DNA of 58,900 nt, taken from assembly GCA_002869695.1 (NCBI GenBank), contig PKUD01000170.1:1-58900 (forward strand). The letters are read 5' to 3'. Position 1 is the first letter of the stretch, and the number at the start of each line of letters is the position of its first letter. The notes beneath the pieces were generated by a model. It was not told where the DNA came from. It saw only the letters and a list, made by a program, of their open reading frames with translations, and made no database searches. The DNA comes from Desulfuromonas sp. GTDB taxonomy: Bacteria > Desulfobacterota > Desulfuromonadia > Desulfuromonadales > Geopsychrobacteraceae. The translations under genes were made by a program, and so were the position numbers. Shown one piece after another: positions 1 to 58,900 of the stretch.

Positions 1-101
1 CCCCCTGCGGAGAACGTGCTATAAACGAGCGGACAGCACCGCCGCTCCGGTAGCAACAACGCCCGGAATATTTACAGTGGAACAAGACAGGACAGACCAC
101 G

Positions 102-739
102 ATGAAAACCATCGACCTCTCACACCCGATCCATCCTGACATCCCGGTCTATCCGGGGACGGAACCGCCGCAGATCTCGCCCGCCAACAGTATTGACCGG
201 GATGGCTTTGCCGAAATCCGGATTTCGATGTATTCGCACACCGCAACCCATATCGACGCGCCATGCCACTCCTGCCGCAAGGCAGATCTCTCGATCAGTT
301 CCCGGCCGGCCATTTCATTGGCACGGCGGTGGTTATCGACCTGCGCTCCCGGGCCACCTCCGCGATTGCTCTCGAGCAGTTGGCGCTCTACGCGGAGCAA
401 CTCGACGACGTGAACTTCGTGCTGCTGCACACCGGCTGGTCCGCTCACTGGGTCAAGGCGAGCTACTTTGAGGATTATCCCCATCTGACCGTTGAAGCCG
501 CTGACTGGCTCAGTCGCTTCCCGCTGAGCGGCGTCGGCATAGATACCATCTCCATCGACCCACTTGACAGCCCCGACCTCCCTGCCCATCAGCGGCTGCT
601 CGGCAGGGAGTTGATTATTATCGAAAACCTGACCAACCTGCAGGCTGTCACCAGCAGCAGGGTCACCTTTTCCTGCCTGCCGCTGCCGGCCCGGGCGGCG
701 GACGGTTCACCGGTCCGGGCTGTCGCCATCGAAGCGTAA
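102..739 (+). pseudogene. Cyclase / kynurenine formamidase-like hydrolase, frameshifted
   Basis: Two overlapping frames together give one full-length (about 212 residue) metal-dependent hydrolase of the cyclase (PF04199) family. The first frame from ATG 102 carries the N-terminal part and the metal motif SHTATHIDAPCH (residues 45-56), then runs into unrelated sequence. The match resumes in another frame from about base 270 with LPQGRSLDQFPAGHFIG, the segment that normally follows at once. A single missing base near 269-271 explains the shift. The family hydrolyses cyclic or formamide substrates such as N-formylkynurenine; the substrate here is unknown. The rest of the downstream frame reads normally to the stop at 739, so the lesion is recent or a sequencing error. 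A methyltransferase follows. Confidence 0.75.
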
Positions 740-775
740 GGACAATCCGCAAACTACCCGCAGGAGAACATGACC

Positions 776-1399
776 ATGACCAGCTATTTCGATCGGTTGG
801 CCAACAGTTGGGACGCGAATCCGATGAAGGTCGAGCGGGCCCGGGCAACAGCGGAACAATGTCGCCTGACCCCTCTGGCGAGCAGGGAAAGTCTGCTCGA
901 TATCGGTGGAGGAACCGGCCTGCTGAGTCTCTTCCTGCAGGGTGATTTCAAGACCATCACCATAGCTGACACCTCCAGCGAGATGCTCAGGGTGGCCCGG
1001 GAGAAAATAGCCGCCGCCGGAATCGACAATATCAGAATCTGCCTGCTGCAAAAGGACCTCTCGGAGCTCACCGGCAGCTTTTCGGCAATTATCAGCCTGA
1101 TGACCCTGCATCACATTCACGACCTTGACGCCTTCCTCGGTCACGCAGCAGACCTGCTGAACAAACATGGCACGCTGATGATCGCCGACCTCTACCTTGA
1201 CCGGGATGGCTCATTCCATAAACACGTTGCCGACTTCCAGGGGCATGACGGGTTCGATATTGATCAGCTCTCGCAAAAGCTGGTGAATGCGGGGTTTGCA
1301 GTCAGGCAGGTCAAGCCCTATTATAAAATCAGCAAAACAAACCGGGCCGGTACGGAACAGGAATTCCCCCTCTTTTTCATGGTCGCGGGAAAGAGCTGA
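776..1399 (+). CDS. Class I SAM-dependent methyltransferase
   Basis: A 207-residue soluble protein with the Rossmann-type methyltransferase core. Motif I is LLDIGGGTGLLS near residues 41-52, an acidic post-I position follows (TIADTSSEML), and SLMTLHHIHD resembles motif IV/post-II of the UbiE/Methyltransf_11/25 group. It should transfer a methyl group from S-adenosylmethionine, but the acceptor cannot be read from sequence. I chose ATG 776 over ATG 770 because the AGGAG at 762-766 sits 9 bases from 776 and only 3 from 770. It lies 37 bases after the disrupted cyclase on the same strand, so the two may be cotranscribed. It converges on the alkyltransferase-like gene. Confidence 0.8.
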   Translation: MTSYFDRLANSWDANPMKVERARATAEQCRLTPLASRESLLDIGGGTGLLSLFLQGDFKTITIADTSSEMLRVAREKIAAAGIDNIRICLLQKDLSELTGSFSAIISLMTLHHIHDLDAFLGHAADLLNKHGTLMIADLYLDRDGSFHKHVADFQGHDGFDIDQLSQKLVNAGFAVRQVKPYYKISKTNRAGTEQEFPLFFMVAGKS

Positions 1400-1405
1400 G
1401 CAGAA

Positions 1406-1747
1406 TCAACCGGGCCCTGCAGTCGTGGCATCCGGCTCCCAGCGATAGCGGTTGAGATCGGCCCTCCCTTCCTGATCAAAACAGACTCCCTCTGCCTGCA
1501 GCAGATCCTGCTGCAGGAGGTTCCCCTCGCCATCCCGTCTCGGGCTGACCCGGCCCTGGCGGTTGATCACCCGCTGCCAGGGAACGTCGCTGCGCCCTCC
1601 AAGTGACGCCATGGCAAACCCTACCGTCCGTGCGCTGCAGCCGACCAGTGCGCCGATCTGGCCATAGGTCATCACCCGGCCGGCGGGAATGCCGCGGACA
1701 ATGTGGTAAATAGACTGATAGAGTGACAGCGGTTCCCGCGTGGACAT
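1406..1747 (-). CDS. Alkyltransferase-like (ATL / MGMT-family) DNA-binding protein
   Basis: A 113-residue protein matching the C-terminal DNA-binding domain of O6-alkylguanine-DNA alkyltransferases: IPAGRVMTYGQIG (20-32), VGFAMA (42-47) and the active-site region PWQRV (56-60). True alkyltransferases have PCHRV here. The reactive cysteine is replaced by tryptophan, the hallmark of ATL proteins (E. coli YbaZ, yeast Atl1). Those bind O6-alkylguanine without repairing it and pass the lesion to nucleotide excision repair. The short length, lacking the N-terminal domain, also fits ATL. The start is ATG 1747; a TTG directly precedes it. It lies 19 bases downstream of the TraB-like gene on the same strand. 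Confidence 0.85.
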   Translation of the reverse strand: MSTREPLSLYQSIYHIVRGIPAGRVMTYGQIGALVGCSARTVGFAMASLGGRSDVPWQRVINRQGRVSPRRDGEGNLLQQDLLQAEGVCFDQEGRADLNRYRWEPDATTAGPG

Positions 1748-1766
1748 CAAAACGGCTATGCTCTCA

Positions 1767-3008
1767 TCAAGGTCGGGAGTTGCCGAACGTTTTCAGCAGG
1801 TCGGCATAGGGCAGCCGGCCGAATGCGATGCTGCGCCGCTCCCTGCTCTGCTGCAGGATAAAGCCCCGTTTGCGGACAGCCGCTTCGATGCCGGCCATAT
1901 GCAACGCTCCCCAGGGAATGACGACGGTATCGTATTTTTTCAGAGCTGCGTCGAGGTGGCCGAGAACCACCTGGTTTCGTTTGTCGACCAGGTCATGCAT
2001 GATCGTCTCGCTCGCCGTCGGGGGGAGATTTTCCTGTGCCCACCCATTAAACGCTGCGAAACCGTCGATCAGGCTGGCACTGCTCAGCAGGTGGGTCGCC
2101 ATGGCGTTGATGAATTCGATCGTCAGCGGGTCAAATTCTCGCAGATCAATGTCAGCCCCGGCAACGTCTGGAGTCCCCTGTTGCGCACCATTGAACCCAT
2201 CCCGGTAGATCTGGTCGATATCGACACGCCGGCCGGGGAACTGCAGCCTGTGCTGACCGGACAGGCCGAGTGCATCGGCAATTTTTACATAACTGAACTC
2301 CCGGCGGAGCAGGCCGTCCCGGTCGGAGACGCCTTCGCTGAGGACCAGAACCGGCTCCGCTGAAATCGATCGGCTTAGCTCGTCATAATAATCCTGATCG
2401 CCGATATGAATCATCCCCGCCAGGCGAACCGTCTTGTCCTGCTGGCGGTAGACCTGTTCGGCCATGTAAAGCCCGTCAACTCCCAGACGGACAAATCCCC
2501 CGGACAGTTGCTCAACATAGCCTGTCGCTGCGGAGAACCCGAAGAAGATCAGCACCAGGGGGAGAAACAGCAGGCTGGCGAGGGAGAACCACAGCAGGTT
2601 TCGCAGCCCGAACCCCTTCCCGGGAAACATCTCCCGGGTCAGAAGCAGGCTGCTGCCATTTTTTATACGGAACCAGACAAGGGCGAACAATCCCAGCAGA
2701 ACCTGGGCCGTGGCAGCAGATATCTCCAGGGCAAATGGATCCATTTTTGTGGCCAGAGGCCACAACCCGGCAACAGTCCAAAGCAGCAGAAAGATCTGTG
2801 GCAGAAAGATTTTTTTGGGCAGATGTCGGTTGAAGCCGAAACAGGGGTAGAGCAGGAGGGCCATAGCCACAACCAGGGAGCCGAACAACGCCAAAAGCAT
2901 GGCGGTAAATCGGCCCGACATGAGTTCGGGCAGCACTCCTGTCAACAGGGTCATCCCCCCGTGGGCGATCAGCAACAACTGGACAAGGTTGGCAAACTCT
3001 CTCACCAT
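1767..3008 (-). CDS. Membrane-anchored TraB/TIKI-like protein
   Basis: A 413-residue protein in two parts. Residues 1-165 hold about five hydrophobic segments (near 8-30, 36-56, 68-86, 97-113 and 137-160). The rest looks soluble and carries features of the TraB/PrgY/GumN/TIKI fold: GMIHIG (198-203) followed by YYDEL, an acidic LSEG (223-226), and near the end VIPWGALHMAGIEAAV, the second GxxH-type motif (367-370). Members are thought to be metal-dependent proteases or pheromone-shutdown proteins, but biochemistry is sparse. Most bacterial TraB-like proteins put membrane helices after the domain or lack them, so helices first is less usual. I took ATG 3008; the frame stays open upstream to 3101 but overlaps likely promoter sequence. 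Confidence 0.65.
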   Translation of the reverse strand: MVREFANLVQLLLIAHGGMTLLTGVLPELMSGRFTAMLLALFGSLVVAMALLLYPCFGFNRHLPKKIFLPQIFLLLWTVAGLWPLATKMDPFALEISAATAQVLLGLFALVWFRIKNGSSLLLTREMFPGKGFGLRNLLWFSLASLLFLPLVLIFFGFSAATGYVEQLSGGFVRLGVDGLYMAEQVYRQQDKTVRLAGMIHIGDQDYYDELSRSISAEPVLVLSEGVSDRDGLLRREFSYVKIADALGLSGQHRLQFPGRRVDIDQIYRDGFNGAQQGTPDVAGADIDLREFDPLTIEFINAMATHLLSSASLIDGFAAFNGWAQENLPPTASETIMHDLVDKRNQVVLGHLDAALKKYDTVVIPWGALHMAGIEAAVRKRGFILQQSRERRSIAFGRLPYADLLKTFGNSRP

Positions 3009-3213
3009 AAACTCTGAAACACCACGGGCGCTGCCCTTCTCAGTAGATAACAGAAACCAGCTTATGTTGTACGCGAACCGCCTCTTCTGCGCAAGTGACA
3101 CCGGTTGGATGCGCTATACTTCAGATATCAACAGTCGACTGCTCTCAGAAAGCATACTGCGTGACACGATAGCAGCTATCCCTCAACCGGACGCTTTGCG
3201 TGGAGCCGAATCA

Positions 3214-3483
3214 ATGGTCTTTGTCAAAAAGTTGAAACTTGATGTACTCAAACCGCATGTTCCCAACGCCCTGGAACTGGCCCGGGCTATCGCAGACCAG
3301 GGTCATGACTACCGCGTCTCTATTGTTGTCATGGAGGTCGATGAAAAGACTGAAACGGTAGAGATCCTGATTGAAAGCGAGGATATTCAGTTCGAGAATG
3401 TCGCAGACATTATCCGGTCGCTGGGGGCGTCCCTACACAGTATCGACGAAATTCAAGTCGCCAACCAGCCAGCCCCTGATTAA
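3214..3483 (+). CDS. DUF211 family protein
   Basis: An 89-residue protein with the DUF211 pattern, best known from methanogenic and other archaea (MTH889 type, a small ferredoxin-like oligomer). It opens MVFVKKLKLDVLKPHVPNAL, has the mid-section VSIVVMEVDEKTETVEILIE, and ends with a helix and LGASLHSIDEIQVA. The family function is unknown. ATG 3214 matches the usual family N-terminus; the frame is open further upstream but that extension does not resemble the family. It is followed 20 bases later by a VIT1/CCC1-like membrane protein, probably in one operon, which hints at a role in metal-ion handling. It is divergent from the TraB-like gene. Confidence 0.8.
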   Translation: MVFVKKLKLDVLKPHVPNALELARAIADQGHDYRVSIVVMEVDEKTETVEILIESEDIQFENVADIIRSLGASLHSIDEIQVANQPAPD

Positions 3484-3503
3484 CCGGCTGAACAGGAACG
3501 ATC

Positions 3504-4088
3504 ATGATGGAGATCCTGCGGCAGCTGCAACTCCTGGTTCGGATTACCCGTACCCGCAACATCGCCCGCCGCTATTTTGTTGTCAACGGCTTTGACGGGG
3601 CGCTGACCATGCTCGGCATGATTATGGGCTTCTATGTCTCTGAGGCGGCGACCATCGACGTGATGATCAGCGCCTGTCTGGGGGCGGCTATTGCCCTGGG
3701 AATGAGCGGCATCAGCAGCGCCTACGTCAGCGAAGCGGCAGAGCGACGCCAGGAGTTGCGGGAGCTTGAAACAGCTATGATCAGAGATCTCGGGGACGCT
3801 GCTCACGGGCGGGCGGCGCGACTGGTTCCTTTAATCATTGCCCTGGTCAACGGTCTGTCACCCCTGCTTATTGCGCTGGCCATCATAGCTCCACTCTGGC
3901 TAAGCGCCATCGTACCGATAGTTCCGGCGCTGGCCCTGCAGATTGCGATCGCTGTAGCCTTCGTCATCATCTTCATGTTCGGCATGCTCCTGGGGAAAGT
4001 CAGCGAAACATTCTGGCTGTTGTCCGGCCTGCGAACCCTGTGCATCGGCGCAGTAACCTGCCTGATTATTTTTCTGGTTTCCGTGTAA
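3504..4088 (+). CDS. VIT1/CCC1-type membrane protein
   Basis: A 194-residue integral membrane protein with about five hydrophobic segments. It carries the VIT1/CCC1 signatures: VVNGFDGALTMLGMIMGFY (residues 25-43) in the position of the family's VDG motif, and ALGMSGISSAYVSEAAER at the end of the second segment, equivalent to the SMAxGEYxS region. VIT/CCC1 proteins move Fe2+ or Mn2+ across membranes, while some bacterial and archaeal relatives are uncharacterised. The short cytoplasmic Glu-rich metal-binding region typical of plant VIT1 appears only as RRQELRELE. ATG 3504 follows AGGAA. It lies 20 bases after the DUF211 gene, so the pair is probably cotranscribed. Substrate is inferred from family only. 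Confidence 0.75.
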   Translation: MMEILRQLQLLVRITRTRNIARRYFVVNGFDGALTMLGMIMGFYVSEAATIDVMISACLGAAIALGMSGISSAYVSEAAERRQELRELETAMIRDLGDAAHGRAARLVPLIIALVNGLSPLLIALAIIAPLWLSAIVPIVPALALQIAIAVAFVIIFMFGMLLGKVSETFWLLSGLRTLCIGAVTCLIIFLVSV

Positions 4089-4139
4089 ATGAATAGCGGC
4101 GTGGAGTGTAGAGCGCGAGGCGAGAAACCCTCTAGGAGA

Positions 4140-5225
4140 CTACTCGGACTGATATTCCAGGTCTGCAAGCAGACCTTCAATGACAGCGTATTGATTGTAG
4201 AGAGTCGTGATGTCGATTTTATTGATTTCATCACGGAACCCATGGAGTTTGCCGATCGGCAGCAGGAAACTGCTTAAAATATCTGCGGCGCCACCCATCA
4301 GTCCGCAGGCACTGAAGTTAATTACGGGGACCGACATCTCTCCGGTGAACCAGCTTCGCTGTGGCAATAAGCCGCCAACATGGTTGAACTTCAGACCGTA
4401 GCTCACATCAGTGTAGAAATCCGTCTCCATGAACGGCAGGTAATCGTAAACAGCCGTTTTCGAGGAAGGTTCCTGAGCAAGGGGTATTGCCGCTTTTTTT
4501 GCCACCGCCTGGGCCAGGTAAGACAGATGGGGATCGGACACCCCTGCGGTAATACAGTTGCCTGCACCTGTCACGCCCACTGAATCGACATTGATGACGT
4601 ATTTGATCCGTTCTCTTTCAGCGTCAGAAAGGCGTGCGATATGAGCTCTGCTCCCCCGCAGGCCGGTCTCTTCCGCCCCGGGGAAAAGTACCCGGTAGCT
4701 GTAATAGTGTTCACCGCTACTGAGTTCTTCAGCCAGTTGCAGCACAACCGAAACACCGGATGCGTTATCGATGGCACCATCAGAGAGATAGGTGGCGGAA
4801 ATAATCGGGTCGAGGATGCCGTTGACCAAGAGGCTGACAAAGGAGAACGGGTTGGCATCTGTTTTATCATAGTGGGCGATCAGATAGATGGTTTCATCTG
4901 AACGACCGGGGATATCAATAATCAGATTACGCTGTAAGCTGAACCAGTCGATACCCTCGGAACGGGTGCGGTCAGCCAGGCCCAAGCTGTCGGCATAACG
5001 GTTGAGAGCAGCGAATCGACCGAGGTTCCCTCCGCCGTTAACAACCGCCTCGAGTGTTCCGCGCATGCTTTCGGCTTTTAGCGCGACCCCGGAATCGCTC
5101 TTGATCTGATCCGGGACCGGTGGCGCAACCATGTGACAGGCACTGAGCAGGACCAGCAGACTTATTGCTGACAGTCTTCTCAGCCGGACCCTGATTAATA
5201 ATTGTAAGGAGAGAAATCGATCCAT
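4140..5225 (-). CDS. M28-family metallopeptidase, lipoprotein
   Basis: A 361-residue zinc aminopeptidase-like protein. An N-terminal hydrophobic stretch ends in the lipobox LLSAC, with Cys30 the probable lipidation site, so it should be anchored to a membrane outside the cytoplasm. The M28 metal ligands can be seen in order: His118 and Asp120 in IAHYDKTD, Asp153 in SDGAIDNASG, the catalytic Glu pair in PGAEETGLRG (185-186) and Asp214 in VINVDSVG. The fifth ligand, usually a late His, is probably in GLKFNHVGG. Family members remove N-terminal amino acids; specificity is unknown. ATG 5225 is preceded by AAGGACGG, and TATAAT occurs at 5247-5242. The neighbouring small gene is divergent. Confidence 0.85.
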   Translation of the reverse strand: MDRFLSLQLLIRVRLRRLSAISLLVLLSACHMVAPPVPDQIKSDSGVALKAESMRGTLEAVVNGGGNLGRFAALNRYADSLGLADRTRSEGIDWFSLQRNLIIDIPGRSDETIYLIAHYDKTDANPFSFVSLLVNGILDPIISATYLSDGAIDNASGVSVVLQLAEELSSGEHYYSYRVLFPGAEETGLRGSRAHIARLSDAERERIKYVINVDSVGVTGAGNCITAGVSDPHLSYLAQAVAKKAAIPLAQEPSSKTAVYDYLPFMETDFYTDVSYGLKFNHVGGLLPQRSWFTGEMSVPVINFSACGLMGGAADILSSFLLPIGKLHGFRDEINKIDITTLYNQYAVIEGLLADLEYQSE

Positions 5226-5312
5226 CCGCCGTCCTTAGTTTATTATAATTTATTTTTACAAATTAAATTAAACTTATCATAAAGAATGCTGTTATGCAAA
5301 ATATTTTTATGC

Positions 5313-5351
5313 CGGGAGCAAAGATGACTACGATGACAAGATCGTCTCCCG
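5313..5351. repeat. Two-part inverted repeat in divergent intergenic region
   Basis: CGGGAG at 5313-5318 pairs with CTCCCG at 5346-5351. Inside it ACGAT (5330-5334) pairs with ATCGT (5341-5345) around a 6-base loop, leaving an 11-base bulge on one side. It lies about 90 bases upstream of both the M28 peptidase (minus) and the 58-residue Cys protein (plus). The surrounding 5226-5436 is AT-rich. It could be an RNA structure in the plus-strand leader or a protein-binding site; no known riboswitch consensus was recognised. Confidence 0.4.
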
Positions 5352-5436
5352 AACTCAGAAAATCCCAGGAGAAACTGTTATTCTTTAATTGTGGAAGAAA
5401 AGATGAAAGGGTGAGCGGCAGGTCAAGGAGGCGATT

Positions 5437-5613
5437 ATGAGTGTCTATCGAAAATGGTATTGTAGCTGCTCTGGCCGTCCTGAAGAGCTCGTCTACAATG
5501 ATCAAATTGAGGACGAAGCGGGTGAGCCTGAATGCTCTAGATGCGGTGCTTCGCCTTCAAGCGATCCGAAGCACACGATCAGCTTTCGTGATCAGGAAGA
5601 ATGGGACGATTGA
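5437..5613 (+). CDS. Small Cys-pair (zinc-ribbon-like) protein
   Basis: A 58-residue ORF beginning MSVYRKWYCSCSGRP and carrying two cysteine pairs, CSC at residues 9-11 and CSRCG at 33-36. The spacing fits a small zinc ribbon or rubredoxin-like metal knuckle. The remainder is acidic, ending RDQEEWDD. A good ribosome-binding site, AAGGAG at 5425-5430, lies six bases before the ATG, which is the main reason to call it a gene. I do not recognise the family. The downstream gene on the opposite strand converges on it with a 15-base gap. Metal binding is inferred from the cysteine pattern only. Confidence 0.7.
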   Translation: MSVYRKWYCSCSGRPEELVYNDQIEDEAGEPECSRCGASPSSDPKHTISFRDQEEWDD

Positions 5614-5628
5614 GGCTCACATCGTGGA

Positions 5629-5805
5629 TCACGTATCCTCGTCCCTGGTGAAAAAGATGAATGCCATGGCCGGTCTGCGACTGGCATCACGCATGGCAAA
5701 CTGCATCCGGTCGAAATCCCATCCCTGCGCCGTCCACTCATTGACGATTTTCTCGAGAGCCAGGTCTTCAACCTGACTGGTTTCAACGACCTTATAGGTG
5801 AGCAT
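5629..5805 (-). CDS. DUF4177 family small protein
   Basis: A 58-residue protein reading MLTYKVVETSQVEDLALEK and then VNEWTAQGWDF, followed by a basic turn and AMAFIFFTRDED. This is the layout of DUF4177: a YKVV strand, a helix containing an N-xxx-GW(E/D) turn, and a second strand pair. Members are tiny, often encoded singly, and of unknown function. ATG 5805 was preferred to a start 51 bases upstream because GGGAGG lies five bases before it and the family normally begins at this point. It converges on the small Cys-pair gene. Confidence 0.75.
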   Translation of the reverse strand: MLTYKVVETSQVEDLALEKIVNEWTAQGWDFDRMQFAMRDASRRPAMAFIFFTRDEDT

Positions 5806-5900
5806 TCGGGCCTCCCATGTAAGCAAAGTATTTTTTAATCGGATAAAGCTTGCCAATACCTGACCATTTTAGTATTATTTGAAACAGGCAACAACATTTC

Positions 5901-5940
5901 GGCGCTCCCGACTCCCTCCTGGTCGGGGCGCCTATTTTTT
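5901..5940 (+). terminator. Hairpin with plus-strand T-run
   Basis: GGCGCTCCCGAC (5901-5912) pairs with GTCGGGGCGCC (5922-5932) with one bulge, then TATTTTTT follows on the plus strand. It overlaps the stop codon of the minus-strand M48 protease. The T-run suits plus-strand transcripts, keeping them out of the protease gene. On the minus strand the stem follows the stop codon directly but has only a weak T-rich tail. Confidence 0.55.
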
Positions 5941-7200
5941 ATCCGGGCAGGATGCACCTGCGGCCTGCTGTTCCAGCCAGGCCACCCGCTCAATCAGTGG
6001 CGGATGACTGTAGTAAACAGCACTATAAAAAGGATGCGGGTGCAGCTGGCTCAAGTTTTCCCTGGCCAGTCTCACCAGTCCGGTCGCCAACTCCCGCCCG
6101 CCCCCGACCAGATGAACGGCATACCTGTCAGCCTGACGTTCCTGCCGGCGCGACCACCAGCTGCTCACCGGAGTCCAGAAGAAACCGACCAATCCTCCGA
6201 ACCAGCCGAGGAGCAGGACCTGGCCGTTGAAACTGAGCTGATCAAGACCGAACCAGCCGGGCAGGTACTGAGCCCTCAGCAGAAGGAACCCACCATAGCA
6301 ACATGCCAGGATCAGAATCTGACTTTTGATCAGCCGCTGGCGAATATGACCACACTGCCAATGCCCGAGCTCATGGGCCAGTACAGCCAGCAACTCTTTA
6401 TCGCTCAACTGGTCAAGCAGGGTATCAAAAAACACCACCCGCTTGACCCGGCCGATACCGGTAAAATAGGCGTTGCTGTGGCCACTGCGCCGCGAAGCAT
6501 CGACCTGCAGCACCTTGCCTGCTTCCAGCCCGACCTTGCCCAGCAGCTGACGGACTTGCTCTGCCAGAGCGGTGTTTTTCAGCGGCTCCATTTTAAAAAA
6601 CAGGGGTTCAATCAGGACCGGGGACAGATAAAGCAGGAAGACCGTCAATACGGCCCAAAAGCCCCAGACCAAAAGCCACCAGCTGTGCGGAAACACCTGA
6701 ACCAGCAACAGCGCACCACCAACCAGGAAGAGAAAGAGGATTCCGCCAACCAGAAGTGACTTGATCAGATCGGCGCACCAGAGACCAAGACCCATCCGGT
6801 TAAAGCCGAAGCGGGCCTCGATGACAAAATTGCGATAAAGAGAAAAAGGTACGCCGAGGAGGGACTGCCCCAGGAACAACAGGGCGAAGAAGAGCAGACC
6901 CTCACTGACAGGGCCGGCAGCAAAGGAACCAACCAGCTGATCATACCAGGGAAGCAGCCCGCTGAAGAGAAACAACAGGGTCAGCAGTCCCCCGCCACCC
7001 TCTTCAACCAGCCCGAGCAAGCCTTTGGAGCGGCTGTACTCACAGCTCTGCTGCAGCCGTTGAGCATCGATCTGGCCAGCGAATGCGGCAGGCAAAGCAC
7101 CCCGATGCTGCTGCTGGTACCGCAGGTTCAACCAGTCGAGCAGCAGGCGCAACACCAGAACCAGCAGGGCAAAGCAGAACAGCAGGATTTTCAGACTCAT
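5932..7200 (-). CDS. M48 (Ste24/CAAX-protease-like) membrane metalloprotease
   Basis: A 422-residue polytopic membrane protease resembling Ste24. The zinc motif HELGH is at residues 276-280, inside LLAVLAHELGHWQCGH. A third ligand, Glu354, sits in RRQERQADRYAV, where Asp358 is the second conserved acid. Several helices precede the motif, and FVIEARFGFNRMGL near 125-138 is typical of the Ste24 N-terminal region. Ste24 trims prenylated peptides in eukaryotes; bacterial homologues are thought to act in membrane protein quality control. The gene overlaps the U32 gene stop by the ATGA arrangement (bases 7197-7200), so the two are translationally coupled. Confidence 0.88.
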   Translation of the reverse strand: MSLKILLFCFALLVLVLRLLLDWLNLRYQQQHRGALPAAFAGQIDAQRLQQSCEYSRSKGLLGLVEEGGGGLLTLLFLFSGLLPWYDQLVGSFAAGPVSEGLLFFALLFLGQSLLGVPFSLYRNFVIEARFGFNRMGLGLWCADLIKSLLVGGILFLFLVGGALLLVQVFPHSWWLLVWGFWAVLTVFLLYLSPVLIEPLFFKMEPLKNTALAEQVRQLLGKVGLEAGKVLQVDASRRSGHSNAYFTGIGRVKRVVFFDTLLDQLSDKELLAVLAHELGHWQCGHIRQRLIKSQILILACCYGGFLLLRAQYLPGWFGLDQLSFNGQVLLLGWFGGLVGFFWTPVSSWWSRRQERQADRYAVHLVGGGRELATGLVRLARENLSQLHPHPFYSAVYYSHPPLIERVAWLEQQAAGASCPDKK

Positions 7201-8423
7201 GGCTGAACCCGCGCCCGGCGCAGCAGATCCCCCGCTTCAGCCCAGTCGGGCAGCTTTAACCTGACTTGCGCATTCGGCTGGCTGAGCGGTTGTTCGCCCC
7301 CCTGCAAATCAGTAATTCGCTCGATGCGAAACATCTGCTGCCGCATGGACGGAGCAATCAGTTCGACCTCATCGCCGCGCATAAAACGGTTCTTACCATC
7401 TATGTACAGCCCACCCTCCCCCTGGCGAACCACACCGATATAATCGTGGCTTCTGATGTAGTGGGTATCGACAGGATTAATCTTGGCATCCTCACGGCCA
7501 AAGAGAAAACCGGTATCATAGGGACGATGGCTGACCATTTCCAGCTCCTGCCCCCAAAGCGGATCATACGTGTCGTCTCCTGACAAAATCCGGTCAAGCG
7601 CAGCCCGGTAGACGCGCGTCGTCGCCGCGACATAGTAGATCGTCTTCATCCTCCCCTCAATTTTGAAGCTGGAGATTCCCGCATCCACCAGGAGTGGAAG
7701 ATGCTCGATCAGACAAAGGTCACGACTGTTAAAGAGATAACTACCGCGGTCATCCTCCGCGAAATCCATCTCCTCGCCCGGACGCATTTCTTCAACCAAT
7801 GAGTAGTTCCAGCGACAGGGCTGTGCGCAATCACCGCGATTGGCGCTGCGGCCGAGCAGGGCTGCTGAGAGCAGGCAGCGCCCGGAGTAGGCGACACACA
7901 TGGCACCATGAACGAAACATTCCAGCTCCACCTCTGTCGCAGCGGAAAAGTGGCGGATATCGTTGAGGGTCAACTCACGGGCCAGATTGACCCGACAGGC
8001 CCCATTCTGCCGCCAGAACTCGGCCGCAGCCGGGTTGCAGGTATTCGCCTGAGTAGACACATGAATGGGCCGCTGCGGATCAACCTGGCGCACCTGAGCA
8101 AGCACCCCTGGATCGGCGACAATATAGGCATCCAGTTCCAGAGGTCGCAGCTCTTCAAGCAGGAGGTTCAGATCTCCGAATTCTCCTGGTTGGAGGGACG
8201 CATTCAGAGTGAGATAAAGTCGGACACCTGCTGCTGCAGTCAAAGCTCTGGCCCGACATAATTCGTCCAGGCTAAAATTACCTGCATTGGCACGCAACCC
8301 GAAAGCACCTGCTCCGAGATAGACCGCATCCGCACCATAGCGAATTGCTGTCTGCAGTTTTTCCAGATCACCGGCCGGAACCAGCAATTCATACTGTTTT
8401 TTTCTGAGACTCTTCAATATCAA
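7197..8423 (-). CDS. trhP: U32 family protein, probable tRNA U34 hydroxylation enzyme (TrhP/YegQ type)
   Basis: A 408-residue U32 peptidase-family protein. It begins ELLVPAGDLEKLQTAIRYG (12-30) and contains the family signature ECFVHGAMCVAYSGRCLLS (168-186). Cysteines at 169, 176, 183, 199 and 203 could hold an iron-sulfur cluster. NRGDCAQPCRW and FKIEGRMK are also conserved. Although named peptidases, characterised members such as E. coli TrhP and RlhA hydroxylate RNA bases using prephenate-derived chemistry; TrhP makes 5-hydroxyuridine at tRNA position 34. Length and architecture fit TrhP better than RlhA, but the choice is tentative. The likely start is TTG 8423, with a GGGGGTG stretch just before it. 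It is coupled to the M48 gene. Confidence 0.8.
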   Translation of the reverse strand: MILKSLRKKQYELLVPAGDLEKLQTAIRYGADAVYLGAGAFGLRANAGNFSLDELCRARALTAAAGVRLYLTLNASLQPGEFGDLNLLLEELRPLELDAYIVADPGVLAQVRQVDPQRPIHVSTQANTCNPAAAEFWRQNGACRVNLARELTLNDIRHFSAATEVELECFVHGAMCVAYSGRCLLSAALLGRSANRGDCAQPCRWNYSLVEEMRPGEEMDFAEDDRGSYLFNSRDLCLIEHLPLLVDAGISSFKIEGRMKTIYYVAATTRVYRAALDRILSGDDTYDPLWGQELEMVSHRPYDTGFLFGREDAKINPVDTHYIRSHDYIGVVRQGEGGLYIDGKNRFMRGDEVELIAPSMRQQMFRIERITDLQGGEQPLSQPNAQVRLKLPDWAEAGDLLRRARVQP

Positions 8424-8554
8424 ACACCCCCAGGAAGATCAATTTCTCTCCAAGCCGCATAGCCCCACGGAATACGGGAGCATAACATAACCGAAAATCA
8501 GGCGCAGCAGCCAACTTTTCCCGCTGAAGAACAGCTGACAGTGATCATTCAAAC

Positions 8555-8581
8555 TTGACAACCTCCTAATAAGTCTATAAT
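8555..8581 (+). promoter_or_regulatory. Sigma-70-type promoter of the CpoB-like gene
   Basis: TTGACA (8555-8560) and TATAAT (8576-8581) are both perfect consensus hexamers, but the spacer is only 15 bases, shorter than the usual 17. They lie 30 bases upstream of the start at 8612, and GGGGA precedes that ATG. Confidence 0.6.
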
Positions 8582-8611
8582 TTTTACGAAATCACTAAAA
8601 TCAGGGGACAA

Positions 8612-9322
8612 ATGAAACCTACAACGCCCAACTCGTTGGAATGGCGGCAGCTTGTTGTCACGACACTTACCTTACTGCTGACAATACTATTGGCTGCCTG
8701 CGCTCCGCCATCTCCAACGGACCCGACACTGGACAGCAAACTGAACAGCTTGCAGCAACAGCAGCAACAGCAGCAGCAGATGTTGGTTCAACTTCAGCAA
8801 CAACTGGAGCAACTCCAGCAACAACTCACACGTCAACCCCCGATCGCTGCCAGCACGGAAGTCGAGAGACGGCCAGCAGAGCCGGCAACCGGAAGAGACC
8901 AAAAGCCCGAGAGCCAACTCCCGGCAGAGGCGGGTGACGTGACTATTATGCTTGAGTCTGCCGGGCTTTACCTGGAGGCATTCTCGGCCCTGACGATGGG
9001 CCGCTATGCACAGGCCGGCAACAGCTTCAGTGACTTTCTTTCACGCTACGCTGATCATCGCTATGCAAACAACGCCCGCTACTGGCTGGCCGAATCCGAG
9101 ATGGCCCGTGGGCTCCAGCAGCAGGCACTGAACAACCTACTCCTGGTTGCCAACGACACCGGGCAAACCGGCAAAGCACCTGCCGCCCTTGCCCGACTGG
9201 CTGAAATCTACCAACAGCAGAACATGCAACAACAAGCGGAAACAATTCTCCACCAGTTGCGCACCCGATTTCCGCAAAGTCGGGAAGCACAACTCTTTAA
9301 CCGGAGTGATCAGGCTCAATGA
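8612..9322 (+). CDS. CpoB/YbgF-like TPR lipoprotein
   Basis: A 236-residue exported protein. A long signal ends in the lipobox ILLAAC (Cys30). Residues 45-73 are a Gln-rich coiled coil, including a run of nine glutamines. The C-terminal half, from about 110, holds TPR-like helices (YLEAFSALTMGRYAQAGNSF and ARLAEIYQQQNMQQQAETIL). This is the architecture of CpoB/YbgF, the Tol-Pal partner that coordinates septal peptidoglycan synthesis with outer-membrane constriction: coiled-coil trimerisation region plus TPR. No tol-pal genes are adjacent, so a generic TPR lipoprotein remains possible. The LysM protein downstream also points to a cell-envelope role. Confidence 0.75.
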   Translation: MKPTTPNSLEWRQLVVTTLTLLLTILLAACAPPSPTDPTLDSKLNSLQQQQQQQQQMLVQLQQQLEQLQQQLTRQPPIAASTEVERRPAEPATGRDQKPESQLPAEAGDVTIMLESAGLYLEAFSALTMGRYAQAGNSFSDFLSRYADHRYANNARYWLAESEMARGLQQQALNNLLLVANDTGQTGKAPAALARLAEIYQQQNMQQQAETILHQLRTRFPQSREAQLFNRSDQAQ

Positions 9323-9370
9323 TCCGCTGGATCATTAAAGAGCGGCCGACTCCGCGACATGAGGGAATCG

Positions 9371-10405
9371 ATGACTAAACAGATCTGCACCTGGCTATCG
9401 CTGTTGACCCTGATGCTGACAATGGGTTTCGCCCTGCCGACCTTTGCGCTGGAGCAGGAACAGACCTACATCATTAAGAAGGGGGATACTCTCTGGGGGA
9501 TTTCAGAACGTTTTATCAACGATCCCTACTACTGGCCCAACCTCTGGGCCAACAACCCGGATATCACCAATCCGCACCTGATTTATCCCGGCGACGAGAT
9601 TCGGATTTTCGGTGGACGGATGGTCCTGGTCCCGACATATCCCTCCGGTAAAGTGGCAGAGCAGCAGGAAACTCCAGTCACAGAAACCGCACCTGCCGCC
9701 AAAGTAAAACCTGCAGTCGTGGAGAAAACTACGCTTAAAACCGGTGGCGGCAGTGAGGGGTTCATCCACGCGGGGGAAAAACCTCTCGGCATTATTGTCG
9801 ACTCGGTCGACAACCGGTCACTGCTGACTGAAGGCGATACGGTTTTTCTCAAGATGAATGATCCTGCTGTGGTCAGCGTCGGAGACACATACGGGCTCTA
9901 TGAGAGAGGGGAAAAAGTGATCCACCCGACAACCGGTGAGAGCTATGGGAACATGATGCACGATCTCGGCTACCTCCAGGTGACCAGTCTCCAGGGCAAA
10001 ATCGTGACCGCGAAGATCGGTAAGGTGTTCCGCGAAGTCGAGCGGGGTGCAGAACTGTATGACTACGTCCCGCCGGTCATGGAGATTTCGCTGAAAAAGG
10101 CAAAGAACGAGCTGGAGGGCCATATTCTGGCGACCCAGGCGGAAAAACTGACCCAGGGACAGCATGACGTCGTCTTTGTCGACCTCGGTCTCGAGGACGG
10201 ACTGAACGTCGGCAACATGCTCTACATTACCCGGCCGAGAACCGTCACAGAAAAAAGCCTTTTGACACCGGACACGCAACTGCCCGACGATCTGCTTGGC
10301 GCAGCGGTGATTATCGAGTCACGGGCAAAAACTGCGGCGGCCCTCATCGTTAAAAGTGTCAAGACCATCTACCGCGGCGACCAGGTCCTGTCGATTACTG
10401 AATAG
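9371..10405 (+). CDS. LysM-domain exported protein
   Basis: A 344-residue protein with a cleavable signal (MTKQICTWLSLLTLML to about TFALE, residue 28). One LysM domain at residues 32-79 includes YIIKKGDTLWGISERF and a PGDEI ending, which binds peptidoglycan glycan strands. The rest is mostly beta-type sequence, with two segments about exported complexity (around 130-210 and 240-340) of unknown fold. ATG 9371 was chosen because GAGGGA lies just before it; ATG 9359 has no such site. It follows the CpoB-like gene by 48 bases and precedes dprA. A clear terminator follows, so it closes its own transcript. Confidence 0.8.
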   Translation: MTKQICTWLSLLTLMLTMGFALPTFALEQEQTYIIKKGDTLWGISERFINDPYYWPNLWANNPDITNPHLIYPGDEIRIFGGRMVLVPTYPSGKVAEQQETPVTETAPAAKVKPAVVEKTTLKTGGGSEGFIHAGEKPLGIIVDSVDNRSLLTEGDTVFLKMNDPAVVSVGDTYGLYERGEKVIHPTTGESYGNMMHDLGYLQVTSLQGKIVTAKIGKVFREVERGAELYDYVPPVMEISLKKAKNELEGHILATQAEKLTQGQHDVVFVDLGLEDGLNVGNMLYITRPRTVTEKSLLTPDTQLPDDLLGAAVIIESRAKTAAALIVKSVKTIYRGDQVLSITE

Positions 10406-10434
10406 TCTTAACGCACAACTGGCATGTCTGAAAG

Positions 10435-10464
10435 AGGATTGAACCCGGTTCAATCCTTTTTCTT
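10435..10464 (+). terminator. Rho-independent terminator after LysM gene
   Basis: AGGATTGAA (10435-10443) pairs perfectly with TTCAATCCT (10449-10457) around CCCGG, followed by a T-rich tail TTTTTCTTT. It lies 30 bases beyond the LysM stop codon and before dprA. Confidence 0.85.
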
Positions 10465-10493
10465 TATTCGCAGAACATTTCCGGAGGGGGAAA

Positions 10494-11588
10494 ATGTTTC
10501 ATCACAACGAAGATCTTCTCAGGCTCCACCTGGTTCCCGGGCTGGGGCGCAACTCACTGTTCAAACTCAGAGAACGCTTCGGCTCTTTCGCAGCGGCACT
10601 CACCGCAACTCCGGCCCAATTGCAACAACGCGGAGAAATTCCGCCAGCGGTCATCGCTGCCCTTGGACATCTGGATGAGGAGAGGTTCCGTCAGGCACGC
10701 AGGCAGATGGAGCAACTTGAGGTCCGCCTGATATCCTACTGGGACGATGAGTACCCGGCACCCCTTAAACAGATTCATGATCCACCGGCCCTGCTTTACC
10801 TGCGCGGCAGGCTGCCGGAGAATGACGCCTTTGCGATCGTAGGATCACGTCTCGCGACCGCTGGAGGGCTGCAGCTCACCCGAGAAATCGCCTCCCAAAT
10901 TGCCTCACGGGGGATCACGATTGTCAGCGGCCTGGCACGGGGGATCGATACCGCAGCCCATCTTGGCGCCCTGGATGAAAAAGGCGCCACTATCGCCGTG
11001 CTCGGCTGCGGGATTGACCGGGTCTACCCTCCGGAAAACGGCCGACTTTTTCATCGGATCCTGGAAAAAAATGCGATTATTTCTGAATTTCCCCCTGGAA
11101 CACCGCCCTTGGCAGGTCACTTCCCCGGCCGTAACCGGATCATCAGCGGTCTCAGCCGCGGGGTCCTGGTAGTTGAAGCGGCATCTGGAAGCGGTTCACT
11201 GATCACCAGCGAGTTCGCACTGGAACAGGGCCGGGAGGTTTTTGCGGTGCCAGGATCAGTCAAACACAGAACCAGCAGCGGACCCAACCAGCTGCTCAAG
11301 GAGGGGGCTGTGCTGGTCACCGATGCAGACGATATTCTGCACCTGCTCTGGCCGAAGCTCCCTGCAGGAAAACAGCAGAAATCGGACACCGAATTCATTA
11401 AGGGGCTTGACATCAGGCAGCGAAGCGTCTATCAACTGCTTGACACAGACCCTCAACATATCGACGAAATCGGCCGGAAATGCAACTTGACTCCCATGGA
11501 CGTTTCGGCTATTTTACTCGACCTAGAACTCCAGGGAGGAGTGCAGGCTCTGCCCGGTCGCTATTATATCCGTGGCCAGTTGCCATAG
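10494..11588 (+). CDS. dprA: DNA-processing protein DprA
   Basis: A 364-residue DprA/Smf protein. The N-terminal region (to about residue 70) has helix-hairpin-helix/SAM-like character. The Rossmann-like DNA-binding core begins at FAIVGSRLATAGG and includes TIVSGLARGIDTAAHLGAL, TIAVLGCGIDRVYPPEN and ITSEFALEQGREVFAVPGS, all strongly conserved. The last 70 residues look like the C-terminal winged-helix domain. DprA loads RecA on incoming single-stranded DNA during natural transformation. GGAGGGGG lies before ATG 10494. The next gene, smg, follows after 9 bases. With the helix-hairpin-helix gene at 27.6 kb it hints at transformation ability, though dprA is also common in non-competent species. 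Confidence 0.95.
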   Translation: MFHHNEDLLRLHLVPGLGRNSLFKLRERFGSFAAALTATPAQLQQRGEIPPAVIAALGHLDEERFRQARRQMEQLEVRLISYWDDEYPAPLKQIHDPPALLYLRGRLPENDAFAIVGSRLATAGGLQLTREIASQIASRGITIVSGLARGIDTAAHLGALDEKGATIAVLGCGIDRVYPPENGRLFHRILEKNAIISEFPPGTPPLAGHFPGRNRIISGLSRGVLVVEAASGSGSLITSEFALEQGREVFAVPGSVKHRTSSGPNQLLKEGAVLVTDADDILHLLWPKLPAGKQQKSDTEFIKGLDIRQRSVYQLLDTDPQHIDEIGRKCNLTPMDVSAILLDLELQGGVQALPGRYYIRGQLP

Positions 11589-11597
11589 CGAGGTTTA

Positions 11598-12077
11598 GTG
11601 CGCGAACGAGTCCTGGCAATCGTTAACCTGATTGCTAAATATGTGCTGGGAACCGATGACGCTCCGATCAGTGAGCAGGAACTGGTAACGGAACTGCTGT
11701 CGGTCGGATTTGAGGCTGAGGAGATCAGTGATGCCTTCTCCTGGATGGAAGCTGTCGCGCTACAGCCTTCTCCGGCCGCAAAGACTGAACCGGTCGCGCT
11801 GGAACAACCGACATATCGTATTTTCAGTCGTGAAGAACGACAGGCCCTGGAACCGGAGGCCCTTGGTTTTCTGGTTCGCCTGAGAACTCTCGGAATTCTC
11901 TCCGACGCGGCTCAGGAAGAGGTGATCGAGCGTGCAGTGCAGTCTGCTGAAGACCCGATCAGCCTTCAGGAAGTCAAGCTGATTGCCGCCCTGACCCTGC
12001 TGTCCAATTCAAGCAACCTGTGGCAGCGAGAAATCGACTGTTTTTTTGACAGCGACTGGACACGCATTTATCATTGA
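11598..12077 (+). CDS. smg: Smg/DUF494 family protein
   Basis: A 159-residue protein matching Smg (DUF494): it starts RERVLAIVNLIAKYVL, has ELLSVGFEAEEISDAFSWME in the middle, and later the conserved EALGFLVRLRTLGILSDAAQEEVIERA. In many proteobacteria it lies directly after dprA, as here, and ahead of topA. The function is unknown, although an all-helical fold is predicted for the family. The start is GTG 11598, preceded by GCGAGG. It probably shares the dprA transcript, which ends at the hairpin just downstream. Confidence 0.88.
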   Translation: MRERVLAIVNLIAKYVLGTDDAPISEQELVTELLSVGFEAEEISDAFSWMEAVALQPSPAAKTEPVALEQPTYRIFSREERQALEPEALGFLVRLRTLGILSDAAQEEVIERAVQSAEDPISLQEVKLIAALTLLSNSSNLWQREIDCFFDSDWTRIYH

Positions 12078-12085
12078 CCCGAACG

Positions 12086-12111
12086 GGCTGCGCCACTGCC
12101 GCAGCCTTTTT
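12086..12111 (+). terminator. Rho-independent terminator after smg
   Basis: GGCTGCG (12086-12092) pairs with CGCAGCC (12100-12106) across a 7-base loop and is followed by TTTTT. It begins 9 bases after the smg stop codon and separates dprA-smg from topA. Confidence 0.8.
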
Positions 12112-12157
12112 AATTCGGGCATCTGTAAAATTCATTTCAAACTCAAACGAGGATCGA

Positions 12158-14551
12158 ATGGCACAATCGCTGGTGATTGTTGAATCGCCCGCCAAGGCGA
12201 AAACCATAGAGAAATTTCTCGGCAAGGGCTACAAGGTTCTGGCCTCCTATGGGCACGTGCGAGCGCTGCCCAGCAAGCAGGGGTCCGTCGACATTGAGCA
12301 TGACTTTGCCCCCAAATATCACGTTCTGCCGGAAAGCAAGAAACATATCGACCAGCTGAAAAAAGAGCTGGCCAAAAGTGACGAACTGATTCTCGCAACG
12401 GACCTCGACCGAGAAGGGGAAGCGATTGCCTGGCATCTGTTGGAAGCTCTCGGCATCGATGAGGCGGCCGACAAGCCAAAGGTCAAACGGGTAACCTTCC
12501 ACGAGATTACCAAGCCGGCAATAGATGCCGCCATGGCCAGTCCCCGCCGGATTGCCCGCGACCTGGTCGACGCCCAGCAGGCCCGTTCCATTTTGGACTA
12601 TCTGGTCGGATTCAATCTCTCCCCATTCCTGTGGAAAAAAATTCGCTATGGACTTTCTGCGGGGCGGGTTCAGTCCGTGGCTTTGCGCCTGATCTGTGAG
12701 CGTGAAAATGACATTGAGGCCTTCAACCCTAAGGAATACTGGACCATTGAGGCCCTACTGACAAACGCTGAAAAGGTCAGTTTCAGTGCCAAATTGCACA
12801 GTCGTGATGGGAAAAAACTCGACAAATTTGACCTTGGCAATCAACAGCAGGCTGATGCGGTCATGACCGACCTGCAGGAGGCGGAATTCCGGGTTGAAAA
12901 ACTTGAACAGAAAGAACGCAAGCGCAACCCGGCTCCCCCCTTCACCACCAGTACCCTGCAGCAGGAGGCCAGTCGCAAGCTCGGCTTTTCCGCGCGCAAA
13001 ACCATGTCGACCGCGCAGAAACTATACGAAGGCATCGATATCGGCAATGGCAGCCAGGGTCTGATCACCTACATGCGAACCGACTCCGTCGCCCTCTCCC
13101 CCCTGGCGACAGGGGAAGCGCATGATGTCATCTGCCAGCTTTACGGCAAGGAGTTCGCACTCGACAAGCCGCGGGTGTTCCGCAGCAAGAGCAAGAACGC
13201 CCAGGAAGCACACGAAGCGGTCCGACCGACATCGATTGCTCACACCCCGGATCAGATCAAAAAGTCCCTGACGTCCGACCAGTTCCGGCTCTATCAGCTG
13301 ATCTGGAAGCGGACCGTCGCTTCGCAGATGGCCCAGGCAATCTTTGATGCCACCAGCATTGATATCTCCGCGGGAGACAACTACGGTTTTCGGGCCAGCG
13401 GTCAGGTGATCCGCTTCCCCGGCTTTATGGCTCTCTACATTGAAGGGACTGACAACGGCGATGACGAGAACAAGGAAGGCCTGCTGCCAAAATTAAATAC
13501 CGGAGAACGTCTCAATCGAGACAAGCTCCTCCCGGAGCAGCACTTCACCCAGCCCCCGCCCCGGTTCACCGAGGCGAGTCTGGTCAAGACCCTGGAGGAA
13601 TACGGTATCGGTCGACCCTCCACCTATGCCAGTATCATGAATACCCTGGTAACGAGAAAATACGTTCGCTTGGAAAAGCGCACATTTTTCCCGGAAGATA
13701 CCGGACGGGTCGTCTCCAAGCTGCTGGTTGACCACTTCAGCCAATATGTCGATTACGATTTCACGGCCGAGCTTGAAGAAGACCTTGATGCCATCTCGCG
13801 TGGTGAGAAAACCTGGGTTCCTTCTGTCAAGCAGTTCTGGGATCCCTTCATTGCCCTGCTGCAGCAGAAGGACAAGGAAGTCAGCAAGGCGGACGTCACG
13901 ACCGAAAAAACCGACAAAATCTGCCCCGATTGCGGTAAAGAGCTGGTCATCAAGCTGGGCCGCTCGGGCCGATTCCTGGCGTGTTCTGGTTTTCCCGACT
14001 GCCGCCACACCGAACCCCTCAATGGAGACGGCGAACCGGCCGAAGAACCGGTCATGTCGGATGAAACATGCGACAAGTGCGGGGCCGGAATGCTGATCAA
14101 GCTGGGCCGCTATGGCAAATTTCTGGCCTGCAGTGCCTATCCGGACTGCAAGAATATTCAACCGCTGGAAAAGCCGAAATCGCTCGATATCCCCTGTCCA
14201 CAGTGCAAAGAAGGGGAAATGATGGAGAAGAAGAGCCGCTACGGAAAGATCTTCTACTCCTGCAACCGTTACCCGAAGTGCAAGTACGCCCTGTGGAATC
14301 CTCCGAAAAAAGAGGCATGCCCGAAGTGCGGCTGGCCACTGACCGAGATCAAGACCACCAAGCGATGGGGAACGGTTCAACGCTGTCCCCAGGAAGAGTG
14401 TGATTGGGAAAAAGAACTGATCCCGCCGGAAAAAAAACCGGCCGCAAAAAAGGCATCGAACACAAAGAAAACCACGACCAAGAAGGCTGCTGCAAAGAAA
14501 CCGGCGGCGAAAAAAACTCCGGCTAAAAAGACGGCAAAAAAGGACGCCTGA
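12158..14551 (+). CDS. topA: DNA topoisomerase I
   Basis: A 797-residue type IA topoisomerase, which relaxes negative supercoils. The Toprim domain is N-terminal: [18 protein letters not shown] at 4-21 and [15 protein letters not shown] with the metal-binding DxD. The catalytic tyrosine is Tyr305 in [10 protein letters not shown]. After the core come four C4 zinc ribbons, each starting CPxC or CxxC, between about residues 587 and 755. A lysine/alanine-rich tail of roughly 35 residues ends the protein and resembles histone H1. ATG 12158 follows CGAGGATCGA; an in-frame start 84 bases upstream would run through the smg terminator. It is bounded by terminators on both sides, so it is monocistronic. 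Confidence 0.97.
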
Positions 14552-14575
14552 GAATAGATCAGACAGGGTACAATT

Positions 14576-14608
14576 AACCGGTCGAACCAACAGGTTCGAC
14601 CGGTTTTT
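14576..14608 (+). terminator. Rho-independent terminator after topA
   Basis: AACCGGTCGAACC (14576-14588) pairs perfectly with GGTTCGACCGGTT (14593-14605) around AACA, and the T-run extends to 14608. The 13-bp stem is one of the strongest in the window. Confidence 0.9.
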
Positions 14609-14678
14609 GCTTTTGCGAACAACATCGTTCATGTGTCGAGGCACCGCGAAACAGCGTGACCGGACAGGAAAAAATAAA

Positions 14679-16016
14679 ATGGAAATTTCAATTATCGGTG
14701 CAGGGTTAGCCGGATGTGAAGCGGCCTGGCAGGCGGCCAAAGAAGGGTGCAGGGTCAGGCTCTTTGAAATGAAACCGCTGCGCTTCTCTCCAGCGCATGA
14801 GAGTGAAAATCTGGCGGAACTGGTCTGTTCCAACAGCCTGCGCGGAACAGGTATGAATAACGCTGTCGGCTGCCTGAAGGAGGAGATGCGACGGATCGGT
14901 TCGCTGTTCATTGAAGCGGCCGATGCCACTGCAGTTCCGGCAGGTGGCGCATTGGCGGTTGATCGCGATGAATTCTCCAGATACATCAGCGACAGAATCA
15001 CTGCTGCCCCCAACATCGAACTGATCCGTGAAGAAATTCACAGACTGCCGACTGAAGGAACCACCATTCTGGCCAGCGGACCTCTCACCTCCGACCCGCT
15101 TTCGGCGGATCTTGCCAGGCTGGTAGGCAGCGAGCATCTCTACTTTTACGATGCCATCGCCCCGATCGTTGAGGCCGACTCCATCGATTATGACATCGCC
15201 TGGCGGGCATCGCGCTACGACAAGGGGGGTGCGGACTATCTCAACTGCCCACTGAGCAGGGAAGAATACGACATCTTTGTCCAGGCACTGCTTGATGCCG
15301 ACAAGCTTGCCGGGCGTGAGTTCGAGAAGTTAGTCCACTTCGAAGGGTGTATGCCGATCGAGGAGATGGCTGCCCGCGGTCCGCAGACTCTCGCCTTCGG
15401 ACCGATGAAGCCGGTTGGTCTGCCCGATCCACGAACCGGGAAAACCCCGTATGCGGTCATCCAACTGCGCCAGGACAACCGCCATGCGACCCTGTTTAAT
15501 CTGGTCGGCTTCCAGACCCGCTTGACCCATCCGGAACAACAACGGATTTTCCGCACGATTCCCGGCCTGCAGAACGCCAGATTCGCCCGTTTGGGAAGCA
15601 TGCATCGTAATACCTTCATCAATGCGCCAAGCAGTTTGACCCCCAACCTGCAGCTACAACGGGCCGAACATATATTTCTTGGTGGTCAGATCAGCGGGGT
15701 TGAAGGCTATGTCGAATCGGCCGCCTGCGGCCTGCTTGCAGGGATTTTTGCCAGCTATCATTTGCGTGGCGAACAGGTGCCGCAACCGCCATCAGTCACC
15801 GCGCTCGGCGCCCTTATGACCCACCTGACAGAAGCTGATCCGGAAAACTTCCAGCCGATGAACGTCAACTATGGCCTCTTCCCACCACTGCAGCTCGAAC
15901 GGAAAATGAAGCGGGCCGACCGCCGCCTGGCCATGGCACAGCGAGCGCTCGAGGCATTACCTGGGTGGTGGAAACCAATCAATGACCGCAGAGAAGAAAG
16001 ACATTCCCATGACTGA
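14679..16016 (+). CDS. trmFO: Folate/FAD-dependent tRNA U54 methyltransferase TrmFO
   Basis: A 445-residue flavoprotein that makes 5-methyluridine (ribothymidine) at position 54 of tRNA, using methylenetetrahydrofolate as carbon donor. The FAD-binding glycine motif is at the very start ([14 protein letters not shown], residues 5-18). Conserved blocks [42 protein letters not shown] and [16 protein letters not shown] follow. The last is the GidA/TrmFO signature; the length of about 445 separates it from the longer MnmG. ATG 14679 follows ACAGGAA. It is the first gene of a tightly packed run with maf, yggS, gph and a transporter. Confidence 0.95.
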
Positions 16017-16596
16017 CACCATCATCCTTGCATCTGCCTCTCCTCGCCGCAAGGAGTTACTTGAACAGATCGGCCTTGAGTTCCAGGTAATTCCCAGCCG
16101 GGCGGAAGAGTTCATCCTTGAAAAGGAATCACCGGAGGAGCATGTTATACGCCTCAGTCTCGACAAGGCACATGAGGTGGCAAGACGTAACGGGGTTGAC
16201 GGCCGCTGGATTATTGGCAGTGATACCATTGTCCTGTGCGCCGGACAGATTCTCGGCAAGCCGACCGATGAAGAGCATGCCAAGAAGATGCTGCAGATGC
16301 TCTCCGGGCGCAAGCACCGGGTCCTTTCCGGATATGCTATCCTTGACCTTAAAACAGGGAAACAACGGGCGGAGGCGGTCAGCACAGATGTCCGTTTCCG
16401 TGAATTGACAGACCGGGAAATCGCGCGCTACATTGCCAGTGGAGAACCGGCCGACAAAGCCGGCGCCTACGCTATCCAGGGGTTAGGGGTCTGTTTCGTA
16501 GCCGGTATTGCAGGCAGCTACACCAATGTCGTCGGCCTGCCCCTGTGTCGACTGACCCTGGCGCTGAAAGAACTCGGCGTCCCTCTGCCGATTTAA
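16009..16596 (+). CDS. maf: Maf-like nucleotide pyrophosphatase
   Basis: A 195-residue Maf/HAM1-fold protein. [17 protein letters not shown] at the N-terminus is the Maf signature, followed by [25 protein letters not shown] and [25 protein letters not shown], with the catalytic Asp in [13 protein letters not shown] closes the active site. This pattern is typical of the YhdE subgroup, which hydrolyses dTTP/UTP and modified pyrimidine nucleotides and acts as a house-cleaning enzyme. I chose ATG 16009, matching the family's start and overlapping trmFO by 8 bases. ATG 15982 would add nine residues and is preceded by a GGTGG. Confidence 0.92.
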
Positions 16597-16611
16597 TTCC
16601 GGGAGTTGCAG

Positions 16612-17313
16612 ATGATCGATATTGCCGCCAACCTTGCTGTCATTCATGAACGGATCAACGCCGCCTGTAAGAGGGTTGCACGTGACCCGGACACAGTGCG
16701 CCTGATAGCGGTTTCCAAGGTCAAACCGGCGGAGCTGATCGAAGCGGCCTGGCAGGCCGGGCAGCAGCTGTTCGGGGAGAGTTACGTTCAGGAGTTTCGT
16801 GACAAAGCACCGCTGGTCTCCTCGCCCGTCGAATGGCACTATATCGGTGGACTGCAGAGCAACAAGGTCAAGTACCTGCGCAGCAAAGTTGCGATGATCC
16901 ACTCGGTAGACCGGCTCTCGCTGGCCCAGGAAATAGATCGCCAGTGGACCAAGGAAGAGACTCCTGCCAATATCCTGCTGCAGGTCAACCTCGGCAGGGA
17001 AGCGAGCAAGTCCGGCTGCACGGAGGAGCAGCTCGAAGCGTTTACCCGACAGGTGGTGCAGCTGCCGAATCTGCGCATCCGCGGCCTGATGACCCTGCCG
17101 CCTAATTTTACCGACCCTGAAGCGGTGCGTCCCTACTTTCGTCGTCTGCGCGAACTCGCCAAGCAACTGGACGGATTGCAACTACCGAATCTCGCAATGC
17201 GCGAGCTGTCGATGGGGATGAGTGGCGACTTCGAGGTGGCTATCGAAGAGGGGGCAACCCTGGTGCGGATCGGTACTGCGATCTTCGGCGAACGGGTCAG
17301 GAAGAGCGGATGA
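16612..17313 (+). CDS. yggS: PLP homeostasis protein YggS
   Basis: A 233-residue YggS/PROSC (COG0325) protein, a single-domain alanine-racemase-fold barrel that binds pyridoxal phosphate and keeps PLP and amino-acid pools in balance. The PLP lysine is in LIAVSKVKPAELI near residue 35-40. Other conserved parts are GESYVQEF, WHYIGGLQSNKVKYL, IHSVDRLSLA, LQVNLGREASKSG and LSMGMSGDFEVAIEEGATLVRIGTAIFG. ATG 16612 is preferred to TTG 16606 because GGGAG sits seven bases before it. The stop overlaps the gph start in an ATGA arrangement. Confidence 0.95.
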   Translation: MIDIAANLAVIHERINAACKRVARDPDTVRLIAVSKVKPAELIEAAWQAGQQLFGESYVQEFRDKAPLVSSPVEWHYIGGLQSNKVKYLRSKVAMIHSVDRLSLAQEIDRQWTKEETPANILLQVNLGREASKSGCTEEQLEAFTRQVVQLPNLRIRGLMTLPPNFTDPEAVRPYFRRLRELAKQLDGLQLPNLAMRELSMGMSGDFEVAIEEGATLVRIGTAIFGERVRKSG

Positions 17314-17957
17314 TCTCCCTCGGACACAAATTTCTGCTTTTCGACCTGGATGGAACCCTGGTCGATTCAGCAAGCGACCTGACAACCTCCCTCAATTTGC
17401 TGGCTGACGAACTGGGCCATGCCCGCCTGACCACCGATTATGTCAGAACCATCGTTGGCGACGGGGCCACCAAGCTGATCAAAAGGGCCTTTGGCGAAGA
17501 AAACTTCCGGCGCGAACAGCTGTTTCGCTTCCTCGAGATCTATGGAGTGCACCTGCTCGATCAAACCTGCTGTTATCCCGGTATCTAAGAGCTGCTGGGC
17601 CGTTACCCTGCTGAAAATCTGGCGCTGGTGACCAATAAGCCCTTTGCTCTCTCCATGGAACTGCTCAAAGGGCTCGGTCTGCATGGACACTTCAAGGTCG
17701 TCTTCGGCGGTGATAGCTTTGCCGAGAAGAAACCTCACCCGCTGCCGGTCCAGAAAGCGTTGGAGGCGCTCGGCGCCGAACCGGCCGAAGCGGTCATGAT
17801 CGGTGACCATCACACTGACATGATCTCCGGCAGAGCAGCGGGGACAACGACCTGTTTCTGCGCCTTTGGCCTTGGCAGCACCGGTGGCGTTGAGCCAGAT
17901 TACACCGTTCAGACGTCAACCGAGTTGCTGCAGCTGTTCCCCGGTGTTGCTGCGTGA
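17310..17957 (+). pseudogene. gph: Phosphoglycolate phosphatase-like HAD hydrolase with in-frame stop
   Basis: A HAD-superfamily hydrolase of Gph type, about 215 codons, interrupted by TAA at 17586-17588 (codon 93) with no change of frame. Upstream are the nucleophile motif FDLDGTLVDSASDL (Asp12, Asp14) and cap-domain sequence ending CCYPGI. Directly after the stop the reading continues ELLGRYPAENLALVTNKP, then motif III lysine in FAEKKPHPLP and the final acidic motif MIGDHHTDMISG. All catalytic motifs survive. Position and context (YPGI-x-ELL) suggest an original Gln, Lys or Glu codon changed to TAA. TAA is not a selenocysteine codon. It may be a real nonsense mutation, or a sequence error; reinitiation at ATG 17655 would lack motif I. 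Confidence 0.8.
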
Positions 17958-19255
17958 ACAACCCTCGACTGACGCTCAGGGAAATCTCCCTGTTTTTCTT
18001 CCCGCTGCTGCTCAACGTGCAGTTGATGAGCGTGTCGCACACCATCATCAACAGTGCCCTGGCCCGGCTTGATAACTACGTCACCGCCCTGGCCGGGATG
18101 TCGGTGGCAATGGTCATCCACCTGTTTATCGCCTCACCCTCCTATCAGAACCATACCGTGACCATCACCATGGTAAGGGGACGGCGCTCTATGCGCAGCG
18201 TTCTGATCTTTGTCGTTCTGGTCGCCAGTTATGTCGCCATCATGCTGTCCCTGATCGCCTTTTCGCCTCTCGGCGATCTGGTTCTGGTGCAACTTCTGGG
18301 CGCCCCCCCGGATGTTGCACAGGCCGCAAGGGAGGCATTGTACCTGCTGGTTCTGCTCCCCTTCTTTACCGGATTTCGCGGCTTCTGCCAGGGGATGATT
18401 ATCCAGGCAAGAAGGACCAGTCTGGTGTCGGTGGCCACCGGTGTCAGGGTCGGGGGGTTGTTCGGCCTGTTGTTGATTGGGCAGGGATGGTTCTCCGGGG
18501 CACAGCTCGGTGCTTTTGCCCTGGTCGGTTGCGTGATGATCGAAACAGTCGTCATCTCCTTCCTGGCCTGGCGGGTTCACCTGCCCCTCGACCGCAATGA
18601 ACCGGAAAAGAGCACCGGCGAGATCCTTCGCTACTCTTTCCCGCTGGCGTACTCCTCCTGCCTGCAGCAGACCATTCCCCTGTTAATCAGTTCGATCATC
18701 GGCCGACTCGCCGACGGCCCGATAGCGCTGGCCGCCTTCGGCGTCATTCGCGGATTCCTGTTTCTTCTCGCAGGCCCGATGCGCAATCTGCAGCAGGTCT
18801 ATCTAACCCTGGTCAAATCAGCAGCTGACTACCGTACCCTGATCCGTTTCAACCTGGTTGTTGCTGCGATAATGGGTGCTCTTGTACTGCTGGCCGCCGG
18901 ACCACTCAATCAGCTGATTCTCGGCCATCTGCTTGGCGTTGAAGCCCACCTCCGCCAGTACCTCCGTTTCGCCCTGGGCAGCTGCGCATTCTTCCCTCTC
19001 CTGTATGGTGCCAGCAACCTGCTGCGCGGCTGGTTTGCCGGAGTCCACCAAACCGGACAACTCGGACGTTCAACTATCATCAAAAGCGGTTTTTTGCTCC
19101 TGGTCTGGTGGCCAATTGTCAGGTTTCAGCCGCCCGTTTCCGGCATCGGCATTGGCATTGGCCTGCTGCTCTGCGCGGAAACTCTCGAAGCCCTCTATCT
19201 GCGACTTCAAAAGCAGAGACAACCCGAGGAACTGAGACAACTTGCCCCACTCTGA
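17954..19255 (+). CDS. MOP-superfamily (MATE/ANKH-like) membrane transporter
   Basis: A 433-residue polytopic membrane protein with about twelve hydrophobic segments. Its organisation in two halves fits the multidrug/oligosaccharidyl-lipid/polysaccharide (MOP) superfamily. The first segment region, SVSHTIINSALARLDNYVTALAGMS, and the conserved PSYQNHTVTITMVRGRRSMR recall the progressive-ankylosis (ANKH) family more than drug-efflux MATE proteins. The substrate is unknown. The start is GTG 17954, overlapping the TGA of gph by the GTGA arrangement, so translation may be coupled to gph; the nonsense codon there could be polar on it. Confidence 0.65.
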   Translation: MNNPRLTLREISLFFFPLLLNVQLMSVSHTIINSALARLDNYVTALAGMSVAMVIHLFIASPSYQNHTVTITMVRGRRSMRSVLIFVVLVASYVAIMLSLIAFSPLGDLVLVQLLGAPPDVAQAAREALYLLVLLPFFTGFRGFCQGMIIQARRTSLVSVATGVRVGGLFGLLLIGQGWFSGAQLGAFALVGCVMIETVVISFLAWRVHLPLDRNEPEKSTGEILRYSFPLAYSSCLQQTIPLLISSIIGRLADGPIALAAFGVIRGFLFLLAGPMRNLQQVYLTLVKSAADYRTLIRFNLVVAAIMGALVLLAAGPLNQLILGHLLGVEAHLRQYLRFALGSCAFFPLLYGASNLLRGWFAGVHQTGQLGRSTIIKSGFLLLVWWPIVRFQPPVSGIGIGIGLLLCAETLEALYLRLQKQRQPEELRQLAPL

Positions 19256-19277
19256 AATGGGTCGTACAATTAATACT

Positions 19278-19478
19278 ATGAGCATCGCAGATAAAAAACA
19301 TCCTTGTCCCGACTGCAGTCACTGCCAATGGTGCAGCGACGACCGTTGTCGTCTCTGCCTCCGCACAGACTGCTGTAAAAAACTGAGTATCGCCGATCAG
19401 ATTGAGCTTTATGACAAACTTAACAACGAGTCTGGACAGCGGGCTGAGGATCTCCGCCAGCGTGACCGTTCCAGCTAG
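19278..19478 (+). CDS. Cysteine-rich microprotein
   Basis: A 66-residue protein with eight cysteines packed between residues 10 and 33, in the order CPDC, HC, WC, RCRLC and DCC. The spacing suggests binding of two zinc ions or an iron-sulfur cluster. The C-terminal half is charged and probably helical (IADQIELYDKLNNESG). Similar short CPDC-x2-C-x2-C proteins occur in Geobacter relatives as hypothetical proteins, by memory rather than search. ATG 19278 was chosen because the cysteine motif follows closely; there is no strong ribosome-binding site. The 3' third overlaps the arfB frame for up to 68 bases. Confidence 0.6.
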   Translation: MSIADKKHPCPDCSHCQWCSDDRCRLCLRTDCCKKLSIADQIELYDKLNNESGQRAEDLRQRDRSS

Positions 19479-19854
19479 AGAGATCGAGCTGACGGCCATC
19501 CGCTCTCAAGGCGCAGGAGGGCAGAACGTCAACAAGGTCGCGACAGGAATCCATCTGCGCTTCGATGTCCTCGCCTCATCCCTGCCCGATGTTTACAAAG
19601 AACGACTGCTCGCCCTCGGTGACCACCGCATTACTGCTGAGGGTGTTATTATTATCAAGGCGCAGCGCTATCGCAGCCAGGAAAAGAACCGGGATGACAG
19701 CCTGGTTCGCTTGCGGGAACTGATTCGCAGCGTTGCTCAGGTACAGAAGAAAAGACGTGCGACCACACCGACCCGCAGTTCTCAGAAACAACGCCTTGAA
19801 GGTAAAAAGAAGCGGAGTCAGACGAAAACATTACGCAAAAAAATAACCGAGTGA
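19411..19854 (+). CDS. arfB: Alternative ribosome-rescue factor ArfB
   Basis: A class-I release-factor-like protein without a codon-recognition domain. The GGQ motif lies in RSQGAGGQNVNKVATGIHL. Matches to E. coli ArfB (YaeJ) continue through LPDVYKERLLAL, GVIIIKAQRYRSQEKNR and the basic C-terminal tail (SQKQRLEGKKKRSQ) that enters the mRNA channel of stalled ribosomes. It hydrolyses peptidyl-tRNA on non-stop ribosomes. The start is uncertain: ATG 19411 gives 147 residues and a long N-terminal extension, whereas GTG 19462 starts MTVPAREIELTAIRSQG and gives a length closer to the family's. Either way the gene overlaps the Cys-rich microprotein. Confidence 0.88.
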   Translation: MTNLTTSLDSGLRISASVTVPAREIELTAIRSQGAGGQNVNKVATGIHLRFDVLASSLPDVYKERLLALGDHRITAEGVIIIKAQRYRSQEKNRDDSLVRLRELIRSVAQVQKKRRATTPTRSSQKQRLEGKKKRSQTKTLRKKITE

Positions 19855-19872
19855 TCCACGTCCAGAGGCTCA

Positions 19873-20244
19873 ATGAAGCTGATCGTTATTCTCCTTGGTC
19901 TTCTGCTCGCACTGCTGGGGCTCGCCGGACTGGCAACACCGGCACCATTGATTCAGAGTGTCAGCAGGGTCTGGAGCGTCCCGCGCGGACTGTATCTGGC
20001 AGTGACCCTGAGATTGTTCTTCGGCGCAGCCCTGCTGGGCATCGCGCCAGAGTCCCGCTTTCCGGTCGCCCTTCAGGTTATCGGTATTCTTTCGCTAATC
20101 AGCGCACTCGTATTGCCATTGATCGGTCTACGGCGCATGCAGGAGTTGTTACGCTGGTGGACGTCCCGTTCGGACCGTTTCATCCGGCTCTGGGCGATAC
20201 TCGCCCTGCTTTTTGGCCTGTTTCTGATTTATGCCTGCCTGTGA
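19873..20244 (+). CDS. Small four-helix membrane protein, unknown
   Basis: A 123-residue protein with four predicted membrane segments: around 3-24, 42-57, 67-85 and 104-122. The segments are separated by short loops, with basic residues after the third (GLRRMQELLRWW). The first segment could double as a signal. I do not recognise the family. The ATG is preceded by AGAGG. It lies 18 bases after arfB and 10 bases before the acetyltransferase start, consistent with one transcript. Confidence 0.6.
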   Translation: MKLIVILLGLLLALLGLAGLATPAPLIQSVSRVWSVPRGLYLAVTLRLFFGAALLGIAPESRFPVALQVIGILSLISALVLPLIGLRRMQELLRWWTSRSDRFIRLWAILALLFGLFLIYACL

Positions 20245-20254
20245 GGATTTCTCC

Positions 20255-20785
20255 ATGGAGATAAAAACCGCAAAGCCTGAAGATTGGCCACGCATCATCG
20301 AAATCTACAACCAGGCGGTGACAGATGGCCGCTTTACCGCTGACACCCGGCCAGTCACCCTAGAGGAACGGCAGGAATGGTTACAGCAGCACACGGGCCG
20401 CTACCCAATTCGAATCGCCCTGAACGATGGGACAATCATCGGCTGGTGCGGCCTGAGCCCTTGGCGGCCTGGCCGCGCCGCCTTGGCCGGAACCGCCGAA
20501 ATCAGCTACTACGTAGCCAGAGGATGGCGGGGTAAGGGTGTTGCGGACGCGCTGATGAAAGATGTCATCGATTTGTCCCTAGCGAACGGCTTTCAAAACC
20601 TGCTCGCTATCTTGATCGCTGTCAACAACGCCAGCCTGAATCTGCTGAGAAAGCATGGATTTTCCAGGTGGGGGGAACTGCCGGGGATTGTCAATTTCGG
20701 CCCGATGGTCTGCAGCCAGTACATCTATGGGAAAAAACTTTTTAGTCCCAGTGGTTCCCCTTCCCGCCTGGCACCGCACCTGTGA
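20255..20785 (+). CDS. GNAT-family N-acetyltransferase (PAT-like)
   Basis: A 176-residue GNAT protein resembling phosphinothricin/methionine-sulfone acetyltransferases. It opens with IKTAKPEDWPRIIEIYNQAV; WLQQHTGRYPIRIA and GWCGLSPWRP follow. The acetyl-CoA motif A is EISYYVARGWRGKGVADALM (R-x-x-G-x-G/A), and the C-terminal ASLNLLRKHGFSRWGELPGI is typical of this subgroup. It would acetylate the amino group of an amino-acid-like substrate. ATG 20255 was chosen since GAGGA lies just upstream; ATG 20231 overlaps the preceding gene. Confidence 0.82.
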   Translation: MEIKTAKPEDWPRIIEIYNQAVTDGRFTADTRPVTLEERQEWLQQHTGRYPIRIALNDGTIIGWCGLSPWRPGRAALAGTAEISYYVARGWRGKGVADALMKDVIDLSLANGFQNLLAILIAVNNASLNLLRKHGFSRWGELPGIVNFGPMVCSQYIYGKKLFSPSGSPSRLAPHL

Positions 20786-20792
20786 ATTTTCC

Positions 20793-20822
20793 ATGACAAA
20801 GGCGCGAGTCCTGTGCTTTAAT
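20793..20822 (+). promoter_or_regulatory. Probable promoter of efp-epmA
   Basis: ATGACA (20793-20798) and TTTAAT (20817-20822) each match five of six consensus bases, with an 18-base spacer. The predicted start lies about 55 bases upstream of efp, which has TAAGGAG before its ATG. Confidence 0.5.
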
Positions 20823-20883
20823 GCCCGCTTCAAAAACAGAAAAGAAAACAACGGATTTCAATATAGTTAAGGAGCAACCGAAT

Positions 20884-21447
20884 ATGTACAGCTGTTCAGA
20901 TCTGAAAAAAGGGTTGAAGATACTGATCGACGGGGAACCTCACGTCATTGTTCAATATGACTTCACGAAACCGGGGAAAGGCCAGGCCCTTTACAAGTGT
21001 AAGCTGCGTAACATGATCTCCGGCTCACTGTTCGACCGCACCTACCGCAGTGGTGAATCTTTTGAACCGGCCAGTCTGGAAGAGCGGGACATGCAGTTCC
21101 TGTATCGGGATGAAACCGGGTATGTCTTTATGGATCAGAAAACCTACGAGCAAGTCACACTGGCGGAAGAGACTGTTGGCGATGACAAATACTTCCTCAT
21201 CGACAACATGGAGGTCGATGTTCTGATGTACGGTGATCGCGGTATCGGCATCACTCTGCCCAACTTTGTCAACCTGCGTGTCACCCAGTCAGATCCCTGG
21301 GTCAAAGGCGACACGGCCGCCGGGAACAACAAACCTGCCACCGTGGAAACCGGCTACACCCTGCAGGTTCCTTCATTTGTCGAGGAAGGCACTTTGATCC
21401 AGATCGACACCCGCACCGGGGAATACTCAACACGCGTCAAGGAATAG
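20884..21447 (+). CDS. efp: Elongation factor P
   Basis: A 187-residue EF-P, the factor that rescues ribosomes stalled on polyproline. The N-terminal KOW-like domain carries the tip loop FTKPGKGQAL, with Lys32 as the site for post-translational modification. The central OB domain (FLYRDETGYVFMDQKTYEQ) and C-terminal OB domain (NLRVTQSDPWVKGDTA, ending IDTRTGEYSTRV) are complete. A lysine flanked by glycines is the type modified by EpmA with beta-lysine, and epmA lies one base downstream, so the two form an enzyme-substrate operon. The start ATG 20884 follows TAAGGAG. Confidence 0.97.
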   Translation: MYSCSDLKKGLKILIDGEPHVIVQYDFTKPGKGQALYKCKLRNMISGSLFDRTYRSGESFEPASLEERDMQFLYRDETGYVFMDQKTYEQVTLAEETVGDDKYFLIDNMEVDVLMYGDRGIGITLPNFVNLRVTQSDPWVKGDTAAGNNKPATVETGYTLQVPSFVEEGTLIQIDTRTGEYSTRVKE

Positions 21448-21448
21448 C

Positions 21449-22354
21449 ATGAACCGGCAACTCGCTGCCAAAAAGCAACGGCTGACCGAAAGGGCCCGGA
21501 TCGTACAGTCGATCCGGGCCTTCTTCATCTCGCAGGATTATCTGGAAGTCGAGACGCCACTCAGGCTACCGGCCAATGCCCCGGAACTGTATATCGACGC
21601 GGTTGTCAGCGGAGACTGGGACCTGCAGACCTCTCCCGAGTTGGCGATGAAACGGCTGCTGGCCGCGGGCTATGAGAAGATCTTTCAGATCAGCCATTGC
21701 TGGCGGGATCAGGAGCGGGGAGGACGCCACCTGCCCGAGTTCACCATGCTTGAATGGTACCGGGCCGGCTGTAATTACCTGGCGCTGATGGACGAGTGCG
21801 AATCGCTGCTGCGACACCTGATCCCAACCGACTCCTTCAAGTACCTGAACCACGAAATTGAGCTCTCACTCCCCTTTGAGCGGATCAGTGTGAACGAAGC
21901 TTTTCAGCGTTACTGCCGGACCGAAGCGGAGGAGGCGCTGGCAGAGGATCGCTTTGACGAGCTGATGGCGTTCGAGATCGAACCGCAGCTGGGAAAGCAA
22001 CGCCCGACCATCCTTTATGATTATCCTGTCGAATTGGCTGCGCTGTCCCGTCACAAATCCTCACAACCCAACCTTGCAGAGCGTTTCGAACTCTATATAG
22101 GCGGAATGGAACTGGCGAATGCCTTTTCTGAATTGACCGACCCGGTCGAACAACGGCGCCGCTTTGTAGAGACCGAAGCCGCGCGACGCAAGTCAGGTAA
22201 GCGCCCCCGTCCAATGCCCGAAACATTCCTCAAAGAGCTTGATCAGCTTCCGGAATCAGGCGGAATCGCGCTGGGGATCGACCGCCTGATCATGCTTATG
22301 ACCAACGCAAAAACAATTGATGAGGTCATTTTCTTTGCCCCGGAAGATCTTTGA
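21449..22354 (+). CDS. epmA: EF-P beta-lysylation ligase EpmA
   Basis: A 301-residue paralogue of class II lysyl-tRNA synthetase lacking the anticodon domain (GenX/PoxA/YjeA). Motif 2 is visible as FQISHCWRDQERGGRHLPEFTM, cut here into its core RDQERGGRHLPEF, and motif 3 is GIALGIDRLIMLM near the C-terminus. ELANAFSELTDPVEQRRRF is the conserved stretch before motif 3. It attaches (R)-beta-lysine to EF-P Lys32. The gene starts one base after the efp stop. The usual partner EpmB (lysine 2,3-aminomutase), which makes the beta-lysine, is not in this window. Confidence 0.93.
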   Translation: MNRQLAAKKQRLTERARIVQSIRAFFISQDYLEVETPLRLPANAPELYIDAVVSGDWDLQTSPELAMKRLLAAGYEKIFQISHCWRDQERGGRHLPEFTMLEWYRAGCNYLALMDECESLLRHLIPTDSFKYLNHEIELSLPFERISVNEAFQRYCRTEAEEALAEDRFDELMAFEIEPQLGKQRPTILYDYPVELAALSRHKSSQPNLAERFELYIGGMELANAFSELTDPVEQRRRFVETEAARRKSGKRPRPMPETFLKELDQLPESGGIALGIDRLIMLMTNAKTIDEVIFFAPEDL

Positions 22355-22562
22355 CACCAGCTCCCGCCAAGAGAATTCGCCGCCAACTTCCTGTTATCCT
22401 TCGAAATATTCAGCTTTACATATATAATAACAATTACCCTGTATCTCAAACACTATTTTAAAACCTTCGCAAGTTACTGAACTTGCAGAACTCCCCGCCT
22501 TAGCAGATTTTAAAGAGAAATATTTCGCCCTGTAAAACAAATCGATTTATTTAAATTTACTA

Positions 22563-22590
22563 TTGACATGGTTTTATAACAACGTATTAT
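22563..22590 (+). promoter_or_regulatory. Sigma-70-type promoter of DUF485-symporter operon
   Basis: TTGACA (22563-22568) and TATTAT (22585-22590) with a 16-base spacer. It lies in a 426-base gap between epmA and the DUF485 gene and would give a leader of about 180 bases. The upstream stretch 22355-22560 is AT-rich and shows no gene. Confidence 0.6.
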
Positions 22591-22614
22591 GGCGCGAACT
22601 TAAAAAACCATGAT

Positions 22615-22745
22615 CGCGCATAATTTATCACAAGATATGGACAATTATCTTGTAAAATCAACCATATAGCGCGTTTTATTGTCGTCGATCTGCATTTATT
22701 CATGCAGATTACTACTATATTTCGTGATGGAGCCGGATGGGCTCC
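22615..22745 (+). promoter_or_regulatory. Structured 5' leader with three hairpins
   Basis: Within the predicted leader of the DUF485-symporter operon are three stems. The first is nested: CGCGC (22615-22619) with GCGCG (22669-22673), enclosing ACAAGATA (22630-22637) with TATCTTGT (22646-22653); TTTTATT follows, so it could act as an attenuator. The second is ATCTGCAT (22688-22695) with ATGCAGAT (22702-22709). The third is GGAGCC (22729-22734) with GGCTCC (22740-22745), 36 bases before the start codon. No known riboswitch consensus was recognised. Confidence 0.5.
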
Positions 22746-22780
22746 CGCGAGCACAACTGATTTGAGAGGAGCTATCAACC

Positions 22781-23047
22781 ATGGGACACGGACCCGCCGT
22801 CAAGCTAGGTAAGGATAATGCCGCTGCCTACAAAACCAAACTGGGCGTATCGATGTTTATCGTCTATACCATTGTTTACGCCATCTTCGTTGGGATAAAC
22901 GCGACCAAACCCAAAGCGATGGAAAATATTGTCATGGGACAGACCGCAGCAGTCCTCTGGGGCTTTGGCCTGATTGCCTTCGCTCTGGTTCTGGCCGTCA
23001 TCTACAACCACCTCTGCACTAAAGCAGAAGTGAAATTTAATAGCTAA
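22781..23047 (+). CDS. DUF485 membrane protein
   Basis: An 88-residue protein with two membrane segments (about 25-44 and 57-79). It fits DUF485, the YjcH-type small partner usually encoded just upstream of acetate permease actP. The N-terminal soluble part is short and basic. GAGGAG precedes ATG 22781. The stop is 14 bases before the symporter start, so the two are cotranscribed. The role is thought to be in symporter assembly or activity; this is inferred from constant gene pairing rather than biochemistry. Confidence 0.85.
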   Translation: MGHGPAVKLGKDNAAAYKTKLGVSMFIVYTIVYAIFVGINATKPKAMENIVMGQTAAVLWGFGLIAFALVLAVIYNHLCTKAEVKFNS

Positions 23048-23061
23048 GGGAGATTATCATC

Positions 23062-24987
23062 ATGGTCTATACACAGTCTCCACTGGCTATCGGTCTATTC
23101 ATCACCTTCGTCTGCTTTGTTCTGGGGCTCTCCTTCTATCTGGCCCGTCGCACCAGCTCCGCCGAAGGCTATTATGCTGCCGGCGGCAACATCCACTGGT
23201 TCACCAACGGCATAGCCTTCGCCGGCGACTATCTGTCCGCTGCGTCCTTCCTCGGGATCTGCGGCATGATCGCCACTGCCGGATACGATGGATGGATGTA
23301 TTCCATCGGCTACCTGGCCGGCTGGGTTGTGGCCCTGTTCCTGGTGGCCGAGCCGATGAAGCGCCTCGGTAAATACACCTTTACGGACGCCCTGGATTCC
23401 AAATTCAACTCCAAATCGATTCAGCTCTGTGCCGCGATTTCCACACTGCTGGTCTCGGTTTTCTACCTGATCCCACAAATGGTTGGCGCCGGCGTCCTGG
23501 TTCAACCGCTGCTTGGCCTGCCACACTGGGTCGGCGTCTGCATCGTCGGAGTCGTCGTGACCATCATCGTCGCCACCGCAGGTATGGCATCCACCACCTA
23601 CGTTCAGTTTTTCAAGGGTGCCCTGCTGTTGATCATGTCTACAGTTGTGGTCATTTCGGTCCTGACACGCGGTCTTTCTACCGCCCCCGAGAACAACGGC
23701 CAACCTTATCACGATTTCAAGTCAATGACTGCCACCGCCAACCTCGAAATCAGTGAGCCGGGATATTCAGTCGTTGCCGGCCTTGATTCTGCCTTTGCTG
23801 AAGCTGGTTTCGTCAAACTTGCCAATGACGGCAAGGAATCGATCTGGCAACTCAACAAAACCGATGACGGTTACACATTAGAAGAGACCCTTTATGTAAC
23901 CGAGATGGCAGACGGGACCAAGCTGTTTAATGGTTCCGCGAAAGAAGAAGGTGCATTCTTCCCGGTTGGCCACGTCAAGGAACTGCGTATGGACGGCCAG
24001 GAAGTGGCTGCCACTGGTGCAGTCGGACCGCTGGCGTACCTCTCTGCCCTCAAGGACTCCACTATCGTTCTCTGGGGCAAGAAGTACATTATGGATGGCG
24101 CCAACAAGCTGACCGTCTACTACCAGAAACCGACCCCGGGCTCCCGTGTGCTGCGCCCCGGACTGAAATTCAAGGTCGACAATGCGACCGGCACCCAGAC
24201 GTTCAACTTCGTCTCATTGATGCTGGCCCTGTTCTGTGGTACGGCAGCGCTGCCGCACATCCTGATCCGTTATTACACGGTTCCCAGTCAGGCCGCAGCG
24301 CGTAAATCGACCATCGTTGCCATCGCCGCGATCGGCTTCTTCTACATCCTGACCCTGTTCCTCGGCATGGGCGCGATGACCAACGGCGTTATCAACCTGA
24401 CGGATAACAACATGTCCGCTCCATTGCTAGCGTTATCCTTTGGCGTCGTTCTCTTCGCGGTCATTTCATCGCTGGCCTTTGCCACCGTACTTGGAACGGT
24501 ATCGGGCCTGATCGTTGCCGCATCCGGTGCGGTCGCCCATGACCTGATGGACAACTTCCTCGGCATGAACATGAGCGATACGGCGAAGGTTCGCGCAGGC
24601 AAAATCGCTGCAATTGTCGTTGGCTGTATCGCAATCTACCTGGGAATCGTATTTGAAGGAATGAACGTCTCCTTCCTGGTCGGCTGGGCTTTCGCCGTTG
24701 CAGCCTCTGCCAACCTGCCGGCGATCCTGATGCTGCTGTTCTGGAGCAAGACCACCGGTAAAGGGATTGCCGCCTCGATTATTGTCGGTTTGTTCACTTC
24801 ACTTGGGTTGATTCTGATCTCGCCTGACATGTGGGTCCGCTACGGCCTGCTCCCCCAGGACGCTCCGATCAGCTTCAACAGTCCAGCACTGATTTCGATC
24901 CCGGCATCAATTATCGCGCTGGTGGTTGTCTCGCTGATGACCCAGAAAGATGTACCGATCGTCGCCAGCGAATCAGCTGGAGCCTGA
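23062..24987 (+). CDS. actP: Sodium:solute symporter, acetate-type (ActP-like), with inserted domain
   Basis: A 641-residue sodium:solute symporter. Transporter signatures include LARRTSSAEGYYAAGGNIHWFTN near the N-terminus, GDYLSAASFLG (55-65), VSVFYLIPQMVGAGVLV (131-147) and RYYTVPSQAAARKST after the insert, placing it with the ActP/VC_2705 acetate symporters. ActP proteins are about 550 residues. Here residues 206-380 form an extra soluble segment, with SAFAEAGFVKLANDGK and ETLYVTEMADGTKLFNG, between two membrane helices. Acetate is the expected substrate, the central electron donor in this group, but this is inference. AAGGGAGA precedes ATG 23062, and a terminator follows. Confidence 0.85.
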   Translation: MVYTQSPLAIGLFITFVCFVLGLSFYLARRTSSAEGYYAAGGNIHWFTNGIAFAGDYLSAASFLGICGMIATAGYDGWMYSIGYLAGWVVALFLVAEPMKRLGKYTFTDALDSKFNSKSIQLCAAISTLLVSVFYLIPQMVGAGVLVQPLLGLPHWVGVCIVGVVVTIIVATAGMASTTYVQFFKGALLLIMSTVVVISVLTRGLSTAPENNGQPYHDFKSMTATANLEISEPGYSVVAGLDSAFAEAGFVKLANDGKESIWQLNKTDDGYTLEETLYVTEMADGTKLFNGSAKEEGAFFPVGHVKELRMDGQEVAATGAVGPLAYLSALKDSTIVLWGKKYIMDGANKLTVYYQKPTPGSRVLRPGLKFKVDNATGTQTFNFVSLMLALFCGTAALPHILIRYYTVPSQAAARKSTIVAIAAIGFFYILTLFLGMGAMTNGVINLTDNNMSAPLLALSFGVVLFAVISSLAFATVLGTVSGLIVAASGAVAHDLMDNFLGMNMSDTAKVRAGKIAAIVVGCIAIYLGIVFEGMNVSFLVGWAFAVAASANLPAILMLLFWSKTTGKGIAASIIVGLFTSLGLILISPDMWVRYGLLPQDAPISFNSPALISIPASIIALVVVSLMTQKDVPIVASESAGA

Positions 24988-25024
24988 TAAGACTTGTTTG
25001 ATCCATATTGATCTGCAATACTCT

Positions 25025-25054
25025 GGGCCGCCCCACCGGGCGGCCCACTTTTTT
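25025..25054 (+). terminator. Rho-independent terminator after symporter
   Basis: GGGCCGCC (25025-25032) pairs with GGCGGCCC (25039-25046), followed by ACTTTTTT. It lies about 38 bases after the symporter stop and just before the next gene's ribosome-binding site. Confidence 0.9.
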
Positions 25055-25068
25055 CAAGGACAGGAAGT

Positions 25069-25692
25069 ATGAAGCGTTTTCGTGTCACATTACTGGTTGT
25101 CTGTCTCGTCCTCGGCTGGCTGGGCTACAGTGATCTCTCGCTTTACCTGCGCAACCCTGCCCCCCATGCCATCTCAATCGATGAGCTTTCCACGAATGGC
25201 GCGCCCCGCGAGTGGCTCAGTATAGATGGCGGCTACCAGGACCTGCTCCAGGCGATCAACATGAGTGGGACCATGGAGATCGATGCCTTTCTGGTCCCGC
25301 TTAAAAGCACACCTGAAAGTGATCAGCTGCTGGTCTGGTTTGAGACCCGCGATCCTCAGATTATCGGCGCACTGAAGACCTATTATTTCAAACTGGATCA
25401 AGAAGACCAACGGAATCGCTTTGTCGAAGAGAATCGGCAGCTGTTTTTCGGCAGAAGGGATTTGCAAGGGTTGACAGCCAGCAACCTGATTGCCGACTCC
25501 AATCAGACGAAACTGGAAAAGCTGCTGACGGAAATGGGGGTTCCGGTTTCCGAACGGATTATCTTCATCAGCGAAGGGAAACAGCCGGCCTCCACCAGAG
25601 GATTTTTCTTTTTCGCCATGGCCCTGCTGGGGATAGGCAAATTGCTCTTCGATCTGCTGAGAAACCCGGCGGCAGCTAAAGGCGGCAAATAG
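25069..25692 (+). CDS. Unknown protein with a membrane segment at each end
   Basis: A 207-residue protein with a hydrophobic N-terminus (residues 5-24), a soluble middle, and another membrane segment near 177-195 followed by a basic tail ending AAAKGGK. The middle contains EIDAFLVPLKSTPESDQLLVWF-like strand sequence and a helix EKLLTEMGVPVSERIIFI. This gives two anchors with about 150 residues between them on one side of the membrane. I recognise no family. AAGGACAGGAAG precedes the ATG. It is separated from the symporter by a strong terminator, so probably has its own promoter, not identified. Confidence 0.55.
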   Translation: MKRFRVTLLVVCLVLGWLGYSDLSLYLRNPAPHAISIDELSTNGAPREWLSIDGGYQDLLQAINMSGTMEIDAFLVPLKSTPESDQLLVWFETRDPQIIGALKTYYFKLDQEDQRNRFVEENRQLFFGRRDLQGLTASNLIADSNQTKLEKLLTEMGVPVSERIIFISEGKQPASTRGFFFFAMALLGIGKLLFDLLRNPAAAKGGK

Positions 25693-25730
25693 ATCAGATC
25701 GGCCGATATAAAACACCGGCCGACCTGATC
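25692..25730. terminator. Hairpin between convergent genes
   Basis: GATCAG and TCGGCCG (25692-25705, one mismatch between them) pair with CGGCCGA and CTGATC (25717-25730). There is no T-run on either side, so it may act as a weak bidirectional terminator between the unknown membrane gene and the aminotransferase. Confidence 0.45.
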
Positions 25731-25745
25731 AGTAGCGAGAGATCG

Positions 25746-27032
25746 TTACCCCAGCCATTCAACCAGTTGATCGATAGCGGTTAAGACCTTACCGCAGTAC
25801 TCTCGCAAGAATGCTTCGTCAACCTCTTCACCTGCTGGCAACTGTTCAACCGCTGCCAACGCCCGAGCTCCGTCAAAGTCGACAAAAGCCATTCGTGCTG
25901 TCAACTCGTTCTCCGGTCGCCCGAAGGAAGACCCGGGAAGAATCGCGACTCCCGTTTCATCAAGCAGCTTCTTACACAGTTCTTCACCGCCGGAGATCCC
26001 CTTACTCTTTAACGACTCCCGCAGCGGTTCAAAATCGGGAAATATGTAAAATGCGCCTTCAGGCTTGGCAACCGTAACGCCGACAGCGCCAAGTGTTGCC
26101 CAGATCCACTCTGCCAGCCCCTTCAATATTTTCCTGGAACAGACCAGGTACCGCTCTAACTCAACTCCGCCCCGGAAGGCACTGATCGCCGCATATTGGA
26201 TCGGCGCACTGGTCGCGGTAAAAGTTTCGCTGGCAACCACAGCCATCGAATCACGTAACCAAGTCAGAGTAGAAGGGAAAGCAAAAGTCCCAAGTCGCCA
26301 CCCTCCGGCACCAGCCCACTTACTCAGGCCACTGGCGATGATGGTCCCTTCAGGATAATAACGGGCAATCGACTGGTGATTCCCTTTGAAGTTCAACTCA
26401 CCATAGATTTCATCGGAGAGCAGGATAATCTTGTATTTTCTGGCAACTTCAGCCAGGGCCTTAAGCTGTTCTGCAGAATAGGTACAGCCGGTCGGATTGT
26501 TCGGATAATTGAGGATAACGATCCGCGGTTTGGTCGGATCAGCGCTGCATAACCGATCCAGTTCTTCAGGAGTCAGCAGCCAGTTATTGCACTCTTCAGT
26601 TTTCAGCCAGCGCACGTGCCGGCCGATAATATGCGCCTGCGGGGCGTAGGACACCCAGCTTGGCGTCGGTATCACCAGATCTCCATAATAGACAAGCTGC
26701 AGGATGAACATCAGCTCTTTTGAGCCAGGTCCAATCAACACATTATCTCCTGTAATAGCAAGACTCTGTGTTCTTCTGTAATAGTCAGCTACGGCGTCAC
26801 AGAGAGCAGGCAGCCCCTTGACAGGCAGGTAATCCTTCTGGTGAGCATTCGCCTGAAGTTCCTTGACAATTGGCATAGGCACAGGGAACGGTGATTGACC
26901 CAGACCCAGCTTATAGACCTGCTTTCCCTGACGCTTCAGGAGGTTACTTTTTTCGTTGATTCCAAGTGTTGCAGAGACCGGCAGGCCCCTGACATTCAGG
27001 TTCAGATGAACCTCGTGTTGCCCATTCGCCAT
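25746..27032 (-). CDS. PLP-dependent class I/II aminotransferase
   Basis: A 428-residue fold-type I aminotransferase. Recognisable parts are GLGQSPFPVP (43-52), DYLPVKGLPALCDAVADYYR (68-87), the NYPNNPTG box (175-182), Asp207 of LLSDEIYG that contacts the pyridine nitrogen, the PLP lysine Lys238 in SGLSKWAGAGGWRLG, and Arg246. It is near aspartate/alanine aminotransferases but has a longer N-terminus and C-terminal insertion, so the amino donor is uncertain. ATG 27032 was chosen since AAGGAG lies nine bases before it; the frame is open 66 bases further. A perfect dyad lies about 45 bases upstream. It appears to be transcribed alone. Confidence 0.88.
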   Translation of the reverse strand: MANGQHEVHLNLNVRGLPVSATLGINEKSNLLKRQGKQVYKLGLGQSPFPVPMPIVKELQANAHQKDYLPVKGLPALCDAVADYYRRTQSLAITGDNVLIGPGSKELMFILQLVYYGDLVIPTPSWVSYAPQAHIIGRHVRWLKTEECNNWLLTPEELDRLCSADPTKPRIVILNYPNNPTGCTYSAEQLKALAEVARKYKIILLSDEIYGELNFKGNHQSIARYYPEGTIIASGLSKWAGAGGWRLGTFAFPSTLTWLRDSMAVVASETFTATSAPIQYAAISAFRGGVELERYLVCSRKILKGLAEWIWATLGAVGVTVAKPEGAFYIFPDFEPLRESLKSKGISGGEELCKKLLDETGVAILPGSSFGRPENELTARMAFVDFDGARALAAVEQLPAGEEVDEAFLREYCGKVLTAIDQLVEWLG

Positions 27033-27075
27033 GTCTTTTTTCTCCTTACGTATCAGGCTGGTTAAATAAGACAAA

Positions 27076-27104
27076 TCTTGAATGTCGAATGTCGACATTC
27101 AAGA
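27076..27104. promoter_or_regulatory. Perfect 13-bp inverted repeat, candidate operator
   Basis: TCTTGAATGTCGA (27076-27088) and TCGACATTCAAGA (27092-27104) are exact reverse complements separated by ATG. The 3-base spacer is short for an RNA hairpin and fits a dimeric regulator. On the minus strand it sits 44-72 bases upstream of the aminotransferase start, and TTGAAT inside it lies 17 bases from AAGATT, a weak promoter pair that the site would cover. Confidence 0.6.
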
Positions 27105-27193
27105 AGAATATAAAAACATTTATCTGCTTATGCAATAAATAACTGGATATCTCACTTCTTTTAACTGCCCGAACGGGCGAGACAGGGATAAAG

Positions 27194-27220
27194 AAAAAAG
27201 GCCGGGAATCCCGACCTTTT
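27194..27220 (-). terminator. Rho-independent terminator after small zinc ribbon
   Basis: GGCCGGGA (27200-27207) pairs with TCCCGACC (27209-27216), with one wobble. On the minus strand it is followed by a run of six T (27199-27194). It lies 32 bases downstream of the zinc-ribbon stop and isolates it from the aminotransferase. The plus-strand side has TTTTCTT and may also function. Confidence 0.75.
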
Positions 27221-27251
27221 CTTAAAACATTCACCTGAAACAGATTATACT

Positions 27252-27407
27252 TCAGCCGATCGACTCGCCACTACTTTTTGCCCGATTTGCCAGAATCGTA
27301 GCATCCAGTACTTCTCCGCAGGAAGAGCATTTCCAGGCATCGAAAGTACGAACGAAAACATAGTATTTCTCGGAATACATACGGCCTTTACATTTGGGAC
27401 ACCTCAT
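27252..27407 (-). CDS. Small zinc-ribbon protein
   Basis: A 51-residue protein starting MRCPKCKGRMYSEKYYVFV, with two CxxC pairs: Cys3/Cys6 and Cys27/Cys30 (KCSSCGEV). This is a classical four-cysteine zinc ribbon. Aromatic strand residues between the pairs (YYVFVRTFDAWK) support a folded two-knuckle domain. GGAGG lies five bases before ATG 27407, and a good terminator follows, so it is a complete transcription unit. Its function is unknown; such ribbons often bind nucleic acids or act as adaptors. It is too short for usual ORF cut-offs. Confidence 0.75.
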   Translation of the reverse strand: MRCPKCKGRMYSEKYYVFVRTFDAWKCSSCGEVLDATILANRAKSSGESIG

Positions 27408-27572
27408 GTTTGCCTCCATCAGTCCATGTCAGAACAAAGGGGGTACAGTGTGCGCATCTGTCTCATCTACACACTACTACATGAGGCGTGCCAATCTGAC
27501 CTGCCACCAGATTATTTTTAATCCACAACCAGCGATTAAGATTTTATCTCTAATTTTCAGGGGGTTCCAATC

Positions 27573-28124
27573 CTAAAAAAACGATTTCCAGCGATTGATG
27601 CGGCCCGGTCCAATCCCTTTAACTCGGCGGAGCCGTTCAAATCGACCAAAGTCGCCATTATTTTGACGATCTTCCACAATGACTGCAGCCAGCCGCTCTC
27701 CGACCCCAGGCAGGTACTCCCAGTCACTCACTGTCATCCGATCCGGGTGCAACGGAATATTAAGAACGACACGTTGTGCGGCAGACATCCAACCTCTGGA
27801 ATAGTCGACGACTGTACCATCAACGACCCTTAAAACAAGCCTTTCACCACTTTCCAGCAGAGGCTGCTGCTGCAGTTTATCGTACAGAGATGCAGCAACG
27901 GAAAGGCCCGTCATATTAATGACGCCTAGCGTACTAGAATCGTCAGAAATTTGATACACGCCCGCCTGCGGCCAGTTACCTTCAAGAACGACCTTAACAG
28001 CCGGGGAATGTTCCACAAAAAAAGCCGGCACGTCCTGTTTTGACAAGACATGCCGACCAATATCGTACCCCAGGAAAGCGAGCAGCAGCAGTACCAGCAG
28101 AGCAACCCCCGGCCGGGACGCCAT
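27573..28124 (-). CDS. Membrane-anchored helix-hairpin-helix (ComEA-like) protein
   Basis: A 183-residue protein with one N-terminal membrane segment (about residues 7-22), a poorly conserved extracellular middle, and a C-terminal helix-hairpin-helix pair: DWEYLPGVGERLAAVIVEDR and RRVKGIGPGRINRW. This resembles ComEA, the periplasmic DNA receptor of transformation, which also has a single anchor and C-terminal HhH motifs; the middle portion is longer than in ComEA. ATG 28124 begins one base after the cimA stop and uses the GGGAG within the cimA end. The position behind lysC-cimA suggests transcription with amino-acid genes rather than a dedicated competence operon. Confidence 0.72.
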   Translation of the reverse strand: MASRPGVALLVLLLLAFLGYDIGRHVLSKQDVPAFFVEHSPAVKVVLEGNWPQAGVYQISDDSSTLGVINMTGLSVAASLYDKLQQQPLLESGERLVLRVVDGTVVDYSRGWMSAAQRVVLNIPLHPDRMTVSDWEYLPGVGERLAAVIVEDRQNNGDFGRFERLRRVKGIGPGRINRWKSFF

Positions 28125-28125
28125 G

Positions 28126-29703
28126 TTACTCCCTGCCCTCCTCGTCCTTAAGCAGTTTGAACTGAAACGCATCGATCAGCGCACGATAAGAGGCATCTAT
28201 AATATTCTCACTCACCCCCACCGTCCCCCAACGGCTGTCATGATCGCCGGACTCAACCAGAACCCGGGTTACCGATTCAGTCCCCTTGCCAGCCGGAAGA
28301 ACCCGGACCTTGTAATCAAACAGACGCATCTCACCGATTTTCGGATAGAAGTTGGTCAGTCCCTTGCGCAGCGCCTTATCCAGGGCATCAACCGGCCCAT
28401 GCCCATCGGCAGCAATGTGCTCGATCTTACCGCCGACCTTGACCTTAACCGTCGCTTCGGAAAACGGCAGTTGGTCTCCTGAGCGAAGAGTGTCAATCAC
28501 CCTGAACGCATCCACCGAGAAATAGTGCTTGACCGTACCCATCGCTTTACGCATCAGCAATTCAAATGATGCTTCTGCTCCCTCGAACTGATAGCCCTGA
28601 TTCTCAAGATTTTTGATATCCTCAAGGATCTCCAGGGTCACCGGGTCTTTACTGTCAAGTTCGATCCCACATTCTTCCGCCTTGACCAGGATATTGGACC
28701 GGCCTGAGAGATCGGACACCAGGACACGGGTGGTATTCCCGACCAGTTCCGGACGGATATGCTCGTAGGTCTCAGGATGGCGCTGAATCGCTGAGACATG
28801 CACACCGCCCTTGTGTGCGAATGCCGAATTTCCGACGTAGGCCGCATGCTTGTTCGGTATCAGGTTGGCCAGTTCATAAACAGAGCGGGACACCCGTCGC
28901 AGTGTGGTCATCCCCTCATCGCTGATACACTCCTTGTCCATCTTGAGTTTCAGTGCAGGAATAATCGAGCAGAGGTTGGCGTTACCACAGCGCTCACCGA
29001 AACCATTAATCGTTCCCTGCACATGGACAGCGCCATGCTCCACGGCAATCAGTGAATTGGCAACCGCACAATCACTGTCATTATGGGCATGGATACCGAT
29101 CGGAGTGCTGACCTGCTGCTTCACTCGATCTATGATCTCTGCAATTTTGCTCGGCAGGTTGCCCCCGTTGGTATCACACAGAACAATGCAATCGACATTT
29201 GCCTCTGCTGCGGCCTGTAGGGTCTTGATTGCGTACTCGGGATTGGCGCGGTAGCCATCGAAAAAATGCTCCGCATCGTAGATGACCTCACCAACCCGCT
29301 CTTTGAGATAGGCAAGAGAGTCGTGTATCAGTTCCAGGTTCTCTTCCAGGCTGATACGAAGCGCTTCATGTACATGAAAATCCCACGTCTTACCGAAAAT
29401 CGTTACAACCTCAGCGTCCGACTGGATAAGTGTCTGGATATTTTCATCCTGATCCGGGGTCAGCTTGGCACGGCGTGTCGAGCCGAATGCGGCAATCTTG
29501 GCATGAGCCAGGGTCTCATGCTTGATTTCCTCGAAAAAAGCGATGTCTTTCGGGTTCGACCCCGGCCATCCCCCTTCGATATAATCGATCCCCAGTTCGT
29601 CAAGGCGTTTGGCAATCCGCACCTTGTCCTGCACCAGGAAAGAGATGTCCTCAGCCTGGGTTCCATCCCTCAGTGTCGTGTCATACAGTCGTATCTGACT
29701 CAT
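28126..29703 (-). CDS. cimA: (R)-citramalate synthase
   Basis: A 525-residue member of the DRE-TIM metallolyase family that condenses pyruvate and acetyl-CoA to citramalate, the first step of threonine-independent isoleucine synthesis. The start has [17 protein letters not shown] (6-22), followed by [26 protein letters not shown] with the metal-binding histidines, [15 protein letters not shown], and a LeuA dimer (allosteric) domain over the last 130 residues. The EGGWPGSNP form is typical of the CimA2/long type rather than isopropylmalate synthase. It lies 27 bases downstream of lysC, so aspartate-family and isoleucine synthesis are co-transcribed. The citramalate route to isoleucine is well known in Geobacter. 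Confidence 0.93.
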
Positions 29704-29730
29704 TGCATTAAATCCTTCCGCTACGCAGGG

Positions 29731-30963
29731 TTATTCCTCGTCATCAGTCTCCAGGCTCAGACCGAACGCCTCATGCAGGACGCGTACGGCCAACTCGGTA
29801 TACTTTGCGTCAATCACACATGAGACCTTGATCTCACTGGTTGAGATCATCTGGATATTGACCCTTTCCTGAGCCAGCGTCTGAAACATCTTGCTGGCAA
29901 TGCCCGAGTGAGAGCGCATACCGACCCCGATGATCGAAATCTTGGCAATAGAATCGTCACTACTGACACCTCGGGCGCCAATTTCCTTAGCGACTTCTTC
30001 AACAATCTTCAGCGCCTTTTTGAAGTCCGCCTTGGGTACGGTAAATGTCATGTCCGTCGCGCCGTCACTGGAAACGTTCTGGATGATCATATCGACGGTT
30101 ATGTTGGCATGGGACAGCGGAGAGAATATCTGCGCCGCAATCCCGGGATGGTCAGGAACACCGAAAATACTTATTTTTGTCTCGTCTTTATTGAACGCAA
30201 TACCTGAAACCAATACGGTTTCCATCTCTTCATCCTCCTTCATGACCAGAGTCCCCGGTTTATCGTCAAAGCTTGACCGAACGTGGATAACCACGCCATA
30301 CTTTTTAGCGAATTCAACACTGCGGATTTGTAGAACCTTGGCCCCGAGCGATGCCATTTCCAACATCTCTTCGTATGAAATCTTCTCGATTTTACGAGCT
30401 GCCGGGACCATCCGCGGATCGGTTGTGTAGACGCCGTCAACGTCCGTATAGATTTCACAGACATCGGCCTTAAGAGCCGCTGCAACTGCCACAGCGGAGG
30501 TATCAGAGCCACCACGTCCCAGCGTTGTCACATTGCCGTCGGCATCAATACCCTGAAATCCGGCAACGATGACTATCGTCCCATTCTTCAGGTCTTCCCG
30601 TATTTTCTTGTCTTCAATCGCCTTTATACGGGCCTTGGCATGAGCGTTGTCGGTCAGCATGGGAATCTGCGAACCGAGATAACTCTTGGCATTGTATCCC
30701 ATCGACTGAAGACACATCGACAACAGAGCAATGGTTACCTGTTCACCCGTGGAGACCAGCACATCATATTCACGATCACTGGGAAATTCGCACATCTCAT
30801 TGGCAAGTGCGACCAGCCGATTGGTTTCCCCCGCCATTGCGGAAACCACCACGACCACGTCATTACCGTCATCATAGGTTCTGGCCACCCGACTCGCGAC
30901 GTTGCGAATCCTCTCTATCGTGCCAACCGACGTGCCACCATACTTCTGTACTACCAGGGACAT
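29731..30963 (-). CDS. lysC: Aspartate kinase
   Basis: A 410-residue monofunctional aspartokinase, first step of lysine, threonine and methionine synthesis. The kinase domain begins [10 protein letters not shown] (5-14) and contains [36 protein letters not shown] and the [12 protein letters not shown] block. Two ACT domains at the C-terminus ([17 protein letters not shown] and [19 protein letters not shown]) should provide feedback regulation. ATG 30963 was chosen: GAGGAGGAA lies shortly before it and KYGGTSVG is at the expected distance. The 215 bases upstream (to tsaE) hold a terminator-like hairpin but no gene. It heads the operon lysC-cimA-HhH. Confidence 0.95.
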
Positions 30964-31119
30964 AGAGTTCTGTTCCTCCTCGGATATAACCTGAAAATAT
31001 GAACACCCTGTAACACTTGAAAACTGACAGCGACCGACTCGGCTAAGGTCCGGCCGCAACGGCCCGAAAACGCTCTCAGTCGCTTCAACAATACTAGGAA
31101 ATGCCTTTAATAACAGGAA

Positions 31120-31154
31120 TTTCTGCGCGGGTCAAAAGTTTTCCCACGCAGAAA
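31120..31154 (-). terminator. Imperfect hairpin downstream of tsaE
   Basis: TTTCTGCG plus GGG (31120-31131) pairs with CCC plus CGCAGAAA (31143-31154), one base unpaired on each arm. On the minus strand it follows the tsaE stop by 24 bases, with a modest T-rich tail, and ends the long housekeeping cluster. Confidence 0.5.
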
Positions 31155-31178
31155 GGAGTTTACCAGACAGCAACCCGT

Positions 31179-31652
31179 TCAACTGACCTCGGTCGCCAGT
31201 CGTTGCAGGAATACCTGACAGCTCCCGCCCCGAGCCTCAAAATCAATCAGCCGCTGATTTTCACCCTGGCGGGTCAACCGCACAAGCAGTCGGTCAAAAC
31301 CACGGTCTTCAAGCCGCTCCGGCCATTCAACCAACGACACCCCTGAACCATGGGCAAACTCGTCAAAACCAAGCTCGATCAACTCGTCCGGGTCGGAGAG
31401 CCGATACAGATCGAAGTGATAGAGATCCAACCTGGCCGGATAATGATTCATCAGGGTAAAGGTCGGGCTGGTCACTGGAACGTGCTCGGGAACCCCCAGC
31501 CCGCGGGCTATGCCACGCGCCAGGACCGATTTCCCGGTTCCCAGGTCCCCCTGCAGGAGCAGCAGTACAGGCTCTTCAATCAACTGACCGATTGTTCTGC
31601 CAAGAGTCTGGGTCTCTATTTCCGATGCCGTTGTCGTCGTCCATGCGAGCAC
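31179..31652 (-). CDS. tsaE: tRNA t6A synthesis ATPase TsaE
   Basis: A 157-residue P-loop ATPase required, with TsaB, TsaC and TsaD, for N6-threonylcarbamoyladenosine at tRNA position 37. The Walker A motif is LQGDLGTGKSVLARGIARGLG (Gly35 to Ser42 core), followed by VTSPTFTLMNHYP, LDLYHFDLYRLSDPDELIELGF and LVEWPERLE, all diagnostic. The start is GTG 31652, and the CBS gene ends just three bases upstream. It is the last gene of the tilS-to-tsaE cluster. TilS and TsaE both act on tRNA anticodon-loop modification, but that is coincidence of housekeeping clustering as far as can be told. Confidence 0.93.
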   Translation of the reverse strand: MLAWTTTTASEIETQTLGRTIGQLIEEPVLLLLQGDLGTGKSVLARGIARGLGVPEHVPVTSPTFTLMNHYPARLDLYHFDLYRLSDPDELIELGFDEFAHGSGVSLVEWPERLEDRGFDRLLVRLTRQGENQRLIDFEARGGSCQVFLQRLATEVS

Positions 31653-31655
31653 AAA

Positions 31656-32102
31656 CTACTCCGCAGCCCGGATCAGATCGAGGCGGGCTACGACACCGAC
31701 CATTTTACCTTCATCCAGCACCGGAATCAGGTGTGCCTTGTTGGCCGTCATCAATCCGGCAATTTCTCGCACAGTCGCATCAGGAGAACAGGTAACTGGA
31801 TGTCTATTGCAGATTTCACTGACCATCTGTGCTGTCACCCGATCAACTTCCTGCCGGAAACGTTTTTCACTGTCCAGGTAAAAGACACCATCAAAAAAAG
31901 CCATAACTGTCGGAATATGCAGAGGCTTCTGTTGCTCGATCAAATCCGTTTCACTGACGACCCCTTGCAGGAGGCCCTCGGCATCGACAACCGGCATGGT
32001 ACTGACTCCGGTCTCGACAAACTTACGGGCAAGATCCTTGAGGCTGGTTTCCAGGGTGACACTGATAATCTCCCTGGTCATAATATCACGGGCTTTAAGC
32101 AT
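31656..32102 (-). CDS. CBS-domain protein
   Basis: A 148-residue protein made of a pair of CBS domains: KARDIMTREIISVTLETSL through VVSETDLIEQ, and then MVSEICNRHPVTCSPDATVREI through GVVARLDLIRA. The pair would form one Bateman module that binds adenosine nucleotides and works as an energy sensor. A helical insert of about 30 residues (FFDGVFYLDSEKRFRQEVD) lies between the two. ATG 32102 was chosen because GGAGG lies five bases before it; two upstream in-frame ATGs lack such a site. It overlaps the end of nnr by 8 bases. Its regulated partner is unknown. Confidence 0.88.
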   Translation of the reverse strand: MLKARDIMTREIISVTLETSLKDLARKFVETGVSTMPVVDAEGLLQGVVSETDLIEQQKPLHIPTVMAFFDGVFYLDSEKRFRQEVDRVTAQMVSEICNRHPVTCSPDATVREIAGLMTANKAHLIPVLDEGKMVGVVARLDLIRAAE

Positions 32103-33657
32103 CTTGACCTCCATCGCTAAGCTGCTTGCGAACAATCGGCAGGAATGCCATCAGGTCACCGGCCTTCAGTCCGGCATCTCCCTGTTCTTCCGCTAGGCAA
32201 TCGGCCGCCATACCATGCATAAAGCAGCCCAGGCAGGCTGCCTCATAGCTGTCCAGACCTTGCGCCAGCAGGCCGCCGATTAGCCCGGTCAGGACATCGC
32301 CACTCCCGCCACTGGCCAAGCCGACGTTGCCGCTGCCGTTGATGCTGACCCGGCCATCAGGGGCCGCAATCAGGGTCCGTGCACCCTTCAGGACCATCAC
32401 CACGCCGAACTCGCCAGCAAATTCGCGGGCAATCCGGAACCGGTCTGCCTCAATTTCAGCAACCCCAAGGCCGGTCAGTCTCGCCATCTCCCCGGGGTGT
32501 GGGGTCAACACGGTTGCACCACTTTTCCGCTCAAAAAGGGTTTCCGCATGACCTTCCAGGGCATTTAACGCATCAGCATCGGCGACAATCGGAAGATCGC
32601 ATTCGGTCAGCACCCGGCGCACCAGACGGCCGACCTGCACACCCTGCCCAAGCCCTGGTCCGATCGCCACGGCGCTGCGTCCTGTCAACAGTAACTGCAA
32701 CTCCGGCCAGCAGGTTTCGGCCAGGCAACCACCACTGTCGGCCAGCGGGGCGGTCATTGCTTCAGTCAATTTCAATTCCAGAATATCATGGACGGCTGCA
32801 GGGCATGCGACCGTGGTCAGGCCACAGCCGCTCCTGACGGCAGCATCTCCAGCCAATGCCGCTGCACCTGTTTTTCCGGTCGAACCCGCGACAACCAGCA
32901 GATGACCGAAATTTCCCTTGTGTCCGCCAATCGGTCTTTGCGGCAGGAGTTTGGCGGCATCAGCCCGGTCAAACAGTCGGCACTCGGGCTCTTCCGCAAC
33001 ATGACAAAGAGACGGGATTCCTATCTCGACCACTTTTATTTTGCCGACCCTGGCAGCTCCTGGCCAGCTGCCGTGGCCGACCTTGGCATGATCAAAGGTT
33101 ACGGTCAGGTCTGCTGAAACTGCGGTTCCAAGGATTTGACCAGTGGAACCATCGATCCCGGACGGGATATCGATTGCCAGCACCGGGCAAGAGCAGCTGT
33201 TGAGAAAATCGATCGCCTCGGCATAAAGTCCGCGGACCGCTGAGGTCAAACCGGTCCCGAGCAAGGCATCCACCAGCAAAGTTGGATCCGCTGATGCAAC
33301 CTTTTTTGCCAGCTCGGCCGAGGTGGTGACAAAATCGACGTCGCCACCCATCCGCTGCAGGACCTTGAGCATGACGGCAGCATCTCCACTGACTTCAGCT
33401 GACTCGGCCAGAACCAGGGTTTGTACCTGCCAACCGCGGTCAATGAGGCCGCGCGCCACGACATAGCCGTCGCCACCATTATTCCCCTTGCCGGCCAGAA
33501 TCAGCGCCGGCCCCGGAAAGAGGTTGGAAAACTCCGTGCAGAGTTCAGCGACTGTGGCCCGGCCGGCATTTTCCATCAACACGACACCGGGAATCCCCAG
33601 TTCATCAATCGCTCTTCGGTCGGCCTGTTGCATCTGTTCTGCACTGATCAGTCGCAT
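32095..33657 (-). CDS. nnr: Bifunctional NAD(P)H-hydrate epimerase / dehydratase
   Basis: A 520-residue two-domain repair enzyme. The N-terminal YjeF_N epimerase domain (to about 215) has ISAEQMQQADRRAIDELGI and ILAGKGNNGGDGYVVARGL. The C-terminal ADP/ATP-dependent dehydratase domain, ribokinase-like, starts near 230 and includes GGHKGNFGHLLVVAGS, TGKTGAAAL, ATVLTPHPGEMARL and the catalytic SGGSGDVLTGLIGGLLAQG. Together they restore NAD(P)H from its hydrated R and S forms. ATG 33657 follows GGAGGG; its start overlaps the acpS stop in an ATGA-like arrangement, so translation is coupled. Confidence 0.95.
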   Translation of the reverse strand: MRLISAEQMQQADRRAIDELGIPGVVLMENAGRATVAELCTEFSNLFPGPALILAGKGNNGGDGYVVARGLIDRGWQVQTLVLAESAEVSGDAAVMLKVLQRMGGDVDFVTTSAELAKKVASADPTLLVDALLGTGLTSAVRGLYAEAIDFLNSCSCPVLAIDIPSGIDGSTGQILGTAVSADLTVTFDHAKVGHGSWPGAARVGKIKVVEIGIPSLCHVAEEPECRLFDRADAAKLLPQRPIGGHKGNFGHLLVVAGSTGKTGAAALAGDAAVRSGCGLTTVACPAAVHDILELKLTEAMTAPLADSGGCLAETCWPELQLLLTGRSAVAIGPGLGQGVQVGRLVRRVLTECDLPIVADADALNALEGHAETLFERKSGATVLTPHPGEMARLTGLGVAEIEADRFRIAREFAGEFGVVMVLKGARTLIAAPDGRVSINGSGNVGLASGGSGDVLTGLIGGLLAQGLDSYEAACLGCFMHGMAADCLAEEQGDAGLKAGDLMAFLPIVRKQLSDGGQDA

Positions 33658-34037
33658 CAACCCTCCAGCACTACCGTCGCAACCCCGTAAAGTCCGTCAT
33701 GGCTATAGGACAGGTGAGTCTGACTGCCGCCTCGCTCAAGCAGCAACTCCGCAGCGCGGCCGCTGAGATGCAGCGACGGACAGCCGAGGTCATCCCGCAC
33801 AACACTGATATCCTGCCAGCGAATCCCCATCCGCAGCCCCGTCCCCAGCGCCTTGAGATATGCCTCCTTGGCAGCAAAACGGACCGCTAAATGGGGAGCC
33901 GGGAAGCGTTTACTGAGAGAGTACTCCTGCTCCTCGGCAGTGAATATCCGTTCGATTACCGCCTTACTCTCCCTTTCAAGCAACCGCTGAAACCGTTCGA
34001 TCCGGGCCAGGTCGACTCCAATACCGATCACCGCCAT
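33657..34037 (-). CDS. acpS: Holo-[acyl-carrier-protein] synthase
   Basis: A 126-residue AcpS-type phosphopantetheinyl transferase, which activates acyl carrier protein. The two magnesium-binding motifs are GIGVDLARIERF near the N-terminus (Asp9) and RFAAKEAYLKALGTGL about 45 residues later (Glu57 region). SYSHDGLYGVATVVLE ends the protein. Length and both motifs are normal for AcpS. It lies between pdxJ, 7 bases upstream, and nnr, an arrangement common across proteobacteria (pdxJ-acpS). Confidence 0.95.
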   Translation of the reverse strand: MAVIGIGVDLARIERFQRLLERESKAVIERIFTAEEQEYSLSKRFPAPHLAVRFAAKEAYLKALGTGLRMGIRWQDISVVRDDLGCPSLHLSGRAAELLLERGGSQTHLSYSHDGLYGVATVVLEG

Positions 34038-34044
34038 CTGCCGT

Positions 34045-34758
34045 TCACCTGAGCAGAGCGATCATTTCACGCACCGCCCGCTCCATCCCGACCAGTGACG
34101 CCCGGGCAACGATACTGTGACCGATATTGAACTCTTCGATTCCTCCCAGGGCGACCACCGGGCCGACGTTCTGATAATTCAAGCCATGCCCCGCATTTAC
34201 TCCGAGACCCAACTTGTGTGCAGCACTGATTGCCAGCCGGACTCTCTGCAACTGTTCCCGACGATCCGCAACGGTCTTCATTTCACAATAGGTTCCGGTG
34301 TGAATCTCAATATAATCAGCCCCGACCCGGTGACAGCTCTTGATCTGCTCCAGATCGGGTTCGACAAACAGGCTGACAACGATCCCGGCCTGCTGCAGCA
34401 GGGCGATCTTCTGCTTCAACGTTGCCCGCAGCAGATTGACATCCAACCCCCCTTCGGTGGTCAATTCGTGCCGGCCTTCAGGGACCAGGGTGACAGAATC
34501 GGGAAGCAGGTTGAGCGCTATCGAGATCATTTCATCGGTCAAAGCCATCTCCAGATTCAACCTGGTCTGGATCGTCCGCCGCAGGATCTCGACATCGCGG
34601 TCCTGAATGTGCCGGCGGTCTTCGCGCAAATGCACGGTAATCCCGTCCGCTCCGGCCAACTCGGCGATCATCGCCGCGGCCACAGGATCCGGCTCATTAA
34701 TCCCCCGCGCCTGGCGAATCGTCGCAATATGGTCGACGTTAACTCCTAGCTTTGCCAA
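34045..34758 (-). CDS. pdxJ: Pyridoxine 5'-phosphate synthase
   Basis: A 237-residue PdxJ, which joins 1-deoxyxylulose 5-phosphate and 3-amino-1-hydroxyacetone phosphate to give pyridoxine phosphate. Conserved parts are [16 protein letters not shown] at the start, [57 protein letters not shown] and [11 protein letters not shown]. The start is TTG 34758 with GAGGAG upstream; the family begins at exactly [10 protein letters not shown]. It sits 7 bases before acpS. The 85-base gap to glmM contains no clear feature. Confidence 0.95.
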
Positions 34759-34843
34759 TGCCTGCTCCTCTTGAAGGATCCTGTTGTTATTGTATCAGAT
34801 GAAGTCCGCAAAGAAGTTCTACTACGGTGGCCAGAGCGTGCCC

Positions 34844-36208
34844 TTACGGCGCCCCCAAGTGCTGCTTGACAAGCCCGGCAATCATCTCCGCCTGGCCATT
34901 GATCGACTGCTGCTCCTGGCCTTCTATCATCACCCGCAATAGCGGTTCCGTTCCGGAGTAACGGATCAACACCCGGCCCGTCTCACCCAGCTCAGACTCA
35001 ACCGCTTCAATCCCTGCGTTGATTGCGGGGATTTGACGCAAATCACAGCGTTCCCGAACCCGTACGTTCACCAGAACCTGCGGCAGCGAGGTCATCACTT
35101 TTGCCAGTTCCGAAAGAGGCTTGCCACTGCGCTGAACGATCGCCAGCACCTGCAGCGCCGACAGCACTCCGTCGCCGGTGGTATTATGATCGAGAAAAAT
35201 CATGTGCCCAGACTGTTCACCACCCAGGTTATAACCGCCGCGGCGCATCTCCTCCACAACATAACGGTCCCCGACTGCGGTCCTTACGACGCGGCCACCA
35301 AGTTGCTTCAGCGCAATTTCAAGCCCCATGTTGCTCATCACCGTCGCTACCACCGTCTTTTTACTGAGCTTGCCGGCTTTGATCATGTCGGAGCAACAGA
35401 TCGCCATGATATGATCGCCATCCACTTCGCGGCCGAACTCGTCAACAAAGATAACCCTGTCAGCATCGCCATCCAGGGCGATCCCAAGATCGGCGCCATG
35501 TTCAACCACAGCCTTAGCCATCACCTCGGGATGGGTCGAACCACACCCCGCATTAATATTGGTCCCGTTCGGATTGACCCCGAGGGCAATGACCTCAGCC
35601 CCCAGTTCTTCCAATACCGCCGGGGCGACCTTGTAGGCTGCGCCATGAGCACAGTCGAGAACGATCTTTAAGCCCTGGAGGTCCAGGTCACTGGGGAAGG
35701 TGTTCTTAAGAAAGACCACGTAACGTCCGACCGCATCATCGATGCGGAAGGCCTTACCGACCTCGGCGGCAATCGGCCGCAGCGCATCTATCTCTCCGGA
35801 CATAACCAATTGCTCAAGCTTCATCTCCAGCTCGTCAGGCAATTTAAAGCCATCACGGGAAAAAAACTTGATGCCATTATCCTGATACGGATTGTGCGAC
35901 GCGGAAATCACCACCCCGGCATCGGCACGCATTGAAGACGTAATAAAAGCGATTCCCGGAGTCGGCAGGGGGCCGACCTGAAGGACATCCACACCCATGG
36001 AACAGATCCCGGCCACCAGCGCATTCTCCAGCATATAGCCAGAGAGTCGGGTATCTTTACCGATTACCAGCCGGTGACGTTTCTGCCCGTTTTTGAAGAT
36101 ATAGGCCGCCGCGCGCCCTAACTGCATGGCAATTTCCGTCGTCATCGGCGGTATATTGGCAACTCCGCGCACACCGTCGGTGCCGAAGAGACGCTTTCCT
36201 TCCTCCAT
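34844..36208 (-). CDS. glmM: Phosphoglucosamine mutase
   Basis: A 454-residue alpha-D-phosphohexomutase making glucosamine 1-phosphate for peptidoglycan and lipopolysaccharide. The phosphoserine loop is [16 protein letters not shown] (catalytic Ser104). The metal loop is [14 protein letters not shown], the sugar-specificity loop is [13 protein letters not shown], and the phosphate-binding loop is [12 protein letters not shown]. It follows cdaR directly, with the ATG overlapping the cdaR stop by one base (TAATG). CdaA-CdaR-GlmM is the conserved c-di-AMP cassette of Firmicutes, where GlmM binds and inhibits CdaA. Confidence 0.96.
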
Positions 36209-36903
36209 TATTCATTTCCCCCTTCCGGAATTTCTTCGCTGGGAACGCCAGGCGGTTGGCCAAGCGACTCAATTTCTACTGTCACTTCGGTCGTTTTCTC
36301 ATCTTTAAAGCGAGTATAGGTTCCTTCGTGCAGCAGCGGCACGATCAATGAGAAGCTCTCGATGACCCCTTCCAGGTCAACCTCCTCGGTGGTGACCTCG
36401 GCGACCCGTTTCAATTCGCTTTCCGCACCCTGAATCAACGCCTGATCAGGAACAGCCCGCAGTCCCGCGACCCGATACCCCTCGGGCGGCTCACCAGTCA
36501 GCACGACTTTGATCGGCACGAGTTTCTCCCGGATACGCTCCAGCTTGATATCGATAAAAGAGGGAGACAGGCGGGTGACGCGCAGGCCACTGGGTATATT
36601 CAGCCGCTCCTCCAATCGCTTGAAGGTGGTCAGGCCGGGCTTGAGGTCGGCCAGATCAACGACAATCCCCATATCGTTGGGATTCACCTTGAGCAGCAAA
36701 GTCCGTGGCCCGCTGATCCGGACATCCACCAGGCTCGGCACTTCATTGGCAACCATTAAAGAGTCCGGAACATTCTGCAGTTGCAGCGGCACCGCGTAAC
36801 CGACCTCCAGCCGTCGCTCTCCCATGATAAACATCCAGAGAATCAGGGCAAATGCCAGCGAGAGAAGCTTGAGCGTCCAGTTTTCCGTTACCAGCCTCAG
36901 CAT
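36208..36903 (-). CDS. cdaR: CdaR (YbbR-domain) regulator of diadenylate cyclase
   Basis: A 231-residue protein with an N-terminal membrane anchor (residues 11-28, [18 protein letters not shown]) and two or more extracytoplasmic YbbR repeats (beta-rich stretches ending in [22 protein letters not shown] and similar). In Firmicutes CdaR binds CdaA at the membrane and regulates c-di-AMP synthesis. The number of YbbR units (about two) is lower than the four in Bacillus. ATG 36903 was chosen over GTG 36906. It lies between cdaA (4 bases) and glmM (1-base overlap). Confidence 0.88.
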
Positions 36904-36907
36904 CACC

Positions 36908-37681
36908 CTATCCCTTCTTCTTGGTCTTGCGCGGCTCCAGCAGCCGCTTCAAAACCTTCTTCAGACTGGTCGCATCGAGGTCACGGGTAATCCCGCCGTT
37001 GACTACCACCGAAATCTTGCCGGTCTCTTCCGAAACAACAATCGCCACCGCATCAACTATTTCGGTCAACCCGATGGCCGCTCGATGCCGCGTCCCGAGG
37101 CTTTTACTGATATCGGTGCGGTCGCTCAACGGCAGAAAGCAGCCCGCTTGTTTTAGCCGGCCCTGCTGAACAATCAGCGCCCCGTCATGAATCGGTGAAC
37201 CGGGAAGAAATATCGAGGTAATCACTTCACTGGTGACCTTGGCATCGATCTGTGTTCCGACGTTGAGAATATCCTTCAACCCTGTTTCCCGCTCTATCAC
37301 CAGCAGTGCACCAATCCGGCGATTAGCCATCGCCAGGGATGCCTTGACCAGCTCCGCGATGACCTCGGACTCTTCAAGGTCGGTCAGACCGGCAAAAAAA
37401 GGGTTGCGCCCGACATGCATCAGTGCTCGGCGGATATCGTTCTGGAAGATGACGACAATAACCAGGATGATCGACGAGAGGAAGTTGCTGAGAAACCAGT
37501 TCAGGGTATGCAGATCACCGACCCTGGAGGCCACGTAGACCATCAGGATCACGGCCAAACCGAGCAACATCTGGACTGCCCGGGTCCCTTTGATCAGCAG
37601 GATGATCCGGTAGATGATAAAGGCAACGATACCGATATCGAGCAGGTCGAGCACGCGGATATTGGTCAGGACATCAAGCAT
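36908..37681 (-). CDS. cdaA: Diadenylate cyclase CdaA
   Basis: A 257-residue c-di-AMP synthase. Three N-terminal membrane helices (about 14-30, 37-52, 62-80) precede a cytoplasmic DAC domain. The catalytic DGA is at 166-168 in SPIHDGALIVQQGRL and the RHR motif at 198-200 in LGTRHRAAIGLTE. This is the CdaA/DacA domain plan, with a membrane anchor and a C-terminal DAC, not DisA. Cotranscription with cdaR and glmM follows the Firmicute cassette, placing c-di-AMP control beside cell-wall precursor synthesis. The upstream gap to folP (79 bases) shows no clear promoter. Confidence 0.95.
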   Translation of the reverse strand: MLDVLTNIRVLDLLDIGIVAFIIYRIILLIKGTRAVQMLLGLAVILMVYVASRVGDLHTLNWFLSNFLSSIILVIVVIFQNDIRRALMHVGRNPFFAGLTDLEESEVIAELVKASLAMANRRIGALLVIERETGLKDILNVGTQIDAKVTSEVITSIFLPGSPIHDGALIVQQGRLKQAGCFLPLSDRTDISKSLGTRHRAAIGLTEIVDAVAIVVSEETGKISVVVNGGITRDLDATSLKKVLKRLLEPRKTKKKG

Positions 37682-37760
37682 CGCCGGCTCCGTTGCGGTT
37701 CAGAGAAAAATCATTTATCAAGCAGAAACCAACCTAGCGAAAGCCACCCTCAAGGATCCG

Positions 37761-38621
37761 TTACGGCAAACACCCCTCACGGATCGCCCATGCGACCAGA
37801 GCGGCATCTTTCGCAGCTCGCACATCGTGAACCCGGAACAACTGGACCCCCTGCGCTACGCCCAGAGCCACCGTTGCCAGCGTCCCGGCCACGCGTTGGC
37901 GAGGATCCGCCCGATCCAGAATCCGCCCGATAAAACTCTTACGGGACGTCCCAAGCAGGATCGGGTAGCCGAAGCGATGGAATTCGGCTAGATGCTTCAT
38001 CAGCTGCAGACTGCCTTCGGCACTCTTGCCGAAACCGATTCCCGGATCGATAGCCACCGCACGGGGGGAAACCCCGGCATCCAGAGCGAGGTCGATACTG
38101 CTCTGCAGATAATCGCCCACCTCGGCCAGCAGATCATCATAATGGGTATTCTTGTGCATCTCCTGCGGAGTTCCACGGGTATGCATCAAAAACACTCCGG
38201 CACCCGTTTCCGCTGCCACAGCTGCCATCGCTGAATCGAAGTGCAGGCCACTGATGTCGTTGATATAGTTGGCACCGGCCAACACTGCGGTGCGCGCCAC
38301 CGTACTCTTTGTGGTATCGACCGAGAGCGGCAGGTCGGTTACGCCGCGCAGGCGCTCAATAACAGGTATGACCCGATCGAGCTCCTCGTCAGTCGAAACG
38401 CGGGTCGCCCCGGGGCGACTGCTTTCGCCGCCGATATCGATCAGGTCCGCGCCTTCATCAACCAGCTGCAGCGCCTGCCGCAGCGCCTGCTCAACGCCGT
38501 AATAGCGCCCTCCGTCAGAGAAGGAATCAGGAGTGACATTAAGCACCCCCATAATCCGTGGCCGGGACAGGTCAAGCTGACAGCCGCGACCTTCCAGCCA
38601 GGCAGAGGGCTCAGAACTCAC
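37761..38621 (-). CDS. folP: Dihydropteroate synthase
   Basis: A 286-residue folate-pathway enzyme that joins p-aminobenzoate to pterin pyrophosphate; it is the sulfonamide target. Signatures are [16 protein letters not shown] (23-38), [49 protein letters not shown] and [10 protein letters not shown]. The start is GTG 38621, overlapping the ftsH TGA in a GTGA arrangement, and ftsH-folP is a common gene pair. It is followed by cdaA after 79 bases. Confidence 0.95.
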
Positions 38622-40480
38622 TCCCCGGCGTCCTCTGTCCCTGCAGATTCCGCACTCTCGGGTTCGGCAGCTGCCGTAACCGGTTGCTCTTGTCGCTCAG
38701 GGAAAACCAGGCGCAAGATTTCCGGAGATTCCAGGGTCTCGCGTTCAAGCAAAGCCTCGGACAGGGCGACCAATTTATCCTGATTTTTTTTCAGTATTTC
38801 GGTGGTGATCGCGTAATTTTCCTTAACGATACGACGGATCTCGTTGTCAATCTCTACGGCCATCGCTTCACTGTAGTTCTTGACATGGCCCATGTCTCGA
38901 CCGAGGAAGACTTCACCCTCTTTCTCCCCGAAGGTCAACGGTCCAACTTGCTCACTCATGCCCCATTCGCAAACCATCTTACGCGCAATCGCCGTAACCC
39001 GATCAAGATCGTTGCTCGCGCCGGTTGTCACCGAATCAAAGGTGATCTCCTCGGCGATACGACCACCGAGCAGGGCGCGGATATGAATTTCCAGCCCCTT
39101 GGCCGTTTCGTTGTATTTTTCCTCTTCCGGAAGATACATGGTCACACCCATGGCCCGTCCACGCGGGATAATCGAAACCTTGTGTACCGGATCTGCACCA
39201 GGCGTCAGCAGAGCGATCAGAGCATGGCCCGCTTCGTGATAGGCGGTGACCCGCTTTTCTTCTTCGGTAATGACCATGGACCGGCGCTCGGCCCCCATCA
39301 GCACCTTGTCCTTGGCCGCTTCGATATCATCCATGTCGACCTGGGTCTTGTTCGCCCGGGCGGCCAGCAGAGCGGCCTCATTGATCAGGTTGGCCAAATC
39401 GGCACCGGACATCCCGGGGGTGCTTTTGGCAACAACCTCCATGTTAACCCCTTCGTCCAGCGGAACCTTGCGCGAATGAACCTTAAGAATCCGGGTCCGG
39501 CCTTTGACGTCCGGGCGCGGCACAACCACCTGGCGGTCAAAACGACCGGGACGGAGCAGCGCCGGATCAAGGACATCCGGGCGGTTTGTTGCGGCGACCA
39601 GGATGACCCCTTCGTTCGACTCGAAGCCGTCCATCTCAACCAGCAGCTGGTTGAGGGTCTGCTCGCGCTCATCGTGACCGCCGCCCAGTCCGGCCCCCCG
39701 ATGGCGACCGACCGCATCGATCTCATCGATAAAAATTATACAGGGGGCGTTTTTCTTCCCCTGCACAAACAGGTCACGAACCCTGCTGGCACCGACCCCG
39801 ACAAACATTTCGACGAAATCGGAACCGGAGATGGTAAAGAAAGGCACCCCGGCCTCCCCGGCGATTGCACGGGCCAGCAAGGTCTTACCGGTACCCGGCG
39901 AACCGACCAGCAGAACCCCCTTGGGGATTCTCCCGACGAGGCGGGTGAATTTTTTCGGGTCCTTGAGGAATTCGACGACCTCCTCCAGTTCCTGCTTAGC
40001 CTCATCGACCCCGGCAACATCCTTGAAGGTGACTTGACCCTGAGTGTCGGTCAGCAGCTTGGCCTTGCTTTTGCCAAAGCTCATTGCCTTCCCGCCACCG
40101 GACTGCATCTGCCGCATGAAGAAAACCCAGACCGCAATCAACAACAGGATCGGTCCCCACGAGATCAGCAGGGTAAACCAGAACCCCTGATCGTCCTCCG
40201 GTTTGGCGACAATCGTAATTCCTTTGTCTTTTAGCTCTGGAATCAGCTCCAGATCGGGTGGCGCATTGGTCTGAAACTTGGCACCATCCTCGTAAACACC
40301 ATTAATCTGGTTGCCCTGGATCGTTACATCCGTCACCTGCCCGGACTCAACCGCAGTTAAAAATTCTGTGTAATTAATCTGTTTCTGCTCACCTTCACGC
40401 TGCGACATCATGTTGAACAACATGATCATCAACAGCGAGATGACCAGCCAGAGAGCGAGGTTTTTCTGAAATTGACTCAC
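38618..40480 (-). CDS. ftsH: ATP-dependent zinc metalloprotease FtsH
   Basis: A 620-residue membrane AAA protease. Two membrane helices (8-24 and 103-122) flank a periplasmic domain. The AAA module has Walker [11 protein letters not shown] (191-200), Walker [16 protein letters not shown] and the second region of homology ending [10 protein letters not shown]. The zinc motif HEAGH is at 415-419. It degrades misfolded membrane proteins and LpxC-type regulatory substrates. The start is GTG 40480, near GGGGGT. It is the second gene of a tilS-ftsH-folP block, with the 122-base gap from tilS holding nothing recognised. Confidence 0.96.
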
Positions 40481-40602
40481 AAGACCCCCTGTGAAGTTAA
40501 CTCCGGGGCTTCCGGCCTATCCGGACGAACCCCAAAGGTGTTGGAATTAACTGAAAAAATTACCATAAACAAGCTGCGGTCTCAAGGCTTTTATCCCCAA
40601 AA

Positions 40603-41958
40603 TCAGGGCTGAATCAGCCGCAATCTAAGAATCTGTCCGGCGTTTTTCCCCGCCGGAGCAAATGCGGACCGGCGCAGGCCGGCCACCCACAGAATCTGCT
40701 CACCTGAAAGCACCAGCGGGACCGTTAAACGCTGCTCCGCTTCCAGCTTGATATCGATAAAATAATCCTTGAGTTTCTTGCCGCCGGTGGAGTCGGAGGG
40801 CCTGAATCGATCACCCTCGACAAAATTACGTACGCGCAGTGGGAATTGCAGATGCTCTGCGGAAAACTCAACGACCTCCGCAGACTCTCCGTGCGAGACA
40901 CTATCAAACTCAGCGCTTATGCAGCCACCATCCGGCAGCACAACCTGCCCCGGGGCCTGAAGTTCAAGCGAATAGGCGTCCAACTTCGGGCTCGCCTCAC
41001 ACAGCCACAACTGCTCGTAGCGCCGCGCCACCCAGAGCCCCGGCAGGTCAATGGAAGACTGACTCTGCACACCCGCCAGCAGCCCCTCGACGGCAATCAG
41101 GTGCTTCTCCTCCAGACGCTGCAGGTCACCACGGACAAGCCTGATCGCTTCCCGCAGCAGCCGAACCCGCAGGGCCGGGTGCAGTGCCAGCAGGCCCGCC
41201 CGGCACAGGCGCACTCCATCATTGCTCGACAAGAGGACCCCGGGGAGAACGTCCTCCACCTGCTGCAACCAGAAATCCTCCTCCATCTGCAGTTGCCGGC
41301 AGAGCAGACCCAACCTCTCATCCAGCCTCGGGTTGAACTCCCTGAGCCGGGGCATCAGCTGATGACGAACCCGGTTACGCAGATAACGCAGATCATTATT
41401 GGACGCATCTTCACGCCACCGCAGCCCCTTCTCCAGGGCGTAGGCTTCAACCTGCTCCCGACTCACGGTGAGCAACGGGCGCAACCACCTGCCCCGCCGA
41501 TGGCGCATGGCAGAGAGACCGCTCAACCCGGAGCCGCGCAGCAGTCGCAGCAGGAATGTTTCCGCCTGGTCGTCACGGTGATGTCCCAGGACGATGTAAT
41601 CCGCGCCCCGCTCCTCGGCCAAGCGGAGCAGGAATTCATGGCGCGCCTCTCGAGCCGCCATTTCCAGGCTCTGGCGAGTCGCATCCGCAAGAGTCGGCAC
41701 ATCAACCTGTTCAACAGTGAGGGGGACACCCCACTCGCCACAGAGTTTTTCGACAAAGAGAGCGTCTTTCCCGCTTTCTGGCCGAATTGCATGATCGAGA
41801 TGGGCCGCAGACAACGACAGGGAGCGAGAAGAGGAGAGCTGACACAGAAGATGAAGCAGAACTACCGAATCAACGCCGCCGGAGACGCCAATCAGCAGTC
41901 GCGCCCCCTGCCGTAGCGACTCATCCTTTTCCAACTGTTGCAGCAAAGTCCGGGACAT
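40603..41958 (-). CDS. tilS: tRNA(Ile)-lysidine synthase TilS
   Basis: A 451-residue N-type PP-loop ATPase which converts C34 of CAU-anticodon tRNA-Ile to lysidine. The PP-loop is IGVSGGVDS (23-31), followed by AAHLDHAIRPES, IVLGHHRDDQAETFLLRLLRGSG and NRVRHQLMPRLREFNPRL. A C-terminal TilS domain (SDSTGGKKLKDYFID and beyond) completes the protein. Upstream are two tRNA genes with CAT anticodons; one of them is a possible but unproven substrate. A terminator stands between the tRNAs and tilS, so it likely has its own start of transcription. Confidence 0.95.
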   Translation of the reverse strand: MSRTLLQQLEKDESLRQGARLLIGVSGGVDSVVLLHLLCQLSSSRSLSLSAAHLDHAIRPESGKDALFVEKLCGEWGVPLTVEQVDVPTLADATRQSLEMAAREARHEFLLRLAEERGADYIVLGHHRDDQAETFLLRLLRGSGLSGLSAMRHRRGRWLRPLLTVSREQVEAYALEKGLRWREDASNNDLRYLRNRVRHQLMPRLREFNPRLDERLGLLCRQLQMEEDFWLQQVEDVLPGVLLSSNDGVRLCRAGLLALHPALRVRLLREAIRLVRGDLQRLEEKHLIAVEGLLAGVQSQSSIDLPGLWVARRYEQLWLCEASPKLDAYSLELQAPGQVVLPDGGCISAEFDSVSHGESAEVVEFSAEHLQFPLRVRNFVEGDRFRPSDSTGGKKLKDYFIDIKLEAEQRLTVPLVLSGEQILWVAGLRRSAFAPAGKNAGQILRLRLIQP

Positions 41959-41974
41959 GTGATCGGCCTAAGTT

Positions 41975-42005
41975 AAAAGGCCCTCCCCGCATCGGGAAGG
42001 GCCTT
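41975..42005 (-). terminator. Terminator downstream of the tRNA-CAT genes
   Basis: On the minus strand AAGGCCCT and the following bases pair with AGGGCCTT around a GC-rich inner stem (CCCG/CGGG), then TTTT. It sits immediately 3' of the second tRNA (42011) and ends before the tilS ATG. Confidence 0.8.
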
Positions 42006-42010
42006 GAAGA

Positions 42011-42087
42011 TGGTGGCGGTGCAGAGATTCGAACTCCGGACACTGCGGATATGAGCCGCATGCTCTAACCAACTGAGCTACACCGCC
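42011..42087 (-). tRNA. tRNA with CAT anticodon, probably elongator Met
   Basis: A 77-base cloverleaf with encoded CCA. The acceptor stem is GGCGGTG/CACCGCC, the D-loop region is GCTCAGTTGGTTAGAGC, the anticodon stem is TGCGG/CCGCA around the loop CTCATAT, and the T-arm contains GTTCGAATC. A CAT anticodon can be Met or, after lysidine modification by TilS, Ile2. The stem sequence fits elongator tRNA-Met better, but I could not test this. Confidence 0.85.
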
Positions 42088-42096
42088 GAACGCTAT

Positions 42097-42121
42097 AAAA
42101 GAAACCTCCCATCGGGGAGGT
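42097..42121 (-). terminator. Hairpin between two tRNAs
   Basis: On the minus strand CCTCCC pairs with GGGAGG (42105-42120) around CGAT, followed by TTTCTTTT. It lies between the initiator and elongator tRNAs; it may partially terminate or act as an RNA processing signal. Confidence 0.6.
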
Positions 42122-42130
42122 GTCTGTATT

Positions 42131-42207
<77 letters not shown>

Positions 42208-42220
42208 TCACGGACACAGA

Positions 42221-42249
42221 AAAGTATTACTCAAGCGACCAAATGTCAA
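42221..42249 (-). promoter_or_regulatory. Promoter of the tRNA pair
   Basis: On the minus strand a perfect TTGACA (42249-42244) and TACTTT (42226-42221) lie 17 bases apart. The predicted start is within a few bases of the initiator tRNA 5' end at 42207. Confidence 0.6.
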
Positions 42250-42274
42250 GAAAAAAATCCGGCCGGAAAACGCC

Positions 42275-42985
42275 CTACAGACGGGAGACAAAGCCCTTTA
42301 TTTTATCTTTCTGATCTGCGATCAGCAGGGCCTTCTTCGCCGTATCGGGATCCGCGTAAGGGCCCAGACGAACACGATACCAGAGTCCCTTGGGTCCCAG
42401 ATCGGCTTCGGCAATAAAGACCGGATAGCCTTTTTTGATCAGGCTTTTTTTCAAGCGGCCGGCATCAGCCACCGACGAGAAGGCGCCGACCTGTACCGAG
42501 TAGGTCCCGCTGGCATCCGCCGGGGGAATGGTTGACGGAATCTGCTTGGCAACCGCCGGAGTTTTTGCCGGAACTGGTGGCTCAATAGCTTTTTTCTCGG
42601 TTGGCGCAGGTTGCGGGGCTGGCTTCGGCTGAGGCTTGACCTCTTGCGCTTTCTTCTCCTCCGGAGGCAGGTTAATGCCGCTGCCCAGAGGGACCGTTTC
42701 ACCGCGAGACAGGTTGTCATAGAACGTCAACTTCTCTTCTTCAGCGGGCTTGGCCTCTTCCTCAACCACAGGCTCAGGCAACGGGGTCTGCTGGGGCACT
42801 TCAGCAACCATAATCCGGCGTGGCTCAGGAAAACTTTGGGCCATATCCCGTTCCGCCCCCCGCCGACCGACGATCACACCGAGGGTAAAACTTGAAAGAG
42901 AGACAACCAGGACCAACACCAGAAGGGTCAGTGCCTGCTTGCGCTCCATGCGTCTTTGCGTTCGCGTTTTGGATCCCGTCATCAT
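42275..42985 (-). CDS. SPOR-domain envelope protein
   Basis: A 236-residue protein with a short basic cytoplasmic N-terminus, one membrane helix (residues 17-40), a Pro/Glu/Lys-rich linker (about 45-155) and a C-terminal SPOR domain starting GTYSVQVGAFSSVADAGRLK and ending near RVRLGPYADPDTAKKAL. SPOR domains bind denuded glycans at the division septum (FtsN, DamX and DedD-type). The low-complexity linker and layout fit a DedD/FtsN-like role. It lies 71 bases downstream of ftsB on the same strand, again pointing to division. ATG 42985 follows AAGGGAAG. Confidence 0.85.
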   Translation of the reverse strand: MMTGSKTRTQRRMERKQALTLLVLVLVVSLSSFTLGVIVGRRGAERDMAQSFPEPRRIMVAEVPQQTPLPEPVVEEEAKPAEEEKLTFYDNLSRGETVPLGSGINLPPEEKKAQEVKPQPKPAPQPAPTEKKAIEPPVPAKTPAVAKQIPSTIPPADASGTYSVQVGAFSSVADAGRLKKSLIKKGYPVFIAEADLGPKGLWYRVRLGPYADPDTAKKALLIADQKDKIKGFVSRL

Positions 42986-43056
42986 TCTTCCCTTGCTCTA
43001 GATCCGGAGGACACCCCCCCCGACCAACTGCCCCTTGACCCACGCCGGAGAACGAG

Positions 43057-43374
43057 CTACTTGGTTGCTGCGGCAGGGTCTTCAAACTGGTAGATCAGCT
43101 CACCTTCTCTGACCATGCCGAGTTTTTTCCGCGCCAGTTGCTCCCAATAATCCCTGTCCTTGCGTAACCTGGTGATCTCGGTTCTGAGACGCTGCCGTTC
43201 CTCCTGCAGCGCCTGCAGTTCCAGCTGTAGTTCTGCTCGGTGCCGGGTTGACTGGATCGTACGCAGGATTCCGCGATCGCCAAACATGGCGAATCCAAGC
43301 ATCAGCAGGACGATCAATATCAGCCAGACCGGCGCAAGGCGCCTCGTCGGCCGGACTGTTTCTTTATCCGCCAA
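43057..43374 (-). CDS. ftsB: FtsB/DivIC-type septum formation initiator
   Basis: A 105-residue bitopic protein with a short basic N-terminus, one membrane helix (about 15-31), and a coiled coil (39-77, ELQLELQALQEERQRLRTEI), ending in the YWEQLARKKLGMVREGELIYQF block conserved in FtsB. FtsB joins FtsL and FtsQ in the divisome. The neighbouring SPOR gene supports this. The 196 bases between it and lptD show no gene, only a 6-bp stem at 43495-43511. Confidence 0.85.
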   Translation of the reverse strand: MADKETVRPTRRLAPVWLILIVLLMLGFAMFGDRGILRTIQSTRHRAELQLELQALQEERQRLRTEITRLRKDRDYWEQLARKKLGMVREGELIYQFEDPAAATK

Positions 43375-43570
43375 CTGATCCTCTCCACGGCGATTCCGCC
43401 AAGCCCGAAAATGGAAAATCCGGTTTAATCCAGCAGCATACCAGGTTAACGGAAGCGCAGGACGAAGACCCGGAACCTACAGGCTGCCCGCTAACTTCTC
43501 ATGAGAGAAGCGCTCCGTCAACCCCTCTTTTTAGCCGGAAGGGAAACATCAGGTCTTGCCGAGAAAAAGG

Positions 43571-45631
43571 TCAGCTCCCGCCCATGTCAGCGCCCAGGCT
43601 GCCAACCGTGCCGATCCCTCCCAGCGAGAAGGAGACCATCACTGACTGATCATCTTCCCGCTCCCTGAACGTCAGCAGAAGGCTCCAGCACTGATGCCGG
43701 TATTCCACATCCAGCACCTGTTCCAGCTGCTCTTCTGCAACAAAATCGTAACGGTTCCGATAGCCCAGGTAGACCGGCTTAAGCCAGGCCAGGTCCAGGT
43801 CCAGACTGCCGTAATCGAACTCATCCACCAGCGCTTCTGGCCTGCGACTTCGATACTCAAGCTGCAGACGATTGCCCCGCTGATCGTGCACTGTCCCTGC
43901 GCCGCTGTATTCAAGCCAACGCCCCAGGTCGAGATCATAACGGCTGTCGGCAGCAAGCTGAAAATAGCGAAACGGATCGAAGGCCAGCTGCCCGCGAAGC
44001 GGAGAGAAGCGTTCGCCGATATCGCCGTCCTCGTTCAGGTCATAGCTCTGGGAGAGCCTGAAGAAAAACTGATCGCGATATTCCGGCCGCCCTCCCCCGG
44101 TCTGGCTGCGAGTGGTCACGCGCTGGGTCAGGCCGTACTCGACCCGATGACTCTCCTCAATCCGGTCATTCCGGTCAAATTCGGGCAGATCCTCCTGGTC
44201 AACGTCCGGCACATAGATATAAATCAGCTCAGGCTCCAGCAGATGGCGAACCTTGGTTTCGACGCCCCGGGAGTAGATCCTGTAGAAGCGGCTGCTCAGG
44301 CGGGTGGAAAAATCGTACAGCCCCTGCTGCTCGTGTCCCGAACCCTCTGAAGATGTCCAGTAGTGGCGCTCTGTCCAGCCGAGTTCCGGCACCAGATCGA
44401 GCGTCTTCCAGAGTTTCATCGGCAGCAGCAACGCAGGGCGGACGCTGAGCCGCTGCGCCTTGAGCCCCTCTTCCCGCCAGAAATATGTGTATTCGCTGGC
44501 GAAGGCGAAGTAGAACGGGGAGCCGGCCACCTGATGCCGGACCGCGTCCAGACTGACCCGCGGAAGCCACTGCAGGGTGGAGGGAGTGTCTACCTGAAGA
44601 TTTTCCGTGTAGCGCAGCTGACCGACCAGGTTATACACGCCCCAGCTCCGGCTCAGCGACAACTCGGAAACGGTCTGGGCCTTGTTGTAGTCGTCCGCTT
44701 CCTCGCCGAAGTCGTCGAAAAAATCCCGTTCACTGACATATTCGCCATCGACGCTTAAGCGAACCCGTCCCGGCAATGTCCCCTGGTGCTCCCAGGCCAG
44801 CGCATACTGGTTCTCCTCGCCCTCTTCAGCATCGATATGATAGCCGTGGGCCTGTCCGGCATTATCCCGGCCGAAAACATAGCGATATTCCAGCCCCTTG
44901 CCGACCCCGAGTTCGGAGAGGTAATCGAGATAGAGGGTTGCGTCCTGGTTGCGGCTGATCACCTGGTAGTAGGCAGCAGAGAACTCCATGCCACGCTTAT
45001 CCGAATACCCGACACGGGGCATCAACAACCCGGACTCACGCTCGGTCTTGGCCGGGTAAAGCAGGTAAGGCAGATAAAAGGAGGGAACCCCCTTGAGATA
45101 GAAAACGGTATGGCGTGCCCTAGCATAGCCGCCGACGGTTACGTCCAGCTGCTTGGCTGAGAATTTCCAGGAGGGGTTGTCTGCCTCACAGGTGGTAAAA
45201 CTGCCGTCGATAATCCGATATTCAGCTTCACCCCTTTTTTCGATCCGCGATCCGCTGACAAACAGGTTCTGTTCCCCCAGGAATGCCTGTCCTTCCTCAA
45301 CCAGGCCGGTTCCAGAGGTCAGATTGTAACGGACGCGGTCACCGACCAACCGATCCTGCTCTCCATCGAGAACCACGTTGCCGCGTGCTTCGAGATCGTC
45401 GCTCGCCCGATTCCACCAGAGCTCGTCGCTGGTCAACTGCAGCGCGCCCCGCTTGAGCCGCACGTTGCCACGGGCCAGATAGCGGCCACTCTGCTCATCA
45501 AAAGAGAGTTGATCCGCTTCAAGCTCCACCGGCCCCGAGGCGGTTTCCGGAAACAGCCCTGCCGCCGGAAGCCGTTCGGGCAGAACCAGCAACAGTACAA
45601 CGAATGTTATCCATATCAAGCGGAACTGCAT
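43571..45631 (-). CDS. lptD: LPS-assembly protein LptD
   Basis: A 686-residue outer-membrane protein that inserts lipopolysaccharide into the outer leaflet. A signal peptide (to about AAG, residue 26) precedes an N-terminal OstA/LptA-like jellyroll with VELEADQLSFDEQSGRYLA and LKRGALQLTSDELWWN. A large C-terminal barrel follows, rich in alternating hydrophobic strands, including TVFYLKGVPSFYLPYLLYP and GLLMPRVGYSDKRG, ending with RHQCWSLLLTFRE. Only two cysteines are seen (FTTCEAD and the one near the end), fewer than the four of E. coli. ATG 45631 overlaps the folC stop by a base (TGATG); GTG 45655 is an alternative. Confidence 0.93.
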   Translation of the reverse strand: MQFRLIWITFVVLLLVLPERLPAAGLFPETASGPVELEADQLSFDEQSGRYLARGNVRLKRGALQLTSDELWWNRASDDLEARGNVVLDGEQDRLVGDRVRYNLTSGTGLVEEGQAFLGEQNLFVSGSRIEKRGEAEYRIIDGSFTTCEADNPSWKFSAKQLDVTVGGYARARHTVFYLKGVPSFYLPYLLYPAKTERESGLLMPRVGYSDKRGMEFSAAYYQVISRNQDATLYLDYLSELGVGKGLEYRYVFGRDNAGQAHGYHIDAEEGEENQYALAWEHQGTLPGRVRLSVDGEYVSERDFFDDFGEEADDYNKAQTVSELSLSRSWGVYNLVGQLRYTENLQVDTPSTLQWLPRVSLDAVRHQVAGSPFYFAFASEYTYFWREEGLKAQRLSVRPALLLPMKLWKTLDLVPELGWTERHYWTSSEGSGHEQQGLYDFSTRLSSRFYRIYSRGVETKVRHLLEPELIYIYVPDVDQEDLPEFDRNDRIEESHRVEYGLTQRVTTRSQTGGGRPEYRDQFFFRLSQSYDLNEDGDIGERFSPLRGQLAFDPFRYFQLAADSRYDLDLGRWLEYSGAGTVHDQRGNRLQLEYRSRRPEALVDEFDYGSLDLDLAWLKPVYLGYRNRYDFVAEEQLEQVLDVEYRHQCWSLLLTFREREDDQSVMVSFSLGGIGTVGSLGADMGGS

Positions 45632-46932
45632 CACCTTGTCGATCCTGTCAGACACTCTGCTGTCATTTGCGGCTGACCACTGTCAACAGCCAGCAGGCCC
45701 TCACGCACATCGGCAATCAAAAACAGCGAACCGGCAACCAGGACCGATTCGCTCGCTCCCGCCGCATTGCGTGCTGCCGTCAGCGCCCGTTCGGGGCTGT
45801 CAAAGACCGCCGCCGGAACCCCTGCAGACTCTGCATAGGCCACCAGTTCATGAGGAGGAACCGCCGCCTCAACCGGAGGAGCGCAGGCATACAAGCGACC
45901 GATCCTGGGCAATATCGGGTCCATGATGCCCCGATAATCCTTGTCCGCCTTGATGCCGACAACCCAGTGGACCTGTTGCAGCTGTTCTTCGGCAAGGTAA
46001 CGCCCCAGGGCGTCCGCCCCGGCAGGGTTATGCGCCCCGTCGAGCAGGATCCTCTCACGACACCATTCGAGCCGACCGGGCCACCGCACCCCCGCAATCC
46101 CGCGACGCATAGCTTCGCAGGAAATCGGCACTCCCAGCTGCTGTAACAGTTCGGCGGCCGCAAGAGCCAGGCTGAGATTTTCCTGCTGGTGGCGGCCACG
46201 CAGTCCGGAAACCAGCCCGTCCAGAGACAATCCCGGTCCCTGGTAATCGAAGCCAGCCCCGTTTGCCTGCCAGTGGAAGTGCTCTCCTGCGCAGAACAAA
46301 GGTGCCTGCAATTCGTTGGCCCGACCGCTGATGACCCTCTGCGCTGACTGAGCTTGCCGGGCCGACAGGACCGGAATCCGCGGTTTGAAAATGCCGGCCT
46401 TCTCGGCCGCGACGGCGGCAAGGGAATCCCCCAGGTGCTCAGAGTGATCGAGGCTGACCGGGGTCACCAGGACAAGCTCAGGTAAGACCACGTTGGTCGC
46501 ATCCAGGCGGCCGCCCATGCCAACTTCGAGCACCGCCCACTGCACCCCATGACGCTTAAAGCAGAGCAGCGCCAGGGCCGTGGCGAACTCGAAAAAAGTC
46601 GTACCCAACTCCATGGCGACCGGCCGGATCTCTTCGATCAAGCAAGCGACAACCGATTCGCTGACCGGCTGGCCATTGAGCTGAATGCGCTCGGTAAAAC
46701 TGTGCAGGTGGGGAGACGTATAGAGCCCGACCGTGATCCCGGCATGCCCCAGTATCGAGGCCAGGGCCGCCGCAGTCGAACCTTTGCCGTTGGTCCCGGC
46801 AATATGGATGATACGCAGGTCGGACTGGGGGTTACCGAGCCGCTCTAGCAGGCGGGCGGTATTCTCCAGCCCGAGCTTGATGCCGAACCGCTGCAGGGAG
46901 TAGAGATAATCGAGGCCGGCCTGGTAGCCCAT
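45631..46932 (-). CDS. folC: Folylpolyglutamate synthase / dihydrofolate synthase
   Basis: A 433-residue Mur-ligase-type enzyme adding glutamate to folates. Signatures: IIHIAGTNGKGSTAAALASILG (P-loop), TSPHLHSFTERIQLNG, TFFEFATALALLCF, VGMGGRLDATNVV, LVTPVSLDHSEHLG and LDGAHNPAGA. The start is ATG 46932; TTG 46944 overlaps accD. It is followed, with a one-base overlap, by lptD, and preceded by accD. AccD-FolC is a frequent pair. The run accD-folC-lptD here continues the trp transcript. Confidence 0.94.
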   Translation of the reverse strand: MGYQAGLDYLYSLQRFGIKLGLENTARLLERLGNPQSDLRIIHIAGTNGKGSTAAALASILGHAGITVGLYTSPHLHSFTERIQLNGQPVSESVVACLIEEIRPVAMELGTTFFEFATALALLCFKRHGVQWAVLEVGMGGRLDATNVVLPELVLVTPVSLDHSEHLGDSLAAVAAEKAGIFKPRIPVLSARQAQSAQRVISGRANELQAPLFCAGEHFHWQANGAGFDYQGPGLSLDGLVSGLRGRHQQENLSLALAAAELLQQLGVPISCEAMRRGIAGVRWPGRLEWCRERILLDGAHNPAGADALGRYLAEEQLQQVHWVVGIKADKDYRGIMDPILPRIGRLYACAPPVEAAVPPHELVAYAESAGVPAAVFDSPERALTAARNAAGASESVLVAGSLFLIADVREGLLAVDSGQPQMTAECLTGSTR

Positions 46933-46940
46933 CCCTCTGC

Positions 46941-47789
46941 TCAACTCTTCGTGAAGATGCGTAAAATCTGGGAGAGACGGGCTTTCATTTCCTTACGCGG
47001 CACGATCATGTCGACCATGCCATGTTCGAGCAGATATTCCGAGCGCTGGAACCCTTCGGGAAGCGTCTGGCGGATGGTCTGCTCGATGACCCGGGGGCCG
47101 GCAAAGCCGATCAATGCACGCGGTTCGGCCATGTTGATATCACCCAGCATGGCAAAACTGGCCGTCACCCCGCCGGTCGTCGGATCGGTAAGCACCGAGA
47201 TGAAAGGGATGCCTGCGGCCTTCAACTTGGCCAACGCGGCGCTGGTTTTTGCCATCTGCATCAGCGAGAGGATACTCTCCTGCATGCGTGCTCCGCCGGA
47301 CGAGGAGAAGATGATCACCGGCGCCTTGATTTCGAGGCCCTTTTCGATGGCCCGGGTGATCTTTTCGCCAACCACCGAGCCCATGCTTCCCCCCATGAAG
47401 GAGAAATCGAAGACCGCAACCACTGCCGGCAGCCCCTCAATCAAGCCGCTGCCGCAGATCACAGCGTCCCCGTCACCGGCTTTCTTGACCGCCGCCTTGA
47501 TCCGGTCCTTATATTTTTTTGAATCCTTGAAATCGAGAAAATCGACTGAACGCACCGAGGCGTCCATTTCGATAAACGAGCCTTCGTCGAGCACCAGGTC
47601 GACCCGCTCGCGCGCACTGATCCTGAAATGGTAGTCACACTTGGGACAGACATTCAGGTTCCGCTCGATCTCCTTGGCGTAGATAATTTCCTGGCAGTTT
47701 TTACATTTGGTCCAGACCCCTTCCGGCATCTGAACCGTTTTGTTTTCCACCGGCGCGACCGGTGCTTTTTTCCTTTTAAACCAGACCAT
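46941..47789 (-). CDS. accD: Acetyl-CoA carboxylase carboxyltransferase subunit beta
   Basis: A 282-residue AccD. The N-terminal zinc ribbon uses Cys29, Cys32, Cys48 and Cys51 (TKCKNC and CPKC). The crotonase-fold carboxyltransferase core has [57 protein letters not shown] and [15 protein letters not shown]. It forms the carboxyltransferase with AccA for fatty-acid synthesis. It lies 118 bases downstream of trpA and 9 bases ahead of folC; the trpA-accD-folC order is common in proteobacteria. Confidence 0.96.
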
Positions 47790-47907
47790 TATAGACCTCG
47801 CATGATTTGAGACCGGACGACATAGCAGTCGCTCGCCGCCTCCTGTATCCCATCTGCTGCAGTATTAAAATTTCACCGGAACCCGATTCCGGCGTCCGCC
47901 GCCGTTA

Positions 47908-48711
47908 TCAGCGACTTGCGGCCAACCCGCCCTTGAGAGATTCGATAAACTGCCGCACCTGCGGCAACAGCTCATTGCTGGTGCCATATTTTTCTATAAT
48001 TCTGACCAGGGCACTGCCGACCACGACCCCATCGGCAAAGCGGCCTACCGCGGCGGCATCTTCCGGAGTGGTAATGCCGAACCCGACCCCGACCGGAATA
48101 TCGGTCATCCCCCGCAACTGCTCCACGGCCTCACGGATGGCCTCCGGTTCGACCTGTTGGGTTCCGGTAACCCCGGTCATCGAAACATAATAAATATACC
48201 CTTCTGCCTCCATCCCCAGTCGGCGCATCCGCTCCGGAGGGGTGGTCGGCGCCAGCAGGGTAATCATGGCGATCCCGACCTGCTTCAGACAGACGGTCAC
48301 CTCTTGCGCTTCTTCCGGGGGCAGATCGACCAGCAGCAGGCCATCGACCCCAGCCGCAGCAGCATCGGCGGCAAATTTCTCGACACCGTAGCGGTACAGC
48401 GGGTTGTAGTACCCCATCAGTACCAGCGGCACCTGGCAATCCCGGCGAACCTCCGTAACCAGTTGCAGAACCTTGTCCAACGTGGTCCCGGCCTGCAAGG
48501 CCCGCTCTGATGACGCCTGGATCGTCGGCCCGTCGGCCATCGGATCGGAGAAAGGGAAACCGAGTTCGATCAGATCGGCACCGGCATCCGCCAGGGTTCG
48601 AATCAGTTCGGCTGTCGTCGCGAGATCAGGGTCTCCCGCCGTCAGAAAGGGAATCAGAGCCGCCTGGTTGCGCTGGCGTAAATCGTGAAAAACTGTTTCG
48701 ATCCGTGTCAT
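47908..48711 (-). CDS. trpA: Tryptophan synthase alpha subunit
   Basis: A 267-residue TIM barrel that cleaves indole-glycerol phosphate. The catalytic Glu49 and Asp60 are in LIELGFPFSDPMADGPTIQ. Other conserved parts are GDPDL, LMGYYNPLYRYG, DGLLLVDLPPEE, TPPERM, YYVSMTGVTG and VGFGITTPE. It is separated from trpB by the DEAD-box helicase gene, which is unusual because trpB-trpA are often coupled. The 191 bases upstream hold no gene. Confidence 0.95.
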   Translation of the reverse strand: MTRIETVFHDLRQRNQAALIPFLTAGDPDLATTAELIRTLADAGADLIELGFPFSDPMADGPTIQASSERALQAGTTLDKVLQLVTEVRRDCQVPLVLMGYYNPLYRYGVEKFAADAAAAGVDGLLLVDLPPEEAQEVTVCLKQVGIAMITLLAPTTPPERMRRLGMEAEGYIYYVSMTGVTGTQQVEPEAIREAVEQLRGMTDIPVGVGFGITTPEDAAAVGRFADGVVVGSALVRIIEKYGTSNELLPQVRQFIESLKGGLAASR

Positions 48712-48902
48712 CGGTACCGTGTTCTTTTCAAGAGTAGCTGATGCAGAGCACCAAACATTTTACTTTAATCGAATCCAACCGGGATGTTCAATCTTTTTCT
48801 CCCCCACCCACGCATGAAGCAGGCGTCACGTCCCCTGAGCGTAAATACATCCTCTTCATCATAGCAGAGGGAATCAGGACCGCCAGCGAACGGAGGACCC
48901 AG

Positions 48903-50204
48903 CTACTTCGCTGAGCCGTCCGAACCCGGCCGGGGTCGGGAGCCTGAGCCGCCCGGCTTGCGTCCTGTGCGCGGTCCCCGCCGCGGTGGCCTGCGTCGGG
49001 ATGCACCGCCAGGCTTTTCCGCCGGCGGCTTCTTGCGCTTCACATGGGCCCGCTTGTAGTTGAAGCAGAACTCCTCATCGATCGGCATCATGCTGGGAAT
49101 CTTCATCCCCAGGTAGCTCTCGATCTCTTCGAGCTGATAAACCATCTCTTCATCGGCAAAACTGATCGCCTTCCCCTTGGCGCCGGCCCGTGCAGTACGA
49201 CCGATCCGATGCACATAGTCCTCCCGGTCCTGGGGCAGGTCATAGTTCACGACATGGGACACATTATCGACATGAATCCCGCGGGAGGCGACATCTGTCG
49301 CCACCAAATGGGTCAGGGTGCCCTCCTTGAACCGCTCAAGAATGCGCATCCGTTTTTTCTGGGGGATATCTCCGGACAGCACAGCGCTCGGGACATCATT
49401 GGCGTTGAGCAGGGCATCCAACCTTTCTGCTTCGGCCTTGGTGTTGACAAACAGCAGCACCCGCTCGATCTTACTCTCCAGTTTGAGCAGGCCGAGCAGC
49501 AGGGCGAACTTTTCCCGCCGCGAAACATGGTAGAGGACCTGCTCTATCCCTTCGGCAGTCACCTGCTCCGGCTCAATCTGGACCTTCTCAGCCAAATCCA
49601 TAAATTCGTAGGCCAGCTCCATCACCTGCGGCGACAGGGTTGCCGAGAAGAGCATGGTCTGGCGCTTTTCAAAGGGGGGCAGGTTGCGCAGGATATAACG
49701 CAAGTCCTTGATGAAGCCCATATCGAACATCCGATCCGCCTCATCGATCACCAGCGACTCAACCCGGTGCATAGAGAAGACCCGCTGCTTATAGTAATCG
49801 ATCAGGCGACCCGGCGTGGCGACGATCACGTCGACCCCGTCCCTGAGTGCCTGGCGCTGCTTATCATAGTCCATGCCGCCGAAGATCGGCTGCACCCTCA
49901 GCCCGGTATGCCGGCCGAGCTGCTCAGCGTCGTTGCAGATCTGCACCACCAGCTCACGGGTCGGTGCCATCACCAGCGCCCGTGGGTTGTGACTGGTCTC
50001 ACGCCCGCTGCCCAGCAGCTTGCTGAACAAAGAGATGAGGAACGCAGCGGTCTTTCCGGTTCCGGTCTGGGCCTGGGCGGCGACATCCTTGCCCTGCAGG
50101 GCCAGCGGGATCGATTCCTGCTGAACCGGGGTCAGTTCGGTGAAGCCGGTTTCCTTGACCCCGAGCAATACCTCGGGGGATAGATCGAGTTCAGTAAATT
50201 TCAT
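48903..50204 (-). CDS. rhlE: DEAD-box RNA helicase (RhlE-like)
   Basis: A 433-residue helicase. Motifs in order: LTPVQQESIPLALQGKDVAAQ (Q motif), AQTGTGKT (45-52), PTRELVVQI, TPGRLID, VIDEADRMFDMGF (DEAD box), SATLS, VATDVASRGIHVDNVSHVVNYD and HRIGRTARAG. A basic, Arg/Gly/Pro-rich tail of about 45 residues probably binds RNA. RhlE-type helicases remodel ribosomal or cold-shock RNAs. Its place between trpB and trpA, on the same strand and with gaps of 104 and 191 bases, is odd; it may have its own promoter. Confidence 0.93.
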   Translation of the reverse strand: MKFTELDLSPEVLLGVKETGFTELTPVQQESIPLALQGKDVAAQAQTGTGKTAAFLISLFSKLLGSGRETSHNPRALVMAPTRELVVQICNDAEQLGRHTGLRVQPIFGGMDYDKQRQALRDGVDVIVATPGRLIDYYKQRVFSMHRVESLVIDEADRMFDMGFIKDLRYILRNLPPFEKRQTMLFSATLSPQVMELAYEFMDLAEKVQIEPEQVTAEGIEQVLYHVSRREKFALLLGLLKLESKIERVLLFVNTKAEAERLDALLNANDVPSAVLSGDIPQKKRMRILERFKEGTLTHLVATDVASRGIHVDNVSHVVNYDLPQDREDYVHRIGRTARAGAKGKAISFADEEMVYQLEEIESYLGMKIPSMMPIDEEFCFNYKRAHVKRKKPPAEKPGGASRRRPPRRGPRTGRKPGGSGSRPRPGSDGSAK

Positions 50205-50308
50205 ACAATCCGGTGAAAGGAAAAGAAAAAGAACATGAAACCCTGCAGACGCATCTGCGCCGCCGTCCCCTGACCCTGATTCCTTCCCTTCGGCCTTTAT
50301 CCTTTCTC

Positions 50309-51505
50309 TTAGAATTCCACGCCCATCGCATCGGCGACGGTATGAATATCTTTGTCACCACGCCCCGAAAGGCAGACGAGGATCGTCTGTTCCCTGGACA
50401 TGGTTGGTGCAAGCTTGAATACTTCGGCGATGGCGTGGGCGCTTTCCAGCGCCGGGATGATCCCCTCCACGCGGGTCAGACGCTGAAAAGCCTCAAGGGC
50501 CTCCTCGTCGGTCACCGAAACATATTCGGCCCGGCCGATATCGTTGAGGTGTGCATGCTCGGGCCCGACCCCCGGGTAATCCAGGCCGGCGGACACAGAA
50601 TGGGCATGTTCGATCTGTCCTGCATCGTCCTGCAGCAGGTAGGTTTTATTCCCATGCAGCACCCCCGGGGCCCCGGCACTGATCGAGGCCGCGTGCTTGC
50701 CGGTATCGACCCCGAACCCGGCGGCCTCTACGCCGATCAGCCGAACCCCGACATCCTTGACGAAGGGGTAGAACAGCCCCATAGCGTTGGAGCCACCACC
50801 GATACAGGCCAACGCCACATCGGGCAGCGTGCCGACGGCTTCGGCCATCTGCTGCTTGGATTCCTCGCCGATCACCGACTGGAAATCACGCACCAGCAGC
50901 GGATAGGGGTGCGGACCGGCCACCGTGCCGATGATGTAGAAGGTGTCGCGCACATGAGTCACCCAGTAGCGCAGGGCATCATTCATGGCGTCCTTGAGGG
51001 TGGCCGTGCCGCTGGTCACTTCATGCACCCTGGCGCCGAGCAGCTTCATGCGGAAGACATTGAGTGCCTGACGGCGGATATCCTCCTTGCCCATAAAGAT
51101 GTCGCACTCCATACCGAACAGGGCGGCCACGGTCGCTGTTGCCACCCCGTGCTGACCGGCGCCGGTCTCGGCAATCACCCTCTGCTTGCCCATTCTGCGG
51201 GCCAGCAGGATCTGACCGACGGTGTTGTTGACCTTGTGCGCGCCGGTGTGGTTGAGGTCTTCCCGCTTCAAGTAGATCTGGGCGCCGCCCAACTCTTCGC
51301 TGAGTCGCTTGGCATGGTAGAGCGGGCTGGGGCGGCCGACATAGTTTTTCAGATAATAGGCAAATTCCTGCTGGAAGGCCGGATCCTGCCGCGCCTCAGT
51401 GTAGGCCTGTTCAAGTTCGAGCAATGCGGGCATCAGCGTCTCGGCGACGTAACGGCCGCCGTAATCACCGAAATGGCCACGTTCATCGGGAAATTCGTAA
51501 GTCAT
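50309..51505 (-). CDS. trpB: Tryptophan synthase beta subunit (TrpB1)
   Basis: A 398-residue PLP enzyme that joins indole and serine. The PLP lysine is Lys91 in [31 protein letters not shown] near the start, [35 protein letters not shown] and the C-terminal LSGRGDKDI are standard TrpB1 signatures, including the residues that contact TrpA. It starts at ATG 51505 overlapping the trpF TGA in an ATGA arrangement, so the pair is translationally coupled. Confidence 0.96.
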
Positions 51506-52113
51506 CGGTTCCTCACCCGGCGGATGAATTCCGCCACTTTAGCATGATTTTTTCTGCCCGGAGACAGCTCAACACCGCTTGACACATCCACCGCATAGGG
51601 CTTGACCCGGGTCACCGCTTCGGCAACATTCTCCGGGTTCAGGCCGCCGGCCAAAACAATCGGCCGCCGTGCCGCCAGCGCACAGGCCAGCTGCCAGTCG
51701 AAGACATGGCCGGTGCCACCATAGGCCTGATCGGACCAGGCGTCGAGCAGCAGTGCGCCCGGATACTCATCAGCCCGCGCCAGGGACTGCTCATCCCGCA
51801 CCCGTAAGGCCTTGATCACCCGCAACGGCGGCAACAGACAATCCGCCGGCGTCTCATCTCCATGCAGCTGCACCCGGTCGAGACCGCAGTAAGCGGCGGT
51901 GTCGCGAATGGTCTGCGGCGCCGCGTTGACGAACAAACCCACCGTGGTCAACAGCGGCGGCAATCCGGTGATGATCTCGCGGGCCTGCTCAGGGGTGACA
52001 CAGCGCGGGCTCTTGGCGAAAAAGACGAACCCGAGGGCGTCCGCGCCACAGGCCGCAGCCTGCAAAGCATCCTCGCTGTTGGTTATGCCGCAGATCTTGA
52101 TCCGGGTCATCAT
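51502..52113 (-). CDS. trpF: Phosphoribosylanthranilate isomerase
   Basis: A 203-residue TIM-barrel enzyme, third step of tryptophan synthesis from anthranilate. Signatures are [55 protein letters not shown] and, late, [17 protein letters not shown] and [15 protein letters not shown]. The short gap from trpB2 (6 bases) and overlap with trpB support one transcript. The start could be either of two adjacent ATGs at 52113 or 52110. Confidence 0.95.
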
Positions 52114-52119
52114 CTGCCC

Positions 52120-53481
52120 TTAACCGCCAACCTTGGGCAGATGTCCCAGGGATTCCTTGATCGCCTCGCTGGGATATTCATAATTGTCCAGGTTCCCGGC
52201 AAAGAAGGCGTCATAGGCGGCCATGTCGACATGCCCATGCCCGGAGAGGTTGAACAGAATCGTTTTCTCTTTCCCCTCTTCCTTGGCCTGCAGCGCTTCG
52301 TCGAACGCGGCGCGGATCGCATGCGACGATTCCGGCGCCGGGATAATCCCTTCTGCGCGGGCGAACTGAACGGCAGCTTCGAAGCACTCCACCTGACCAA
52401 CCGCCCTGGCTTCGATGATCCCCGCATCCAGCAGCTGGGAAACCAGCGGCGCAGCGCCGTGATAGCGCAGACCACCGGCATGAATGCCCGGCGGCATGAA
52501 ATCGTGCCCCAGGGTATACATCTTGGAGATCGGTGCCATCTTGGCGGTGTCGCCGTAATCGAACTCGTACACCCCCTTGGTCAGGGTCGGACAGGAGATC
52601 GGCTCAGCAGCCAGGATGCGCACATCCTTGCCGTTTGCCTTGTCGGAGACAAACGGGAAACCAAGCCCGGCAAAGTTGGAGCCGCCACCATGACAGCCGA
52701 TCACCACGTCGGGATAATCGCCGGCGAGTGCCATCTGTTCCTTCGCCTCCAGCCCGATCACCGACTGGTGCAGGCAGACGTGGTTGAGCACGCTGCCGAG
52801 ACAGTAGCGGGTGTCCTCATGGGTTGCCGCATCCTCCACCGCTTCACTGATGGCGATTCCGAGCGAGCCGTTGCTCTGCGGGTCCGCTTCAAGAATCATC
52901 CGCCCGGCATTGGTTCGATTCGACGGGGACGCCAGCACATCAGCGCCCCAGAGCTGCATCATGCTCTTGCGGTAGGGCTTCTGGGTGAACGACACCTTGA
53001 CCATGTAAACAGTACAGTCGAGACCGAACATCTGGCAGGCCAGGGCGATCGACGACCCCCACTGTCCGGCACCGGTCTCGCTGGCGATCCGCCTGGTCCC
53101 GGCGAGCTTGTTGTAGTAAGCCTGGGGCACGGCAGTATTCGGCTTGTGGCTGCCGGCAGGCGAAACGCCTTCGTACTTGTAATAAATCTTTGCCGGGGTG
53201 CCGAGCGCTTTTTCCAGGCGATGCGCACGGAACAACGGCGACGGACGCCACAGACTGAGGATCTCGCGAACCTCGTCGGGGATATCGATCCAGCGCTCGG
53301 TCGATACCTCCTGCTCGATCAGGCCCATCGGGAACAGCGGCAGCAGGTCATCGGGCGTCACCGGCTGCAGGGTGCCGGGATGAACCACCGGAGCCAGCGG
53401 GCCGGGCATGTCCGGGATAATATTGTACCACTGCTTGGGAATCCGGTCTTCCGGCAAGAGAATCTTGGTTTGCATGATCAT
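52120..53481 (-). CDS. trpB2: TrpB2-type tryptophan synthase beta-like protein
   Basis: A 453-residue TrpB-like PLP enzyme of the TrpB2 group: longer than TrpB1, with an N-terminal extension (about 70 residues, starting [19 protein letters not shown]), and a different PLP loop, Lys113 in [32 protein letters not shown]-like and [16 protein letters not shown] blocks are present; the first reads [11 protein letters not shown] here. TrpB2 enzymes usually lack the TrpA-contacting region and are thought to salvage indole or form other complexes. It stands between trpC and trpF inside the trp operon. The start may be ATG 53481 or 53475. Confidence 0.9.
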
Positions 53482-53514
53482 TCTGTCCTTTCCAACTATG
53501 GCGATCCAGCAGCG

Positions 53515-54291
53515 CTATAACAGGCTGCGTAACTTAGCTTCTATATCCACTTCCCGCATCAGGCTCTCGCCGATCAGAAACGCACCGGCTCCGGCAGCCT
53601 GCAGCCGCTCGATGTCAGCCCGGTTGTGGATGCCGCTCTCGGCAACCGCCAGCTGCTGCGCTGGGATCCGCCGGGCCAGGTGCTCGGTAATCCTCAGGTC
53701 AGTGTTGAAGGTCCGCAGGTTGCGGTTGTTGATGCCGATCAGGTCCACCGGAAGTTGCAGGGCCCGTTCCAGTTCCTTTTCATCGTGCACTTCCAGCAGG
53801 GTATCCAGCGTCAGCTCGGCGGCCAGCCCTGCCAGCTGCCGCAACGCATCGTCATCCAGCGCTGCGGCGATTAACAGGACCGCATCGGCGCCGGCGTCCC
53901 GGGCCTGGTAGATTTGGTAGGGGTCGATAATGAAGTCCTTGCGCAGCAGAGGCAGTTCCACCGCCGTGCGGATCTGGCGCAGGTAATCGAGGGAGCCGTA
54001 GAAATACTGCTCATCAGTCAGCACCGAAAGACATGCGGCGCCTGCCGCCTGGTAGCTGCAGGCAATCACCAGCGGATCAAAGTCGGCGCAGATAATCCCC
54101 TTCGAAGGAGACCCCTTCTTCACCTCGGCAATAATCGCGGTGCCGACCAGCGATCGACTGCGCAGCGTTTCGGCAAACCCGCGGGTCGGCGGACAATCGG
54201 CCATCCGCTGGCGCAGTTCACTGAGCGGCAGACGGACCACGTCCGCGGCGACCTCCTCGGCCTTGGTGGCCAGAATTCGCTCCAGAATCAT
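53515..54291 (-). CDS. trpC: Indole-3-glycerol-phosphate synthase
   Basis: A 258-residue TIM-barrel enzyme making indole-glycerol phosphate. Signatures: [15 protein letters not shown] (with the catalytic lysine), [70 protein letters not shown] and [29 protein letters not shown]. It is a stand-alone TrpC, not fused to TrpF. ATG 54291 overlaps the trpD stop by the ATGA arrangement. Confidence 0.95.
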
Positions 54292-55337
54292 GCGTTACTC
54301 ACCTCGACCAGCGCTTCCAGCTTGGCCAGCGCAAACCCTTCATCCAGAGCGATCCGGATCTTTTCGATACCGTCGTTCACCGAACTTGCCTGACCTGCGG
54401 CGACCAGCGCATAGGCCCCGTTGAGAACCACCACATCCCGCTTCGGGCCCGCCTCCCCGGCCAGAATCGAACGAACAATCTCCGCGTTCCGTTCGGCATC
54501 TCCCCCCTGCAGGTCCGTCAGCTTACACCGCTGCATGCCGAACTGTTCCGGCTCAATGGTCTGCAGCTCCACCTTGCCGTCGGAGATCACCGCCACCAGC
54601 GTCGAACCGGTCAGGGTGATTTCATCCATCCCGTCGCTGCCATGCACAACAAAGCCGCGCCTGCAGCCAAGCCCGGAGAGCACCTCCGCCATCGGCTCGA
54701 CCAACCGCTCCTGGTAAACACCGAGGACCTGCCGGTCTGCACCGGCCGGGTTGGTCAACGGGCCGAGGATATTGAAAATCGTCCGGATGCCGATCTCCTT
54801 GCGCGGCCCGATGGCATATTTCATCGCCCCGTGCAGGGCGGGAGCAAACAGAAAACCGACACCGACCTCGGTGACGCAGTTGGCCACCTTCTCCGGTGAG
54901 ATATTGAGATTGACCCCCAGCTTCTCCAGCACATCGGCGCTGCCGCACGCGGAGGAGATGCTCCGGTTGCCATGCTTGGCCACCCGGACCCCGCAGGCCG
55001 CCACCGCCAGGGCGACGGTGGTTGAAATATTGAAGCTGCGGGTGCCACTGCCGCCGGTGCCGCAGGTATCGAGGATCGTCTCCCGGTCGACGTTAATCTC
55101 ATCACGGTCCAGATCGATGACCTGGCCGACCCTGATCGGGGTGGCCCGGGCGCGCATCACCCGGGCGGCACCGATAATCTCGGCAACCGTTTCCCCCTTC
55201 ATCCGCAGGGCGGTGATAAAAGCACCGATCTGGGCCGGGGTCGCTTCGCCGCCCATGATCTGGTCCATCACGTCGATCATCTCCTCTTCGGAGAGATCCT
55301 GGCGTTCGACCACCTTGGCGATCGCGTCCTTGATCAT
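54288..55337 (-). CDS. trpD: Anthranilate phosphoribosyltransferase
   Basis: A 349-residue enzyme transferring phosphoribosyl to anthranilate. The pyrophosphate-binding [17 protein letters not shown] and the [21 protein letters not shown] loop are clear, with [31 protein letters not shown] and [10 protein letters not shown] later. It is separate from trpG, as in Bacillus, rather than fused as in E. coli. It starts 1 base after the trpG stop and overlaps trpC. Confidence 0.95.
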
Positions 55338-55338
55338 T

Positions 55339-55914
55339 TCAATCCTCCTGGGCGAAGTTGAGAAAATTCTGCAACAGGGCTTTTCCTTCGGTGGTCAGGA
55401 TCGACTCGGGATGAAACTGCATCCCCCAGACCGGCAGTTCGCGATGCTCCAGCCCCATGATTACATCGTCATCGGTCCAGGCGGTCACCCGCAGGCACTC
55501 GGGAAAACTCTGCCGTTCGGCGATCAGGGAATGGTAGCGGGTGGCCACAAAAGGATTGGGAATCCCCCGGAACAGTCCGGTCCCATCGTGCTGAATCATA
55601 CTGGTCTTGCCGTGCATCAGCTCTTCCGCACGGACCACCTTGCCACCGAACGCGGCGGTAATCGACTGGTGTCCCAGGCAGATCCCGAGGATCGGCAGCG
55701 TACCGGCAAAATGTCTGATCGCCGCCACCGAAATGCCCGCTTCGTTCGGGGTACAGGGCCCGGGTGAGATCACCAGATAATCGGGAGCGAGCTGCTCAAT
55801 ATCTTCCAGAGCCAGCTTGTCATTGCGGATCACCTCCACCTCCTGACCAAGCTCCATGAAGTACTGGACGAGGTTGTAGGTAAAGGAATCATAGTTGTCG
55901 ATCATCAGTAACAT
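55339..55914 (-). CDS. trpG: Anthranilate synthase component II (glutaminase)
   Basis: A 191-residue class I glutamine amidotransferase that feeds ammonia to TrpE. It starts [18 protein letters not shown]; the nucleophile Cys79 is in LGICLGHQS, and the His-Glu pair is in [17 protein letters not shown] and the TGxxRGIPNPF region are also conserved. It sits 13 bases downstream of trpE and one base ahead of trpD. PabA function in folate synthesis is also possible, since the same subunit often serves both. Confidence 0.95.
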
Positions 55915-55927
55915 AGAGGGTTCCGTT

Positions 55928-57409
55928 CTATTCCAAGCCGCGGTTGGCCATCTCGATCGCCCGCTTGACGCCGCGCGCCTTATTCAGGGTCTCCTGGTAC
56001 TCCATCTCGGGATCGCTGTCGGCGACAATTCCCGCGCCGGCCTGCAGATGCACCCGGCCGCCCTCCACCACCAGCGTACGGATAGCGATAGCCAGATCCA
56101 TGTTGCCGTTGAAGGAGAAGTAGCCCACCGCGCCGCCGTACACCTCCCGGCGACTCGGTTCCAGCTCGTCGATGATCTCCATCGCCCGGATTTTCGGTGA
56201 CCCGGAGAGGGTCCCGGCGGGAAACGCCGCCCGGAACACATCGAAGGAATCGAGGCCCGGCCTGAGCTGGCCGCGCACATTGGAGACGATATGCATGACG
56301 TGCGAGTAGCGCTCGATCACCATCAGCTCGCTGACCTCGACGCTGCCGCCGGTGGCCACCCGGCCGACATCGTTGCGACCCAGGTCGACCAGCATGATAT
56401 GCTCGGCGCGCTCCTTGGGATCGGCCAGCAGATCCTGTTCCAGTTGCAGGTCCTCTTCAGCGGTAGCACCCCGCGGCCGGGTTCCGGCAATCGGCCGCAC
56501 ATCGACCCGCTGCCCCTCCTTGCGTACCAGCACTTCGGGGGATGCTCCAACCACCAGAGTCTCACCAAAGCGAAGGAAAAACATGTAGGGCGAAGGATTG
56601 ATTGTTCTCAGAGCTCGATAGATGTCGAACGGATCGGCCTGCAGGTCGCCGGAAAAGCGTTGCGAGATGACCACCTGGAAAATATCGCCGGCGCGGATGT
56701 ATTCCTTGCACTTTTCCACCGCCGCCTTGAAATCCTCGCGGCTGAAGTTCGGCTGCAGCGTCAGCTCGGTCTCGCTGGTTGCCGTCGCTCCCGTCAGGCT
56801 GAGCGGCTGCCGCAACTTGGCGATCAAATCATCGATGCGTTGCTGGCCGCGGTGATAAGCGGCCACCGGGTCCTCATCCTGCTGCAGGTGAACATTGCAG
56901 ACCACCTTGATCTTCTGGCGCATGTTATCGAAGATCAGCAGCCCCTCGGTGAGCAGGAAGCAGGCGTCCCATGAATTGATCAGCCGCGCGGTACTGTCCG
57001 GCAGTTGCTCGACAAAGCGGACCATGTCGTAACCGAGGTAGCCGACCGCGCCGCCGAAAAAGCGGGGCAATCCCTCGATATCCACCGGGCGATATTCGGC
57101 CATCAGTTCGCGCAGCCGGTTCAGCGGATCATCCACCTCACCACTCGACTCAACCTGGCCGTTGGCAATGACTTCGAAATAGCGGTCCCGACAACGGAAA
57201 ACCCGCGCCGGACCACTGCCGAGGAAGGAATAGCGCGCCCACTTCTCACCCCCCTCGATCGACTCGAGGAGAAAAGCAGTGGCGCCGTCATCAATTTTGC
57301 GAAACGCAGAAACCGGGGTTTCCATATCCGCCAATATCTCGCGATAGACAGGGATCAGATTGCCCTGGCCCGCACACTGGCAGAAATCGCTTTCTGTCGG
57401 AAAATACAT
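55928..57409 (-). CDS. trpE: Anthranilate synthase component I
   Basis: A 493-residue chorismate-using enzyme. The N-terminal tryptophan-binding element [18 protein letters not shown] (feedback inhibition site) is present. The catalytic core includes [108 protein letters not shown] and [22 protein letters not shown] 57409 follows GGAAAG and is 20 residues inside a longer open frame that lacks similarity. It heads the operon trpE-G-D-C-B2-F-B-rhlE-trpA-accD-folC. Confidence 0.96.
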
Positions 57410-57437
57410 GGAATTTCTTTCCAATGAGAAATAGAGT

Positions 57438-57466
57438 TTCTTACCATTTAGACCCTTTGAAGTCAA
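57438..57466 (-). promoter_or_regulatory. Probable trpE promoter
   Basis: On the minus strand TTGACT (57466-57461) and TAAGAA (57443-57438) are 17 bases apart. The predicted start lies about 20 bases before the trpE ATG, leaving no space for a leader peptide or attenuator. The -10 element is weak. Confidence 0.4.
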
Positions 57467-57658
57467 GTTTGACGCTGGTTAATGCCCATTTATCTCAACC
57501 GAAAATCTGCCGCGCTGCCAGACCCTTTTTTCCCGCCCAGCTTTGCCGGAAAAATTCCAGCCATACGCTCTCTCCGTTTGCAACAAAAGTCACCCAAAGA
57601 GAAGGCAAACCATTGTCGGGCGAAGAAATACAGGTATTTTTAGTGACATTAATCAAAG

Positions 57659-57692
57659 AATAGTCCACAGGTGGACGTTGAATAGTCTACAG
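57659..57692 (+). promoter_or_regulatory. Paired 12-bp direct repeats, candidate activator sites
   Basis: AATAGTCCACAG (57659-57670) and AATAGTCTACAG (57681-57692) differ at one base and are 22 bases apart start to start, two helical turns. They lie about 90 bases upstream of the sigma-54-like element, the usual position for an enhancer-binding activator. The first copy also overlaps a short palindrome, GTCCAC-AG-GTGGAC (57663-57676). Confidence 0.5.
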
Positions 57693-57750
57693 ATAATTCC
57701 TGCCCACCATCTATAAAATCACAACTAGCTGATATTCTTTGATGTTTTTT

Positions 57751-57767
57751 TTGGCACAGCTATTGAA
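57751..57767 (+). promoter_or_regulatory. Sigma-54-like promoter of the repeat-protein gene
   Basis: TTGGCACAGCTATTGAA carries the -24 element TTGGCAC and a -12 element TTGA in place of TTGC, at the correct spacing. The transcription start would be near 57778, about 50 bases before the gene. The C-to-A change in the -12 dinucleotide lowers confidence. Confidence 0.5.
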
Positions 57768-57826
57768 ATAGTAAATGGGCAAGAAGATTGAAAGCATACT
57801 AAACAAACCCTGAATGGAGGATGATC

Positions 57827-58294
57827 ATGAAAAGCCTGACCTATTTTACCCTGACCGGATTTTTCGCCCTATCGCTATATCTCTTTTCTGCAGCCAGCCC
57901 GATCGAACTTGCCGCGACTGACACCCCACGCTTGGACGACAGGGAGCTGGGGATTGGTGAGTACAGCGAGCAAGCCTACAACGGAGTCCCGCGACTGGAT
58001 GACAAAGAACTGGGGATTGGCGATTACAGTGAGCAGGCATACAACGGTGTCCCGCGCCTCGACGACAAGGAACTCGGGATCGGCGATTACAGTGAGCATG
58101 CCTATCACGGTGTTCCCCGACTGGATGACAAGGAACTGGGGATCGGTGATTACAGCGAGCAAGCCTACAACGGAGTCCCGCGACTGGACGATCGCGAACT
58201 GGGCATCGGCGATTACAGTGAGCATGCCTATCACGGTGTTCCGCGCCTCGACGACAAGGAACTGGGTATTGGCGACTACAGTGAACGCGCCTGA
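57827..58294 (+). CDS. Secreted acidic tandem-repeat protein
   Basis: A 155-residue protein with a typical signal peptide (MKSLTYFTLTGFFALSLYLF, cleavage near residue 24-30), then six copies of a 21-residue unit. The consensus is PRLDDKELGIGDYSEQAYNG plus V; copies 3 and 5 have EHAYHG, copies 1, 2 and 4 have EQAYNG, and the last ends SERA at the stop. Nothing else is present, so the mature protein is essentially repeat. Each unit is net negative and carries two aromatic Tyr and several Asp/Glu. ATG 57827 was chosen because GGAGG ends six bases upstream. I do not recognise the family. Possible roles include a metal-binding, adhesive or fibre-forming surface protein, or a repetitive precursor peptide; none is shown by the sequence. 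Confidence 0.75.
   Translation: MKSLTYFTLTGFFALSLYLFSAASPIELAATDTPRLDDRELGIGEYSEQAYNGVPRLDDKELGIGDYSEQAYNGVPRLDDKELGIGDYSEHAYHGVPRLDDKELGIGDYSEQAYNGVPRLDDRELGIGDYSEHAYHGVPRLDDKELGIGDYSERA
57926..58291 (+). repeat. Six tandem 63-bp coding repeats
   Basis: Five full 63-bp units and a shortened sixth (about 51 bp) encode the 21-residue unit. Copies differ largely at synonymous positions, so the protein sequence seems conserved. A 30-base stretch encoding DYSEHAYHGV is identical in copies 3 and 5, suggesting exchange between units. Confidence 0.9.
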
Positions 58295-58315
58295 AACCGG
58301 CCACCCGAACCATTC

Positions 58316-58352
58316 CCCTACTCAACCGGCTAATCTCCAGATTTGAGTAGGG
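58316..58352. repeat. Perfect 10-bp inverted repeat after repeat gene
   Basis: CCCTACTCAA (58316-58325) and TTGAGTAGGG (58343-58352) are exact complements around a 17-base loop, 22 bases after the stop of the repeat protein. There is no T-run, so a role as terminator or mRNA 3' stabiliser is uncertain. Confidence 0.5.
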
Positions 58353-58380
58353 AGAGTATTCGACCTCAACCGGAAGAACC

Positions 58381-58413
58381 AAAGGGAACCAGCGGCAATG
58401 CTGAGTTCCCTTT
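58381..58413. terminator. Strong hairpin between convergent genes
   Basis: AAAGGGAAC (58381-58389) pairs with GTTCCCTTT (58405-58413), and inside it CAGC pairs with GCTG around GGCAAT. It sits between the repeat-protein gene (plus) and the CFI-box gene (minus) and could terminate both; T-rich tails are modest. Confidence 0.6.
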
Positions 58414-58516
58414 GCTTGTGTCGCCGGCAGCAGACAGGCAGCCCATCCGCTCTGAACGCTGGCCGGGAATGTCAATTATCCCCCAGAAAGAGATTCCTGA
58501 CGAAGAAGTCCTCGAA

Positions 58517-58900
58517 TTACATTTCCGCACCTCTAGTCTGGCGCCACACCATCACCCTCAGGCCCGCGATGCCAAGCAACAACAATAATGCCAAGGCTTG
58601 ATACGGGAACTTAAGGGAGTAAACGACAGGGACCAACACCCCCCTGGTCAGCAAACGAAGTGACTCATGATCCCGTATGTAATCGGCAATGGGCGGTGAG
58701 TAGCTATAATAGAGTTCGACAAACTCCCGACCGACGCTGTTGGTCAGCAGATGCTCGTCCCGGAACTGGCGGAGCAGAGCGACATCTTCATGCAGGGCAC
58801 TGCCATAAGCCGCCGTCGCAATGAAGCATCCACCTCCACCTCCACCGCCTGAAGGAACCGGGTCCGGCGTCACGGTGGGAACACCTGGGTCGACAATCCG
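58517..58900 (-). CDS. CFI-box C-terminal domain protein, 5' end outside window
   Basis: The C-terminal end of a larger protein; the frame remains open to the edge of the window (about 127 residues seen). A Pro/Val-rich stretch and seven glycines lead into [16 protein letters not shown], followed by [39 protein letters not shown] and a hydrophobic segment near the end, then basic residues. This is the CFI-box ([10 protein letters not shown]) C-terminal sorting-like domain, seen at the end of secreted or surface proteins in Geobacter and relatives. The Gly-rich hinge, Cys and final membrane helix suggest processing or anchoring. The N-terminal function cannot be seen. An apparent GTG at 58873 is internal. 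Confidence 0.8.

Follow-up and report, generated by a model that had tools for sequence, protein, structure and literature searches.

An exported protein of 155 residues, dominated by acidic tandem repeats, is encoded on the forward strand at positions 57827..58294 of the window, which is the whole stretch of 58,900 nucleotides analyzed here and forms the entire contig C107 of a Desulfuromonas genome. Regulation of its gene by a sigma54-type promoter with paired upstream elements is well supported at the level of DNA sequence. Taken as a whole, the proposed reading has a probability of about 0.5: the gene would specify an exported, disordered acidic repeat protein that is induced by stress and whose role, though not its sequence, resembles that of ZraP or SilE. 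The promoter, a paralogue and a candidate regulator are additions to what an earlier note on this DNA had described.

Gene and Repeat Array

The gene (ORF and translation) is assigned the ATG at 57827 as its start, since the Shine-Dalgarno sequence GGAGG (57816..57820, +) lies six bases before it, while a second in-frame ATG at 57821 directly abuts that sequence. The signal-peptide region of about 24–28 residues (57827..57910, +) aligns with the N-termini of the kin proteins, with a cleavage site placed by eye only, and forms a hydrophobic helix in both AlphaFold2 models. Roughly ten residues (near SPIELAATDT) stand between the signal peptide and the first unit; the array does dominate the protein, as the earlier note had it, but the description "only repeats" leaves out this short segment. 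Five complete 63-bp units of 21 residues each follow (57926..58240, +; Tandem Repeats Finder and unit comparison), and translation and unit comparison place a sixth at 58241..58291 (+), where the stop falls at SERA*. The proposed six 21-residue repeats are therefore five full 21-mers and a last unit of only 17 residues. Tandem Repeats Finder gives the window gene a period of 63, 5.6 copies, 80% matches and 0 indels, and the unit consensus is PRLDD(R/K)ELGIG(E/D)YSE(Q/H)AY(N/H)GV. The units end, in order, in EQAYNG, EQAYNG, EHAYHG, EQAYNG, EHAYHG and ERA* (Q, Q, H, Q, H, then the truncated form), so the alternation of EQAYNG and EHAYHG once described is not strict.

Differences between the units are mostly synonymous, as had been noted: pairwise dN is 0–0.12, dS runs from 0.55 to saturated, and comparison of units 2 and 4 shows 8 synonymous codon changes and no non-synonymous one. 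The low dN between units supports the view that selection holds the sequence and stops short of proving it, because gene conversion between units may contribute.

The gene stands alone, with a divergent trpE-like gene (by eye) on one side and a convergent gene (58517-58900, −) on the other. The latter carries a CFI-box-CTERM domain (NF041770, E 1.5e-31) and is cut by the contig end.

Composition, Predicted Structure and Family Tests

The earlier description of a secreted, acidic protein is borne out by the export signal and the low pI. Across 15 mature proteins, approximated by removal of the first 24 residues (a set without L008 and L107, both of which contain Cys, and without L011), pI is 4.05–4.51, Cys is absent and GRAVY is −0.41 to −1.31. 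The charge-hydropathy line places all 15 computed proteins among the disordered ones. AlphaFold2 gives a mean pLDDT of 49.8 and a pTM of 0.18 for the window protein alone, and 47.0 and 0.12 with four sequences; neither low-confidence model contains strands or a confident fold, and predictions from 1 or 4 sequences are unreliable and weak evidence of disorder. Composition and models together suggest that the window protein is probably intrinsically disordered.

No family match was found for the window protein in Pfam, NCBIfam, PADLOC or PDB (Pfam and NCBIfam matches were all below cut-off), in agreement with the earlier note, which recognised no family with this unit. Neither ZraP nor Metal_resist-LTXXQ is among the Pfam and NCBIfam matches listed for the window protein and its kin, and the window protein is a member of neither the ZraP nor the SilE family. 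Matches of the kin to NCBIfam were likewise all below cut-off. The Pfam assignments of two kin that pass a cut-off were rejected as sums over repeats. L043 matches Otospiralin (PF15182) with 61.9 bits (cut-off 27; E 5.2e-17), of which two stretches pass alone at E up to 1, the best being 21 residues long; Otospiralin is absent from the Pfam matches of the window protein, and the other nine kin proteins tested against Pfam have no such match. L134 passes the Pfam cut-offs for PRD, NMU and DUF4859, with no stretch passing alone.

Relatives and Spread

A paralogue with seven units lies in the same genome (L002/L031, contig C212), its units being more divergent (dN up to 0.22). This paralogue and the kin in other genomes exclude a chance origin of the repeat gene. 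A protein search found a match in 8/147 genomes, the window's own included; a ten-sequence profile at E up to 0.001 was positive in 13/136 genomes of the order and, with the limit set to 0.0001, in 12/277 genomes of the class. All positive genomes belong to the window's own family, Geopsychrobacteraceae, judged by its Desulfuromusa members: four loci in MAGs of Desulfuromusa make up the named matches, and NCBI places this genus in the family. The sole match outside it in named genomes, on the strand opposite a murF-like gene (by eye) in L141 (labelled Gemmatimonadetes), was set aside as chance. The plasmid, phage and viral collections searched contained no relative.

Kin proteins have one to nine units (by eye), with only two in L007 and L010. 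Units differ greatly between species, from the LDDRELGIGEYSEQA type through EDRVGINQYGELASNDSTLP, NPRLDEEFGPGNYEEQAFY and VNFDRELGTYDDINDLAS, while signal peptides and acidic composition remain similar. Many kin have a core of the ExGxGD/N kind in units of 17–21 residues; it is not kept in L042, L113 and L134. Apparently, only charge, hydrophilicity, the short core and the architecture of repeats are conserved, so that the unit can drift fast between species and yet stay uniform within a gene.

Several loci have features of their own. The repeat gene at L038:5358-5560 looks degenerate, with an apparent frame break near the last unit, and that at L107:309-641 has decayed units. The loci L043, L045 and L046 come from one genus; here a porin-like gene (by eye) and a gene for an FG-GAP-type protein (Pfam, L043) stand ahead of the repeat gene, with an ABC-F-like gene behind it in L045 and L046. 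In L034 it stands before a carboxymuconolactone decarboxylase gene.

Promoter and Paired Upstream Elements

Three features precede the window gene on the forward strand. A distal upstream element, AAAGAATAGTCCAC (57655..57668; 9/11 matches), lies 22 bp above a proximal one, GTTGAATAGTCTAC (57677..57690), which matches the element GTNGAATANTCNAC at 11/11 positions, and a sigma54-type promoter, TGGCACAGCTATTGAA (57752..57767), begins 75 bp past the start of the proximal element. Among 16 member upstream regions from 13 genomes (L039, which starts inside the gene, was left out), a sigma54-type site scoring at least 9/12 occurs in 14/16, vs 17/208 control gene starts from the same loci. With 10 or 11 of 11 matches, the element occurs in 12/16 member upstreams vs 9/208 of these controls, which are all gene starts of at least 200 codons and include kinase genes sharing the region. 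With the best match taken within 55–95 bp, the element stands 75–79 bp before the sigma54-type TGGCAC in 13/14 members and 89 bp before it in L035, where the sigma54-type site is also weaker; the element itself is weak in L032 (8/11) and L046 (9/11). A distal copy is found 21–23 bp further up in 25/25 loci (22 bp in 18; scores 7–10 of 11), a count partly favoured by the method because the best match in a short range is taken. On this sequence comparison it is very likely that the promoter is common to the repeat-gene members.

The two members lacking a sigma54 promoter (2/16) are L031, the window's paralogue, and L041; both adjoin a LysR-type gene (that of L041 by eye). At L031:9442-11007 and L041:8273-9568, from two genera, a second class of repeat genes is seen, divergent from similar LysR-type genes.

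By itself, the element does not reach significance in the genome of the window: there are 4 exact sites vs about 1.6 expected (our own arithmetic) and, with one mismatch, 20+15 matches vs 12+13 with the pattern reversed. Weight is therefore given only to its position and to the combined pattern of elements and sigma54-type site. The combined pattern, partly built from this very site, occurs once in the window and 0 times in 100 shuffles. A further element site, at C77, falls within an ORF and was disregarded.

Genome Search with the Promoter Pattern

The combined pattern found 18 sites in 136 genomes with 0 reversed controls, and another form of it found 18 sites in 44 genomes of the family, again with 0 reversed controls. 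The union is 21 sites, nine of them founding members, which are no independent proof because the pattern was built from member promoters; the other 12 are what the search adds. Exported repeat genes stand behind 12/21 sites (the nine members, L125, L134 and the degenerate L131). Two repeat genes (L113/L125 and L107/L131) were unreported by the A1 profile search, first seen beside the kinase and then matched by the pattern; the L134 protein was found by the promoter pattern alone.

Outer-membrane efflux genes stand behind 4/21 sites: one in the window's own genome (G000:C136) and one in G007:C69, both by Pfam OEP, and those of G021 and G013 by eye. The site in the window's own genome belongs to a CusCB-type efflux system, in which a CusB-like gene with a heavy-metal-binding domain (HMBD) follows. 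On the same contig (L101:3961-4250), the same promoter layout is seen before a small putative lipoprotein ORF ending CPSCGYEFDVDRYGH, which stands ahead of the CusC/CusB-type genes. The remaining sites precede TetR plus carboxymuconolactone decarboxylase genes similar to that of L034 (2/21; L122, L136), a tautomerase gene (1/21), a gene for a His/Met-rich exported protein (1/21) and a MerR-like gene outside the family (1/21), perhaps by chance. The genes at L121, L123, L124, L128 and L129 were identified by coordinates. At L135:882-1400, a small exported His/Met/Asp-rich protein with the same promoter is encoded in an apparently frame-broken gene, convergent with a CopB-like gene (by eye).

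Kinase and NtrC-Type Regulator

The same element precedes a histidine kinase gene. It scores 10 or 11 of 11 in 21/21 family loci with complete upstream regions, and the reversed element never exceeds 8. The 21 usable loci come from 24 family loci fetched (L054 and L055, motif not found, and L069, with 17 nt upstream, being left out) among the best-scoring 30 fetched and cover only part of the 44 family genomes; L100 and L118 are duplicates of L056 and L073. In other families, the element precedes the kinase in 1/6 loci. The kinase gene of the window's genome lies on contig C21 with the element before it (C21:1399), separate from the contig of the repeat gene.

The partner of this membrane histidine kinase is an NtrC-type regulator with receiver, sigma54-activation and HTH_8 domains; in L044 both proteins match the AtoS/AtoC and ZraS/ZraR models only below cut-offs. 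In seven loci (L033, L036, L037, L038, L042, L044 and L113), the repeat gene is divergent from the kinase and regulator genes. HtrA, TlpA or CcdA genes follow the kinase operon in the first six of these (HtrA of L044 and TlpA of L036 by Pfam, the others by eye). In L113, a different repeat gene occupies the same slot beside the kinase. In genomes of the Desulfuromusa genus group and in two of another group (g7), the repeat gene is flanked by an AEC-type transporter gene on one side and the divergent kinase operon on the other. At the level of sequence, the repeat gene has the ZraPSR-like combination of a sigma54 promoter and upstream elements in common with a kinase/NtrC-type operon. Control of the repeat gene by this kinase/NtrC pair is likely on such grounds of gene order and shared sites. 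From position alone, we infer that the element may be paired with this regulator.

Kinase relatives with E up to 1e-30, paralogues included, are present in 135/136 genomes of the order. Possession of the kinase is thus no guide to the presence of the repeat gene; G001, of the same genus, has the kinase, and the repeat gene was not detected there. Kinase relatives adjoin CusCB-like genes in L110 (Pfam) and in L111 and L115 (by eye).

Proposed Role and Alternatives

A role in metal or cell-envelope stress is favoured over a fibre because the control region resembles those that heavy-metal pump genes and genes for a stress-sensing pair have in related bacteria from sediment. The gene is probably part of such a response. 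Under metal or envelope stress, the membrane histidine kinase and the NtrC-type sigma54 activator would act through the paired elements, and the activated regulator would switch on both the kinase operon and the repeat gene. The repeat protein might then accumulate outside the inner membrane, where its many carboxylates could buffer metal ions or hold damaged proteins in solution, as a sponge of the kind that ZraP or SilE provides elsewhere. Either effect of the carboxylates is possible; as a molecular activity, the sponge (for metal or protein) is a guess, and a doubtful one. The metal idea of the earlier note gains indirect backing from the promoter common to efflux genes, CusCB-type in the window's own genome. 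The link to copper runs through the promoter only, because the mature window protein, with 4 His, 0 Met and 0 Cys, offers a poor ligand set for Cu(I)/Ag(I). Two kin are richer in such residues, L113 (6 His, 6 Met) and L134 (9 His).

In E. coli, zraP is divergent from zraSR. The layout in Desulfuromusa and its neighbours is alike; the window protein differs from ZraP in being made of acidic repeats with no Pfam or NCBIfam match, and, unlike in ZraPSR, its gene and that of the kinase are found on separate contigs in the genome of the window. According to the part of PMC7657598 that was available, ZraP is small and exported, and its activation depends on a sensor kinase and a response regulator of the sigma54-dependent kind; ZraR is also argued there to serve envelope stress rather than zinc resistance. 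In Desulfovibrio alaskensis, an excerpt of PMC8836040 indicates, copper strongly lowered zraP instead of raising it. These two reports weaken a simple ZraP parallel. SilE, which is small, disordered and located in the periplasm and is associated with an efflux complex of Cus type, is called a molecular sponge in the accessible text of PMC5008109. The composition and models of the window protein (AlphaFold2, charge-hydropathy) fit, but do not prove, a disorder like that of the apo form of SilE/PcoE, whereas SilE binds through His/Met motifs, in which the window protein is poor.

A general envelope-stress protein with no metal role, which would regulate HtrA or the kinase or be a decoy substrate for either (CpxP-like feedback), is the best of the alternatives and is unlikely. 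The HtrA, TlpA or CcdA genes that follow the kinase operon in several relatives, and the place of the repeat gene between kinase and transporter, would suit it. The promoter common to efflux genes and the many genomes with kinase relatives and no detected repeat protein count against it.

Less likely still is an extracellular structural polymer under sigma54 control, whose repeats would stack as a beta-solenoid or a curli-like amyloid fibre. Curlin (CsgA/CsgB) is an exported protein with repeats of about 20 residues and a QxGxGN core. The window protein is likewise exported, with repeats of similar length, an ExGxGD/N core shared in kind by many kin with units of 17–21 residues, and a stretch, ELGIGDYSEQA, reminiscent of the curlin motif QxGxGNxA. 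Sigma54 has moreover been argued to control the bacterial exterior centrally (PMC3162934, as far as its available text goes). Yet the window protein is strongly acidic, has no Pfam Curlin match at E up to 10 and shows no strands in either low-confidence model; the core is lost in three kin, two of the proteins have two units only, and curli-type secretion genes were not seen beside members (by eye). The fibre or surface-layer role suggested in the earlier note is accordingly unsupported.

A repetitive precursor, cut by proteases in its spacers to free near-identical acidic peptides (signal or antimicrobial), would fit the cassette architecture and the 13/18 aligned proteins that end exactly at the same C-terminal core Ala as the window protein (by eye), like a released peptide, but is improbable: the spacer shrinks among kin from about six residues to about one (L043, L045, L046) with no common cleavage site seen by eye, no dedicated protease or peptide exporter was seen beside members (by eye; some have HtrA, a generic candidate), and typical antimicrobial peptides are not acidic, unlike these units.

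The preferred reading, a stress-induced acidic sponge, may extend to a whole class of stress-regulon effectors, a joint claim that is speculative and has the odds against it. One promoter type, one signal-peptide type and often one genomic slot would be combined with a hypervariable cargo of lineage-specific, homogenised arrays of acidic units of 17–21 residues, such as LDDKELGIGDYSEQA, EDRVGINQYGELA, VNFDRELGTYDDINDLA, DYGDDVLEHTWTMNDKGP and INQDEIGYYVDEELHS. Selection would preserve only bulk physics (charge, length and sticker spacing), and the product would be a disordered periplasmic sponge, conceivably a condensate or a metal-buffering gel made alongside a Cus-type pump.

Significance

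The literature searched, which includes the available portions of PMC4641369, PMC2725144, PMC8836040, PMC7657598 and PMC5008109, yielded nothing on these repeats or this regulon, which does not prove that such a report is absent. The present analysis places an orphan family of exported repeat proteins, in a form open to test, within a sigma54 two-component regulon whose operator is defined and is also found before efflux genes of Desulfuromonadales from sediment. If the protein is indeed a sponge, an effector of periplasmic stress can exchange its sequence and still retain promoter and composition, and homology searches would miss such cases.
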